From Rhododendron vialii (Eukaryota; Streptophyta; Magnoliopsida; Ericales; Ericaceae): DNA of 64,000 nt. The notes beneath the pieces were generated by a model that did no database searches, was not told the DNA's origin, and was given only the letters and a program-made list of their open reading frames with translations. The DNA is taken from contig NC_080566.1 of assembly GCF_030253575.1 (NCBI RefSeq), forward strand, positions 9,929,501 through 9,993,500, read 5' to 3'. Both the position numbers and the translations under genes were made by a program. Below are positions 1 through 64,000 of this stretch, one piece after another. The stretch's first letter is position 1. The number at the start of each line of letters is the position of its first letter.

Positions 1-530
1 AAAAAAAAACCTTGAAAATGATCTTGAAAGTAAGCTATCAAGTAGAACCCGGCTTCTCTGCAGTCAACTGCGGAAAAAGATGTGCGGTTCAATATGAACC
101 ATTCATATTGACAATCAATGGTTCAGATTTGTTGAATCTATTATCGGTAAAAGTTTTTTATTAACAGTAATAAATTGAAAACAAATCTGAACCATTAAAA
201 ACATTATTCGACGGTTGAGATTATTTGGACCGCAACAACTTGAACTGCAGACAAGCCAAATTCATCAAGAAAATGTGCTTTGTATCACATGACTACTGGT
301 ATAGAACATATGATCCATTTGAGTTTTTTACATGAGACACCTATTCAGCAAACAATAAAAAGTAAACGATTCAGATTAAATAGACAGGCGTAGGGTGGGT
401 CAAATAACGGGCGCACAACATAGAAACCTCCTCCCATGTATATATAGTCTCGTGTACACAATTATAAACCAGTAATTCTATAGGCCTAAGCCTTGAGGCT
501 TGAGTGACCTCAAGGGGGAGGAGGCAGGTA
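1..530. other. intergenic, no gene seen
   Basis: AT-rich sequence with only short random frames. No coding similarity, RNA gene or structured repeat was recognised before the MITE-like pair that begins near 531. Confidence 0.5.
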
Positions 531-830
531 CTCCTATGCCGAAAATCCTTATGCCTATGTATCAAGGGGTTTTTAAGCCGTTAAATTTAAAATATAAAAA
601 AAATTCATACAATTCAAGAGCTAAAAAACCGCTTAGCACAGAGGCATATGGGTTTTCGGGACAAAAGAGATCGGACTTCAGAAGGAGATAGATTCCTCTA
701 TGCCGAAAACCCCCTGTGCCTCTGTGCCGTAGGGTTTTCTAGCCGTTTAGATTTAAAGCATAAAAAAAAAATTCATATAATCTAACCACTGAAAAATCGC
801 TCGGCACAAAAGCGTATGGGTTTTCAGGAG
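531..830. mobile_element. two tandem diverged MITE-like units
   Basis: Two related units lie head to tail (about 531-664 and 694-830). Each starts with TATGCCGAAAA and ends with the near reverse complement (GGGTTTTCGGGA in the first, GGGTTTTCAGGA in the second), so each has its own terminal inverted repeats around an AT-rich core containing ATAAAAAAAATTCATA. This looks like a small non-autonomous DNA element inserted twice or duplicated in tandem. The superfamily is not assigned because no clear target-site duplication was seen. Confidence 0.55.
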
Positions 831-1036
831 GACTGAGGAGATTGACCCCAAGGGAAAGTGCGAAATGAAGTTTCATCCTTAAATATTCGAAAGTAATATT
901 TGCTCATATGAAAATCCTACTAGTATATTCTAGGCAACTGAGACAACTTTTAATCATAAATAATCATGTGCAGTGCAGGGAATGCATATAAAAATGGAGG
1001 TTCCTGATCGAAGGTGAGAGACTACAAAACAGTAGT

Positions 1037-1180
1037 ATGGGGGGAATCCGATACGTGGGGATGGCGAGTTATACGGCGAGGGTTTTGCTGATCTGCTCTC
1101 TGTTCATCATCTTCTTCTTCAATCTAATCTCTTTCTTTCAATCTCTGCCAGCTAACAATCCCCATACAAAAATAAAATAA
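1037..1180 (+). CDS. possible small secreted or membrane peptide (47 aa), uncertain
   Basis: A single-exon frame of 47 codons starts MGGIRYVGMASYTARVLL and continues with a strongly hydrophobic stretch (about residues 16-35, rich in Leu, Ile and Phe) before a short polar tail ending in KIK. This resembles a signal peptide or membrane anchor. A TATAAAAA box lies about 50 bases upstream. I do not recognise a family. It could be a real small peptide gene, the first exon of a broken gene, or chance. Expression evidence would decide. Confidence 0.25.
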   Translation: MGGIRYVGMASYTARVLLICSLFIIFFFNLISFFQSLPANNPHTKIK

Positions 1181-2165
1181 ACATTCTATGGCATGTTCAT
1201 TAGATCTATATGCATGGTCACTACAAATTTATTTTTCTTTTCAATTTGGGAAATGCAAGGTGTCCCGAGCAAATTTTTGTCTGAATTTCCAACGCCTAGG
1301 GAAACTAGTTGAAATAGATGACAGCACCTTTTTCGCCTCTTCCTTACCGAGAGGGCAATCTTCTCTTATGGTCTTCACCTACTGTCCGGCTCGCATTTCA
1401 CACTAATCCATATAGCTCTTCTATGGCTATTTTACATGCTTACGCGTGTGGAAGTGAGGTTGCCCCAAGTCAAGACCGGCCACTTGGCCGACCCTTGGGG
1501 TTACACCACAAATTTCTTGTTACCATAACATTTGGGCAGTATATTGAAAGGAAAGGTTGCAAATGCGACCATGGAGTTGTATCCTCTTTTGTGTGATTCA
1601 AAATGCGACTGTAGCTGCTAGCTCTGTTTGGACACCAAATGAATTACTACGATTCAATTTAGATGATCTGAGTTGTTTATTTTGTACATATTTAACATAC
1701 TATATATTGGTACAAAAAGTATCCAATTAATCGAATATTAACACGTAACTAGTACTCCCATTGTATTTTTTTCGAGAAGACTACGAATTGTTCAGATGAC
1801 AACCAATATATGTTCGGTAATTCTGGTTTTTGGCATGAATAATTTATACATTAGCTATTCCAACTATCTCGTAAGATTCCCACACACACAACCAACCCAA
1901 ACCCCCCCCCCCCCCCCACAACCAATATGTTAATATGATAGTTAGTTAGATTAGAAATTTTGAGAAGGAATGAGAATGCCATACTTTCATGATTCTGACG
2001 TTTGAAAGAGACATCAATAGAAATGTGATGTCATACTTTTAGGATTTCCATGTTTGGAAAATACATTATTAGGATTGTGATTCCGAGAACACGTCCGACC
2101 AGGAATCACATTACAGATTGAGTGAGAATCTGTTACCCCGTGATAATCTTAGATTCATAAAAAAA
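1181..2165. other. intergenic, no gene seen; poly-C tract
   Basis: Short open frames near 1188-1596 have no recognisable product. A homopolymer C run (about 1898-1917) and AT-rich sequence follow. No structured element was identified. Confidence 0.45.
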
Positions 2166-2166
2166 G

Positions 2167-2167
<1 letters not shown>

Positions 2168-2209
<42 letters not shown>

Positions 2210-2760
2210 TTGATCCGAAATTCATTTCAATAAAGCCAAGCGGCACTTACAGCGAAACCATCCGAATACAATGTAAAGGAATCTACAAACTACCCATCAC
2301 AGAAAAAATACATGAAAACACAAGGATAAAGAGACAAGCTAGCTTCTAGATCTATGCCGAGCCTAAGCTCCCTCCACACCGCCTCAAAGGGTCGGGTCAC
2401 GTGGCGCATAAAATCTGTCCACCAAACTGCCTCGGGTAGGCGAAGAAACTTGAACAAAGACAGCAACCAAGCACTGATGGAAACAGATTGAACACAAGCA
2501 GGTCGGTTGCCGCGCCACCTTGAGAAGCCCCAAAAAAGCACGCCGGCCTGCTCTGGCCGTAGGATGCACGCCCGACGTCATCAGATGCTAGGACGGACCA
2601 CAACCAAAGTGATGGAGCTAAGAAACTCCGGCAAGCCCTCGCTGTCACGACGGGCTCCGGGCACGACGAACGGAAAAGAAATCCTCCTGGGCTAAAATTC
2701 CGAACGACCCATGACCATGGCGGCCGATGAAACGAGGCACCGCAGCTTACCTGTTCAATC
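2168..2760 (-). mobile_element. truncated non-LTR retroelement, minus strand, next to a (TA)n tract
   Basis: A (TA)n microsatellite (about 2169-2201) runs into a poly-T tract followed by a GATCCGAAATTCATTTCAATAAA segment, which reads on the minus strand as a 3' end with an AATAAA-like region and a poly(A) tail. The interior (2230-2750) is clearly more GC-rich than its flanks and has overlapping open minus frames without a recognised domain. I interpret it as a 5'-truncated LINE-type 3' region. No target-site duplication was confirmed, so the limits are approximate. Confidence 0.45.
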
Positions 2761-3200
2761 CCAAAGCTGAAACTGACAAACCTCTGATGAATTGATAAAT
2801 TTCCAAAATAATTGATTTATGTGTAAGACTACTGAATTAATCCAAACACCGGAATAAAATTACTCCAAGTATTGTACTCCTAGGAATTTAATTCATACAT
2901 ATTCATGTTCCTACTCAAGAAAATTCTTAGGAATTTGATTCTTAGTAATCATATTTTTATTCCTACTAAAGATTTCGGTTATCCAAATATAGATTAACGT
3001 AATGGATGATGTTCTATCGGCTCGAACCCAGAATCTCCATCACCCAAGTACCCAGAACCTCCAAGCACCTAGGCATTGACACACGACCAAGTGAGCTAGA
3101 ACCACAAGTTTATGAATTCAAGTAAGCCCATCTGCACCAATATAAGAACCGTAAGTCTAAACTCTACACATGAGTGCTGCTACACAGATGAGGCCTTGAT

Positions 3201-3203
<3 letters not shown>

Positions 3204-3274
<71 letters not shown>
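3204..3274 (+). repeat. (CT)n microsatellite abutting the RSL start codon
   Basis: About 35 uninterrupted CT units end immediately before the ATG at 3276. The tract would lie in the 5' leader of the bHLH gene and is likely to be length-polymorphic. Confidence 0.9.
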
Positions 3275-3275
<1 letters not shown>

Positions 3276-3277
<2 letters not shown>

Positions 3278-6030
3278 GGCTCTTGCCAATTCTAACGGGT
3301 ATACTGCCACAAGCTCTCAGCGTGAAGAATCTCACTCTGTGATTAACTTCAAAACAGGGTACAGCAATTCCATTCACAACAGTGGATCTCTTCTTATATT
3401 CGACCAAAATGATCAAATCCTACAAAACCCGCACCCGCAACAGCATGGTTACACAATTTGGGAAGACAATTATGACCCGATTCAGAATTACCAGAATCAG
3501 CTGAATCCCCAGCGCACCGCCTCCAACTCGCGCCTGTTGCAAGATATCGATAGTGTTGATCAATGCGGCAATGCGTTCGGGTGGCCAGATTCAGACGAGG
3601 CAAATGTCATTCCCACAAGTGGAACGAATCGCGAGTTCGGAACACAAGAAGCATGCTCCAATAAGCGTCCTCATACGGTAACTTTTTATTTTTCTCTTCC
3701 TTCGGATTCTCTGTCCTCAAAATTCTTTGTTTCTTTTCAACCAAGGAACCTCTGAACCGAAAAATTGTTTACTTTTGTTTCACTGCACTCTTAGCCGCAC
3801 GATGTGATTGCGATTTTCAGACAAAATATGTTTTGGGTAATGTAAAATTTACTTCATTTGTCTATGCTTTGCTTTTCATTTGTCTATAGACCTTGGGGCT
3901 TGATGTGATTGTTGGACAGTAGATCCTGCTGCGCCTATCAACATGGACTCCATCTAAGGCTCAAAATGATGTGATTCAAATTGTTTGCTTTGTTCGGCTT
4001 ATCGTGCTTGTAAAAAGCTGCACCAATCTGCACCAATCGAATTGCAGTAGCACATAACTGTCTAGAAATTTATTTTAAAAATTACACTAGCCAATTTTTT
4101 TTTCAAAAGAGAAGTATGTTGTTCGTATAGCTACCGATATTCGATCAGTCTGACTGTCTACAAGAAGACAAAGGAGAAGCCGGAAAAAATTAGTGGTTTG
4201 CACAAAATTTTTAGGCCGATTGAGATGAGATCCATGACTTGGGGCACAGCAGGCCCGAGGTCCCAAAACTAGGACCTTAGCAACTACCACCCCAACCCTC
4301 CAGGTAAATCGCGGTACCAGCCCTGGAGAGGAGTCAAACCCTGCCCACTTCTAAGCAAGAGTCTTCTCCTTCCGCTGGGGCAAGCCCACGGGTGGTAATT
4401 GAAAGTGCAGATTTTGAAAACAGAGGATCCTTTGCGTTGTCTTTTTCATCACATTTTTCCTAATGTGAATCCTTTAGGTATTTTGGTATTTTCATCTTTT
4501 TCTTGACTATATATATAAATGGCATGAACAATCATAGCAGGGTGAGAGCATGCAACCTCTCAAGAAGCAGTGCAGCAGCACAGGTACTGCAACAAGGAAG
4601 GCAAAACCAAAGCCAACTCATCAATCCAAGGACCCACAAAGTATTGCAGCCAAGGTAGTGGTTTTCGTCTAATTCTTATAGTTAACTACTTAAATTTTCA
4701 TAACCCTGGGGCGTTTGGTCGAGTGGCATGAGACAACAACTCAAGAGCTTACCAATTAAGAGGTCACAAGATGGGATCTCACGAAGGCCTACATTCTAAA
4801 CTAGGTCATCGGAGCTTTGCGTGGTCTCCAGCTTTAGGACCTCGGGTTTGGTCAAGGAGCTCGCAAGCTTGCCCAAATAACTGGCTGCTGAAAAATACCT
4901 ACTTAAATTTTCATCTACGTCTATCTATGTATCTATCTGTATCCACAAATATTTATGAGATCTGGAACTTATTAGCATTAATATTGAGCGAATATATATG
5001 TTTGTACTGTTGCAGAATCGACGGGAAAGGATTACTGAGAGGCTCAAGGTTCTGCAGGAACTTGTTCCCAATGGTTCCAAGGTAGGCTTCACTATTAGTT
5101 GGATAAGGACTTTTCTTCAATTCGGATTGCGAAAATCTCATGTTGTTCCTGTACGCGACACATATTTAGAGTCGTCCGTGTAGGCCTGCCGATGGACTGG
5201 ATTTGGATTCGATCTGAATATGATATGATCCGAATCCACCTATAATGCTATCATTTGGATTTGTAGTTTTCAGAAAGTCCTCAACATATGTTTAATGAAA
5301 TTTGTAGTTTTGTGCTACTCGGAAAGATCCCTTATAAGTCATTTGATTTACTTTGTTATATTAGAGTATTATTTCGAGAAATGTTACGTATATAGATTTA
5401 GACATGGATATGTGCGGAATGTTTTGATACATTTGGACCCTCATTGTTTAGTGGGGCTCACCTACACCGAACAGTTTTTGACACCTCGATCTGTGCACGA
5501 AAATATGTTAGTTGGAGAAAACCTTACAACGATTTTGCTCTGCTCATATTGACTGTTTGCAGGTTGATTTGGTGACCATGTTAGAGAAAGCCATAAGTTA
5601 CGTCAAGTTTCTTCAATTACAAGTGAAGGTACGTATGAGAACTCAAATCATGCTAGAATGGCAAGGGATATCTTCGTCTTTACGCAAATTAATCACAGCT
5701 TCTCAGAACTTGTAAAAGCATCCAAAACACAGCTTCTAAAAAAATCAGCTGTTTTCAGAATATGCAAAATACACTCCACTACGGATTTTTAGAAGTCCGA
5801 ATCCCATAATCCGCGCTCAAAATTTTTCGCAAACGACTAATGTAGGATTCAGAACGAAAATCTTATTATGGTAATCTTAGTAATTAACGTTGTATGTTTG
5901 GATTAAGGTGTTGGCAACAGATGAATTTTGGCCAGTACGAGGAGGAAAAGCTCCTGATATTTCTCAAGTGAAAGAAGCCATTGATTCCATCCTCTCTTCT
6001 CACAAGGACAGAAACTCAAGTTCAGATTGA
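3276..6030 (+). CDS. RSL1: RHD6/RSL1-type (RSL class I) bHLH transcription factor
   Basis: Five exons join in frame with GT-AG introns: 3276-3677, 4541-4654, 5016-5081, 5563-5628, 5908-6030, giving 256 aa. The start MALANSN matches the conserved MAL..N start of RHD6-like proteins. The N-terminal part (1-134) is low-complexity and rich in Asn and Gln. NKRPHT joins GESMQPLKKQ across intron 1, as in RHD6. The basic region PQSIAAKNRRERITERLK contains the R-x-R-R/E-R DNA contacts and leads into helix 1, the loop (LVPNGSK) and helix 2 (VDLVTMLEKAISYVKFLQLQ). The class I tail has DEFWPVRGGKAPDISQVKEA. Family knowledge: nuclear, promotes root-hair cell differentiation by activating class II RSL genes. 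RHD6 and RSL1 are close paralogues and I cannot say which is the orthologue. SINE remnants occupy intron 1 (4190-4400) and intron 2 (4700-4890). Confidence 0.93.
4185..4400 (-). mobile_element. tRNA-derived SINE remnant in intron 1 of the RSL gene
   Basis: Read on the minus strand, the sequence has a tRNA-like head with a B-box-like GGGTTTGACTCC and a body ending in a GGACCTCGGGCC segment also found in the plus-strand copy at 4700-4890. The shared body supports one SINE family present in both orientations. Limits are approximate. Confidence 0.5.
4700..4890 (+). mobile_element. tRNA-derived SINE remnant in intron 2 of the RSL gene
   Basis: It begins with GGGGCGTTTGGTCGAGTGGC, resembling a tRNA A-box region, and contains the AGGACCTCGGG segment shared with the inverted copy at 4185-4400. 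The poly(A) end is decayed. Confidence 0.45.
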
Positions 6031-6274
6031 TTAATTCTTAAACAACCACAAGAAGAAGACAATTTTATTATTAATTTTGTTTTTGTTGTGAAGAAAAAGT
6101 TGTCCATTGGAATTTACTACTCTGAGATGCAACCTTGTTTTGTTTTGTCTTTTCTAATTGTATGTTAAAATATGAGTTGGGAAGGTTGTATCTATTAGAT
6201 TGGATCTGATGAAATAAGTTAAAAGTTCTCGTTCATTCATGCTCAAAAAAATAATAAAAGACTAGCAGTGCGCA

Positions 6275-6945
6275 TGAAGAAAGAGTGATGATCCAAAACC
6301 AGAAGATACCAAAGAGTGATCATTTTAAGTATTTAGGCTCAATTATTAGTAGAGATGGAGAGATTGCCGATGATGTGACCAATAGGATCCAAGTGGGGTG
6401 GTTCAAGTGGAGGAGCGGTACTGGTGTACTATGTCAGAAGAGGGTACTAACAAAATTGAAAGGAAAATTCTATGAAACTGCCATGAGACCAGCAATACTT
6501 TACGGGACAGAGTGTTGGCCTATTAAGAAACAACAAGTGAGCAAGATGAGTATAACGGAAATGAGAATGTTGAGGTGGATGTGTGGTAAGACTAGACGAG
6601 ACAGGATTAGAAATGAAACAGTTCGTGAGATGGTAGGTGTAAAACCTATAGTGGAGAAGTTGATGGAAAATAGGCTAAGCTGGTTTGACATGTCTACCGT
6701 AGTCCAAGAGATGCAGTAGTTAAGAGAGCGGATATGATAGCTTTGGGTAGCAATGCTACGGGGAGGGGTAGACTTAAATTGACATTAAATGCTATTGTGC
6801 GCAAAGATATGAGTATTATGGGTTTGTGTGAACAAGTGACCCTTGACAGAGCTCAATAGAGGAAAAAGATTCATGTAGCCAACCCCAAGTGTTTGGGACA
6901 TAAGGCTTGGCTTGGTTTGGTTTGGTTTGGTTTGGTTATAGTTCA
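6275..6945 (+). pseudogene. RTE-type LINE 3' remnant (reverse transcriptase C-terminus)
   Basis: The frame 6285-6719 encodes a stretch typical of the C-terminal end of plant non-LTR reverse transcriptases: FKYLGSIISRDGEI, a LYGTECWPIKK motif, MRMLRWMCGKTRRDRIRNE and a late LSWF. The frame breaks near 6690, and the remaining similarity (VVKRADM-like, GRGRLK-like) continues in other frames with a stop. The 3' end has CCCCAAGTGTTTGGGACATAAGGCT followed by TTGGT repeats, typical of RTE-clade tails. The copy is 5'-truncated and cannot encode a working protein. Shorter related tails lie at about 41572-41612 and 46598-46632. Confidence 0.8.
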
Positions 6946-7940
6946 AAAGTGTAACATATACCGGGAGGCAAACCAATGAACATTTGGCAAGGCTAGGAGA
7001 TGAGCAGAATGAAGACTTAGTGGCTTCGATGGATAAACCACTCTGGCTTGGCTTAGGGAATTCTGGATTCGGGCTCGCCTTAATTTAAGGCGGCTCCTTG
7101 ATTGGTTAGGGTTAGACTTTTGATTTCTGGGTCTGTAGTAATTCAACTATGCTCGCACATCTGATGCATAACATTTTGATCGTTTAGTTTTATAACATTC
7201 TGAAGTACCAGAAAAAAAAAAGAGAGTAACATTATGGGAGTGTTTGGGAGTCAATTATTTTTTAGATTATGATTTTTGAATCAGAAATTTGGAAAAATAT
7301 TTGGATGATATGTGCATAATAGATTTTAATCTTTCTTTGGGATATATCCTTTCCTTGCTTGGATATTGTGGAATCATTTGTCCCTTTATCTGGATGTACA
7401 TTGTGGGTTTCGTGTTGTCGTACCGACTTGGGATTTTGTGTAAAGTGTAATTAGAATGATTTTGATACTTTACTTTTAGTTTTATTTTCTCTCATGATTA
7501 ACACACAAAGTAGAGAGCCAGTAACTAAAATGGGAATGCCAAAATCAATTTCCCTTTGAAATAGCTCATCTTTGATGATTTTTACATTCTGTTTTTTTCA
7601 GACGGCATTTTGGTATATATATAAAGAAAACGAAAAACCAGGGCGCCCAAACAGGCCCCAATAAAAATGATAAGATTCTTAGTGAAGTTGGTTTTTCACC
7701 CTCCCTCCATAGTGGAGGCGGATGTTCGAGCCCCATGGGAAGCAACTTTGGGGTTCAAGGTAATGGACAGCCTCTAGATCCTCTATTGACTAACATACTA
7801 ACTCTAACACCCCACGGCTGATGCATATTACAATATTGGCAAAAAATAAAAAAAGAAAAGAAAAGAGGCATGCTGTTTACGGTCGCCCTCAAGATAGAAG
7901 GATTTCAACACAGTGTCATCAAAGGGGAGAAATTTTTTTT
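6946..7940. other. intergenic, no gene seen
   Basis: This is the first part of the spacer between the convergent RSL and SYMRK genes. It is AT-rich, with a weak SINE-like B-box (GATGTTCGAGCCCC near 7721). No coding frame is supported. Confidence 0.45.
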
Positions 7941-7941
7941 T

Positions 7942-8092
7942 ACGGCACTAATCGCGGCCGTCCAAAAGTGTTTTGGATAGTCCGGATGTTAATGAAACTT
8001 TTCCAGGGAAGAGTTTAACTCCCCGGAAAAGTTTTTTTGATATCCGGACCATCCAAAGCTGAAACGGACGGCCGAGATCGCACGGAGCCGTG
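7942..8092. mobile_element. short foldback MITE
   Basis: The left end (ACGGCACTAATCGCGGCCGTCC) and the reverse complement of the right end (ACGGCTCCGTGCGATCTCGGCCGTCC) match, and a second inner pair (AGTCCGGAT with ATCCGGACC, AACTTTTCC with GGAAAAGTT) makes most of the 150 bp self-complementary. It is a small non-autonomous DNA transposon of unassigned superfamily. Confidence 0.6.
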
Positions 8093-8197
8093 AATAACTT
8101 CTTCACTGTGAATAAGTTTCTCTCCAAAGGGAAATAGTAGTACAATGAATAATCAAGGCGATGTTAAAATTAGCAGGAATTTATGTCTCACAATTAG

Positions 8198-8272
8198 GGG
8201 TGTAAACGAGCCGAGCCTAGCCAATTTACTTAACAAGTCGAGCCTATATAAACGAGCCGAGCCAAAAAACCT
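8198..8272. repeat. fragment of the dispersed GCTCG-rich repeat family
   Basis: GGGGTGTAAACGAGCCGAGCC at one end and AAACGAGCCGAGCC later match the family seen at 26.9-27.5, 35.05-35.36, 54.88-55.02, 55.3-55.47 and 55.69-55.86 kb. This copy is truncated. Confidence 0.6.
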
Positions 8273-8319
8273 GATTCATTATCAATAAAAAAACTCCAAT
8301 ACACACCCGGTATAACTAG

Positions 8320-8500
8320 ATATGTTATGCCTCTCAATGGTTAAGGGTGCATACGGTATGCACGGTTACGCCTATGTTATGCCTCTCAATGTTTTGGTTA
8401 CGCCTAGTTTTGGTTACGACTTTGTTATGTCTATTGGTAAAAATGTTATGTCTTTCAATGGTTTGGGTATGCCTCTTAGTGGTTTAGTTATACGGGTGCA
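8320..8500 (+). repeat. degenerate tandem repeat, GTTATGCCTCTCAATGG units
   Basis: The phrase GTTATG(C/T)CT(C/T)TCAATG recurs at least four times (near 8325, 8375, 8442 and, more decayed, 8466), separated by GGTTACGCCT-like spacers. The short frame across it is a by-product of the repeat. Confidence 0.5.
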
Positions 8501-8864
8501 TATTGTACATACTTGTGTACCGTAGATGTTCTCTATCGATATCTGCAGATAGAACTTGCTAAACATCATTTCAACTGGATGTCTGATTGCTGGTAATTAC
8601 AAACGGTTGAGGCACCAGTTTGAGTAATCTCTCCAATTTTGGATAATAATGACAAGAATGTTATGCAGAAGAATGCCTAAACATATATCTAGTAAGAGTT
8701 CATGGTTGTTGCTGGAGTCTTTCTGGCTCTTAAAAAATGGGATTGACATCAAGTTGCCTCAGTAACTGAGGAATCAATCTCACTCTCTCTCATGATTGAT
8801 CGTGTGTCGTTTGCTTAAACTAATCGTCTGATGCGACTAAAGGAAATCTCATCGACCCAAAGAA

Positions 8865-11800
8865 CTATCTTGGTTGTGGAGGAGCGGGCTGCGAAGGGAT
8901 AGGGGATTCCTCTGCTGGTGTTGTCGGCGGCGGATGGATGATTGTCCTCTCTATGGAGAAGCCATTAGATACTCCAAAGCTTATGGAATTCAAGTATTCC
9001 GATGAATTGTTCTCTATGATCAATGCATCCTCCAGCTCTCGGACAATGTCAACCATGCATGGTCTATTGGCAGAGAAGTTCTCGATACATGCTAGTGCCA
9101 CCTCCACCACTCTCCACATGGCCTCTGCGTGGTACCCTCCCTTTATGCTAGGATCCACGATTTCATCAATCCTTGAGTTTCGTATAAACGGTTTTGCCTG
9201 TACACAGAATGTGCTTCATTATCAATCGTTTTCCTCCATAGAGATTAAAGAACCAAATAGCGTTTATGCACAATTTCAAAGAAAAAAATATGATTCTGAA
9301 ATTCCAAGAATGAGTAGCTTATAGAGACATGTTGGGACTTAGTTTCCTTAAAATATGTCCGCTAGTAGTTTCTACAGAGTATTTTGTCAGTTTGAGTGCA
9401 TCCCAGGCCAGGACCAGAGTAGGAACAAGTATTGGATGTAGGTAGCCGAGCCTTACGTCCTTGACCATTTCATAGTGCAAACAACTGACTTGCATCAACT
9501 CAATTTTTGTGGACGTAACTACAATATCAGAGTGTTGTTTTCTCTAGGAGATGAACAGGTGAGAACTGGATATGCATGCCCCACCGGCTAACCAATTGTT
9601 TGTTGACTTTTGATTTTTGTCCTTTCAAAGCCCATAGTTCGTGGCCTCTAAGGACATGGGAAATTAAGTTATGCAGCAAAAGTTCTAGAGTAGAAAAACT
9701 TGAATGAAGGTGTGGAAGCATGCATGCTTGAGAGGTCCTTAGTTGTGGCATGTAAAGAGAAACATTTGAGTGGCAACTGCATAGTAGGTAGACCATAGAA
9801 GCATAAACCAGTCCTTACCCATTCGACCAAGCTCCACTCATTCCGTGGCCTGTGGATGTTGAGAGGCTCTCGTCCTGTTATCATTTCAAGCAGAACAATA
9901 CCAAAGCTGAAGACGTCACTCTTTGCAGATAAATGATGGGTAGAATAGTACCTGAACAATTTTTAGTGCACAAATTAGTTTTTTCTTTATGTGTGGTTAA
10001 AATAGTAAATCCACATCCTGTTTAGTCAACAAGAGTTAAAGAACAGGATGGAAGTTTGAAATGATGTATCAAAGAAGGCATCCATACTCTGGATCCAAGT
10101 ATCCGGCTGTCCCTCTTACTTCCAGAGAAACACCACTATCCCCTTCTTGAGGGGCATATTTTGAAAAACCAAAGTCTGCCACCTTGGCGCACATGCTTTG
10201 ATCTAGGAGTATGTTACTCGATTTCACATCCCGATGTATGACACAGCGCCCAGCAAACGTGTGAAGATACGTCAAACCTGAAAAGTGAAACTGCTTAGAA
10301 GAAGAGATCAATAACAAAAACCACGAATGCTACAAATTCCGTGCTACTTGCCTCGAGCAGCACCATGAGCGATAGATAGTCTAGTTGGCCAGTCCAGAGT
10401 TCTTCGTTTTGCCGCTTCCCCTGTTGAAAGATTGGTGAAAGGTTATGTAGCATTAAGAAAGATGTACTTAAAGAACTATAGACTTAAGACAAGACGTACC
10501 ATAAAGGCAATCCTGCAGGGAGCCATTGGACATGAAGGGATACACGAGAATTTGTTGGTCATTTTCACAACAGTAGCCCAGGAGTGGAACCAAATTTCCA
10601 TGCCGAATTGCTGAGAGAAGATTTAGCTGTAGAGAGTATTGATAACAAGTTAATTAGGTGTCAGTTGGCTTACATGTGAAACAGGTAAAACTCATACACG
10701 TATCTCGGTTTAACTGATTGCAATCATGGAAATATGCATTTATATAATACTCTACCTCATTATCGAATTCACGAGTTCCTTGAGTTGAAGTGGCTGAACG
10801 GACTTTTACCGCTACTTCCTGACCATCGGGTAGAGTACCTCGATAGACAGCTCCAAAACCTCCTTCACCTATCAAAGTTTTGTAGTTCTGTGTGGCGGCT
10901 TCAATAGATTCCAGAGTAAAGTTCTCTATGGATATTGACTTCACAAAAAGATCATCAATGCTGGGCAAGGAAAATATTAAATCTGCAAATTTAGGAGAAG
11001 TTCATTGAGAAACCATTTTCCCCATTAAACACGCAGACTAGAAAAATAAATGAACTCATAGAAATATCAGAACCCAATGATTGAGTAAGCTATCAATAAT
11101 CGATGTATTTGGTCAATCGTTGATGGAAATTACAGTTTCAAGATTGTCAACTACCAATAAGATAAATAAGAGTTTGAATTGAAGTCACCATGGACATATT
11201 TAGGAAGTTCTGGGGGGAAGGAGAAACTGGTGCACTCACTCTTTGGCATCGGATGACTTTCGTTGTCGAATTTTCTCTTTTTTCTGTAAAAGCGAATAAC
11301 TAAAATTGCAACTGCAACAGCGAGTAATGAACATCCACCTGCAACTGCGCCAATGACTCTTTGATGAACTGCATGTGAGGATCCTTGACTGCCACATATC
11401 CCATCACTGAAACAAACGATAACTTGAACTAATAACAAGAATACTAGTACTAACAACAATAACTTAATAATAGGCTTAAATTAACATACTCTGTGGTAAG
11501 TGTTGAACTGTTAAGGCTGGCAGGAAGCTGTTGACTAAAATGAGGATTGCATCCAAAGTACCTGTGGTAGCCCATAAGATATTGAGTTTGCTGCAGTGTG
11601 GACTAAAGGACTTTGTTTTTCCTTCCTTTCTATTGCAGGAGTTCAGAACAGGATACCGATAAAGTCCTGCTAGTTTATATATAATGACAACAAAAAAATG
11701 CGATTCCCTTACAGTGTTTCCAAATACGGAAGGGAGATAAGAGATCCTGGAATATTCCCTGTAAGATCATTGTGGCTCAGATCCCTGATATAGACAATTC

Positions 11801-14800
11801 AAAAGAAGCAACAGTCAAAACATGAAGTCAACTCATGGACACTACCTATATCATGGGATGAGTTGTATGTGGAAAATGTGGAGGAAAAAAAATAGAGAAG
11901 CATTAAATTGTTAGCATATATGCTTTTTGGTAACTCTGGTTTTGACAGATGACATATGTCGGTTTGCTAACATTGCACAGAACTTTGTCTGCAATGTTGA
12001 ATTTGGCTACCCCTTAACTATAATGCAAGGAAGGATTTGGCTTTTTGCTTATATAGACCTAAGATGCACAGAAACATATAACAGCCTCATGTATCCGTGT
12101 TGGACACGAGATGATACTCTCTGACAAATGCAAACAAGCCTAAAAAGATGTTCAAACTTTTATGATGTTTTTTTACTCAGACATTGTGGACACTCTAGGA
12201 TACAGTGAGGCACTCTTGGGACACGTTAAGGAGACAGTAGGAGGTAAAAGAATAATTTTTAGAACATGGCCCAGAGTTAAAATTTCCGTAGATGTTTAGT
12301 TCTTGAAGACTCATATGATGACAGTTGATTTGTATCTTCACAACGTTAATACCATTTGTGGTTTTTATCTTAATTTGATAGAAATACTATTTTTTATTGT
12401 TTATATGAATTTTCAAGATACATGAATAAAGGAGAGATATACTATATTTTATTTGACGTGCCCTCAAGGTGTCCACGTTCTAATTTTTACAGAAATGTCG
12501 TGTTTGTGTATCTCTGTTGTGTCATGTGTCTGTAATCTGTATCCATGCTTCTTAGACATAGACCACAGACAAGGCAGCATGGCTGAATGTAATGTTTTGA
12601 ACCCTGACATTACAAAAGGGTTTAGAAATTCTCTCTAGTTGATAGTCATCTTACGGAGCTCATTAACATTTGGATTGTTGGGAACTTTTGGCCCACTTTG
12701 TTGGGATGAAATTAAAGCAGCAATAAGGCAAACTTGAAATACTGACTCTCTATATACGTTTAACTGAGTTAGCCACATCCGCAAGCCTTACCCAATAGAT
12801 GGTGTAAAAATAAAACTTAAGATGAACGAAAACTTTGGATTGGTTTAACTGTCAAATTGTAGTATCTTGTAAAAGTTGTATATTTCACATGAGAATTCGA
12901 AAGGCCTTGTTCATTTTGAGTTAGGCAGAGTAGGTTACACTGATGTCAACATGGAAGAAGCTGGAAATGCTGGGATGGTGCCAGTGAAGCCATTGTTGCT
13001 CACGTTCCTGCATTCCATAAGCAAGTACTTAGCTACATACAGTCCTTTACATCATGATCAGTTCAACAACAGAAAGAGTTGAGAGTCATACAGTTCCTTT
13101 AGGTGGGTCAGCTCAGCCATACTGGGGGGGAGTGGTCCTTGGAAGTTACTGAAAGAAATATTCCTGAAAAAGTTTTGGCAGGTTCGGTTGCTAGTTATTG
13201 CTACGATCAGGTCAAGTTATAAAAACGGAAGTATGACACTGCAGCCATACAGAATTGTAATAGTGCTTTTTCGAGGTAATCGATGTACGTTAAGAAAAGT
13301 ACAGAGAGGAATTGCAACTTACAATATAGTGATGACTAAGGAATTATTGACGGCCTCACAGTATAGACCGTGCCAGGAAATAGGATAACATGGGTCTCCA
13401 GACCAGGTCTTCAAGACCTCATTGTTCTGGTTATCCCCCATTAACTCATTCCTAACCTCCGTAATGACATCCACTGTAGAGAGACAGAGAGACAGATCTA
13501 TAAAACTGTTCTATAGCATCACAAAGTAAACAGCTACACCCCTCCATCCCATTTCGTTTGCCTAATTTTTTGTTTTTTGCTAAGCAGTTTTAATATTTCC
13601 TATTTTGTTGTTTTCCAGACAACTTCAAAAACTTTGTAGATGAGAACTACTTGAAATCTTGAGATGGGAGAATTTCTTTTGTTGATCCAATTAAAGGGCA
13701 CGGATGCTGAAAATGGACAAAGAAAGTGGGACTATAAATCCAGGTGTGAGAAGTGATGGTAACCTACCATCATATTGAGCGGTCTCTTGAACCGATAGGT
13801 GCACCTGCATCTTGTATGTACTAATAATGGGCCCAAACTGTGATCCATTTGACGCCTTGACTGAGGTCAGATTGAGAAATCCATTTACAGTGAAGTTCAA
13901 AAGGTCTGCTTTGTAATTGGAATTTCGGTTACCATCTTTTTGCACAGTCCCTTGAACTGATGGGTGTACCCGCAAGATCTCGTATGCACTAATAATGGGC
14001 CCTAACTGTGATCCATTTGATGCCTTGACCAAGGTCAGATTAAGAAATCCATCTGCATTGAAGTTCAATAGGGCTGCTTTGTAATTGGAATTTCCAGCCA
14101 ATATATCAATATTCTCCTGTCTTTTCTCATCATTGATGAATATATCGAACACCCTTTGACCCATTTGGACAGAGTCATCGAGCTCGAGAAAGTACAGGTG
14201 CAGATTGTAATTGTTGTTCCCGGGAACAAGGTCATTGTGCAGGAACACTAAACGAACTGGATGTGTTACAGCTGTTTGTAGCACTTGGATAGGAGGCGCT
14301 GCGGTTTCAGTGTTGTTAATGTTGGCAGCGGATGATGATGTATGGTTAGCTTCTTGGTTGGTATGCAACTCCTTTCTCCAAATTCGATCATACCGGTCAT
14401 TTGGATACCTGAGATTGCAAATGGTGAACATGGGAAAACAAAGATAGTTTCTTCTGTGTGTCGGAAATATAGAAAACCTTGGTATGGATTAAAGCAACTT
14501 GCGTTACAGCTGATTTATTTCGGGATTAATGTTTTCGGTTTTCAACTCTGATTGAGGTGGTAGGAGTTTTATGAAGTACTCCAACACAAACGTTTCTGAC
14601 CTTAGATGGAACATCTTGATCCTTATTTCATGTTCACATGCATACTAGAGGAATGGAGGATATTTTATTTCTTCATTTCTTGGATTTGTCACAAGGAAGT
14701 TTTTGGTATGTTGTCATATGAAAGTTTTTGCGGTTTGGCAGGGCCAGAAGGCGAAAATGGAGGAAAACCTCGGTGGCAGTGGCGCTCATAGCAATGCGTG

Positions 14801-15572
14801 TGGAGTGACAGAGGTTGCGATGACGTGAATGTTCTAAGAATGGCGGCAGTATTAGGGTTGGTACGTATCTATGATAATGAACCAGTTGGCAGTGTTCGTG
14901 GGTGGTTCGGTGCAGATGACTTTTCACTTGTGTTTGTGACAGTCAATATTTTGTTTTAGCAATATTTTTTTGAAGATTGTCTCATCTTTTTATTTTCCTT
15001 TTTGACTAACAGAGACCGAGGATACCTGATTTTTAGCTCATTGCTTCCGACATCAACTCTCTCAATCAGCTTCAAAACACTAGAGGGCTCTTCTTGCATT
15101 AGATAAACCGAATTACCCAAAGGCCTCAGTTCAAGCTTGGAAATGTAAGGATCTCCCTCCTCCACTTTCGCGTCCTTCTCTAAACAAAAATTTATGTAGT
15201 CGCCGGTAGATTTGAAAACTCCTTCCACTTCCATATCAAACAATGAATTCACCGTTCCTATCAGCGTAGTACCAATCAAGACATTGAAGCTGAAGAAGGA
15301 CTTGGAAGGCGTCCCTTCGGAAATGAATGTTCCCCTTATCAGGTAATCTTGATTCTTCACCGTCGTCAAGTTATAACACCATTTGTTGTTTCCAATCTGT
15401 GAACTGAAAATTCGAACTCTACCATATCCGACTGTGTTGTTTTGCATTGCCCTGCTGGTTACGTCTTGGCAATTTGATCTATCCGGATACCATTCGCTAT
15501 CCGTTATCCAGCTTATATTGGTAATTGGATCAATAACATTTGAATCCGCACAACACCTTATACTCACAAAAT
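8865..15572 (-). CDS. SYMRK: symbiosis receptor-like kinase (SYMRK); signal-peptide exon not found
   Basis: Fourteen minus-strand exons join without a frame break: 15572-15026, 14408-13768, 13473-13323, 13163-13092, 13007-12939, 11784-11713, 11561-11490, 11406-11240, 10982-10756, 10626-10500, 10420-10352, 10277-10088, 9951-9819, 9197-8865 (about 956 codons). Exons 2-3 are the malectin-like domain (starts [12 protein letters not shown]). Exon 4 has the WSGDPC cleavage motif. Exons 5-8 hold 69-72-bp LRR units. Exon 9 carries the membrane span ([20 protein letters not shown]). The kinase has [30 protein letters not shown] and LDPEYYSTHH, and ends PPQPR. All catalytic motifs are intact. Known role: plasma-membrane co-receptor of the common symbiosis pathway (arbuscular mycorrhiza and nodulation). 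Including the missing first exon, the 15-exon plan matches known SYMRK genes. Oddities: a tandem duplication in exon 3 and one GC-AG intron. Confidence 0.93.
13768..14099 (-). repeat. 168-bp in-frame tandem duplication in SYMRK exon 3, including the splice donor
   Basis: Two adjacent copies (about 14099-13932 and 13931-13768 on the minus strand) encode [20 protein letters not shown]... and [20 protein letters not shown]..., both followed by KASNGSQ(L/F)GPIIS. The same-word offset (GCTTTGTAATTGGAATTTC at 13908 and 14076) gives a period of 168 bp, or 56 codons. Copy 2 ends at the real donor GATG|GTAGGT. Copy 1 keeps the matching GATG|GTAACC in the same phase, now readable as coding sequence. 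Confidence 0.88.
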
Positions 15573-15639
15573 CTGCATCAAGTTACACTCAACAGTATTA
15601 CAGTAAGAATTTACCATGTTATGTCATCAGTTATTTGAT

Positions 15640-16157
15640 TTTTTTTTTTAACAGCAAAAAAGAATTTTATTAACCTTTGAAATTGTTACAAAGACTAACA
15701 GAAACAACGAGAACAACACAAATGTCGAATCAGAGACCTAGTCCCTTAATTGGCAAGATGCTAATCAAGAAAACACCTAATGGGACAAGCCCAACACCTA
15801 AAGGCCTAAAAGCCCATATAAAATGGGACAAGCCCATACAATTAAACCTGATGGGACACAACCCAAACCGCTAAAAGGACTACAAGCCCAGATTAAATGG
15901 GACAAGCCCAAACCTAACCCTACTACTGCATGCTCAAGCAAACACCACCAACTTCACCACCAGCCACGACGACGGAATAACAGACAGCCACAAGCCAACC
16001 GATCGCCGCGGCCGCCCCATAAGTCGTTAGGCCAAGAATCCGATTGATCTAAGGAGAAAAATCGGCAGAGACACACGCAACCTTGCTCCAACAACCCACC
16101 GGATAACCCCAACAGGAAATCCGGCGGACAACCAGCGGCGGAGGAGAGAGGAAAGCA
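15640..16157 (-). mobile_element. non-LTR retroelement fragment with 11-bp target-site duplication (SYMRK intron 1)
   Basis: The perfect direct repeat AGTTATTTGAT at 15629-15639 and 16158-16168 flanks the insert. The insert starts with poly-T then AACAGC..AGAATTTTATTAACC on the plus strand, which is a poly(A) tail on the minus strand, so it inserted in the sense of SYMRK. The interior carries degenerate GGGACAAGCCCA repeats and a GC-rich far end. No domain was recognised. Confidence 0.75.
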
Positions 16158-16756
16158 AGTTATTTGATCAAAGTTACACATTACACAAGATATGCCCATC
16201 ACTTATGTAACATGGACTTATAAACCCCTCTACCCCCAAAAATATCTAACATGTCAAAGAATTGACTCAAAGTATCTACCATGGATTTAAATTTTCACAA
16301 TTTCTTTTCTATTCCTTGCTTTCTTTTGAACATGGTTGGCATTCTCTTAACGGCTTTTCAATAGAAACTTATTACATATCAAAAAAAGAAGAAGGAAAAA
16401 TAGAACTTGTGTCACGTGGACTTCAAACGGCTGTCGATTATGGGTATTAGTTAGGTGCAAGGTAATGTGTTCCAAAATCATATCGAATGATGTCCAATAA
16501 ATTTGATTTTGGCATACTTCATGTTCTCAATGAGTAAAACTATGAACTGTTTCGATCATTGACGTGAGATTGTAAGGAATTTTTTCGGGCCGGGATCGTA
16601 GAGGAGCCGGACTCGGCAACTACAGGGTAATAGACTTCTATGAACTGAATTACAGGTTCATATACTATACAGGAAGGTTAAATACCCTTCATTAGAAATT
16701 GTAACATTTGGATTGATCTAACTAGTCACAAACTTAACAATCCTTGTAACTGTCGA

Positions 16757-17062
16757 CAAGGGGCGGCTCTAAGATTCTTACTCAGTGGTGACAAAAATAA
16801 ACTTAAACATTTTGTTGACGAAATACTATATAAATTAAAGATATTTATTTTTGTTGAAAATTTATTAGGCCTGATTTGTTTTGTTTAATCGAGCTATATT
16901 ATATCTACCTCACAAAGCTAAGTGAATTTTTATTTACTTGGATTCAATGTAGACAATATTACAGAAATTAAATTACTTGTACAATTAAAAATGTAAAATT
17001 TTAGTGTATTTCTTGAACTCGGGGGTTCGCAAACCCCATCATACCCTTGTATAGCCGCCCCT
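16757..17062. mobile_element. MITE-like element with AGGGGCGGCT inverted ends
   Basis: AGGGGCGGCTCTA at the left and TATAGCCGCCCCT at the right are inverted repeats around an AT-rich core. CAGGG-type ends suggest the hAT superfamily, but no 8-bp target duplication was confirmed. Confidence 0.5.
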
Positions 17063-17322
17063 GATTGTTAATCATACGGGGTAAACATGGACTATTTAAC
17101 AAAATAAATAAATAAAAATCCTTAGCAATATGTATATTATACTAATTCTTCCAACAATGATGGTAGTATTTCTGCAGAGGAATTTCACCTGATCTTTATT
17201 GCTAAGGAATTTCATATGGTCTTTATTGCTAGAAGGACAAGTGATTCTTTTCCAGATAATCCGACCTTGAAATTTATGTTTAAGATGCAAATATTATTGA
17301 AACTAGTGGTGCATCAATTAGT

Positions 17323-17485
17323 TTTTTTTTTTTGATAAGCAGAATTTTAGTAATCATGGCAATAAAGAATCACAGAGATTAAAAGGAAGGTAAAAAAATG
17401 CCGATAAAAAAAAAATGGAAGATGAAAAAAGGCATTACAGCCAAAACCACCAATCCCAACTAGCTTGGCACCGAACGGACAATCA
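17323..17485 (-). mobile_element. short retroelement insertion with 11-bp target-site duplication
   Basis: CATCAATTAGT is directly repeated at 17312-17322 and 17486-17496. The insert begins with a poly-T run and GATAAGCAGAATTTTAGTAA, so its poly(A) tail is on the minus strand. The tail resembles those of the inserts at 15640 and 59.8 kb. It is 163 bp long and non-coding. Confidence 0.75.
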
Positions 17486-18087
17486 CATCAATTAGTACTT
17501 ACAACTAACCTGATTGTGTCATCTATAACAGTAGTAAATACTGTTGAGAAATTAAGGTAAAACCCTGTCTTCTTAATTCTATTGACAATCATGATATATT
17601 TGCAACAAAACTTTTCAAATACTAACCTTCTTGTGCACAAGCTGATTTGAAAGATATTAAGAGGCAGATGATGAAACAGTTGACCAATCTCGAATTTTGA
17701 ATAACCAATCCCTCCATCATCGAAAGTTCCAACGCAGAAATCGGTCCATTGAGTAATCAAAACTTATAAGCAGACTCTTAAACTCATCAACTTCCTCCGA
17801 TTACCCAACTGGCTATTATTCTAAATCCTATCAACAATCTCATCTCTAGCTCACTGCGTCCCCGTGTCGAAAAAGAAAAGAAAGCTCTTCAGTTCCTATA
17901 TTTAATTTTGGTAAAAAAAATATACACAAGCAAAATTTCGAGCTTATGAGAGTCTTCAATGAATTTGCTTGGTTCAAAAGCTTCAATGGGTGACAAAAGA
18001 GCATCTAATGAGAAGCAGAGAGAAGAGAATATGCTAAAACTGTGTTTGACTTCAAATGTAGGTGGTATTGCTGAAGCAATGTGTGTG

Positions 18088-18090
<3 letters not shown>

Positions 18091-18143
<53 letters not shown>
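18091..18143. repeat. (GA)n microsatellite
   Basis: About 26 GA units, reading as (CT)n on the minus strand, 2.5 kb upstream of the first recognised SYMRK exon. Other genes in this window have CT tracts in their 5' leaders, so it might mark the SYMRK leader. That is conjecture. Confidence 0.85.
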
Positions 18144-18146
<3 letters not shown>

Positions 18147-18653
18147 TTAACATTTGATTTTTTTTTTAAATTTTTATTCGACAGTCTTAATCTCAAAAAG
18201 TTTGAATTGAGATTATCTAAATATGATTAACATCATCATATTCCTTAATTGACTTTTACTTATTCCTTAATTGACTTTTACTTATTAACATTTGGATTTT
18301 TACGTGTGATGGTTCGTTTTTATTTTGGACTCATAATTTCCTTTAAAATAATGGGCGGATCAAATTGTCTCAATCTCTTCAATTGTTTGTTACCCTCTAT
18401 GAAATATTGAGAAAATAGATTTGGCTTGGAATTCTATGAAATGTTGTTTGTTACCCTCTATGAAATGTTGTTAGTAATACCTACCCTTATACAAACCAAC
18501 TATTAATCACATAAATTTTACTTACTTAAAAATAGAATTATGCAGAATCGTAATTAATTAATTTTATCTGCCTTCCACCATATGGATTATTCAAGTTTAA
18601 CTGGTGTTCGACTTGTAAAAAGCTCTCCTCATTTGCACCCTTGTAAGGCTTTC
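18144..18653. other. intergenic, no gene seen; short tandem repeats
   Basis: It holds a 22-bp tandem pair (TTCCTTAATTGACTTTTACTTA, 18241-18285) and a repeated TTGTTACCCTCTATGAAAT phrase (about 18387 and 18449). No coding frame is supported. Confidence 0.5.
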
Positions 18654-18668
18654 AAGCTTCAACTTATC

Positions 18669-19322
18669 CTCTCTCTCTCTCTCTCTCTTCGACAAAGCAG
18701 TCCGTCTATTTGCTCCTTTGTCCGATCTTTTTCACCATGTGCTCTTCTTACCAATTGTTCTGCAGCTCCATTGACGTTTTCAAGCCGGCTCCGTTCTTGT
18801 CGTTTTAGGCTTCACATAGGTTCGTGCCCTGATAAGGGCGTAGTTTCTTAGGACGGAGGTAGCAGTTTGTGGTGTTGTACGGTGGGGTGTGGCTTCTATG
18901 GTGATCGAGGTTCTGTTCCGTGATCTTAGCTGTGTCTCGGTCGGCCTTGTGGCAGTGGTGGTGCCGGCAGTAAGGGTCTTGATCAGCGTTTTTTGGGTGG
19001 CTGGACTTAGGGGTATGAATCTGTTGTTTACTCGATCGTATATTTTGCTTTAGTTTTTGTTTGCTATTTTTTGTTGGTTTTCTACCCTTGCATGAGACTT
19101 TCTCTCACTCCTTGTGGGTGTAGTTCTAGTGGGCTTTCTACTTCGTCTTGATGGCTTTTCGAGATCGAAGATGAGTCTTGTCTGTGTGAAGTTCTGAATG
19201 TTCGTTTGTGAGTTTATGCCTCATTTGTGGTTGCTTTCCTCCTTTCTTGGGGTGGCTACCCATTCCCAATATATGATTTTCATATCAATGAAAGTACTTC
19301 TAAAGTTAGAAAAAAAAAAAAA
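18669..19322 (+). mobile_element. 5'-truncated LINE-type insertion with 15-bp target-site duplication
   Basis: AAGCTTCAACTTATC at 18654-18668 and AAGCCTCAACTTATC at 19323-19337 are a near-perfect direct repeat. The insert ends TATCAATGAAAGTACTTCTAAAGTTAG followed by a 15-base poly(A). The interior is GC-richer than its flanks and lacks a long frame. A target-primed retrotransposition product is the simplest reading. Confidence 0.75.
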
Positions 19323-19337
19323 AAGCCTCAACTTATC

Positions 19338-20229
19338 TTGTCCCCCTGAGTTCTTACTGCAGCATTTTTTTTTTTTCATATTTTGGAATTCTTTTTTTTC
19401 TCAAACTGTGTGTTTTTAAAATAAAAAAAAATCTATGACCAAAATTTAAGATATAAATGTTTCCCTATTAGATAAGATAAAAAAATGGCACAAACTAGGT
19501 TTCAGAAACAAAAGCTGGATTTGAGATGCGCTTTTTTATTTATTTATTAGATTCTGCATTATAAGGAATTTGAAAGTTCATTTTTAGCTTTTCGCAATTT
19601 GTACTATTAGCTTTTATCATAGATTAATCATAATTTTATAGTTATAATAAACAAGTGTATCCACTCCTACGTGAATTCCTAATCAATATATACTATAATC
19701 TAAAACAGAATCTAAAGCAAAAATTTGCGTGCTTTTTAAATGCTAAAACATCAAATTAATCCCCTGGTAGAATTTTTATACCCAACAGGCACAAAATCTG
19801 TTCGACAACTATCGCAAACACCGGTATGTATAAGGATTAAATTAACCTATGTATATGTAACTCAAAAAGTCTTAATTTAAATAACCAATCTTCACTTAAT
19901 ACTACTCCTAACTATATTGTAGTGAAATTAACTTGTGTTTTTATTATATTACCGTGCTGGAGTAGGAACGGCATTAGCAGTAATTGGATGACTGTTAATT
20001 TTAATTACGACAGATTGGAATATATATATATGATGGGGATGTATGTATGTTCCTGACATATGGGTGATAGATTGCTCGGTCAAATTACTACTGTCTTATA
20101 GCTAGCATTGTCATAGTCATAATTAAGTAATTTAATGCAATTTAGCAAATTAAGAGATGAGACCAAGTCATTTCATTTTGAGTCATGGTATTGCCATGGT
20201 CTGGCACCTTTTTTATTCTTATTACAAAC
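19338..20229. other. intergenic, no gene seen
   Basis: AT-rich spacer with homopolymer T and A runs. No coding or structured element was identified. Confidence 0.5.
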
Positions 20230-20239
20230 CAATAGCTCA

Positions 20240-20433
20240 GTACCATGCACAACTTGGACACCTGACTGTCTGATCAATTTATATCGCTGAACTTGAATCC
20301 TTCATTTGATTTGGATGTGTTATCTGTCTCCTTGTGTGTAATAGGTCTTTGTAATGGTTGTATTAGTTGAACACGGTAGATTGTAATATTCTCTTATCAA
20401 TGCATTTCTTACATGTTCCAAAAAAAAAAAAAA
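20240..20433 (+). mobile_element. short poly(A)-tailed insertion with 10-bp target-site duplication
   Basis: CAATAGCTCA is directly repeated at 20230-20239 and 20434-20443. The 194-bp insert ends TTATCAATGCATTTCTTACATGTTCC plus poly(A), similar in style to the LINE 3' end at 19.3 kb. It could be a LINE 3' end or a retrocopied mRNA 3' end. Confidence 0.65.
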
Positions 20434-20469
20434 CAATAGCTCATCTCATTGGGCTACTGTAGTATCAAA

Positions 20470-21579
20470 CACTACAAGAAAAATGAAAATTGGTGACGAA
20501 AAAGTGGTGACGAAATTTAATTTTGTCACTAAATGAGTATATTTGGCGACGAAAAAGTAAATTCGTCACCGTTTTGACAACTTCCGTGACGAAATAATTT
20601 TGTCATCAAATATGCCTGTTTAGCGACGAAAAAAATATTTTCATCACCAAAAGTACCCATTTGGAGACGAAATACATTTTTCGTCACTAAAAGCTTAAAA
20701 AAAGGTGACGAAATTATTTTTTGTCGCCAAAGATAATCATTTGATGACAAAAAAAAAATTTCGTCGCTAAATGAGTCCAATTTAGTAATGAAATATTTAT
20801 TTTGTCACCAAATGCTTAACTTTGGTGACGAAAAATAATTTCGTCACCATTTTAACGCTTTTAGTGACGAAAAATATATTTTGTCATCAAATGGGTACCT
20901 TTCATGACGAAATTTATGAATTGCGCTTTGTCACTAAATGTATTTCGAACATAACTCTTTACTAAAAACTCCGATTGAGATAATTCAAATTGGGTTTGAA
21001 CAATAACTCAATTGCCTACAACTTTCATGTTTATCAAAATTACTAATTTTAATGTTTAAAAGTTCAAAATTACATTTGAAATATATTTTTATGTTAAACA
21101 TATATGTTATATATTAGATATTTCAAATATTTACTGAAAAGTGTGTGTGGTGCAGTTGGTTAGAGCTTGCGCGAAAATCTCAAGAGACTCGGGTTCGAAA
21201 CCAAGCAAGAGCAAGAAAGAAGGATTTTTTTCCCATATGAAAATGTCTTTTGCAACGAAAATTTTCGTCACCGATGAGACTCATCAGTGACGAATTTTTT
21301 CGTTGCCAAAAGGAATAATTTATGACAAAAAACTTCGTCGTCAAAAAACACAATAAGTGAGGAAAAAAATTTCGTCACCAATTATTCACTTTTTGATGAC
21401 GAAATATTTCGTCATCAAAAGACACTATAGGTGACGAAAAATAGATTTCGTCACCAGGTAGGAATCCTCGACAACCTTTAGTCGACAAATTTTTTTTCGT
21501 CACCTATATTATTTGTGACGAAAAACAAGCAATTTGTGACGATATTCATTCGTCACCCAATGCAATTTTTCTTGTAGTG
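20470..21579. mobile_element. non-autonomous CACTA (CMC/EnSpm) transposon
   Basis: The element starts CACTACAAGAAAAATG and ends CAATTTTTCTTGTAGTG, the diagnostic CACTA inverted termini, and is flanked by the 3-bp target duplication AAA (20467-20469 and 21580-21582). Both subterminal regions are packed with GTGACGAAA and its inverse TTTCGTCAC, the expected transposase-binding array. The 1.1-kb element has no transposase frame, so it depends on an autonomous partner. A tRNA-like segment sits at 21147-21212. Confidence 0.93.
21147..21212 (+). repeat. tRNA-like (SINE head) segment inside the CACTA element
   Basis: GTGGTGCAGTTGGTTAGAGC resembles a tRNA A box and GGGTTCGAAACC is a near-consensus B box about 35 bases further on. 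The acceptor-stem ends do not pair convincingly, so it is a tRNA-derived relic or SINE head rather than a functional tRNA. Confidence 0.5.
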
Positions 21580-21582
21580 AAA

Positions 21583-23520
21583 GTGCGAGCAACTCTCAAG
21601 AGCACTTACCGAAAAAAAAAAACTCTCCAGAGCTTCTCTCTTCCTAGAGAGGGAAAGTTTTCTTGCCTTATTAATTTCCTTTTCTTTTCCAAGCCACTCT
21701 GCTTTCTCCGTCCTCTCCATTTTCTTCTCTCCTCCTCCTCTCCTACCTAAATGGCTGCGAGATGGTCAAGGAAGTCTCACATTCTCCCCATTATTTTACG
21801 ACTACAGAGACCCAGATTTGGAGTTCTAGATTCTAGATCTGGGTACTGGTTCTTGAAATCGGTTAGCTAGGGCAGCGGTTTTTGAGCTCTCCAACAGTGA
21901 CGATGAAAGCGTAATGATGCAAATTGATACTACGACAGGACCAAATCTAGTAGCGATCCTCCACCCACCTCCACGAGCAAGAGTGATGGGTCTGAAATCG
22001 GAGCTGAACGACTTTTCTTGAGTTTTGTTTTGTTGTCGTGATTGTAATTTTGTTCTTGTTTAATGTTTGAAAAAAGTCTAGGAGAGACGAGAAGGGAAAT
22101 TTCTGCACTGGCTTGGTGTGTGCAGAGTGCATGTGGATAGAGAGAGAGCATCCTATAATTGTGGTATTTCAAAATAAATAAATAAATCATTGGGTAGGCG
22201 CACATATAAATTGGTAAAGTTTTTCAAATAAAAAGTACTAGAACTTTAAAGTAATTTTAAAATTCGAGCTAGGCGGTCATCCGGTATATTCGCTCCTTGA
22301 TCCGTCCGTCGTTGCTCTTTAGCACCTGCTGGTTTTTCTTTAGGTTTCTTTTTTTTTTTTAAGTCATGGATAAGATAAAAAAATTCATGAAAGAAGGCTT
22401 TTTTATAACGGTCTTACTATTGTCAGTCCACTGGGCTGACGATAAATACATTAGAAGACAACAAAAACACGTATGCTTCCTAAAAATAGCACAACATTAT
22501 TATCCTAAAACATCCTAACATACGTGTGTAACATATACACTAGCAAAAACAGAAATAAAGTAAATAAACAAAAATCAAAATGAACAATTTTTCATTTACC
22601 TTGAATACAAAAGAAAGCCCTAACCACCCCCCTAGCTCACACACACACTTTAAAAATAAATAAAATTTTAAGAAATTAAAGATGGTATATAGTTGGAGGC
22701 TTAGGAAGTCTCATTATATCTGAAATTAAAATTTTAAGAAATTTTAAGCTCTCTTTCTTTTTCTTTTTTTGTAATAGAAGGTGCATTAAGAAACTTAAAC
22801 GGATACAAGTCAGTGGTATTCAACTCCTTACAATATTTGAACTAACAATACAACTAGGAATCGAATACTAAATATGAAAATCTCCAACAGAAATGGGTGC
22901 ATCTTTTGTTAGAGCATCCGCACATTAATTAGATTCGCGCAGTAAACATGCACAGTAGATATGGTTGATGGTCAAAGCTTCAAACCTCTTCATGAGGACC
23001 CTGTAGTCAAAAATAATATATTACTAGAGAAAATCTTATTAACAGAGCCTTTGTAAATAAGATTATGATGCTCAATTTCGATCGTTCAAAAGTCTTTTGA
23101 ACGATGCGGATTAAAAACAATCTAATAGAGGTGATAGATACCTATTATCAGTCAAAATTTAAAAGCAGATCTCAATCATTAATTGCTGAAACAGACGGAT
23201 GTGATCGGGCAGGTTGTGTGAATAAGTCATACTCATATTACTAAGGGGATGATCATCAATATTATATTGGGCAAGAAGTTGTGCGATAATCAAAGCATCC
23301 GCTTCTATGATCAACAGTGCACTCTCTCTGTTCTCCAATTTCCCCTCCTCTTGACGAATTACTGTGGCGATTAAAGAATAGAATGCTGTGAGTATAATAT
23401 TTCAGGAACAGAGCTTTCACACCTCTCTGTGACAACTTGATTTTGTAAAGAAATTTGAAATTTCAATTGTTTCCGAAATTGTAAAGCTCTGAAAGGGGGA
23501 GAAAAAAAAGATCACGTATG
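21583..23520. other. intergenic, no gene seen
   Basis: It contains pyrimidine-rich sequence (21600-21760) and short frames (21930-22205) without recognised product. The rest is AT-rich. No element boundaries could be set. Confidence 0.45.
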
Positions 23521-24071
23521 GCTCCGTTTGTTTGAATGACAAATATATTTCATAAAAGTATGTGTCTTATGTTTAATACTTTACTGTAAATTAGTTACCG
23601 ATAATTTTTTAGTATTTTCACTGTTTGGCTGATACAACTATACAAGGAGTTGCCATGGTTTGTTGTGTATGTAGCCACCAGTTGTTGCCCAAGGTACCTT
23701 TGGTATAGAATGTAGCGTATGGAAAATTATTCAATGCCTCTGGGGTACCGACACGTGGTGTTACAAACTCTTTATTTTGTGTAAAGCCCACACAAATGTG
23801 TGATAGAGAAGAGTTTGTGTGATAGATAAAGAGTTTGGGACACCGCCACGTAGTTTCGCAAAGGGCATGGAATAATTACTCCAAGTGTATTTGTTCATTG
23901 ACTCGATGGAGGGGATGGACGCTTCCTCAACTCAGAAAACAATTTACGAGCTTTCTTCTCGGGAGTCATTTTATGCCATAAAATAATTTACAGAGCATTT
24001 GTGCAGCCAAATTGACAAAAATGTGTAAAGTAATTTTGCTGAAAATATTTTACGGCCAAACAAACAGAGCT
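23521..24071. mobile_element. MITE-like element with GGCTCCGTTTGTTTG ends
   Basis: The left end GGCTCCGTTTGTTTG and right end CCAAACAAACAGAGC are inverted repeats enclosing about 550 bp of non-coding DNA. The TGTTTG-type termini resemble common plant hAT-related MITEs. No clean target duplication was seen. Confidence 0.5.
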
Positions 24072-24169
24072 TATATGTTGATTTTACTTGTAGAGTTTCA
24101 CACAACCCCACTTTTATTTGCCATTTTACTCACAATTTCCTGCAAATACCGATTGCGCATTTGCACCAC

Positions 24170-25002
24170 GGACGCGGGGGCTCTGCTGCCCAGGGGTGGG
24201 CAGCAGCCCCTGCCCACACTCACACACACTCACACACGGCACCGTTTCGTTAAAGAAAAAAAAAAAACTCTTCCGCTTGCAATCCTAAGGAGCAGGAACG
24301 TGATTATGAGAGCCTTAGAGTTAGAATTTAATTATGTCTCTTTAGAATAATATGATCAGAATAATAAGATCTTCACGTCAATTCAAACGGATTGAAAATT
24401 GGAGCACTTAATTTTTTAATCATATTTTTTAATATATAAACGGTCTAAAAAATTAAGTGTGCCACTTTTTAATTCGTTTGAACAAGTACGAATATCTTAT
24501 TATTCTAATCATATTATTTTAAAGAGATATAATTAATTTTTGTCTCTAGGACTCTCATAATTAAGTATCTGCTCTTTATTTAGGATCCTGTAGATCAGAA
24601 ACGTGATTATGAGAGTCCTATAGACAAAAGTTAATTATATCTCTTTAAAATAATATGATTAGAATAATAAGATATTCGTACTTGTTCAAACGAATTAAAA
24701 AGTGGCACACTTAATTTAATTTTTTAGACCGTTTATATATTAAAAAATATGATTAAAAAATTAAGTGCTCCAATTTTCAATCCGTTTGAATTGACGTGAA
24801 GATCTTATTATTCTGATCATATTATTCTAAAGAGACATAATTAAATTTTAACTCTAAAGCTCTCATAATCACGTTTCTGCTCCTTAAAATTGCAAGCGGA
24901 AGAATTTTTTTTTTTCTTTTAACAAAACGGTGCCGTGTGTGAGTGTGTGTGAGTGTGGGCAGGGGCTGCTGCCCACCCCTGGGCAGCAGAGCCCCCGCGT
25001 CC
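24170..25002. mobile_element. 833-bp nested foldback element, Mutator-like (9-bp target duplication)
   Basis: The element starts GGACGCGGGGGCTCTGCTGC and ends with its exact inverse. The whole 833 bp is a near-perfect palindrome with its centre near 24586. The 9-bp sequence TTGCACCAC is directly repeated on both flanks (24161-24169 and 25003-25011), the size expected for Mutator superfamily insertion. Each half (about 24285-24585 and its mirror) is itself an imperfect palindrome built on GTGATTATGAGAG...CTCTCATAAT, so the structure is an inverted dimer of a foldback unit inside GC-rich outer arms. No coding frame is supported. Confidence 0.88.
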
Positions 25003-25293
25003 TTGCACCACCCACTAGCTTCTTCTTTTTTGACATTCTTTTAATCTTCAGTTACTGTGAAAGATAAAGAGTGAGACCCACCGCTCTAGGGTCACCAGGG
25101 TACGGGCCCCACTGCACATTTTTCTACTTAAAATTGGCAGTTTTTTTCTTTATAATTTATATTGCAAATAGTTTTAGTTTTACTTGAAATTGGTAGTTTT
25201 AAAAATGTTGCCAATAATTTAAAGCAAGACACGTGTTATTTGATCAAATACTTATCAAAATAAGAATGATTTGCTTTAATTGTTATAAATGTA

Positions 25294-25432
25294 GGGTAAT
25301 GATAATGTCAAAACTGTTTTTGTTGGTGCCAAAAGTTCAGCGCATATAGTCTTGTACATTACACATGGTACAAGCCTTTTGTGTATTAGAGTTTTGGCAC
25401 CAACAAAAACAGTTTTGGCATTATCATTTTCC
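25294..25432. mobile_element. short foldback MITE
   Basis: The left arm has AATGATAATG and CAAAACTGTTTTTGTTGGTG, and the right arm is its inverse (CACCAACAAAAACAGTTTTG, then CATTATCATT). The arms are about 40 bp around a 60-bp loop. Confidence 0.7.
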
Positions 25433-26013
25433 TAAAAATAAGTCCCACAAAACCAATATTTCTGATCATCGAAGTAAAAATCGACGTGAACTTTTTGAAA
25501 AGCAAGTAATTTTCACCAAATATGGACAATGATGTTCATATTGTTTACGTGGATGAGTGAACAAAATGTACTCCAAAACTGGAAAACTCACTTTCGTTTT
25601 GCATGAAGTCACAACCGACACACAAATCACTATCGCATCGCTAACAATCATCAAGTTTTGGGTACATGGGTTGTTGTCGGGGGTTAGCTATAATTGGAGT
25701 TTTTATTTTTATAGTGCCCCTAGTGATGCATATTTTTGGCTACGCCATTATCCACAACTTTAATTTTTTCGCTTGGAAACACTTTTCTGCAAAATGTATC
25801 CAACAAAAAAAGAGACTTTTTTCTTGTAAAATTATTTGACAACAGAACACATATAAGAAAATAGTTCTCTTCCTTAACCGTACTTACCTTTTTTTTTCTT
25901 TTGAGAAAAACTTTACTTATAGTACTTTTCATGAGAATAAAATTTCTCGTGTAATATTCCTGACAATGAATGATTGGAGGTCGACAAAAAAAAAACAAAA
26001 ATTCTAACAGTAA

Positions 26014-26273
26014 GGACAATCCGTAGAGAATCATGCAGAGATAAACGCGTTTGACCCTATTTTGGATCCCGAAAAAATCTAGAAAAATATTCATAAATTT
26101 TTGAATATTATTTTATGGGGCCCTGTAAAAAATCAACTCCAGCGGATATCGGTAAGTATTACTTTTGGATAAGTAGGGGCGAAACTGAGCATTTATGGAT
26201 ATTGTTCTAGATTTTTTCGGGATCCAAATGGGGCCAAACGCGTTTGTCTCTGCGAATTATCCCTGAAGATTGT
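26014..26273. mobile_element. MITE with about 60-bp inverted ends
   Basis: GCAGAGATAAACGCGTTTG with GGATCCCGAAAAAATCTAGA on the left matches the inverse of TCTAGATTTTTTCGGGATCC and AAACGCGTTTGTCTCTGC on the right. It lies about 250 bp upstream of the 5' leader of the next gene, so it might carry promoter or leader sequence. Confidence 0.7.
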
Positions 26274-26512
26274 CTCTGCTATGAGCAGGGCTGAAAAAAA
26301 AAGTGTAATTCTAAAGGGACCGAATCATACATATGACTTATATGAGATTTAGAGTGGGCCTCGCGTCTCCGTTGGTATCAATAGACGGGTTCAAAAAAAA
26401 TGGAAATCGCAAAGAGGGTTTAAGATGGGGTTTAACTTAAAACGACATCGTTAGGCACTACGACTACTCTATCCACAAAATCACTTCTTCCTCTTCTTCT
26501 TGTTCTTCTTCT

Positions 26513-26515
<3 letters not shown>

Positions 26516-26552
<37 letters not shown>
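26516..26552 (+). repeat. CT-rich microsatellite in the 5' leader of the At4g37920-like gene
   Basis: A (CT)n run ends nine bases before the ATG at 26561, preceded by a CTTCTTCTT stretch. This is the same arrangement as at the RSL gene. Confidence 0.85.
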
Positions 26553-26556
<4 letters not shown>

Positions 26557-26560
26557 TAAC

Positions 26561-29500
26561 ATGGGATTCGAAGCATCGATCTCTGCCACCAACCCATCTC
26601 TCTTCAATCCCACCTTCTTCAATTTCAGTGCAGAAATACACACATCTTCCAAAATCCCAGCCATACCCTCTTCATATCTCACGTTGCGCTCTAACCACCC
26701 TCATTCCTTTTATAATCCAAGAAAATCACCACCACCAACAACAATAGCAAGCGCCTTCAGTCCTCGCACCATCCTCTACAAAACCCGTAAGTCCTTTAAA
26801 AATGTTTACCCCCATATGGGTGTTGAATCTGCACCATACTTTTCACTTTCTAGATAAATTACTGGGTAGAAATTTGGGGTTCCCAGAATAATTCTGGCAG
26901 AATTGTTGAGTTGCAAAATTGGGTACCTTGTAGTAGGGCTGCAAACCAACTGAGCTGTTCGCGAGTAGCTCGAGGCTCAGCTTGTTGGTAGAGTAAACGA
27001 GTCGAACTCGAGGTTGCTGTAACCCGGCTTGATTATAATAGCTTAGCTCGTTTATAGAAGCTTGTGTAGTAAACGAACAGAACGGAGCTCGAACACCTCG
27101 ATGATAAACACTCCCAGCTCAAGCTTGAGCATGTTAAAGCTCGGCTTGGCTCCTTTGCAGCCTTATCTCAAAGTATCGATTGCAAGTGTTTGTGATGTCC
27201 ATAAAAATTGGATTTTTTAAAACGAACTGAGCCATTCGCAAGCAGCTCGTCGCTCGGGTGGTTAGTATACGAGCCGGGCTCAAACAAGCCAAGCTTGAGT
27301 TAGCTGTTACTCGGTTTGTTTGTAGAGTCTCGGCTCATTTATAGAAGCTTAACGAACCGAGCTCGAACACCTCGATAATAAAGGAGCCCAGTCGAGCTCG
27401 ATTATTTAGGCTAAAGTTGAGCTCGAGTCGAGCTTGAGCTAGACTAGTTTTGAACGAGCCAATTTGAACACATTAAGCTCGGCTTGGCTCATTTGCAGCC
27501 TTATGGCTCGAACTATCAATTACCATGTTTGTTATGTTTTGTTTGTTTGAGAAAGAAGTGGAGCTAATATGGAGGCTAAAAGGATTTCTACAAATTAAGT
27601 TGTTTGATTATTTTTGGTGGGTGGCTTTTTAGCCATGGAAAATGCTGCCAAAGTGCATGTATTATGTGGACTAGAATCCCAGAATCTTCAATTTGGTGTT
27701 CTGGGTAATTTTCGGTGAGTTTTTAAAAGGGCGATTGTTTGTTTTGTGTGATTTTTCCATTGGTGTGACTTTGAAAATATCTTGTTCAGAACTCCGAGCG
27801 AGTAGTGTGGCCAATGCTCAGATTGAGGAGGAGCAAGTTGGGGTTAAAGTGGAGGAGCAAGTTGAAGCTGAAGTAGCTAAAGGGTATACCATGACTCAGT
27901 TTTGCGATAAGATTATTGATTTATTCTTGAATGAGAAACCCAAGACAAAAGAGTGGAGGAAGTATTTGGTGTTTAGAGAGGAGTGGAAGAAATACAGGGA
28001 TAGCTTCTACAAGCGATGTCAATCACGCGCCAAAGCTGAAAATGATTCCCAGATGAAGCAGAAATTAATTGGACTATCAGGAAAAGTAAAGAAGGTAAAA
28101 CTTACATTTATTCCTGGTATTTTACTGTGCATATTTGAGCCAAGAAGGAATAACAATAATTAAGAGCTGGTGTCCTTTAATATTTCCTTCCTGTATGTAT
28201 CTGATTTCGCCTGTTGCAGATTGATGATGAAATGGAAAGACATTCAGAACTTCTTAAAGAGTTACAGGACAGCCCTACAGATGTTAATGCAATAGTTACA
28301 CAGCGGCGCAAAGACTTCACAGAAGATTTTTTCCGTTACCTCACTCTACTTTCAGAGACAAATGATAGCTTGGAGGACCGTGATGGTAATAGTTAACTTA
28401 AGTCTTTTGACATGTTTATTCATGCTAATTTGATTTTGCAATTGGAATGGAAAATTACCAATAGGTCTACTTATTCTTCCATTGATAGTGGCATTTTGAC
28501 GCCATAGGTAGGACAATTTGTTAGAATATTGTGATGGGAATCTATTGACTTGCTCAAGAATTAGTAAATGTGTTTCATAGTTTGGTGGCTGGATAGTTGG
28601 GATTCAGTTTTAGAAGAATTGGAGATGCATTAGAGGTACTCATTTACTCTATCCAAGTTGGTAGTTCATGATACTTTTGTTAGGTCCTTTGTTATTCACG
28701 GGTGATTGTTGTAGCCCAGGGTTTGACATTTAAGAACATATTATCCACAGATCATACACCGCAGATTCGCTGTGATTGCTGAGACACAGCATGGTTGGGA
28801 ATCTGGCATTGGCAAATTGGTCATCTTTTCTTTGTATTCTCTTTTCATGCTATCAGAAACATGCTCAACTCCAAGGACGGAAACATATATTTTACTCGCT
28901 TCAGTCTGAATGCATATTTTTTTCTATAGACTGTGCAACAAAGGAAGTTTGGAATTCTGTATCTCATCTCAACAATCTTTTCAGTAGTAAGAAATGTGCC
29001 CAAGCAGCACATCCTAGGCTCCTAAAAAATCTGAATTTCTGAACTCGCAGTTTAAAATCCAGACCATTAAGATTATTTCCCATCATTAAGTTGATTTTAT
29101 TCTGTTAGTCAATTCTGATTGTAAGGGCTTCCAGCTATGAGCATCTACTTCAATGTCACCTATAGCCATTAGCCACTAATGAACTCATTTTCCAAGTTGC
29201 AAGTGATGCAATGTTTTGCATCTCTTAGGGGAAGTCATTTGAAGTTCTAAGCTCTCTTTACCCTTATCCTTTGATGGTCTTTGTTTGTAGGAGACAATGA
29301 AAGTATTCTCAAATCCAATAGAAAACATTTTTCTTGGGCTAAAGTTAGTTTTAGTCTTTAGGAACTATGGTGATTCAGAAATGCATCATTTAGAACTACT
29401 TTTCTGTTGCCTATTTCCTAGTGATTTGATCCCATCTTGTATCTCTTTTTCTTCTGTCATTTTTTTTCAAATGAAACACCAGAGATAATTCCTGTGCTTT

Positions 29501-32500
29501 TTATTGATTAATTTGCAGTGCATTTTGCTAATATTTTATTTTAGCACTTCTCCACAGCTCATAGTTTCCATTCTCCTTTGCCTTGCACCTTTTACGTCCT
29601 TTATCTGCATTCAAAAAAGGGTGAATTTCTTTTTTATATATCTTCTCAGTGAAACCTGAAATTACCGCAACCAAAAGAGAGCAGAAGAATTTAAAGAAGA
29701 TTAACCCATGTTTCCTGATTCTCTATTGGAAAAACAACCTGCTTGTATCAAGAAAGAACTGATAAAACCCCCACAAAAGAAATTATGTAATGCATCAAGT
29801 TTAGCTAGCTAATACTACCGATGTACCATTTGTTTTGGCAGCGGTGGCCAGACTTGGGGCTAGATGCTTGTCTGCAGTCTCTGCCTTTGATAATACACTA
29901 GAAATAGTTGACACATTGGATACCGCCCAAGCCAAATTTGATGACATCCTGAGCTCTCCATCCATGGATGTGGCATGTGAGAAGATTAAAAGTCTTGCCA
30001 AGGGAAAGGCACTTGACTCCTCTTTGATTTTAATGATAAACAGTGCTTGGGCTGCAGCAAAGGAGTCCTCCACCATGAGTAATGAGGTATGTATGGCAAC
30101 TCTCTAACGCTCTGGGTTAACAATGCATTTTTCCTTAAGCTATTGGTTCATGCATTACAATATGCATGAACAAGGCAGATATGAATCGGATGTGTATGAT
30201 AAAGTGGATCTTTTTCACATGAAACTCACTAGCTCTGCATGCATAATTCCGGTTCATTTCTCATGTAGTAACAAAAAAAGCTGTTATTTTCTCTTTCTTT
30301 GGCTTCAGTTATTGATTTTAGTGTCACGGGCATTAACTTTAGTGGTAAGATACTAAAGCAACAGCGGCTAGTTATATGTCAAAGTTCTGTTTTGCATCTG
30401 ATGAAGCAATTTTTTTGGTTAAAGAACACGGAGACCCCCTCAACTATTTCTTCTTCCCACGGAGACCCCCTAACATTTAAAATCGTCCATACAGATCCCC
30501 TCAACTATAACCATTAACCAATCAGCACCTTTCTGTCAAAAAGACCGTTAAGATGAAGAGGTCAGCGTGGACATTTTTTGTTTTATAGATGAGGGGTCAG
30601 TGTAGGCGATTTTAAGGGATAGAATCATTATTTCCCCTCATTCCGTTAACAGAGTTAACCAATTTTTTTATTTCATATAGTTGGGGGGGTCTCTGTATAG
30701 GCGGTTTTAAATGTTAGGGGGTCTCCATGAGAAAAATTGATAGTTGAGAGGGTCTCCGTGTACTTTCACCATTTTTTTTATAATCCGCATCTGATGAAAC
30801 AATTTCTGCAACTAGTAATGGAGTTAAGTATCTACCAATCCACCCTCCTAGACCCGTGGAGGCAATATTTTATAGTGGCCTTTAAATTTGAAGGCTATTG
30901 TTGGAAGATGAATGTTGACGTTGCCAGCTAGGCTATCCCTGAAAGCTGATCGCGGTGGTACCAGGAATTTGAGATCAAATCCTTCCTTCATCCAGGCTGG
31001 GCAGTCACGGGCAGGTGTAAGACAACCCTCCATTGTGTAGACTACAATTTGTAGACAACTAAATAGAGAGAATTAAATATAAGAAAAGCTTTATGAAATT
31101 TGGAGAGGAACTAAAAACAGAAACGCTGCTTCAGAGTCAATTTTATTATTCCATTGGAATTCTGAAGGAAATTATCAGCCACAACTGATAGAGTACATCA
31201 AACATTTGTACATCACTATTCTTCAACTTTGTACACTACTATTCTTCAAGTTGAATATGATTTTATATATTCAACACAGCAGATAATATGAATGTCAGAA
31301 ATTTGGAAAAAGTTATTATAGCATTCAACTCACTTTCGTGAGACCTATTGCCAATCATTCTTGGGACATATTGTTAGAGTATTGAGGCTGTATAAATTTG
31401 GTTGGTGACCAATTGATTGAGAGCTCTATGGTGCTGTAAATTAGTATTCAAAAAATTGCTAGGCGCTAGTCGGGCGGAAGACTGGTGCCTAGTGCCTAGG
31501 GTCCAACCCCTAGAATTAAATTGGCCCCGCCTAGGACTGGCTTTTAGAACAGAGGCCGTAATGTTAATGTTATCCCCAGTGGAATATGATTCCATCAGTC
31601 ACATGCCAGGTGTTACATTCTTGGGCTAGTTGATCTCTAGTGCTTGTTTTGAACCGTGGTTTTTTGTTTTTTGGTGGTTTAATGTAGTCTTCAGAAGCTC
31701 AATTCACAGCAGGTACATTTGCTTGAAGTCACCAACTTAAGAGCTGCCATAGTGCTATCTAAGAAGCATGGATACGAACATCGACACGGACACGGGACAT
31801 GACAATTCTAGATAAATGAGGACACAGACACGGCAAGGGACACGGAAAAAATATGTAATCTGTAGGTTAGATGTGCAATTGTTAGTCATATGAACAGCCC
31901 ATATGGAAACAACCAAAACCAATAGTACTATCTTTACAACTCTTATTGTTTTCTTTTTAAGTTTTGCAAATTCAATGAAGTTTTTATTTGGTTAAAATTC
32001 ATTTATTCGCTTTTTTTTCTTATACTTTTGGAATATCATACCTCTGAAATAAGCTTTCAATATGAAGAATTGATCCCTGTCAGCTGAGACATGGGTTGTC
32101 CCTGTGTGTCTCCTACTTAAAGATAATTGAGTTTATTGGACAAGCCAGGTGGCATGTGCTATGCGTGTCTTCGGAGTGTCCAACACAGATACAGGAAGCA
32201 GTTAGAAGTGTCGGAGCTTCATAGGCTGCCATTCTTTAGCTGAAATAGTTAACTGCCCATAAAATTCTTCTTTTGATATCTTGGGTCCACATAATAGTAT
32301 TACTTTCCATACAATAATTGATAATTCCTCAATATGGCCTTTTTTCCGATGCCTTTACATCATGACCTCTATATGGACATTCTATGCCTTAGAATAGCAC
32401 TTAAATCATTTTAGAGGCTGTGTAAGACTCACTGGAATGTGATGGTGTAACTTTCTGTTCTTTCATGTAAGATGAAATGTAACAAATATTGAAGCATAAC

Positions 32501-33249
32501 TACCACTTCAGGTAACCGTGACCAAGATGGGAAATATGAGTGCCACTGAACATGTTTGAAGTTGATCACAGAATATGGGTGGACATAAGCAACAAAACCC
32601 TTGTCCTCCCCTGCTTAACCTTATACTTTTTAATTTGAGATTTAGTATCGTTATTGCCTCGCTTTGCTCTTTATAATGCTTTTGCTTAAGTTCTAGTTTG
32701 TTTTCATTTATCCTTGAGCTTTGACCTTTCATGTGTAGGTCAAAGACATAATGTATCAGTTGTACAAAGCTACAAAGAGCAGTCTAAGGAGCATTGTGCC
32801 CAAAGAGATAAAGCTACTGAAGTACTTGCTGAACATCACCGATCCTGAAGAGAGATTCTCGGCAATGGCTACTGCTTTCTGCCCTGGAGATGAACGCGAT
32901 GTGAAGGACCAAGATGTTATATACACGTAAGAAAGCTTCACGCATCACCCTCCATCTTGCCTTTCGATTGCTATAAGTCATGATATTGTAATGCTGTTAT
33001 TATCATGTTGTCATTTATGATGTTCCCGTTTTGTGGTGGAGCAGAACTCCCAAGGAGCTGCACAAGTGGGTTAAGATCATGCTTGATGCATACCATCTCA
33101 ATAAAGAAGAGACTGATATTAGGGAAGCCAAGCGGATGTCCCAACCTATTGTCATGCAAAGGCTCTTTATCATCATGGAAACAATTGAAGAGGAGTACTT
33201 AGCAAAAGGCGTTAAAACAGAAGATGACTCAGAGTCCGAGGAATTGTAA
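26561..33249 (+). CDS. plastid-targeted protein of the At4g37920 family
   Basis: Six exons join in frame: 26561-26786, 27790-28094, 28220-28385, 29842-30086, 32739-32926, 33045-33249, giving 444 aa, close to the Arabidopsis length. Exon 1 (75 codons) is rich in Ser, Thr, Pro and basic residues with few acids, typical of a chloroplast transit peptide. Exon 2 has an acidic linker, then MTQFCDKIIDLFLNEKPKTK and a basic helix. Exon 4 has VARLGARCLSAVSAFDN. Exon 5 has YLLNITDPEERFSAMATAF. Exon 6 has TPKELHKWVKIMLDAYHLNK and ends in an acidic DDSESEEL tail. The family is conserved in land plants and annotated as chloroplastic with no settled biochemical function, and I propose none. Introns hold GCTCG repeats (intron 1) and a MITE (intron 4). 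No damage was seen. Confidence 0.88.
26935..27515. repeat. two copies of the GCTCG-rich repeat in intron 1 of the At4g37920-like gene
   Basis: Two related units (about 26935-27180 and 27225-27515) share AACTGAGC(T/C)(A/G)TTCGC near the start and CGGCTTGGCTC(C/A)TTTGCAGCCTTAT at the end. They are short-period GC-rich repeats (CGAGCTCGA, GAGCTCGA) and belong to the dispersed family listed at 35.05 and 54.9 kb. Confidence 0.65.
30418..30770. mobile_element. MITE with long inverted ends in intron 4 of the At4g37920-like gene
   Basis: ACACGGAGACCCCCTCAACTA at 30426 matches the inverse of TAGTTGAGAGGGTCTCCGTGT ending at 30761. The inner words (ACCCCCTAACATTTAAAA versus TTTTAAATGTTAGGGGGT) extend the inverted repeat to about 60 bp. 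A related half-element, rich in CACCCCC phrases, lies at 63.7 kb. Confidence 0.75.
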
Positions 33250-34190
33250 AGGTACTGATGTCACTCTTATATCTATCTCATTCACAACTACTATGTACTA
33301 CGGTTGGAATTGTAATCTTGTAAAGAATTCCTAAATTGTGAAGTGTGAAGCCCTTGACCCAAAGAAATCTATGTCCTGGGCTGTGAAGGCAGTCCTGTAC
33401 CCACTATGGAGGGTGAGAAGAGAACATTGGCGTCGGTATTGGGTTGGCATGGTATGGTGTATCCTCATCATTTCCTCGTTTATACTTCATTAAGCGGGCA
33501 TTGGTATCTACTCCGTAGAGTTTTGGCTCGATGGAATGCCATGACACATAATCAGAAGAAGAGTACGGCACATCACAGTCGGGTTGGATTGGTTGTGGTG
33601 TATGTATGTTAAGGGAGCAAAGTCCATACCATGTGTAGTCAAAATTGGATTGTACAATCTATTTGCCGTTTAGTCCAGTACTAAACAGGCTTTACAATTG
33701 CGGCAAGCATAGAGATGACATCATTAGAAAGAATTGTCCATGAGAATAACGTGGCGATCCCAATTTTTGCAATTTATAGTTTTTTCGCGTCCTGATGTTT
33801 TACTTCAGGGTTCCAATTAAGACCATGTCATTCTGCATACAATACATCTATGTTCCTTCATTATGGATAAAGAAATGTTAGGGAACTGCAAATGCGTACG
33901 AAAAATCACTCGTACTCGCAAGGGGTTAGGGTTCCACACCAAGTTTTGCAAGGGACCTATTCCATTGTGCTGCAGAAAAAGATTTCTTGTAGTGATAAGA
34001 CGATAGGTCATTTTCGTGCACACAGAAAAAGGCCAAACAATGTAATGTGATCCACTGCCAAAACCCATGTCGTTTACTCCAATTCTTTTACAATAATTGA
34101 GTTCACTTAAATGCACAATGAATCTCGGCAGGGGCCACGTTTGTCTTCTTTGTAGTGTTTCAATTTTATCGGATGTTCCCGAAGGAACAA
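33250..34190. other. 3' flank of the At4g37920-like gene, no further gene seen
   Basis: Probable 3' UTR followed by spacer. Open frames here are short and lack recognisable products. Confidence 0.45.
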
Positions 34191-34193
34191 AAA

Positions 34194-34245
34194 GGGGTGC
34201 AACATGAAGACTTCCCAGGAGGTCACCTATCCTAGTACTACTCTC
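34194..34245 (-). pseudogene. 5S rRNA 3'-half fragment
   Basis: On the minus strand, GAGAGTAGTACTAGGATAGG runs directly into GTGACCTCCTGGGAAGTCTT and then CATGTTGCACCCC, followed by TTTTT. This matches the 3' part of plant 5S rRNA with about three changes and keeps a T-run like a Pol III terminator. The 5' half is missing: upstream GGGCACTAAAT may be a scrap of it joined by a deletion. It is too short to be a working 5S gene. It could be a 5S-derived SINE or a decayed Cassandra-type TRIM LTR. Confidence 0.82.
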
Positions 34246-34254
34246 ATTTAGTGC

Positions 34255-35045
34255 CCTTAGGATATTACCGCGTTGTGATCCGTTATTTCTTTTGATAACT
34301 CAAGGTGCTTTTTTTTTTAATGCATGTACCAGCTTACATGAACTGCAACTAATTATGGTGCTTTGAAGGATAACTGAAGGTGTTCGGAATAATTTACACG
34401 CACCTTGATTGATATTTCGATGATCGATCCCGTCGTTGAGTAACGAGAAGTTCGATGAAATGGAAAGCTCTTTATAGATTGGCCTCACATGAGTTGAGAT
34501 TTTAAACCCAAGACTTAGAAATGAGTAAGCTCTTAAAGTCTCAAGTCAATCACTTGAGGCTTGAGGTTGTTATAGCGGAAAAAGTTTGTGCAGAGGAACA
34601 TCTTAAGACTACAATAACCTCTAAAGGAGAAAATCGATCAGATAAGTTAGGCCCGCAGAATTGGTTCGGTTTCTTAGGAATCCAAGGACTGAACCGGGAC
34701 TCAAGGTTCCAATAAATTGCAATCCATGTCCGGACTTCGCAAGTCACGATTCGGTCTCGGTTTTTATCCATTGTTTGCAACTCTCTGACAAACTAAATGC
34801 GAACAGTAAAATAGAAAAAGAAACTATATCAACCGGAGAGTGGTCCTCATCCATTTGCATTCCTTCTATACAAGTACGGTCCAACTCGGTTAATCCACGG
34901 TTCCTTACTAAGAATCTGGACCGAACCATATACTACGGTTATCAAACTTTGTAATTCGAGTCTGAAACCGTTAAATCCCGGATAGGAACCCAAAACATAC
35001 ATTTTGGTTTGATTTGCATCGGTTATCGGTTCTTTCTATTTTTGT
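34255..35045. other. intergenic, repeat-like, no gene seen
   Basis: It contains several CGGTT and GGTTC-rich phrases typical of degraded plant interspersed repeats (34650-35040). No boundaries were identified. Confidence 0.4.
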
Positions 35046-35051
35046 TGCGTC

Positions 35052-35362
35052 TAGGGCTGTAGCCTGTAAACAAGCCTAGCCGAGCCGAGCCGAGCCGAGC
35101 TTTGTCGAGCTCGAGCTCGGCTTGTTTATTAAACGAGCCCAACTTAGTCATTTAGTACTAAACGAGTCTCTTTAATTGAGCTGAGCCTTCCTTAACGAGT
35201 CAAGTTTTTGTCGAACGAGCCAAGCTCCACTCGTTAAGGACTTGTTTACTAAACGAGCTGAAAGCTCGAGCTTGAGCTCGGCTCACTTACTAAACGAGCC
35301 GAGCGTTAATGAGCCGAGCCTAGCCAAGCTCGCGAACTGCTCGGTTCATTTACGGCCCTAAT
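35052..35362. mobile_element. full-length-looking copy of the GCTCG-rich family
   Basis: It starts TAGGGCTGTA and ends TTTACGGCCCTA, inverted termini shared with the 54.88-kb copy. The interior is made of repeated TAAACGAGCC, GAGCCGAGC and CGAGCTCGAG words. It is likely a non-autonomous DNA element of an abundant family. Confidence 0.65.
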
Positions 35363-36635
35363 TGCGGAAATAAGATAAGGACAAAGACAGGTGACCAACT
35401 ATCAGTTGTATCCGTGGTTGTACTGTACCAATGCATACAATACGTACTACACACTCCAAAAAGAATTGGCCTTTGTACTACTAGTACTAAAGAACTACTA
35501 GGCCTTTTAAAAATCGGTTTCGTACAGCACACAAAAAGGCCGAAACAGTGATGTACTAATACCAGCAAAATCTGTTGTAGCCTTTGAGCAAAAACGGCAA
35601 AAAAGAAAAATCAGTTGTAACCACCACACCACTGCCCCAATCAATTCAGTTTCGCGTAGGGCACAGAAAGAATGAAGACAGCAGAGTGTGCGTGATGTTT
35701 ATCTCTTCTTCTGTTGTAACCACAGCTGGCTCCCTTCCCTCCCTGGATATGTATTCATTCAATTCAATGCTTTTGGAACAATGTTTCAGGATTCTACCAA
35801 CTACTAGTACAAATTTAATCTATCTTCTTGAGGAATCTTTTTACTAGTAATAGGTGGAACTCATTTCATAGAAAGCTCCTAATTTACAAATTAAGGCTTT
35901 GTTCCGCTAAGGGATGTATTTGTGAGAGAATGACCTGACTCGTAAAGTGGAAAAATAAGTACTTTAGCAGAATTGGACGTAAGAAGCCTGAACTGCATTT
36001 AAATTGACATTAGGCGTGTGGTGCAACGAGGGTCTCGAATATTAATGACGAAACAACTTTTAACGAGTTGATCACAAGGTGTAGTTATATAGTAACTTGA
36101 TTGGAACTCCCACAAATAGACGATGAAATTGATCCTAATCGAGTTACGCGTAAGCTGGCCCGAACAACTGACTTTTACATCTCTAAAAACAACTTATTGT
36201 GTGGTCAACAACTCAAAGTTTCTATCCAAGGACAGGCTTATGGATCCGGAGGGAGGTGAAGGCAGTGGGGATTTCGGCATTGTAGCATTTCTCAATAGTT
36301 TGTGACGCTGAGTTTTTTTTTAAAAAAAAAAAAAAATTCAATATCAATCCTTCAAAATAACAATTACATGTGAATTCACCCACGAAATTAAAATATTTTG
36401 TATAAAAGTTCATAGTCAATGTTTTCCTTGCAAATATTATGGCTGACTTTGACCTAAATTTTCATTAAAGACAACCCGTATAATTGATGTTTAGTAATTT
36501 TTTGTCAAAATTTTTAAAATTAATCATTGGTCTCCACAAAAAGAACTAAATAAGTATAAAAGTATAATCGAAGCTAAAAATTCAAGTATGACGAACCTAG
36601 CTAAAAATACTTAAGAAGGTAAAAATTTGTCTTTT
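35363..36635. other. intergenic, no gene seen
   Basis: Short frames only (the longest, 35584-35847, is 87 codons with no recognised motif). AT-rich towards the right. Confidence 0.45.
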
Positions 36636-37785
36636 CAAACATTTTTCATCTTTGGTGAGCTATTTGTGACTGTTGATCAGAAGATTTTATTTTCATAATG
36701 TCATGCGTTAGGAAAAATGAAGCAAATATATATGTTAAAAAGAAAATTTCAACCATCGACATATGACTTTACACCCCCAAATGCACACAGTCACATACAA
36801 TAAAACTCAAAAAATGACAACAAGACTAATGGGTGTTTTGACTTAATAATCTCTCGGGTTATTTTTTGGTTATTATTTACGTTCTTATTGTACTTTTTAG
36901 CTTTGCATTTTTTGTTGTTGTGAATTATTGAATTGATGAGAGGAATCTGCAAGTATAAATTTATAACCAAAACTTTAAAATTTTGGATAAAGATAAAAAT
37001 AATCCAAAAATTCTGTCTATTTTGGATTATTTTTTTATGTTTAGTGAACTTTTTTAAGATCTTGATTATATCTGTTTTACTTTTAAGATTCCTCTCATCG
37101 AGGCAAAATAGTTCATAAACAATTAACTTATAATTAACAAAGGCAGTTTTTTTTAAATCAATAAAAATATAAAACCATAACAACCTAAGACAACCAATTA
37201 AGTTCATCAAACACACCCAAGCTGGGTGAAACAGCCTTCTACTTTGTCCAAAGTCATTGTCGGACCCAAAAAACAATTGCCACGAAAGCACGAGAAATTT
37301 AATAGGTTCTTTACGTGTTCATCTCTCAAATAAAATTTTATGTTGTAGATTTAATCGAAGATTAAAAAATATATGACATTACCAACGATTTAATTTTTTT
37401 GAGCTATTTATTCCGTAACAAAATCTGTGTACCTTTTTTTTTTATATCTAAGAATATAATATAATATAATATATTTAAAATTATTGCAAAATAATTTAAA
37501 ATTCATTGGAAGAAAATATATCTTTAATACTCCCTCTGTCCCCTTTTTTAGAGTCCAGTATTTTATTTTGAAATGTCCCTAAATAAATGGTCATTTTGTA
37601 AAGTTAGTTGATAAAAATTAATACATATTTTATTTTGAAAAGTTAGTGAATAAAAATGTAATGATGATGTCTTTATAGAAAATACTACGTATGTAGGGAA
37701 ATTAGAGATAAAAATTGATACAAAAGGTATAATAATAACATTTGCTTAATAAATTGAATTACGAAGCTCGATACTTAAAAGATGG
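36636..37785 (+). repeat. 1.15-kb direct repeat, copy 1
   Basis: It begins CAAACATTTTTCATCTTT and ends ACTTAAAAGATGG. It matches 38978-40143 over its whole length with a few percent substitutions and small indels, for example CAACCATCGACATA(T/C)GACTTTACACC and GGAAGAAAATATATCTTTAATACT. An ACTCCCTCTGTCCCC phrase resembles a Stowaway-type MITE start. The longest frame (minus 36791-37291) is low-complexity and unconvincing. Confidence 0.85.
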
Positions 37786-38977
37786 GGAGTCTCTTTTCGC
37801 ACCCCCGTGACACACCCCTCCCCTCCGTACCCCACCACTTTCCCCCCCTTGCCCTTCCTCTTCCCTCCAGTTTTGTCTTTATTTTTTTTACTTATACTAG
37901 TTTTTTTTTTTACTTTTAAAAGACTTTAATTACTGTTCCCTTTTTTTTTATTTTACTTTTACTAGTTTTTTTTGTTTTACTTTTAAAAGACTTTAATTAT
38001 TGTTTTGTCTTTTTTTTTTACTTATGCTAGTTTTTTTTTTTACTTTTAAAAGACTTTAATTATTGTTCCTTTTTCTTTTTTCTTTTTTTACTTTTACTAG
38101 TTTTTTTGTTTTACTTTTAAAAGACTTTAATTATTGTTTTAGTTTTTTTTTAAACTTTTACTAGTTTTTTTTGTTTTACTTTTAAAAAACTTTAATTACT
38201 GTTTTAGTTTTTTTTTCTTACTTTTACTAGTTTTTTTTGTTTTACTTTTACTAGTTTCTTTTCTTTTACTTTTACAAGTTTTTTTTGTTTTACTTTTAAA
38301 AGACTTCTTACTATAATTTTAATTGATAAATGAATAATTAAAATATAACTTGTACTAATTTTAATTAATAAACGAATATTAAAATATAACTTGTACTAAT
38401 TTCGTCGAAGAGTGAAAATAAATGAGTGGTTATAGTTGAAGATAAAACGATAAAAGGAAATCTGAATAAGTGGTTAAAAATAAAATAGATAAAAGATATA
38501 AATAAATACAAAATTAATAAATTCAACAACATAAAAAATTATAAAATTAAAAAAAAAATTACTAACATATATAATACTAGTACTTGTCCATACCTACGGT
38601 ACTACGTACGAGCATTTTTGTAATACATTTTTATTTTTTTATGCCAATACCAGAAGCCAAGCAGTGGGTAAAAAAAATCGATGGCATTTTGTAATATATT
38701 TGTAAGAGTGTGGGTGTTTTCTTAAGAGAGTTGGAGAGCACACATCAGTCATTGGATCAAATGAATCTCAGCATTCTTTCAACTTATGTTTGTGTGGTCC
38801 TCACACCCTTGTGTTTTATTAGGTAGATTAAATAATTAAAAAAACATATAAAGAGTAAAATATATAAATAAAAAGACCTAAATAAATAGATAAATGAATA
38901 ATTAAATAAATAACGTAAATGGATTAATAAATTAAATAAAAAAGAAAATTATGTATAAAAAAAAAAGTGTTATTGTA
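37786..38977. repeat. AT-rich spacer with T-rich minisatellite between the direct repeats
   Basis: From about 37870 to 38300 a unit of roughly 60-70 bp built on TTTTACTTTTAAAAGACTTT and TACTAGTTTTTTT recurs seven or more times with variation. The rest is AT-rich without coding content. Confidence 0.7.
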
Positions 38978-40143
38978 CAAACATTTTTCATCTTTAGTGA
39001 GCTATTTGTGACTTTGGATCATAAGATTTATTTTCATAATGTCATGCGTTAGGAAAAAATGAAGCAAATATATATGTTAAAAAGAAAATTTCAACCATCG
39101 ACATACGACTTTACACCTCCAAATGCACACAGTCACATACAATAAAACTCAGAAAATGACAAACAAGACTAATGGGTGTTTTGACTTAATAATCTTTGGG
39201 TTTATTTTTTGGTTATTATTTAAGATCTTATTGTACTTTTTAGCTTTGCATTTTTTTTTTTTTTTGAATTATTGAATTGATGAGAGGAATCTGCAAGTAT
39301 AAATTTATAACCAAAACTTTAAAATTTTGGATAAAGATAAAAATAATCCAAAAATTCTGTCTATTTTGGATTATTTTTTATGTTCAGTGAACTTTTTAAG
39401 ATCTTGATTCTATCTTCTTCTTCTTCTTTTTTTAAGATTTCTCTCATCGAGACAGAATAGTTATAAAAAATTAACTTATAATTAATTAAGGCAATTTTTT
39501 AAATTAATAAAAATATTAAACCATAACACCGTAAGACAACCAATTAAGTTCATCAAACACACCCTAGATGGGCAAAACAGCCTTCTACTTTGTCCAAAGT
39601 CATTGTTGGACCCAAAAAACAATTGCTACGAAAGCACGAGAAATTTAATAGGTTCTTTACGTGGTTATCTCTCCAAAAAATTTTATGTTGTAGATTTAAT
39701 CGAAGTATTAAAAAAATATATGAAGATTACCAACGATTTAATTTTTTTGAGCTATTTATTCCGTAACAAAATCTGTGTAAATTTTTTTTTAATATCTAAG
39801 AATATATTATAATATAATATATTTTAAATTATTGCAAAATAATTTAAAATTCATTGGAAGAAAATATATCTTTAATACTTTATCTGTCCCCTTTTTAGAG
39901 TCCAATACTTTGTTTTGGGATGTCCTTAAGTGTCCATTTTTTTAAAAGTTAGTAGGTAAAAGTTAGTACATTTTTTATTTTGCTCTTAAAAGTAGATTTT
40001 ATTTTATAAAGTTAATAAGTAAAAGTGAATAATGATGTCTTCATAGAGAGTATATAGGGAAATTAGAAGTAAAAATTGATGCAAAAGGCATAATGATATC
40101 TGCTTAATAAATTGAATTACGAAGCTCAATACTTAAAAGATGG
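38978..40143 (+). repeat. 1.15-kb direct repeat, copy 2
   Basis: Second copy of 36636-37785. Its flanks differ from those of copy 1 on both sides, and it does not begin TG or end CA, so an LTR pair is not supported. It is more likely a segmental duplication of a non-coding block. Confidence 0.82.
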
Positions 40144-40278
40144 AGGAAAAGTTTGATTTTTCATAAGGTTGCTGATTTTGCCACTTTCTTTTTTGTTAAC
40201 ACTACTCCCTTGCAAAAATACACTTGCAGGAGAGTGGCGTTAATAAAAAGGGAGTAGCAAAATCATTTCCCTTTCGGT

Positions 40279-40490
40279 TGTGTTTGGTTGGGAGTTTAGT
40301 TTAGTTTAGATGGGTGAAGAGAGAAATAGAGTAATGATTAAAGATATAGGTAATGATTGGAGAGATATAGAGAGAGATAAGAAAGTAATAATTGAAAAAA
40401 TAGAATAATAATTGGAGAAAGAAATAAAATAATGATTGAAAATAAAACTAAAACTAAAACTAAAACTAAACGGTTAACCGAACAAAGATA
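40279..40490. mobile_element. MITE-like element with TTTGGTT-type ends
   Basis: TTGTGTTTGGTTGGGAGTTTAG at the left pairs imperfectly with CTAAACGGTTAACCGAACAAA at the right. The core is purine-rich (AATAATGATTGGAGA repeats). It sits just upstream of the GRDP promoter. Confidence 0.5.
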
Positions 40491-40682
40491 TATCGTAGTA
40501 AGTATTTAGAAGGAGGAAGTACACGCGCCTCAGCTTTTTGTTGCGCGCGTGCTACAGATCACAAAATATCGCGCGTCACGCTCTGGTATTTAAACGGATA
40601 AGGGCATTCTCGTCCCACCAAAAAGTTGGTACTTTTGACATCGGAGACGTGTATCGTACTCGTGTTTTGCTCCCAGGGATAG

Positions 40683-40720
40683 TATAAATTGAGGGAGGGA
40701 CGACCATATCCGAGCCCAGA

Positions 40721-40760
<40 letters not shown>
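40683..40760 (+). promoter_or_regulatory. probable GRDP core promoter and GA-rich leader
   Basis: A TATAAAT box at 40683-40689 is followed about 45 bases later by a (GA)n tract (40729-40758) that would lie in the leader. A donor CTTCTG|GTAATG at 40855 and an acceptor TTGTAG at 41664 suggest a leader intron of about 810 bp ahead of the ATG at 41678. Position relative to a confirmed gene supports this; the transcription start is not proven. Confidence 0.5.
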
Positions 40761-40762
<2 letters not shown>

Positions 40763-41677
40763 TTGGAATTGAAGTTGAAGTGTCAACAACTCGCCGTTGA
40801 TCAATCCACTACGCGTAGCCGTCGCCGGAAAACTTTCGCCGCTCATCTCTTCTGGTAATGGCAGACAGAAACCTTTGTCTCGACCTCTCAATAACTGCGT
40901 TATTCTTCACCTCTTAAACTTTGACCGAACTAGATTTCCTTGCTAATTAACCTCAACAGCACTCAATACTTAGCTCGAATTGGAGAATTCGCTTCTGAAT
41001 TTTAATGCCATGAGATTTCGAGAAGCAGTGGTGTGATCTGAAGTTTGAATTGGAGTCTTATTTGGGATCATTTTATGTTTACAACTGCGTTATTGAAATT
41101 TTTTCATTATATATCTTGATCAATTGTCGAAACTGTTTCTTTTTTGCTTTTTCATTTTGTCTGATTATTTTGTTTGTTTTCTTTTGACGTTGTTGATTGG
41201 AAGTTGGATACAGATGTTCCAAAGGAATGGTTGCTTAGTTACAGTAACGAGTTTTGAATCTCTATATTTCGCGTCAATTGCTTTGATTATTGTTTAACAA
41301 ATGTTTTTCAATGGCTGGAGAACATGATTTTTCTACTTATTTTTAGCGTCTTAAATCGTGAACAAATTAGCTGCTGAAATTAGATTAATTTGCAAAACTA
41401 TTGGCAAAAAATTTGGTGCACTTATTTTTGCGTGTTATATTGTGAACAAATTAGCTGCTGAAATTAGGTTAATTTGAAAAACTATTGGCAAAATTTGGTG
41501 CTGTTTGTTTGTATATCTGAGCACAACCTTTTTATTTTATTTTATTTCTTTCCTTGTTTGAAGTTGCAGACCCCAATTGATTGGGACACAATGATCGGTT
41601 TGGTTTGGTTTCCTTGTTTGAAGTTATTGCGTAAACAAGTTTGATGTGAGGAGGTGTGTTGTAGGTGAGAATAGCGT

Positions 41678-44600
41678 ATGGAGAAGGAACAAGAATTAGA
41701 GTGGGCAGAGGCCCAGAAGATTGGGATTACTGTAGACCTAGTTGCTGCAGCCAAACGGCAACTGAAATTTCTTGCAGCTGTTGATAGGAACCGCTGGCTC
41801 TATGAAGGCCCTGCTCTCGAAAGAGCCATCTACAGGTAATTTGATTTAGTTACTTTGTTGATCTTTTGGAGTTGCTTATAGGACATTTCGGATGTTGTGA
41901 AATTTAGTTTGTGGCTTTTGCTTTTCTATAAGATTCAAGGTTTTAAATCGCGGTATCGGGAAACGTAATGATATCGTGATATGGCCGTACATCAGACCAT
42001 ATTGGTCCGTATGTGTGACTCAGGGTTTTAAATCGTGGTATCGGGAAACGTAACGGTATCGGTAATATGGCCCTCTATCAGACCATATCGGTTCGAATCG
42101 GCTGATACTTAAGTAATGATATCGAAGGTCAAAAATTCCGTTACGTAACGGCCGATATGATACGTGATGGCCTTATTTAAAACCCTACGTTTGGTAATAA
42201 CTAACAAAGGATTACAAAGGTCAGATTTCTAACACAGCCTCTCGTCTACTACTGTTTTTGTTAAAGAACCCTTCTGTACAAATTGCAATAAATACCTTGC
42301 TCACCAATCCGTAAAAGGCCCTATCCAATGACTCTGTTCAAGAAGTCTCAGAAAAATCAATGAGAATCTTCTAGTTATATTCATACTCTATTCTTCTGTT
42401 AAATTTACTCCATATATACCCTTCTAACCATTGTTGGAATAGTTTCCAACTTCATTTTGGTGCTAATTCATAGAATGACATTATCCCTAGTTTCTGCTTG
42501 ATGAAATGAAATGCAACTGTTCTGGTTTCGGCACTGTGGTTGGTCTTTTCAAGTATTTAATAGATACCATGGATGATGCATAGTGTTTATATTAGGTTGG
42601 TAGTGATGTGGTTTTCCCAATGAATTGTATTCTTTTCAGATTTTGTGAAGCTATTGCATTCTTTTATGTGAGTTTGATATGTCATCTGATTCATCTGAAA
42701 TCTTTCTTCATGTGCCTTGCAATAGAAGGTTTTTTTTAGTATCATGAGTAGAACTTTAAACAACCCTGATTTCAGGTACAATGCTTGTTGGCTGCCATTG
42801 CTTGCAAAATATTCTGAGGGCCAGATCATCGAAGGACCTTTGGTTGTTCCTCTTGATTGTGAATGGGTTTGGCATTGCCACAGGCTAAATCCAGTAAGTT
42901 TTTGAGGTGGAATTTAGATACTACCAACCATCTTTATGTTTGTGTGTTTATTTGTATACCCACATGTTGGCGTGGAGATTGATAAGATGTGTTTCTGAGT
43001 TTAATTTTCAGGTTAGGTACAAGTCCGACTGTGTGGAATTATATGGAAGGATTCTTGACAACCACAATGTTGTTTCTTCTATTCAAGGGTCTTCAAAAAG
43101 GGAAACTGAACAGACTTGGAACGAACTATATCCCAATGAACCCTATGATTTTCCTAAGAAGAAACAAAGGTCTTGCAAAATTGAAAGTGAACAAACTTGG
43201 AACAAATTGTACCCCAACGAACCCTATGATTTTGATTTGCCCAGTGGTTTCTTTGAAAAAGTATCTGGAGATGGAAAATACACACAATATGATTTGCTTT
43301 CAGCTGTTCAAAGGCAGGTTCCATTTTTTTACCAGGTAAGTGACAAAGCGGTCATGCTTAATTTCCTTTATACTACAACGCAGGAGATTTGAAACTAGTC
43401 ATGGAATCATATAAGTCCAGTTATGTTGTGTTCTTTTATGGTATCATACTCGTATTTTGTGTAGATGACAGGGATGAATGATAACCTACACACATACTTG
43501 GTCTTACTTAAGTACAATTCCATCACTCTGGTGTTGCTCTAATCCAAAATTTATATGTCTAGATATAATTCTGTGGTTATTCTCCGTTGAACATTGGAGT
43601 GAAGAGAAAGCAATGAAAGGATTTTACTGCTGGAAACTCCTAGATCAAATCTTGTTTCTTTGTGCTGAGTGTAGCTCCTACCTGCTGTTCATCTGGCTCC
43701 ATGTGATGTAAAAGTTTGGATATAGAATTCTCAAGATAAATCACCGTACTGGACATAAGCTTAGTCACTGGAGTACATTTTTTCCCCTGGGTGATCAACT
43801 TAACCAGTATCCACCACCCTTAACTTAATTGAACTTGTGTGTTTTCTTGCTAATCAACTTAACCAGTTTCCATACATACAATCATTTTGGACATAGAGCA
43901 TTGGAATTTGAAAGTATGCGCTCCATGAAATATCTTGATCTTTTTTTCTTTTCTTATTTTTTTAATTTTCTATCTTCTTATTCCTATTTGGAACAGGTTT
44001 CCAGACCCCATATGGACAATGATCTCTTTCTTGAAGCAGCTGTAGCTAGATACAAAGGGTTTCTGCATCTAATCAAGAAGAACATGGAGAGATCTTTAAA
44101 TCGCTTTTGTGTTCCAACATACGACGTTGACCTTATCTGGCACTCTCATCAGTTACAACCTGCTTGTTACTGCAAAGACCTCAAAGGAATACTTGGGAAG
44201 GTTTTAGAACATGATGACACAGATTCAGACAGATCAAAAGGGAAGAAGTTGGATTCTGGATTTTCTGATACTACCAAGCAGTGGGAGGATACATTTGGCA
44301 CGAGGTATTGGAGAGCAGGGGCAATGTATAGAGGTTCTGCCCCATCTCCTATCATGGCGCCTCCTTGTTCTTCATATATTGTGGCCGAGAAGGTTGTTGC
44401 GTCCAATGAGCATAAGGAAACTGTACGTCTTCCTCGTGTGAAGGCTGTGGAGGTAATTTCAAAATCTTTGTACTCAATATTCTTTATTTTCTGTTGTATC
44501 ATGGGTCCACATTCTACATAATTAAATTACTCCACATTTTGTACACCAATAGCTTTTTCTTGCACTGTTCATTGCACAACAATGATTACCAATATCATAT

Positions 44601-47600
44601 ATTTATGGTCGCACTCGATAACTTCTAAACATCTGCCTTATATTTAAGCTCAGTAGTTCTTCAATGAACATTAGTCAAGTATCAACAATTAACCTATAAA
44701 CCCCTGGACGGCTGGACCCAGCATATTTGTTCCTGTGAAATATTGTAGCGTCCTGTGTCCCCCACTGATTTAGGGGAAGAGTGTGTGAGTTTTTCAGAAT
44801 TCAGCTTTAGATCCAAACTTCACCATTAACTTCCTTCTTTTTCGTCAGTGTTGAATTTTTACCAGATTTACTTACACCCAGGTATGTTTATAGTTGTGCT
44901 GTCAGTTGAGTCTTGACTGAAGTGAAGGAAGTTGTCAGAGCTTGTCCCACATTGGGTAATTATAACCTCCAAAACTAGTATATGAGCCTAGGCATCCTCT
45001 TCACTCATTGTCAATTGGTTTTGAGTTGATGCTTTAAGATGGTATTATAGCTCGACTTTCGGAGGCTTTTGGACAAGACTTTCTTGATTGATTGCCCCAT
45101 TATTTGTGCCATAAGTGCAGACAAGACTTTCTTGATTGATTGCCCCGTTATTTGTGCCATAAGTGCACCTTGTTTCGTTATGATTCCATTATTGTGGATC
45201 CTTTGCTTACCTCTCCATGTGCAGGTTAGGTCATGCGTGCAAGGGAGTGTTAGAGCTGTCCCGAATTGGTTAATTATAACCTCCAAAACTATTATCCCTC
45301 TCCATTCCTTAGCAATTGGTTTTGAGTTGGATGCTTGAATAGAAGTTATAGTGCTTCTTGCTTGAGTTCAATAGTGTGCTTTGTTGAATGGTGAATGGGG
45401 TTCTTGTAGCCTTTTTTTTTTTTTTTTTTTATCATCGGGTTCTTGTAGCCTGACTCATTGTTTCTTCTCACGTTATTTTTTGCAGGTCATGGTGGAATTT
45501 GTTGGTGTCAGAAACTTACCAGAAGACCACAAGGGAACTCTGTCTGTCATATTTGCTAAATCACAGCCTGATACAATCTTCAATGCCAAGAGGAGACTCA
45601 GTATTTTATCAGAGTCTGGGGAGAAACAGGTTGCTTCTTTCAATTGTCAATCTAATGGATATCTGCTATTTGAACTGGTCTCCCGCTCTCCTTCCAACTT
45701 AAAACTATCAAGGCCATATAAAACTTTGGGTTCCACTTCTTTCTCTCTGGAGCATTTCCTGAACCCCGTTTCCACCCTCTCCGTTGAGAAGTGGTTGGAG
45801 TTGACGCCAAGTTGCCGAGTGGACTCAAAGCCAATAGGTCTAAGGGTTGCCCTCTCATTTTCCATTCCCACCCCAGCACCACATGTGCTTCACATGGTTC
45901 ATTCCTACCCGTTCTGGAAGAGGTCTTGTTTTTTTCCATTTCCTGGAATGTTGCAATTCACTCAAAGTGGGACTCGTGTCATTGATGAAGGTTGCAATGA
46001 GGTCATCAGCCTCCAGATGAGGTATGTGACATGCCCCCACCCCCCCTCCCCGGCCCTTTTCTTTCTTTTTTTGTCACTTTAGCTTGCAAATGAGTTAGGT
46101 TGCATTTTGGTTTGGATGGTTTAAACTGTTTTGTTAGTTAGGTCAATGTTTGCATAGAATATTACGTATATCTTCATGAGAATGTGTCTCGGTAATAACA
46201 CAGAAAAATTGTTCATTGTAAGTTTGAAATGTTTTCTCCTGTAGTGATCTGCTTAAAATTTATCTTAACCCTCACACCTCTTTAACAATATAAGATTTGG
46301 AATGTTTTGACCATGGTATACAGTGGTATTAGAATAAACAAAGGTTTCTTTTAGCTGTAGAAACCTGCTGTCAATGACAATATACTCGCAGGTTTTTGTT
46401 ATGGCAGCGATGCTGGCAACAATTAAGGGTGTCTCAGAATCCGTCTCTCTCGTAGGAGTTAATCTTTAGTAACAAGATATTACAAGGTTCCATTGGCTTC
46501 ATCTTTTAGACGAGTTTGCTCCTAGACCATAGCTGTATTGAGATGAATATAAATACACAACTTATTTTTGTGTAATTACTATTTTAGAGGGTGGCTGTCC
46601 CCAATTGATTTGGACTTGATTAATTTGGTTTACTATTTTAGAGCATAAAATTCTCACTGTAGTCATTAATCCAATAAAATGATCCATTAATCACTTCAAT
46701 GATCTAATTAGTCTGTAGAAACATTGGATCAATCCAAACTTTGGTGAGTTCGCTCGAAATAATCATTCATTTGGGCAGCAGTTAGCTGCTCATTGTTGTG
46801 GCGTATACCTTCCATTGCTTCATTCATTCTCTAATCCTGTGAAATGATGAGCATTACCATGAGATTTACATGGATGAACTTGTCAATGATGGAATTTAGT
46901 AATTTACCAAGTATCTTGTCCCTTTCCTTGGTACAATTATCCAGTATCTTGTGCGTTGTATGATACCTATATACTTACAAAACTTGCTCTGAATATAACA
47001 CTACTATATATAGGTTATGGTAAGGTACCATGATTTGCACTTCACCGTAAGAACATAAAAAAGTTGATCTTGAAGTTAGGCTATGTTTGGTTTGATGGAA
47101 TGGGATCCTATGGAATGTCTACTCTGTTGTTTGGTTCACTAAAAATTGAAGGAATAGCCATTCCTCTTGGAATTATTATTCATTCAAATAAAGGAATAGC
47201 TATTCTATTTGAAAAGTAAAGAATTACAATTCCATTCCACCATCCCTATTTGGATTGTTAATGTCACTCACATAATTGCTATTGCCACTCCAAATGATAC
47301 TAATGCCACTCCCAAAACTACTACTGCCACTCAAAATTCCATTCCATTTAGATGTGATTCTAGCATACCAAACGCTGGAATTGGAATGCAAATTCTATTC
47401 TTGCTATTGATTCCTAGCCACAACCAAACATGGGAATGTGAATGATTATTCCATTCTCAATTCCTCCAATTCCTTTCCTTTCTTAATAACTCCATTCCAT
47501 CCAACCAAACACACCCTTGTATCTTCCCTGCAGTGAAGAAGTTAGTCATCATCTCTTGCTATTTTTGTTGTTACGTAGTATAAAGTATTCATTGTTAGAA

Positions 47601-49880
47601 GCACGTAAGAGTATGATGCTGATATCCCAAGTTTTTGTGGAAGGGGCAGAAATAACTCTAAATTGAAGAAAGAGGTGATTGGAATTTCAAAATCTGGCAA
47701 AGTATGTACTCTTGCCGAATTCGTAGGGGCAGAATGGTCTTTAATAGATTCTTCCCCATGGTCTCTCGACCTTCGGAAAAGATCCGATAAAGATGGTGAC
47801 CTTTTTGAGCTCACAGGCCTTCGGAAGGTAACATATTTCTATTCCATTCATTTTCAGTTCATATTACGTCAGACTATGCACCCATGTTTTGTTGTTTTGG
47901 TATCCTGTTTGTATACTTCACTTTAGCCCCTAACTGAAGGGGAAGTTTTTGTCAAATAAATTCGGAAACACTTGGTTTTCCTCATGTAGGATGCTGTGGG
48001 AGATGGTTTGAACTTTCGACCTTTAGTGTCTGATGCTTTTGCTGCCAATTTCCCTATTGTTTTTGTTGGACCATGAATTCCATAAGTTGGGTGCAGAGGC
48101 AGGGAATTGAGAAACCAAAAAGGAGGGAGGGGATCATTCTTCAGTATAACAACTACGGGTGTCTATAGTTTATCCTCTTGCTGAGCAGGTCGTAAACCTT
48201 GGCGTTTTTGCCTCGGCAAAAGTTGTCTATGTTAGCAAGCCTGTGGTATCCGATTGTTATTCTTTATTCCTTTAGATGACGGCTAACAGAGATCATGCAT
48301 TCACATAGTATAAATCTTATCAGTGACTTGCAAATGCATCCACTTGGAAAACAAGCAAGAAAGAGGCAATACCTGCAAATTTGTGTCACACAACATGTTT
48401 TAGTGCAGACTCGCAGTAGCTTTATAAACATGCATGACTAATATGAATTCTTGATACAGGTAAAACTATTCCCTGGTAGAAATCTGGAATATGAACCCAA
48501 GCAATGTGATAAGCATAGAAGCGAACGTGACTTCGTGACCTTAGTAGAATTCTCAGCAGAAGACCCGTATGGCAGGGCAATTGCATTGCTTGACTTGAAA
48601 TCCGGGATTTCCAAGGTACATTTTTTGTTCTTCACTTATATCCGGATTTTTTTGTTCAGTGGTAAAGACTCAGCCCAATAACCTTAAGGTCTTGGGTTCG
48701 AGTCTCAGCACAACCACATTGTGTATTATTTTCAAAGGTTAGGCTTGTCCTATCCTCATCCATCCAATGGATTTAAGTTTAAAAAAACACCCAGTTGGTA
48801 CCCATTAGAAAGTTAAAAAAGATAAAAATTTGTTTTGGTGTAGCTTTTGAATGATGGGATTTGACATTGTCATTCAGTGAGAATAGCTTAAATTGATTGA
48901 TTTAAAATCCTGCATGTTAAAGATTGTAGTTATGCAAAGATCCATAAAATACAGGTACATCCCTTTTGCCTCTAATCCATTGACCGATCTGGTCACAGCC
49001 ACCTATAGCTAAACCTCTTCTTTTTTTTTTTTCTTTTTTCTTTTTTTTATAGTGTGAATGATAAATCCCTTCCCTTGAAATCAACAGCTGTCCCAAAGGA
49101 GCCTTTTTTCAAGGCTAATGAAGTCTTCTCCTCCTAACTGACTGTGTCTACTTTTTCCTTTTACAACAGGTAAAAGAAGAATGGCTGGTATTGCCTGGAA
49201 TCATTTTGACATTTATTCTTTCTGATATTTTGAGAGAGAAGGGATATGAAGGCCTACAACATAGTGAATTTGGAAACAAATTGATCACAAAGAAGGAAGC
49301 GGCCTTGAATGTGGACACGGCTAACAAAAACAGACTGGCATCAGAAAAAGCCACAGCATGTAGCGAAGGGTGTGATAGTGGGTGTAGAAATGCATTACTG
49401 AGAGGAGGTGGAAACACACTGAAAAGTGGTGGTTCTGGAGGCGGAAGTGGAAATATAGTGAAGAGTGGCAGTTGTGGTAGTGGTTGTGGCGGCAAATGTG
49501 GAAACATGGTTAAGAGCGGTGGTTGTGGCAGTGGTTGTGGAGGCAGTTGTGGAAATAAGGTGAACAGCAGTGGCTGTGGTGGTGGGTGTGGTGGTGGTAA
49601 ATGTGGAATTACGGTGGACAGCGGTGGTTGTGGCGGGTGTGGTGGTGGTGGTGGTTGTGGAAGCGGATGTGGAAAGATGGTGAACAGCAGTGCGTGCGGT
49701 AGTGGTTGTGGTGGAAAATGTGGAAACTTGGTGAAGAGTGGTGGCTGCGGTAGTGGTTGTGGTGGAGACTGTGGGAACATGGTGAATAGTGGTGGATGCG
49801 GAGGTTGTGGGGGTGGTTGTGGCGGTAAGGCATCTGGAAAAAGTACTGCCAATCCCTCTGCCTTGGGAAACCCAAATTAA
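41678..49880 (+). CDS. GRDP: glycine-rich domain-containing protein (GRDP, DUF1399)
   Basis: Eight exons join in frame: 41678-41835, 42776-42893, 43012-43335, 43997-44452, 45486-46021, about 47650-47827, 48460-48615, 49170-49880, giving 878 aa, somewhat longer than Arabidopsis GRDP1/2. The DUF1399 region carries two copies of a W-H-x-H motif (WVWHCHRLNP in exon 2, LIWHSHQLQP in exon 4). Exon 5 is C2-like in position and holds the YPFWKRSCFFPFPG stretch. Exons 6-7 contain SGKVCTLAEFVGAEWSL and VKLFPGRNLEYEPK. Exon 8 ends in a Cys/Gly-rich array. Family knowledge: GRDPs affect growth and stress responses; no enzymatic activity is established. The start of exon 6 is ambiguous between in-phase AG sites (47631, 47643, 47649). 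CAG at 47649 is preferred. Exon 3 has an 81-bp tandem duplication, and intron 4 carries a TRIM. Confidence 0.92.
41937..42187. mobile_element. MITE-like element with duplicated head (GRDP intron 1)
   Basis: AGGGTTTTAAATCGTGGTATCGGG at the left and TTATTTAAAACCCT at the right are inverted ends. The head sequence (TTTTAAATCG(C/T)GGTATCGGG...CAGACCATAT) occurs twice in tandem (41940 and 42014). Such TTTTAAA...ATATCG elements are common in plant introns. Confidence 0.55.
43087..43248 (+). repeat. 81-bp in-frame tandem duplication in GRDP exon 3
   Basis: TEQTWNELYPNEPYDF and SEQTWNKLYPNEPYDF are encoded 81 bp (27 codons) apart, with related flanks KRE and KIE. The ACTTGGAAC words lie at 43114 and 43195. 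The DNA copies differ at several positions, including silent ones, so the duplication is not recent. Confidence 0.85.
44933..45341 (+). mobile_element. TRIM-like LTR retrotransposon in GRDP intron 4
   Basis: Direct terminal repeats of about 100 bp begin TGTCAGAGCTTGTCCC (44933) and TGTTAGAGCTGTCCCG (about 45249) and share GGTTAATTATAACCTCC-type sequence and CAATTGGTTTTGAGTTG. TGGTATTATAGC after the first repeat is a decayed form of the initiator-Met tRNA primer site TGGTATCAGAGC, and CAAGGGAG before the second is a short polypurine tract. The 5-bp GAAGT flanks both ends (44928-44932 and 45342-45346). A 48-bp internal unit (ACAAGACTTTCTTGATTGAT...) is duplicated in tandem at 45073-45166. No coding capacity. 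Confidence 0.72.
47083..47517. mobile_element. MITE with TGTTTGGTT-type ends in GRDP intron 5
   Basis: GGCTATGTTTGGTTTGATGGAATGG at the left pairs with CCATTCCATCCAACCAAACACACCC at the right. The interior is built from GGAATAG and ATTCCATTCC words and an internal CCACTCCAAATGATACTAATG-like repeat. This is a common plant hAT-related MITE type. Its right end lies about 130 bp before the exon 6 acceptor. Confidence 0.65.
48650..48780 (+). mobile_element. tRNA-derived SINE fragment in GRDP intron 7
   Basis: GTTCAGTGGTAAAGACTCAG is A-box-like and TTGGGTTCGAGTCTCAGC is a near-perfect B box about 30 bases later, as in tRNA-derived SINE heads. The body (GGCTTGTCCTATCCTCATCC) ends in AAAAAA. Confidence 0.6.
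49365..49835 (+). repeat. Cys/Gly-rich tandem array in GRDP exon 8
   Basis: The C-terminus repeats a unit of about 16-18 residues of the form (K/N)SGGCGSGCGGKCGN(M/L)V, roughly eight times with variation in length. At DNA level it is a GGTTGTGG/GGTGGT-rich minisatellite. The reverse strand shows long Pro- and Thr-rich frames that are shadows of this array. Confidence 0.9.
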
Positions 49881-50539
49881 GCGCCTATCCAAGAGAAATG
49901 AAAAGAGTCTGCTTGCCTCTCGTTTTTCGCTTTCAGGAGATCGGTTCCTAAAGTAGTTTCTTTGTGTCGAAACTCTGGTTCCTGCATTGTTGATGTCGAA
50001 AGCTTAATACCATCATGTATCTTGTTGTGTTCTTTAATAAAGCCTTCTGATGACCATTTCTCAGGTTGTCTGTTGGTTCAAATCCATCAATAAGAATTTG
50101 CTCGGTGTTTGGTCATCAACTGTTGTGATGACCGATTCACAGCGGCGTTTGCCTCTTGTTTGTAAAACTACTTAAGTACTGGACAACGAAATTGGAATGC
50201 AAAAGTGAAATCAAGATCATAAATTGCGATCGTAACATACACAAGAAGAAGAAAGTTATTCGTGTTCAGAGAGAGAGAGATTGTGAGAACTCCCCAAGTG
50301 AACACAAAGCCGATTCCGAGACCATAAACAAAGAGCATCACATCCACATACATTCATTTGGACTGATTAACCATGGTTACTGCAAAGTTTCATACATTCA
50401 ATTGGAGTGATTACACATGATTACTAGTACAATGTTTTAGTGATTCAACATGGCCGCTAATCAAGATTATGGAAATCTTAAAAGTGGGGAATTAACGTAG
50501 AAGGAAAAGACCAATGGGAGACACCACCACAAGAAGGGA

Positions 50540-51283
50540 TCAGCTGATGAAGATGATGGAAGGGTCACAGCAACACTCATCAACGAGGCAACAGCAACAC
50601 AGAGCCGCCAGACTGGAAAACAAAGATTTTTGATCAAATCGACTCAATGAGAGAGAGAGAGAGAGAGAGAGAATGTGGGGTAGAGGAATTCCCGTTCAGT
50701 CAGTCTATCCGTCATTTTTTTTTCCCTTCTAATTCAGGTGTCCTACAAGCTTACGCCCGCATTTATATCAACGTTTTACTATTTGAAGATAAAATAGACG
50801 GCAAACTGTTCATATTATAAACGTTTTAGCAAAAGTGTTTCCCTGCACCAATCGAATCTTAATAGCTATCTTCACATTTGTGAAAGACAAAATAGAGTGT
50901 AGAAGACTCACATTTGCCAATTTTTTTTTTTTTTTTATAACTTACACAAAAAAAATAGACGACAAATGTGAGTCCTCCTACAATCTATTATGTCTTTCAC
51001 AAATGTGAAGATAGCTGTTAATGTCCGACCGCGTGCAGGGAAACACTTCCACTAAAACGTTTACAATATGAACAGTTTCGATCCGGTCCACAACGGCCCG
51101 AAACAGGAATAAAAAAGACTGAGGATACACTGACTGGATGGGAGCTTGGTATGGAGAATTACCATCCCTCGAGGAAACCAGGTTCTCTTCTGGGAGGTGG
51201 AGGAGCAGCATAATACTGTGGAGGTGGAGGAGCAGAATAATACTGTGGAGGTGCCACTACAGGAGGGCCTTGGTAGTAACCTG

Positions 51284-51321
<38 letters not shown>

Positions 51322-51799
51322 AAACCCAATTAAAGTGATAGAAAATGGAAGGGGGAAAAAACATATCCACATAAGCAACGATGCAAAGAAAAACTGGACA
51401 AATAAAAGAAATTTTTTGATGAAAGCGAAATGAGAAGTGATGAAAATGTATCAAGTTAGTGGATCTTGATTTAATTAAATTACCCAGAAAAAAGTACACA
51501 AAAATAAGAACGGGAAAAAAGAGAAAAAGGGAGGGAAGGCAAATCAACCATTTCTGGTGAACAAAAGGAAAGCTGAAAATATACCGATAAAAAAAAAGAG
51601 AGTAGTTAAAAATACTGGAACAACTTTTACTGAATGGAAATTGGAACTCATTTGGAACTGTGATGACAAAAGAGCGAAAATCCGTCAGTTGGGTACTCTA
51701 AATTTTTTTGTAAAAAACCCATGAAAAGGGAAAAAAGAAAAAAGAAATGCGGAGCGTACCTTGGGCAGGGTAGGGATAAGCATACTTTGGGTCAGCCAT
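50540..51799 (-). CDS. cysteine-rich transmembrane (CYSTM) protein, 76 aa
   Basis: Three minus-strand exons join in frame: 51799-51760, 51280-51163, 50612-50540. All splice sites are GT-AG. The protein starts MADPKYAYPYPAQGYYQGPP, has a Pro/Tyr-rich stretch with a 9-residue unit repeated (APPQYYSAPPPPQYYAAPPP, encoded by a 27-bp tandem repeat), then REPGFLEG and the CYSTM module CLAALCCCCLVDECCCDP, and ends SIIFIS. The C-terminal Cys-rich segment inserts into the plasma membrane in this family. Members are stress-responsive and some affect pathogen response or cell differentiation; the role of this one is not known. It converges with GRDP, with about 660 bp between the two stop codons. GA/CT microsatellites lie in the leader, intron 1 and just before exon 3. 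Confidence 0.93.
50647..50672. repeat. (GA)n microsatellite in CYSTM intron 2
   Basis: About 12 GA units a few dozen bases upstream, in gene sense, of the exon 3 acceptor, where they read as a pyrimidine-rich CT tract that could serve as part of the acceptor region. Confidence 0.8.
50807..51085. mobile_element. foldback MITE in CYSTM intron 2
   Basis: Arms of about 130 bp are inverted repeats: AAACTGTTCATATTATAAACG, GTGTTTCCCTGCA, ATAGCTATCTTCACATTTGTG and GACTCACATTTG on the left recur inverted on the right (CAAATGTGAGTC, CACAAATGTGAAGATAGCT, TGCAGGGAAACAC, CGTTTACAATATGAACAGTTT). The loop is a T-rich run near 50925. Superfamily not assigned. Confidence 0.82.
51286..51318. repeat. (GA)n microsatellite in CYSTM intron 1
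   Basis: It reads as (CT)n in gene sense immediately upstream of the exon 2 acceptor (TGATCAG), so it probably forms the polypyrimidine tract of that intron. Confidence 0.82.
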
Positions 51800-51820
51800 C
51801 TCTGATATCAAAATCAGAAC

Positions 51821-51823
<3 letters not shown>

Positions 51824-51852
<29 letters not shown>
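51824..51852. repeat. (GA)n microsatellite in the CYSTM 5' leader
   Basis: About 14 units begin 25 bp upstream of the CYSTM ATG and read as (CT)n in gene sense, likely within the leader. Confidence 0.82.
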
Positions 51853-51854
<2 letters not shown>

Positions 51855-52185
51855 TTTTAAAGTAGAAGAAGAAGAATAGGGTGTCTTTTGTTTTTAATCA
51901 TGAATAGGGTGCCATTTGTTGTGATCAATTCTAAGGTAGGGGCGGACCGAAAAATTTCAACACCACACTCTTTTACACAGTCATTTACACTCATAATAAG
52001 GATGGTGCCCACACACACTGAGTATTCACACACCTACACTCACAACAAGGATATGGCCCATACACACTGAGTGTGTAGTGTGTGCGGACTCCACCTTTGT
52101 TGTGAATGTGGATGTGTGAATGGATGTGGTGGTAGAATGATTGGGGGTGGACCTAGTGCTCATGGACCCGGGACTTGTGAATTTA
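51853..52185. other. CYSTM upstream region with CACACA-type direct repeats
   Basis: Phrases such as AAGGATGGTGCCCACACACACTGAGT and AAGGATATGGCCCATACACACTGAGT repeat near 51980 and 52046. No coding frame is supported. Promoter elements cannot be assigned. Confidence 0.45.
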
Positions 52186-52430
52186 TGCCATTATTCCCTT
52201 CCTCGTTCTTTTGTCCATCGTTCTATTCTAATTGGATAAAAAAATTAATTATAACTTTAATTGATAATACAATTTAAATGTAATATGGATGTTTGATAGA
52301 TCTCACTAAACCATTTTAAACGATATTTTTAAAATCACCTAAAAAATTATAAATTGTAAAATATAATCAATTAAAAAGTATCACGGACTCCCAAAAGAGA
52401 CTAAAGAATATGAACGGAGAGGGTATTTTA
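52186..52430. mobile_element. degraded Stowaway-like MITE
   Basis: It matches the intact element at 54073-54310 along its length (GTTCTATTCTAATTGGATAAAAAA, ATAATCAATTAAAAAGT, CACGGACTCCCAAAAG), but the ends have decayed. Confidence 0.6.
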
Positions 52431-52673
52431 GGTTTAAAACTTATTTTTTTTGGGTAAGTTGGTTTGAAACTTTCCGGGTGTTATTAATTCTTTTGGTGTA
52501 AGCTCATACAAAATTTTGCTTTGATTTTAATTGGGATTCTTGCAAATGTGCAGTGGAATTGGGATCATTTATCAGGATTAAATGAGGCGCGCATAAGCTG
52601 GCCTGACACTATGAGTTTTGAAAAAAATTGTTTGTTATGTTTACAAACGTACATGTATGTCTCATTCAAAAGA

Positions 52674-53022
52674 GTAAGTCTACAGTTACCGATCGGAATC
52701 CCGACGTCCCACCGGGCACGCTCCGGCCACCGGAAGACCGATCCGATCCGTCCAATAATTTTAAAAAAAAAAACCGAGTGGGCTTACGTGAGAATAAACG
52801 GCATCCGACGTGTGTAAGTGGCCGATCCAAGCACTCCATTTTTGTGTTTGGATCGGCCACTTATACACGTCGGATGCCATTTATTCTCGTGTAAGCCCCA
52901 ATCTGTTTTTTTTTTTTAGAATTATTGGACGGATCGGATCGGCCATCCGGTGGCCGGAGAGTGCCCGGCGGGGCGTCGGGATTCCGATCGAGATTTTCCG
53001 ATCGGTAACCGTAGACTTTCTG
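52674..53022. mobile_element. GC-rich foldback MITE
   Basis: AAGTCTACAGTTACCGATCGG at the left pairs with CCGATCGGTAACCGTAGACTT at the right, and the inverted arms continue inward through CGGAATCCCGACG, CCACCGG, GATCCGATCCGTCCAATAATT and GGCATCCGACGTGTGTAAGTGG to a short loop near 52836. The arms are about 165 bp. The right arm carries an extra GAGATTTTCCGATC segment. Non-coding; open frames across it are palindrome artefacts. Confidence 0.85.
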
Positions 53023-54070
53023 CATTAAAAAATGGAGAGAGTTGGTATGGAATTGCACCGACTTTATGCGTCACGAAATAAGAATGTTTTAAAGTTGTTT
53101 TGGATTTATATGATTATTTCCGTAAAGTTATTTGGAGAATTTAAATAGGGTTCTATCCTACATTAATACATAAGTCCTAATCCTTATAGGTTTGAAAACT
53201 TATGTTTTCATCCTAAAATTTAAATAATACTTATTTAGCCCTTAATAATTTTTAACATTTTAATAGAGCCATTGCGGGGACCAAATTAAATAAGAGATAT
53301 TGACCTTGACAAAGTTAATATCCCTTATTTAATTTGGTTTGCGCAGCGGCAATCATGACAAAATAATCTGGAATCACGACAAAATCATCCGGAATGTAAA
53401 ATTACTATTAAAAGTTAGTTTAAGGTCTTAAAATTCTTTACTATATAGGTGAAAAAATTCGGGATGTAAAACTAACATAAAAAATTAGTTTAAGGTTATA
53501 AAATTCTTTATTATATAGGTAAAGAAATTCAGGATGTAAGTTAATTTTAGATCTTGAATTTCTGTATTTGTCATAATTCATGTATTTGTCATTATTTCTG
53601 TATTTGTCATGAGTAATGGTGTTTTAGGTATTATTTTAAATTTCAGAATGTCGACTTAAGTATTCAAACTTAATAGGATGGACACCTAAATAAGTTCACG
53701 AAATAGGATGGCTATTTAATTTCTTCAAGTTATTTTTCTCTTTCAAAGTCTCTCCATTTTTCATTTTCCTGTATTTTTTCTCCATGTTTGGACTGTATTT
53801 GTGTGGAAAAAAACGCACATAAAAAGAGAGGAACGGAGTCAAAAAGAGAAGGAACGCTACCCTTGTCGGATTCTCAAATTTTGAAAGGAAAAAAGGGGTA
53901 AATGAAATTGGAGAAATGATTGTGTACTTGTCCTAAGTTACAATGTTCAACTTTTATGAAAAAAGAGTTGATACTCTTGTAGGATTGAGATGGGTTGATT
54001 GGATTAGGGTAATGCAAAATTTTGTTCTCGGGATTGTTCTAACATTCCCTCAAAGGGATAGGATAATAAG
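53023..54070. other. intergenic, no gene seen
   Basis: AT-rich with a repeated phrase (AAATTC(G/A)GGATGTAA...TTAGTTTAAGGT, near 53455 and 53390) and TATTTGTCAT triplets (53570-53610). No coding content. Confidence 0.5.
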
Positions 54071-54072
54071 TA

Positions 54073-54310
54073 CTCATTCCGTTCCAATTTACTTGTCTCA
54101 GTTCTATTCTAACTTGATAAAAAAAACTAGTTATATCTTTAATTGGCAATGAATTTTATAGTCAATATAAATCTTGTTTGAAAGATCTCGATTTGTTCTA
54201 TAATACAATGTTTTCAAAATCACCTAAAACATTATAAATTACGAGATATAATCAATTGAAAAGTGACACGAACTCCCAAAAGTGACAATTTTAAATTGGG
54301 ACGGAGGTAG
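54073..54310. mobile_element. Stowaway-like MITE (Tc1/mariner type)
   Basis: The termini CTCATTCCGTTCCAATTTAC and TAAATTGGGACGGAGGTAG are inverted and resemble the CTCCCTCCGTCCC consensus of Stowaway elements. TA dinucleotides flank both sides (54071-54072 and 54311-54312). 238 bp, non-coding. Confidence 0.8.
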
Positions 54311-54881
54311 TAAAAAAGTGCATTGATATCCGAGAATGTGTATTGATATTTGTGAAAGTGTATTAATATCCGTGAGATATGCTTTAATATTCGAACTTGT
54401 TTAGAATTATGTGTATATTATCATTTGCCTAGTGGACGGAGATTAACAAAACTGCTCATAAATATACTTGCAATTATAGAATCCATAGGCCAAGGCTATG
54501 TTAGGTGCTATTTGATAAAACTGAAAATTAAAATTGAAAGTTAAAAAATTAAGTACTAAAAGTTTAATGCTGAATTTTTTAAATTGAGAAAAAGTTGTTT
54601 GATAGACATATTGAACATTGATGATGTATTTGGTTCCCTTCTCAAAAAAAAAAAAAAAAAAATTCAACTTCAACACAACTCATTACCCTTACTTTCAATC
54701 ATTACCTTTATTTCTCCATCCACTCATTACCTTTATTTCCAATCTTACTCTCATTTCTCTCCAATTATTATTTTTATCTCCAATTATTACTTTTATTTCT
54801 CTCTTCACTCATTACCCAAAAAAATTTCTCAAAAAAACTCCCAAAAGGGATTCGAACAAAGCATGAATGAAAACAAATGAT

Positions 54882-55021
54882 TAGGACTGTAAAACGAACA
54901 GATCAATTTGCGAGCTTGACTCGGCTCATTAGTGCTTGGCTCGGTTTGGCTCGTTTAGTAAATGACTAAATTCGGTTCATTAAGACTCAAGCTCAAGTTT
55001 TTGGCTCGTTTACAGCCCTAA
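54882..55021. mobile_element. short complete copy of the GCTCG-rich family
   Basis: TTAGGACTGTAAAACGA at the start and TCGTTTACAGCCCTAA at the end are inverted, flanked by TGA on both sides (possible 3-bp target duplication). The interior has GGCTCG and CGAGCTTGA words. At 140 bp it may be the minimal unit of the family. Confidence 0.7.
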
Positions 55022-55099
55022 TGATCAATTAATTTTAGTTTCATTAGTTACAATGATTCTCTTAATTTTAATTACTAATGGTTACCATGTATTTGTGGT

Positions 55100-55290
55100 A
55101 GTGGCGCGGACGCTGGAGTGGTGATTGTGGTGGTGGTGGAGGCAAGAATGGTGGTGGTTTTGTGTTGGAGTGATGGTGGTAGAGTGGTGGCGGTGTGGAG
55201 ATTGTGCTGGCAGTGGTGGAGTGGTGGTGGTGGGGGGTGATTAGAGTAGTGGTGGTGGGGGTGATTAGAGTCGTGGTGGTGGGGTGGTGT
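55100..55290 (+). repeat. GGTGGT-rich low-complexity tract
   Basis: Irregular GTGGTGGTGG and GGAGTGGTGG repeats, with a duplicated GGGGTGATTAGAGT(A/C)GTGGTGG phrase. No supported frame. Confidence 0.7.
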
Positions 55291-55304
55291 GTGCGGAGGC
55301 GTTA

Positions 55305-55862
55305 GGACTGCAAATGAGTCAAGTCTAGCCGAGCTTTGCCGTGCTCAAGCTTGTTTATTAAGTTTTTAACAAACCCGAGCTCGAGCTCAAGCTTAATGAA
55401 AACTTAACGAACTGAGCTTGAGCCAAGTAGGCATTGGCTTGACTCGAGTTTGACCTTGTTCATGAGCCTTAACGGGCCAACGAAAAACGTATATATATGC
55501 TCGCATAGGCCTAATACAACAACAAAATATTTTGATTGTGAAGATTATCTTTCGTTTTCCTATGCTCTACTACAAGAAAATAACCTCAATTTTAGAATAA
55601 TAATAACATGTAATATATTTTTGTAAGGATTGTGCAACAATGTATCAAAATGTTAATTCTAATTGTGGCAATTAACTTAAAAAGTCTACTAAGTTTTGGC
55701 TTGCGAGCCAATTCGAGCCGAGCCTCTGCTGGCTTGTGCCTGGCTTGATAACGAAATGAGCCTAGAATTTGAGTTTGAGCTAATTTATTTATATCTTGAG
55801 TCGACCTTGAACGAACTTTTACCGAATCGAATCTCGAGCGGCTCTGTTCGTTTGCTGTCCTA
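55305..55862. repeat. two further GCTCG-family fragments with unrelated DNA between
   Basis: Fragments at about 55305-55470 and 55690-55862 contain AGCCGAGCTTTGCCG, GAGCTCGAGCTC, CGAGCCGAGCCTC and GAATCTCGAGCGGCTC. They probably are the two ends of one larger copy (55305-55862): the start GGACTGCAAATGAG and the end CGTTTGCTGTCC are inverted. Confidence 0.55.
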
Positions 55863-56114
55863 GGAGGCGTTGGCTTGGAGAGCAGCTAATAGCTATGGTT
55901 TTTGCGTTGATGCTGGGACGGGATTCGATTGTGATAGAGGGGGATTCTCATCATCTAGTGCGACAACACCAAAAAGACTATCCGTACCTAACTTTTTACG
56001 ATCTTAAGAGCTTTGATACCTCTGGGCTCGACACCAAAGTTGGCTAGGTTGAATTCGTGACAACGAGAGGGGGGTGGGAGTGTGTTTCACCTCATCAAAA
56101 AAAAAAAAAAAATT
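55862..56114 (+). pseudogene. LINE 3' remnant with RNase H-like end
   Basis: ALAWRAANSYG is read in one frame and, after a shift, ALMLGRDSIVIEGDSHHLVRQ in another. This is the E-G-D-S...V motif block of the RNase H-like domain at the end of plant L1-type ORF2. A 3' tail with a TTTCACCTCATC phrase and poly(A) (about 56098-56113) follows. Frameshifted and heavily truncated. Confidence 0.65.
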
Positions 56115-56189
56115 CTATTCGAAAATTATTCTGAATGGATAAATTAACGATACAGATACAATTCAAAATGAATCTGTACTATTGATTTA

Positions 56190-57645
56190 TTTATAGAAGA
56201 GCCTAAGAGAATGGATTTACGGAGGTCCACTCACATGTTGCCACATCACCTATTTAGAAGACCCACCCACTAATCTTGACCTCTCACATACACCTTTTCT
56301 CACCCAATAAACTTTCCCCATCCTAAAGAAAAAGAAGGTTTTGAAAAAAGGAAGGTAATTTCAAGCCCAAAAATCATGTGTTTACGTAAATAATTTTTCT
56401 ACTAATATGGATCTTGTTTGATAGATTTCATTGAGATCTTTTATACGGTGCAAGAAAAATCAAAAAATTATTTTTCATTTTCATTATATTTGAGTTTGAA
56501 ATTTGAAAAAAAAGAACTTTTAAAAAAGGAACCTTAGTTGGAACACCCCCAATCCACCGTCGACCATTGAATAACGTAGCCGTCGCCTCCCAATCCTTCA
56601 CTTCTCCTTCCAATCTCGACCCTATAGTGTTGTCCTTTGATCTTATTTTCTTCAACCGCATTTTGTTTTTTTTGAAAATGTTCAACCACTTATTAAATAC
56701 CCAATCTGAAAGCGGAACATCAAAAAACTAGAAAGAAAGCTGTAACTCAGAATACTGTGTCAAATTCCTTCGGGTTTCAGTTGAGCAAAAAAGGAGAGAA
56801 AGGTCAGAGCAAATTGACGAAACAAACCAATTTACGGTGACCAAATGAATTGCATTTAAACCTAAATTAACCCAGGTCACGACTTTCATCAGAAACCCCA
56901 AATTGGATAGTTCAATTTGCTATTCACAGCTTCAAAAAGAGAAATTTAGAGCGGAATATGGATGAGGAACAATCGAATCATCAATTCGAGGAGTGATGAA
57001 TGAAACGATATCTCTTCATAATCATTTATTTAACTTTTTCTGTGTTTGAAGAACAGATGGGGTGTTCTATTAATCTGTTCTATAATTTCTCAAACAGAGA
57101 GGGAAGGATTGGGAGGCAATGGCGAATTCAGCGGTGGGATGGGTAGAGAGAGAAGGGAAGTGGAGCAGAGATAGGAATGAGGGATAGGGGAATTTTCTTG
57201 GGTGAGAAAGGGTGTTGGAGACAGGTGAAGATTAGTGGATGGGTTTTGGGTTTTTTTTGCCCGGGTGCCTTAACGTGTTTTGATAATTAATATCTGTCAA
57301 TGACATTTTCAGCATTAATAAATGTTCTTAGCATGTGGTATTAAATTATTAATTATCAAAACACGTCATGATCCGTCATTTTCCCTTCTTTTTTTTTGCC
57401 CTAGTTTGGACTCAACTTGTTGGGTCTTAATCAACTTCCTTCGCGTGGTTAGGAGAAGAGAGTATTGGATGGTCAGGCCGGTGTATTCTTGATCATATTA
57501 GCTATGAACTTCGTGTTTTGAGTTAATAAAACTTATTTTTTGCCGTTTCAAAAAAAAAAAAAAAAGTGGATGGGTCTTAAATAGGTGATGTGACAACATG
57601 TGAGTAGATCTCGGAAAATCCACTCTTTTAGGCGTTTTCCGTAAA
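56190..57645. mobile_element. 1.45-kb TIR transposon carrying a nested retroelement
   Basis: The left arm (about 56190-56330: GAGAATGGATTTACGG, CTCACATGTTGCCACATCACC, CACTAATCTT, TTTCTCACCCAATAAA) recurs inverted on the right (TTTTCTTGGGTGAGAAAG near 57191, GAAGATTAGTGG near 57228, then GGTGATGTGACAACATGTGAG near 57586). The right arm is split by the insertion at 57245-57564. The interior has no recognisable transposase, so the element is non-autonomous. Exact ends and target duplication were not established. Confidence 0.72.
57245..57564 (+). mobile_element. retroelement insertion splitting the right arm of the TIR transposon
   Basis: AGTGGATGGGT is directly repeated at 57234-57244 and 57565-57575, and the insert ends with a poly(A) run after GTTAATAAAACTTATTTTTTGCCGTTTC. 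The insert contains its own small inverted repeat (ACGTGTTTTGATAATTAATA near 57273 and TTAATTATCAAAACACGT near 57350). Removing it restores a continuous transposon arm, so the relative age is clear. Confidence 0.8.
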
Positions 57646-57649
57646 TAAG

Positions 57650-58855
57650 TTTTCCTTTTCTCCTTTACCCATTAATGTTAATCACAGGGGCACAATTCGA
57701 GAAGACAGGGGTGGAGGTCCATAGATCGGCTAATTTGGTTGTTCATATTTCAGCTAGCTCGGGATTGCGAGGCTCTAGTATTAAAATTTAGAAAGTTAGG
57801 CCTCCTCTTTGGTTATTGAGCTCTATCGAACATGATAACCCCTTTCTTTGATGTAATTCTTGATGGTTATTGAATAAAATTCCTACAGTTCTTGAAGAAA
57901 AAAATAAAAAACCACCCCTCCGTCGATTTGAATAGGATTTGATAATCTAGTTTAATAAAATACTCAATAATTTGATTTCTAAGGTAATTCAGTTTTTATG
58001 TTTGGATAAGTCCAGAATCCTTTCCAAGAAATAATTGTTCTTTTTGGGTTTCGAATGAGGTTTTGAGTAGAGAGAGATAGATAGAGAAAATGTATTGGAG
58101 ACCATACGCAGGAGTTTTAAAAGCCCCCAAACGAATGAACTAGATTCCTGATAATTCAAGAATGTAGTTTCAAACAAAATAAATCAAAAAATTACTCTTT
58201 TATTTTATTTTAATGTGCGAATTTAAAATCACCTTCTCATCCATCCTTCACCTTCATGACATCCAGAACAGCCTCAGGAATTTTTTTAGTTTCATTTCAA
58301 ACTTCTAATGCTTTGTTTGAAACATAGAGAAAGAAAGTGGAATAAGGGAAAATTTAAAACATTTTCCTTCGCCATTTCAGTTTGAGAGAAAAAAATATAA
58401 AAATTAAAAAACATAAAGACTAAGCACAGTGACAATTTCTTTTATTTTTTACTCCCTGTTCCAAAAATATTGTTTAGTTTGCAAAACGAAAACTCAAAAA
58501 AATGCATTTTGATAAGAAAATTTCAATTTTTTTGGTTAAATTGGAAGAACCTATTCATATCTGGTAACTAGCGGCAAAAATTTTAGATTTTTTTCAATGA
58601 ACATGAATTATTTGTAGTCCTCATTTTGTTGACCTAATAATCCTTTTAAGACGAATCTCATATATTTTTCTTCTTAATTATTTTTTATTATCTTCTTTCA
58701 CTTTTTACAAATTCAAAACAAAGCATATATAATGTAGTGGGCCAGAGTCCAAAAAATTGGGTTGAAAGGCTGGGGTTTTCCGTAAAAGCTTTGTTCATAG
58801 CTCAAGGCCCCGTTTCAGAAACTTTCTTTAAAAATAAGCAGTTTATTTCATATTT
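57650..58855. other. intergenic, no gene seen
   Basis: AT-rich. A degenerate ACTCCCTGTTCC phrase near 58451 may be one end of a Stowaway-type MITE. No coding frame. Confidence 0.45.
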
Positions 58856-59180
58856 TCAAACTCAAAAATAAAATAAATGAAAAATAATTTTTCAATTTTT
58901 TTTTATCTCATTGAGATCTCCAAACAAGATCCATATTGCATATTTTTAGATTTCAATAAATTCATAATTTTTGAGTTTGAAATTTCCTTCTTAAAAAATA
59001 AAGACTCAAAAATAAAATAAATAAAAAATAATTTTTCAAAATTTTTTTGAATCGTATAACAGATCTCATCGAGATCCTCCAAACAAGATTCATATTGCAT
59101 ATTTTTAGATTTCAATAAATTCATAATTTTTGGGTTTGAAATTGTCTTCTTAAAAAATAAAGATTTATTTTTTGTTTCGG
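58856..59180. repeat. 159-bp tandem duplication
   Basis: CTCCAAACAAGAT(C/T)CATATTGC followed by ATATTTTTAGATTTC and AATAAATTCATAATTTTTG(A/G)G occurs at 58919 and again 159 bp later, with flanking ACTCAAAAATAAAATAAAT also repeated. A related, more diverged stretch lies at about 56430-56510. Confidence 0.8.
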
Positions 59181-59503
59181 AACGAAGCCTAAGAACTCTA
59201 GACAATTGTTTATGTTAAATAAACTTTTAGTCGATACATGTAAGAAGGATGACATCTCAAAATTCTTTTATTATTATTTTTTTTTGGGTTTTAACCATTT
59301 ATTAGTTTTTTTTTTTTTTTTTTTTGACATGAAGGAGTAGTTCTTTAAGTCCCATTTATACAATATGAAAACCCAGCCTTAATTAAGGGGCAGCTGAACA
59401 AATCTTCTTGTTTTGGGGGGCCAGTATTGGCACACTTTTTTAAACGTTGGTCTTCCACTTATAATTCCATGTTTTCAGGTGTCACTCCTAACTCATGACT
59501 ACT

Positions 59504-59798
59504 ATTTATTTATTTATTTTTTAAATGTGAGAAGTTGTATTCAACTGTGAAGCGAAAGTCTACACAACAGAAAGAAGCTTCATGGGGGCAAATGGGCGTC
59601 CACAGACCAGACAAATCATTAGAGAGGACAATTAGAGCACAATATGTGTAGCTTTATTTCAAACTCGCCTTGCGAGATCAGGTTCGCAGAAAATAAAATT
59701 AATACCAAGCATATGACCAACAAACCACCGGACTAAATTCGGACAGAAACTGGACTAAATCCAGACGAAATAAAGAAAAAAAAAATACACTCGCTCCG
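59504..59798 (-). mobile_element. retroelement insertion with 14-bp target-site duplication
   Basis: AACTCATGACTACT is directly repeated at 59490-59503 and 59799-59812. The insert opens with ATTTATTTATTTATTTTTTAAA, so its A-rich tail lies on the minus strand. Non-coding, 295 bp. A second T-rich-headed insert probably starts at about 59835 (TATCGGCAAAAGATGAATTTTATTAA) and ends near 60015. Confidence 0.78.
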
Positions 59799-59829
59799 AA
59801 CTCATGACTACTTTACAAGCCCATTTTAA

Positions 59830-60015
59830 TTGTTTTTTATTTTTTATCGGCAAAAGATGAATTTTATTAAAAACGGGAAAAGGGAAAGAGAATCCAACAA
59901 ACAGTTGGATAATACACCTCAAGAGCAAAGCCCAAAACACCCAGCTGATTAATGATAATGTTCCTAATGTTTTTGACAGCCTTGTTCGCTTTGGAGTCTC
60001 AAAACCCCTAGACAT
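59830..60015 (-). mobile_element. short retroelement 3' fragment, minus strand
   Basis: A T-rich run and ATCGGCAAAAGATGAATTTTATTAA read on the minus strand as AATAAAATTC...GAT plus an A-rich tail, the same 3' style as the inserts at 15640 and 17323. No target duplication was resolved. Confidence 0.5.
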
Positions 60016-62518
60016 GCACAGTCTCTAATAATTCTCTCTTTCTCTCTCCCCACTCATTATTTAAAAAAACTCTCTTAAAACCCGAATCGAACAGTGCCAG
60101 TCTAGGGGTTTATGTAGAGATGTATGCTGTAATGTACTAACAGCCGTAACTAATTGGTTTAAGCTACTGTGAGTGCCATAGGCATTTAAAGGGCTGACCT
60201 TGAATCAAATTTAATTAGTCCTAAACTTCTAGGCATAGACCTAGAACTTGGGGCACTTACAACAGGAAGTCCACTGCCTAGAACTCGGCACTTTCTTTTC
60301 CTATTTTGACTTTCACCATTTTTTACTATGTAAGACATGGGGTGTGATTATTTAGTGCTTCCGAAGCACATTTATGTGATGCCGCATATCTCTCCATACT
60401 GTCATTCGGTTCAAGATAGATCTTACCGCAATGTATAATGATAGAGGGGCATGTGGATTAATCATGCATGATACAATAGGGCACCAAGTAATTATATAAA
60501 TATTTTTTTGGTTACAAGCACTAAGTAATTATCGTGCTAGCACAATTGGGCACATGACTAACGATATTTCTTTTCGGAATTGAATTAGATTTTAAGCAAA
60601 TAAGTCAATAAAACGATAAATCAAAGAGGCCTATATGTATACATTTTGTATCCGAACATTGTATATATGGTGCATGTTTAATTTACTACGTACCTAAATT
60701 AATTTCTAGCTAACAATTATTTGCGTTGTCAAAATTGCTCGAAACATATGGACGCACTGTACAAAATTTGTTCGTATTAAACCAAAATAATATGTAACCA
60801 GTATCAATTAATGTAGTAACAAATCGCACAATAAAAAACGGATGGCACATGAACCATGAATAATCCTAAACACGCATAATGCTATTGTATAATTATACCG
60901 AAAAATGTGTAACATCCTAAATAAAATTCATCCCATCAAAATATATCACACACACACTACTCCAAAGTAGTTTCCTACAAACTTATCCAAATCTCTCTTC
61001 CACCACATATTTTTGTGAGTCCAAAATTAAGTGTATGAACTCACAAAGATGTGTGACGGGGAAGAGACATGAGACACCGCTTGCGGTGACCCCTTGGCCC
61101 GGGGAGCTAAATAACATCTCGCCCTTTTGTGAAATAATATATGCCAGGAATATCATATTTTACTCCACGTTGTGTGTTCATAAAGGAAATCTAAACTACA
61201 CTTGCCCTTGTCTCTCATATACCTCTTTTTTTTTTTAGTGTTAAAGTTTTCCAATTTTGTTAATTTAAATTCTTGGAATTATTCCTAACATCCATGTCAT
61301 TGTCTCGTGATTCTCAAAATTTTAAGGTAGGCTTCATTTGAACTAATTATATTTTTGCATTCTCTCTCATAAAAAAAATTTATGTTTTACATGAACTTTT
61401 GTTAGTTTTGTGTCGAATATGGTGGATTATTGGTTTATCTCGACGAGAGAAAAATTTTAAAAAGTACAAAATTATGGTTCAAAACTTGAAAAAGCTCACT
61501 AAATACGAAAATAATTTAAAATTTAGTAAAAGAAGACATCGAGTTCTCTTAAGTGGACTATAGGCCCAACGGGCTCACAGTCCAGTTTGAAACCTACGTG
61601 CTATCAACGGAATACCAGTTGTCCACTTACCGAATGTGCTTGTAAATTACGTGCGTCTTACCCGGAACGGGGATGGAAAAAAAAATCAATGAGAACCTTT
61701 TTTTTTTTTTCTGTTGTCATGTGCATTAGTTTGTCGACATATATAGCTATTGAAATTTACTCCCTTATTTCGCCAAAAATTAGGAAAACTCTACAACAAT
61801 TAAAAAAAAAAAAAAAGATAGAAAGAAAGTAGATAGTTTCATGTAAATATAGTATATACTTGTTATGTTATTGATTGAACATAGTTTTCTTTTCAAACAA
61901 AATTATTTTACATTGCGTAAAAAATATAGAATAATGAATAAAAAGATGAATAATTGAAGAAATTCCATGTAGGAGAGAGAGAGTTAAGGAAAGAGTTTCT
62001 ATTTATTTTGGGTAACTAACTACATACTTATAGTATATAGTATAGATTCTTCGCGTGTCCTATTTTTTTAGTTCAAGGCTTGGGGGATCCTCCTCCAAAT
62101 GAGCTACTCATTAGCAACTAATTTTATTAGAATAAATATTTGGTAGCAAAAACATTTTCCTAGCAAAAATATTAAATTGCTAATAGAAGAGGCATACAAT
62201 TAAAGAAGTTTCAAATAAATGAGTAAAAAGATAATCAAAACCCTCCAAAGAGTAAATTTCAATCAAAGTTTATAGCTCCATTATATATCCCGAAGACCAT
62301 ATATATACAGTTGCCATAGTTCTTCAAAATTTCTCTTTTGAACCTAAACAATCATATATGTAAACCATCCAAATAACAAAAGCCACTCAAGCCCGGAGAG
62401 CAATGATTGGCAAACATTCAACCAAGGCCCAAAAACAAAAGCAAAAAAAAAAAGAAAAAAGGGAAAAGCCACGGCATGACCGTCCCAAAACACCTGAAGC
62501 TAGCTAATACATTTCAGT
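60016..62518. other. intergenic, no gene seen
   Basis: A long AT-rich stretch with short frames only. Nothing has a recognisable domain, tRNA fold or clear element ends. Confidence 0.5.
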
Positions 62519-63069
62519 TGCGAGATCCCATATCGGTGGATATGTGAAATTGAATTGGTATATAACGATATGCGAGTAGCTACTGTACAATTCGAGGCTC
62601 GCTGCTGTATAACTCGAAGTTAATTTTTTGAGCCACGTGGTTAGGCTAAGGGTTATATAGGTCAGCCATCGCGAGTCGTTAGAGGTGGTATCAGAGTTGA
62701 CACCAACCGGAAGTGTGAGGCGGATCTCGAGGGTAGACGTGCTTATTTAGGTGGGCCCAACAGGTGAGGATCTTGATGTACTTGTCGTGCTTGGGCGGGT
62801 CCCACACGAGATGAGCCTGAGGAGCTTGACGTGCTTAAGCGGGTATTTGACTCACATTGCTTGGTGGGTGAAAGTAATGGATCTTGGGGCGCAACGAGGA
62901 CGTTGCGATCCTAAGTGGGAGAGATTGTGAGATTCCACATCGGTGGGATATGTGAAATTGAATTGGTATATAATGATATGTGAGTAGCTACTGTATAACT
63001 CGAGATTAACCTTTTGAGCCACGTGGTTAGGCTAAGGGTTATGCAGGTCAGCTGCCGCAAGTCGTTACA
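62519..63069 (+). mobile_element. complete TRIM LTR retrotransposon
   Basis: LTR1 (62519-62683) and LTR2 (62926-63069) share TG(C/T)GAGAT(C/T)CCA(T/C)ATCGGTGG and AGCCACGTGGTTAGGCTAAG; LTR2 ends TTACA. TGGTATCAGAG at 62686-62696, just after LTR1, is the primer-binding site for initiator Met tRNA. AAGTGGGAGAGA before LTR2 is the polypurine tract. The 5-bp TCAGT flanks both ends (62514-62518 and 63070-63074). The internal region is about 240 bp with no gag or pol, so it needs proteins from another element. LTR1 has a short internal duplication (CTACTGTA...CTGCTGTATAACTCGA). Confidence 0.93.
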
Positions 63070-63690
63070 TCAGTATAGTTAGTTCCCAAACGAAGGCACC
63101 CTAAGGCAGATTTATTAACTATGGCAGCAGCAACTATTCGGTTTTCAGAGCAGCAACTAGCTTGATCATCTAAAACACAACAATCCATCTCTGACTTTGT
63201 AAAGCTTGACAACATAGAGAAATAGATGGCACCAAATAGCAATAATTAATAGAGCAGAATACCACAGGCACAAATCCAAATGTAAGATCCACTTTGGGAG
63301 TCTTTTTATATTGTCAATTCCATATGACAAAATATATATTTTATAGAGTTGTAACTTTTTTTTTATATAAGTTAGTGAGTCTGTGAGTCATTATTATTTA
63401 TAATCGAGAGTGAGCATTTTGGATTAAAAAAAAAAAGGGTCAACTACAGCAAGACAGATTTTGACGAAGACGAATCGATGGACGAATCGATGTAGTTATC
63501 AATTGGCACCTCCTGTTATTTTACATGAAAAACAACGTGACAAAAAGATCTATACCATATGAACTTGAACTTGTTACCATATCCTTATAAAAATTAAAAA
63601 GAAAAGGACGGCAAAAGAAAAGGGTAAGGCCACATACTATAGCATATAGTGTTAAGAAAAAGAAGAAGCGGCGGTAGAAGAAAAAATAAG
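63070..63690. other. intergenic, no gene seen
   Basis: Short minus frame (63048-63242) without known product. AT-rich, with a GACGAATCGATG direct repeat near 63470. Confidence 0.45.
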
Positions 63691-63694
63691 GCTT

Positions 63695-63860
63695 AATTGC
63701 AAGAACACCCCCTAAATTATCACTTTTTGGCAACTTCACCCCCTTAAGTTTAAATTCAAGCAACTTCACCTCCCTAACTACCAAATTTGAGCAACTACAC
63801 CCCCTCCCCCATTTTCCGTTAAAAAAATGGATGGAGACCAACAAAATTACGTAGGTACCC
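63695..63860. mobile_element. partial MITE with CACCCCC phrases at the window edge
   Basis: GCAAGAACACCCCCTAAATTATC, then GCAACTTCACCCCCTTAAGTTT and GCAACTACACCCCCTCCCCC, ending CCGTTAAAAAAATGGATGG, match the style of one arm of a common plant MITE. The matching inverted arm is not in the window and may lie beyond 64000. Confidence 0.45.
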
Positions 63861-64000
63861 TTTTTAAAAAAAAAATACATTGATATCTCCTCTCTCTTTT
63901 CCTTCGATTATTTTCATCTTTTCTTCTCTCTCTTCTCTTCTGCGTCTATCTCTCTCCCTCCTCTCTCACAGAGATGGAAACCCAAACCCACCCAACGTAG

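Follow-up and report, generated by a model that had tools for sequence, protein, structure and literature searches.

Rhododendron vialii SYMRK carries a frame-keeping tandem duplication of its exon 3 end with two same-phase donors

We analyzed a 64,000-nucleotide stretch of Rhododendron vialii DNA (the window) and found that exon 3 of its gene for SYMRK, a receptor of root symbiosis, ends in a direct tandem repeat with a period of 168 bp, so that an upstream donor (D1) at the ancestral end of the exon is followed by a second donor (D2) of the same phase. Donor choice, and any effect that it has on cleavage of the receptor, we infer from the sequence. In the reading that we prefer, to which we give an even chance, D2 would be the main donor and would add a relaxed and potentially N-glycosylated spacer of 55 residues before the GDPC motif, with D1 perhaps yielding a minor form.

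The SYMRK gene and its repeated exon end

The minus-strand gene at ~17720-8865 had been named SYMRK in an earlier note made from the sequence, and its kinase scores, its Pfam domains and its exon structure all agreed with that name. Against solved structures the kinase scored 569 bits with 6m0u (SymRK) and 559 bits with 8peh (SYMRK), while the next best match, FERONIA, reached 253 bits; the malectin-like part matched FERONIA weakly (E 0.22), among nine weak matches. The Pfam matches of the long protein were Malectin_like (PF12819, 174.5 bits), leucine-rich repeats (LRR_1) and the kinase. Fourteen exons were located and could be joined in a single open frame to the stop, which together with a candidate exon 1 gives a 15-exon layout (Table 1). 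From exon 2 on, the long form encodes 955 residues and is open throughout, and the D1 form, with 900 residues, is equally open. The WSGDPC motif lies in exon 4. The gene is intact; the kinase frame runs without a break up to the stop and includes the HRD and DFG motifs.

Table 1. Features of the SYMRK gene, in window coordinates (a slash marks the exon-intron border)
Feature	Position	Strand	Remarks
Candidate exon 1	17627..17720	-	Signal-peptide-like ORF ending ...SACAQE, phase 1, joins exon 2; prediction only
Exon 2, first part of malectin-like domain	15026..15572	-	Translation, Pfam
Exon 3	13768..14408	-	641 bp in the long form; 476 bp with D1
Copy 1 (168-bp unit)	13927..14094	-	Last malectin-like part, D1 and 6 bases after D1
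Donor D1, ATG/GTAACC, phase 1	13932..13933	-	Exon 3 of 476 bp; same codon as paralogues
Copy 2 up to D2	13768..13926	-	Homology continues through the donor GTA, to 13765
Donor D2, ATG/GTAGGT, phase 1	13767..13768	-	Strongest U1 match in exon 3 and intron 3
Exon 4, conserved extracellular region with GDPC (codons 13399-13388)	13323..13473	-	Sequence, translation
Exon 5, leucine-rich repeats	13163-13092	-	Translation
Exon 6, leucine-rich repeats	13007-12939	-	GTAACC donor at end, like D1
Exons 7 and 8, leucine-rich repeat and imperfect repeat	11784-11713, 11561-11490	-	Translation
Exon 9, transmembrane segment	11240..11406	-	Judged by eye from translation
Exons 10-15	10982-10756, 10626-10500, 10420-10352 (GC donor), 10277-10088, 9951-9819, 9197-8865	-	Intact kinase, then stop

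Exon 12 has a GC donor (CGAG/GCAAGT, 10352/10351, minus strand), which is ordinary for SYMRK since a GC donor in intron 12 has been reported for most dicots (PMC10668435, in part). The full layout of 15 exons with three LRRs appears to be present (13163-11490, minus strand). Markmann 2008 reported at least one exon missing from SYMRK outside the eurosids (PMC2270324, in part); with its apparently full layout, the SYMRK of Rhododendron, an asterid, does not appear to follow that pattern. A separate 74-bp tandem repeat of 1.9 copies occupies 15775-15910, which is SYMRK intron 1 if candidate exon 1 is right. Elsewhere in the window, the plus strand carries a gene for a glycine-rich domain protein, with exons at 43829-46082 (Pfam GRDP-like and C2_GRDP), and after it a cysteine/glycine-rich ORF (49122-49880). 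Neither this ORF nor the plus-strand ORF at 6258-6719 had a Pfam match at E <= 0.001; the latter resembles, when read, the last part of a LINE reverse transcriptase.

The repeat at the end of exon 3 had been described beforehand as a 168-bp in-frame tandem duplication including the exon's own 5' splice site, and local alignment together with shuffled controls bore this out. Copy 1 starts at 14094 and copy 2 at 13926, both with the same 19 bases, and the alignment contains a single 3-bp gap. When the first 476 bases of exon 3 were compared with the remainder the score was 200, against a maximum of 33 in 500 dinucleotide-preserving shuffles. Period and gap both keep the frame, and the two copies are open in the frame of the gene and closed in the other two frames. 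Their aligned codons, 156 bases in all, show 23 differences, and copy 2 lacks one codon. The duplication is old and preserves the reading frame. That the copies have diverged argues against an assembly artefact, as false duplications would be expected to be near-identical, and a wholly artefactual repeat was rejected for this reason; although one assembly was examined, that of R. vialii haplotype A is based on PacBio HiFi reads, if it is the source (PMC10338486, in part), and we consider an artefact extremely improbable. In the 532,647,506-base genome, copy 2 DNA matched at E <= 0.001 only the two adjacent places in exon 3, and so did a 74-residue protein piece around copy 1, in searches that score best candidates only. 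Resting on these exon 3 matches, the genome would hold one SYMRK.

Two donors and the ancestral end of exon 3

D1 (after 13933) and D2 (after 13768) lie 165 bp, or 55 codons, apart, and they form a pair of the same phase with a common acceptor before 13473. The acceptor was where the earlier note had put it, and the claim of two donors that each leave one base of a codon held, as did that of a downstream donor giving a form about 55 residues longer beside the GDPC region; the position proposed for the copy 1 donor (about 13936-13940) was 3-7 bases off. By U1 duplex energy D2 (-8.3) ranked first and D1 (-5.0) fourth among the 45 GTs of exon 3 and intron 3. By reading, the copies differ by four bases after the donor GTA (GTAACC versus GTAGGTTACC), which makes D2 the better match. 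D1 and D2 could not be told apart by the base composition around them, which did not favour D2. Two further GTs on the minus strand, at 13805 in copy 2 and 13970 in copy 1, had U1 energies of -6.8 and -6.4, stronger than D1; by count they are in phase 0, and joining them to exon 4 would be out of frame.

With D2 the strongest and D1 the fourth U1 match, exclusive, default use of D2 is no less likely than the making of two forms. Substantial use of both donors, along the lines of the earlier note, is possible but rather unlikely; it would give an ectodomain of ancestral length and one 55 residues longer, and regulation of their ratio might tune how the malectin-like domain is released. Besides the shared phase and acceptor, use of both donors is favoured by the position of D1 at the ancestral exon end and by the strength of D1, which is within the range of this gene (it beats 7 of the 13 SYMRK donors by U1 energy, and the exon 6 donor is likewise GTAACC); the clearly better U1 match of D2 weighs against it.

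That D1 is the ancestral end of exon 3 follows, on sequence comparison, from the length of the exon and from a paralogue GT at the same codon, in agreement with the earlier suggestion that the upstream donor would give the ancestral-length receptor. For exon 3 of Trema orientalis and Parasponia andersonii SYMRK the published table gives 475 (PMC10668435, in part). Of the 15 exons compared with this table, eight agree (4-8, 11, 13 and 14), the table being exactly one below the window for each; we took its lengths to run one short for this reason, and exon 3 then fits exactly with D1 and only with D1. The other six (1, 2, 9, 10, 12 and 15) differ by other amounts.

A longer query matched the genome at 18 places. 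The SYMRK gene accounts for two of these, and a tandem second match was found in none of the paralogues among the 16 other places. Twelve of these 16 were scanned for the closing motif N-A-x-E, four (L011, L013, L016 and L020) being left out as they match the earlier part of the query only. The motif was present in 10 of the 12 and absent from L018 and L019. Nine of the 10 paralogues have a phase-1 GT at codon 19 from the motif N, exactly the place that D1 holds in copy 1. L007, L008 and L014, which belong to these nine, carry a second and better-matching phase-1 GT at codon 21. In L017, the tenth paralogue, the sole phase-1 GT is weak and lies at codon 16. Of 5000 trials with random sequence, 1799 had a phase-1 GT somewhere within 25 codons and ahead of a stop. 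D2 lies at codon 18, because copy 2 has lost a codon.

Coding state of copy 2 and a probably extended ectodomain

Comparison of the two copies gave a dS of 0.251 and a dN of 0.139, a ratio of 0.55 that did not depart significantly from neutrality (Fisher P 0.19). In neutral runs 900 of 2000 were stop-free, and in 29% of these 900 the ratio was as low or lower. The differences by codon position (5, 8 and 10) were not distinct from an even spread (P 0.44). Under a simple Poisson model the 15 nonsynonymous differences were fewer than the 25.3 expected at omega 1 (P(<=15) = 0.02) and too many for omega 0.25 (P 0.007). Copy 2 is stop-free, for which the neutral chance, with copy 2 alone changing, is 0.76-0.47 for 8-25 substitutions. 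The rough neutral chance of a stop-free, frame-keeping copy 2 together with a frame-keeping period was 0.08, the product of 0.58 (no stop, 16 substitutions), about 0.42 (no frameshifting indel) and 1/3 (period), where 0.42 uses an indel:SNP ratio of about 0.07 from one Rhododendron assembly (PMC10338486, in part) and an assumed frameshifting share of 0.8. This chance and the pattern of substitutions are modest evidence that copy 2 is translated, under relaxed constraint.

The earlier note had placed the duplicated segment at the end of the malectin-like domain and just before GDPC, and both placements stood: copy 1 closes Malectin_like in Pfam, and the GDPC codons are in the next exon. Malectin_like scored 178.3 bits when closed by copy 1, 162.7 with copy 2 and 157.7 with neither, a gain of 20.6 bits for copy 1 and 5.0 for copy 2. 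The smaller Pfam model Malectin (PF11721) did not separate the copies (47.9 with copy 1, 48.4 with copy 2 and 46.0 with neither). The residues A and E of copy 1 and of the seven aligned paralogues are replaced by T and K in copy 2; all 10 motif-bearing paralogues have A and E, which were part of the search pattern. From the Malectin_like scores, and because A and E are retained in copy 1 and lost in copy 2, we conclude that copy 1 is the one that does the old structural job and that copy 2 is for the most part released from it. Three N-glycosylation sequons lie in copy 2, raising the total before GDPC from 7 to 10, and in the long form the distance from AYEIL to GDPC increases from 38 to 93 residues. 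The structure of long-form exon 3 predicted without an alignment had a mean pLDDT of 38.8 and was set aside.

It would also be in keeping with the nearly neutral look of the substitutions if D1 were the sole donor in use, copy 2 being an intronic relic and the receptor an ordinary one. It would fit this that one codon is gone from copy 2, as are the A and E residues of an N/S-A-x-E strand kept in all 10 region-bearing paralogues, and that D1 gives the published exon length. However, the frame-keeping period, the frame-keeping gap and the absence of a stop would then all be due to chance, at the rough product given above, and the best U1 match, D2, would have to be ignored; we consider sole use of D1 unlikely.

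The tandem duplication took in the end of exon 3 along with the exon's 5' splice site and a small number of intron bases, and the frame survived because the unit is 168 bp. Under main use of D2, splicing would then probably have shifted for the most part to this downstream donor with its better match, and D1, the old donor, would now be read as Gly-Asn codons. In the receptor, copy 1 would still close the malectin-like domain, and the relaxed 55-residue spacer would have been gained between this domain and the GDPC cleavage region, while D1, ancestral in position and phase, may yield a minority of transcripts of ancestral length.

Relation to known receptors and to models of intron gain

When SYMRK of Lotus sheds its malectin-like domain near GDPC, its partners and its stability are affected (PMC12582464 and PMC6024595, both in part), and a natural insertion of 55 residues just before GDPC is a ready-made test of spacing. 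The duplication also bears on how SYMRK changed in the family of Rhododendron, which has kept SYMRK, is reported to have retained about 45% of the surveyed symbiosis genes and forms ericoid mycorrhiza (PMC12529035, in part); in roots of Rhododendron fortunei, SymRK transcripts were raised with an ericoid fungus (PMC5078686, in part). It is conceivable, but doubtful, that two ectodomain forms are made, that the glycosylated spacer alters shedding of the malectin-like domain and that splicing thereby sets the readiness of SYMRK for cleavage in an ericoid-mycorrhizal host.

SYMRK exon composition differs between lineages according to Markmann 2008, which, as far as the part seen goes, does not mention a duplication of this kind (PMC2270324). 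A search of the literature by titles and openings of abstracts, most subscription papers being outside its scope, found no SYMRK with this layout. The gene resembles the 15-exon, three-LRR SYMRK/DMI2/NORK (PMC2270324 and PMC10668435, both in part) in its malectin-like domain, GDPC, leucine-rich repeats, transmembrane segment and kinase; unlike it, exon 3 is 165 bp longer up to D2 and has two donors of the same phase. With Trema and Parasponia SYMRK (PMC10668435, in part) it shares the lengths of exons 4-8, 11, 13 and 14 after the one-short offset, the GC donor of intron 12 and, if D1 is used, the length of exon 3. Tandem duplications that span exon borders are known to change splice sites (PMC4974935, in part). 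As in the Rogers model of intron gain by tandem duplication, splice signals were copied here by a duplication that extends from exon into intron. Unlike in that model, the donor side was copied and there is no new acceptor and no new intron: by inspection the unit copies no acceptor, and the copies share one open frame. What the duplicated exon end of SYMRK presents is a choice between two donors of one old intron.
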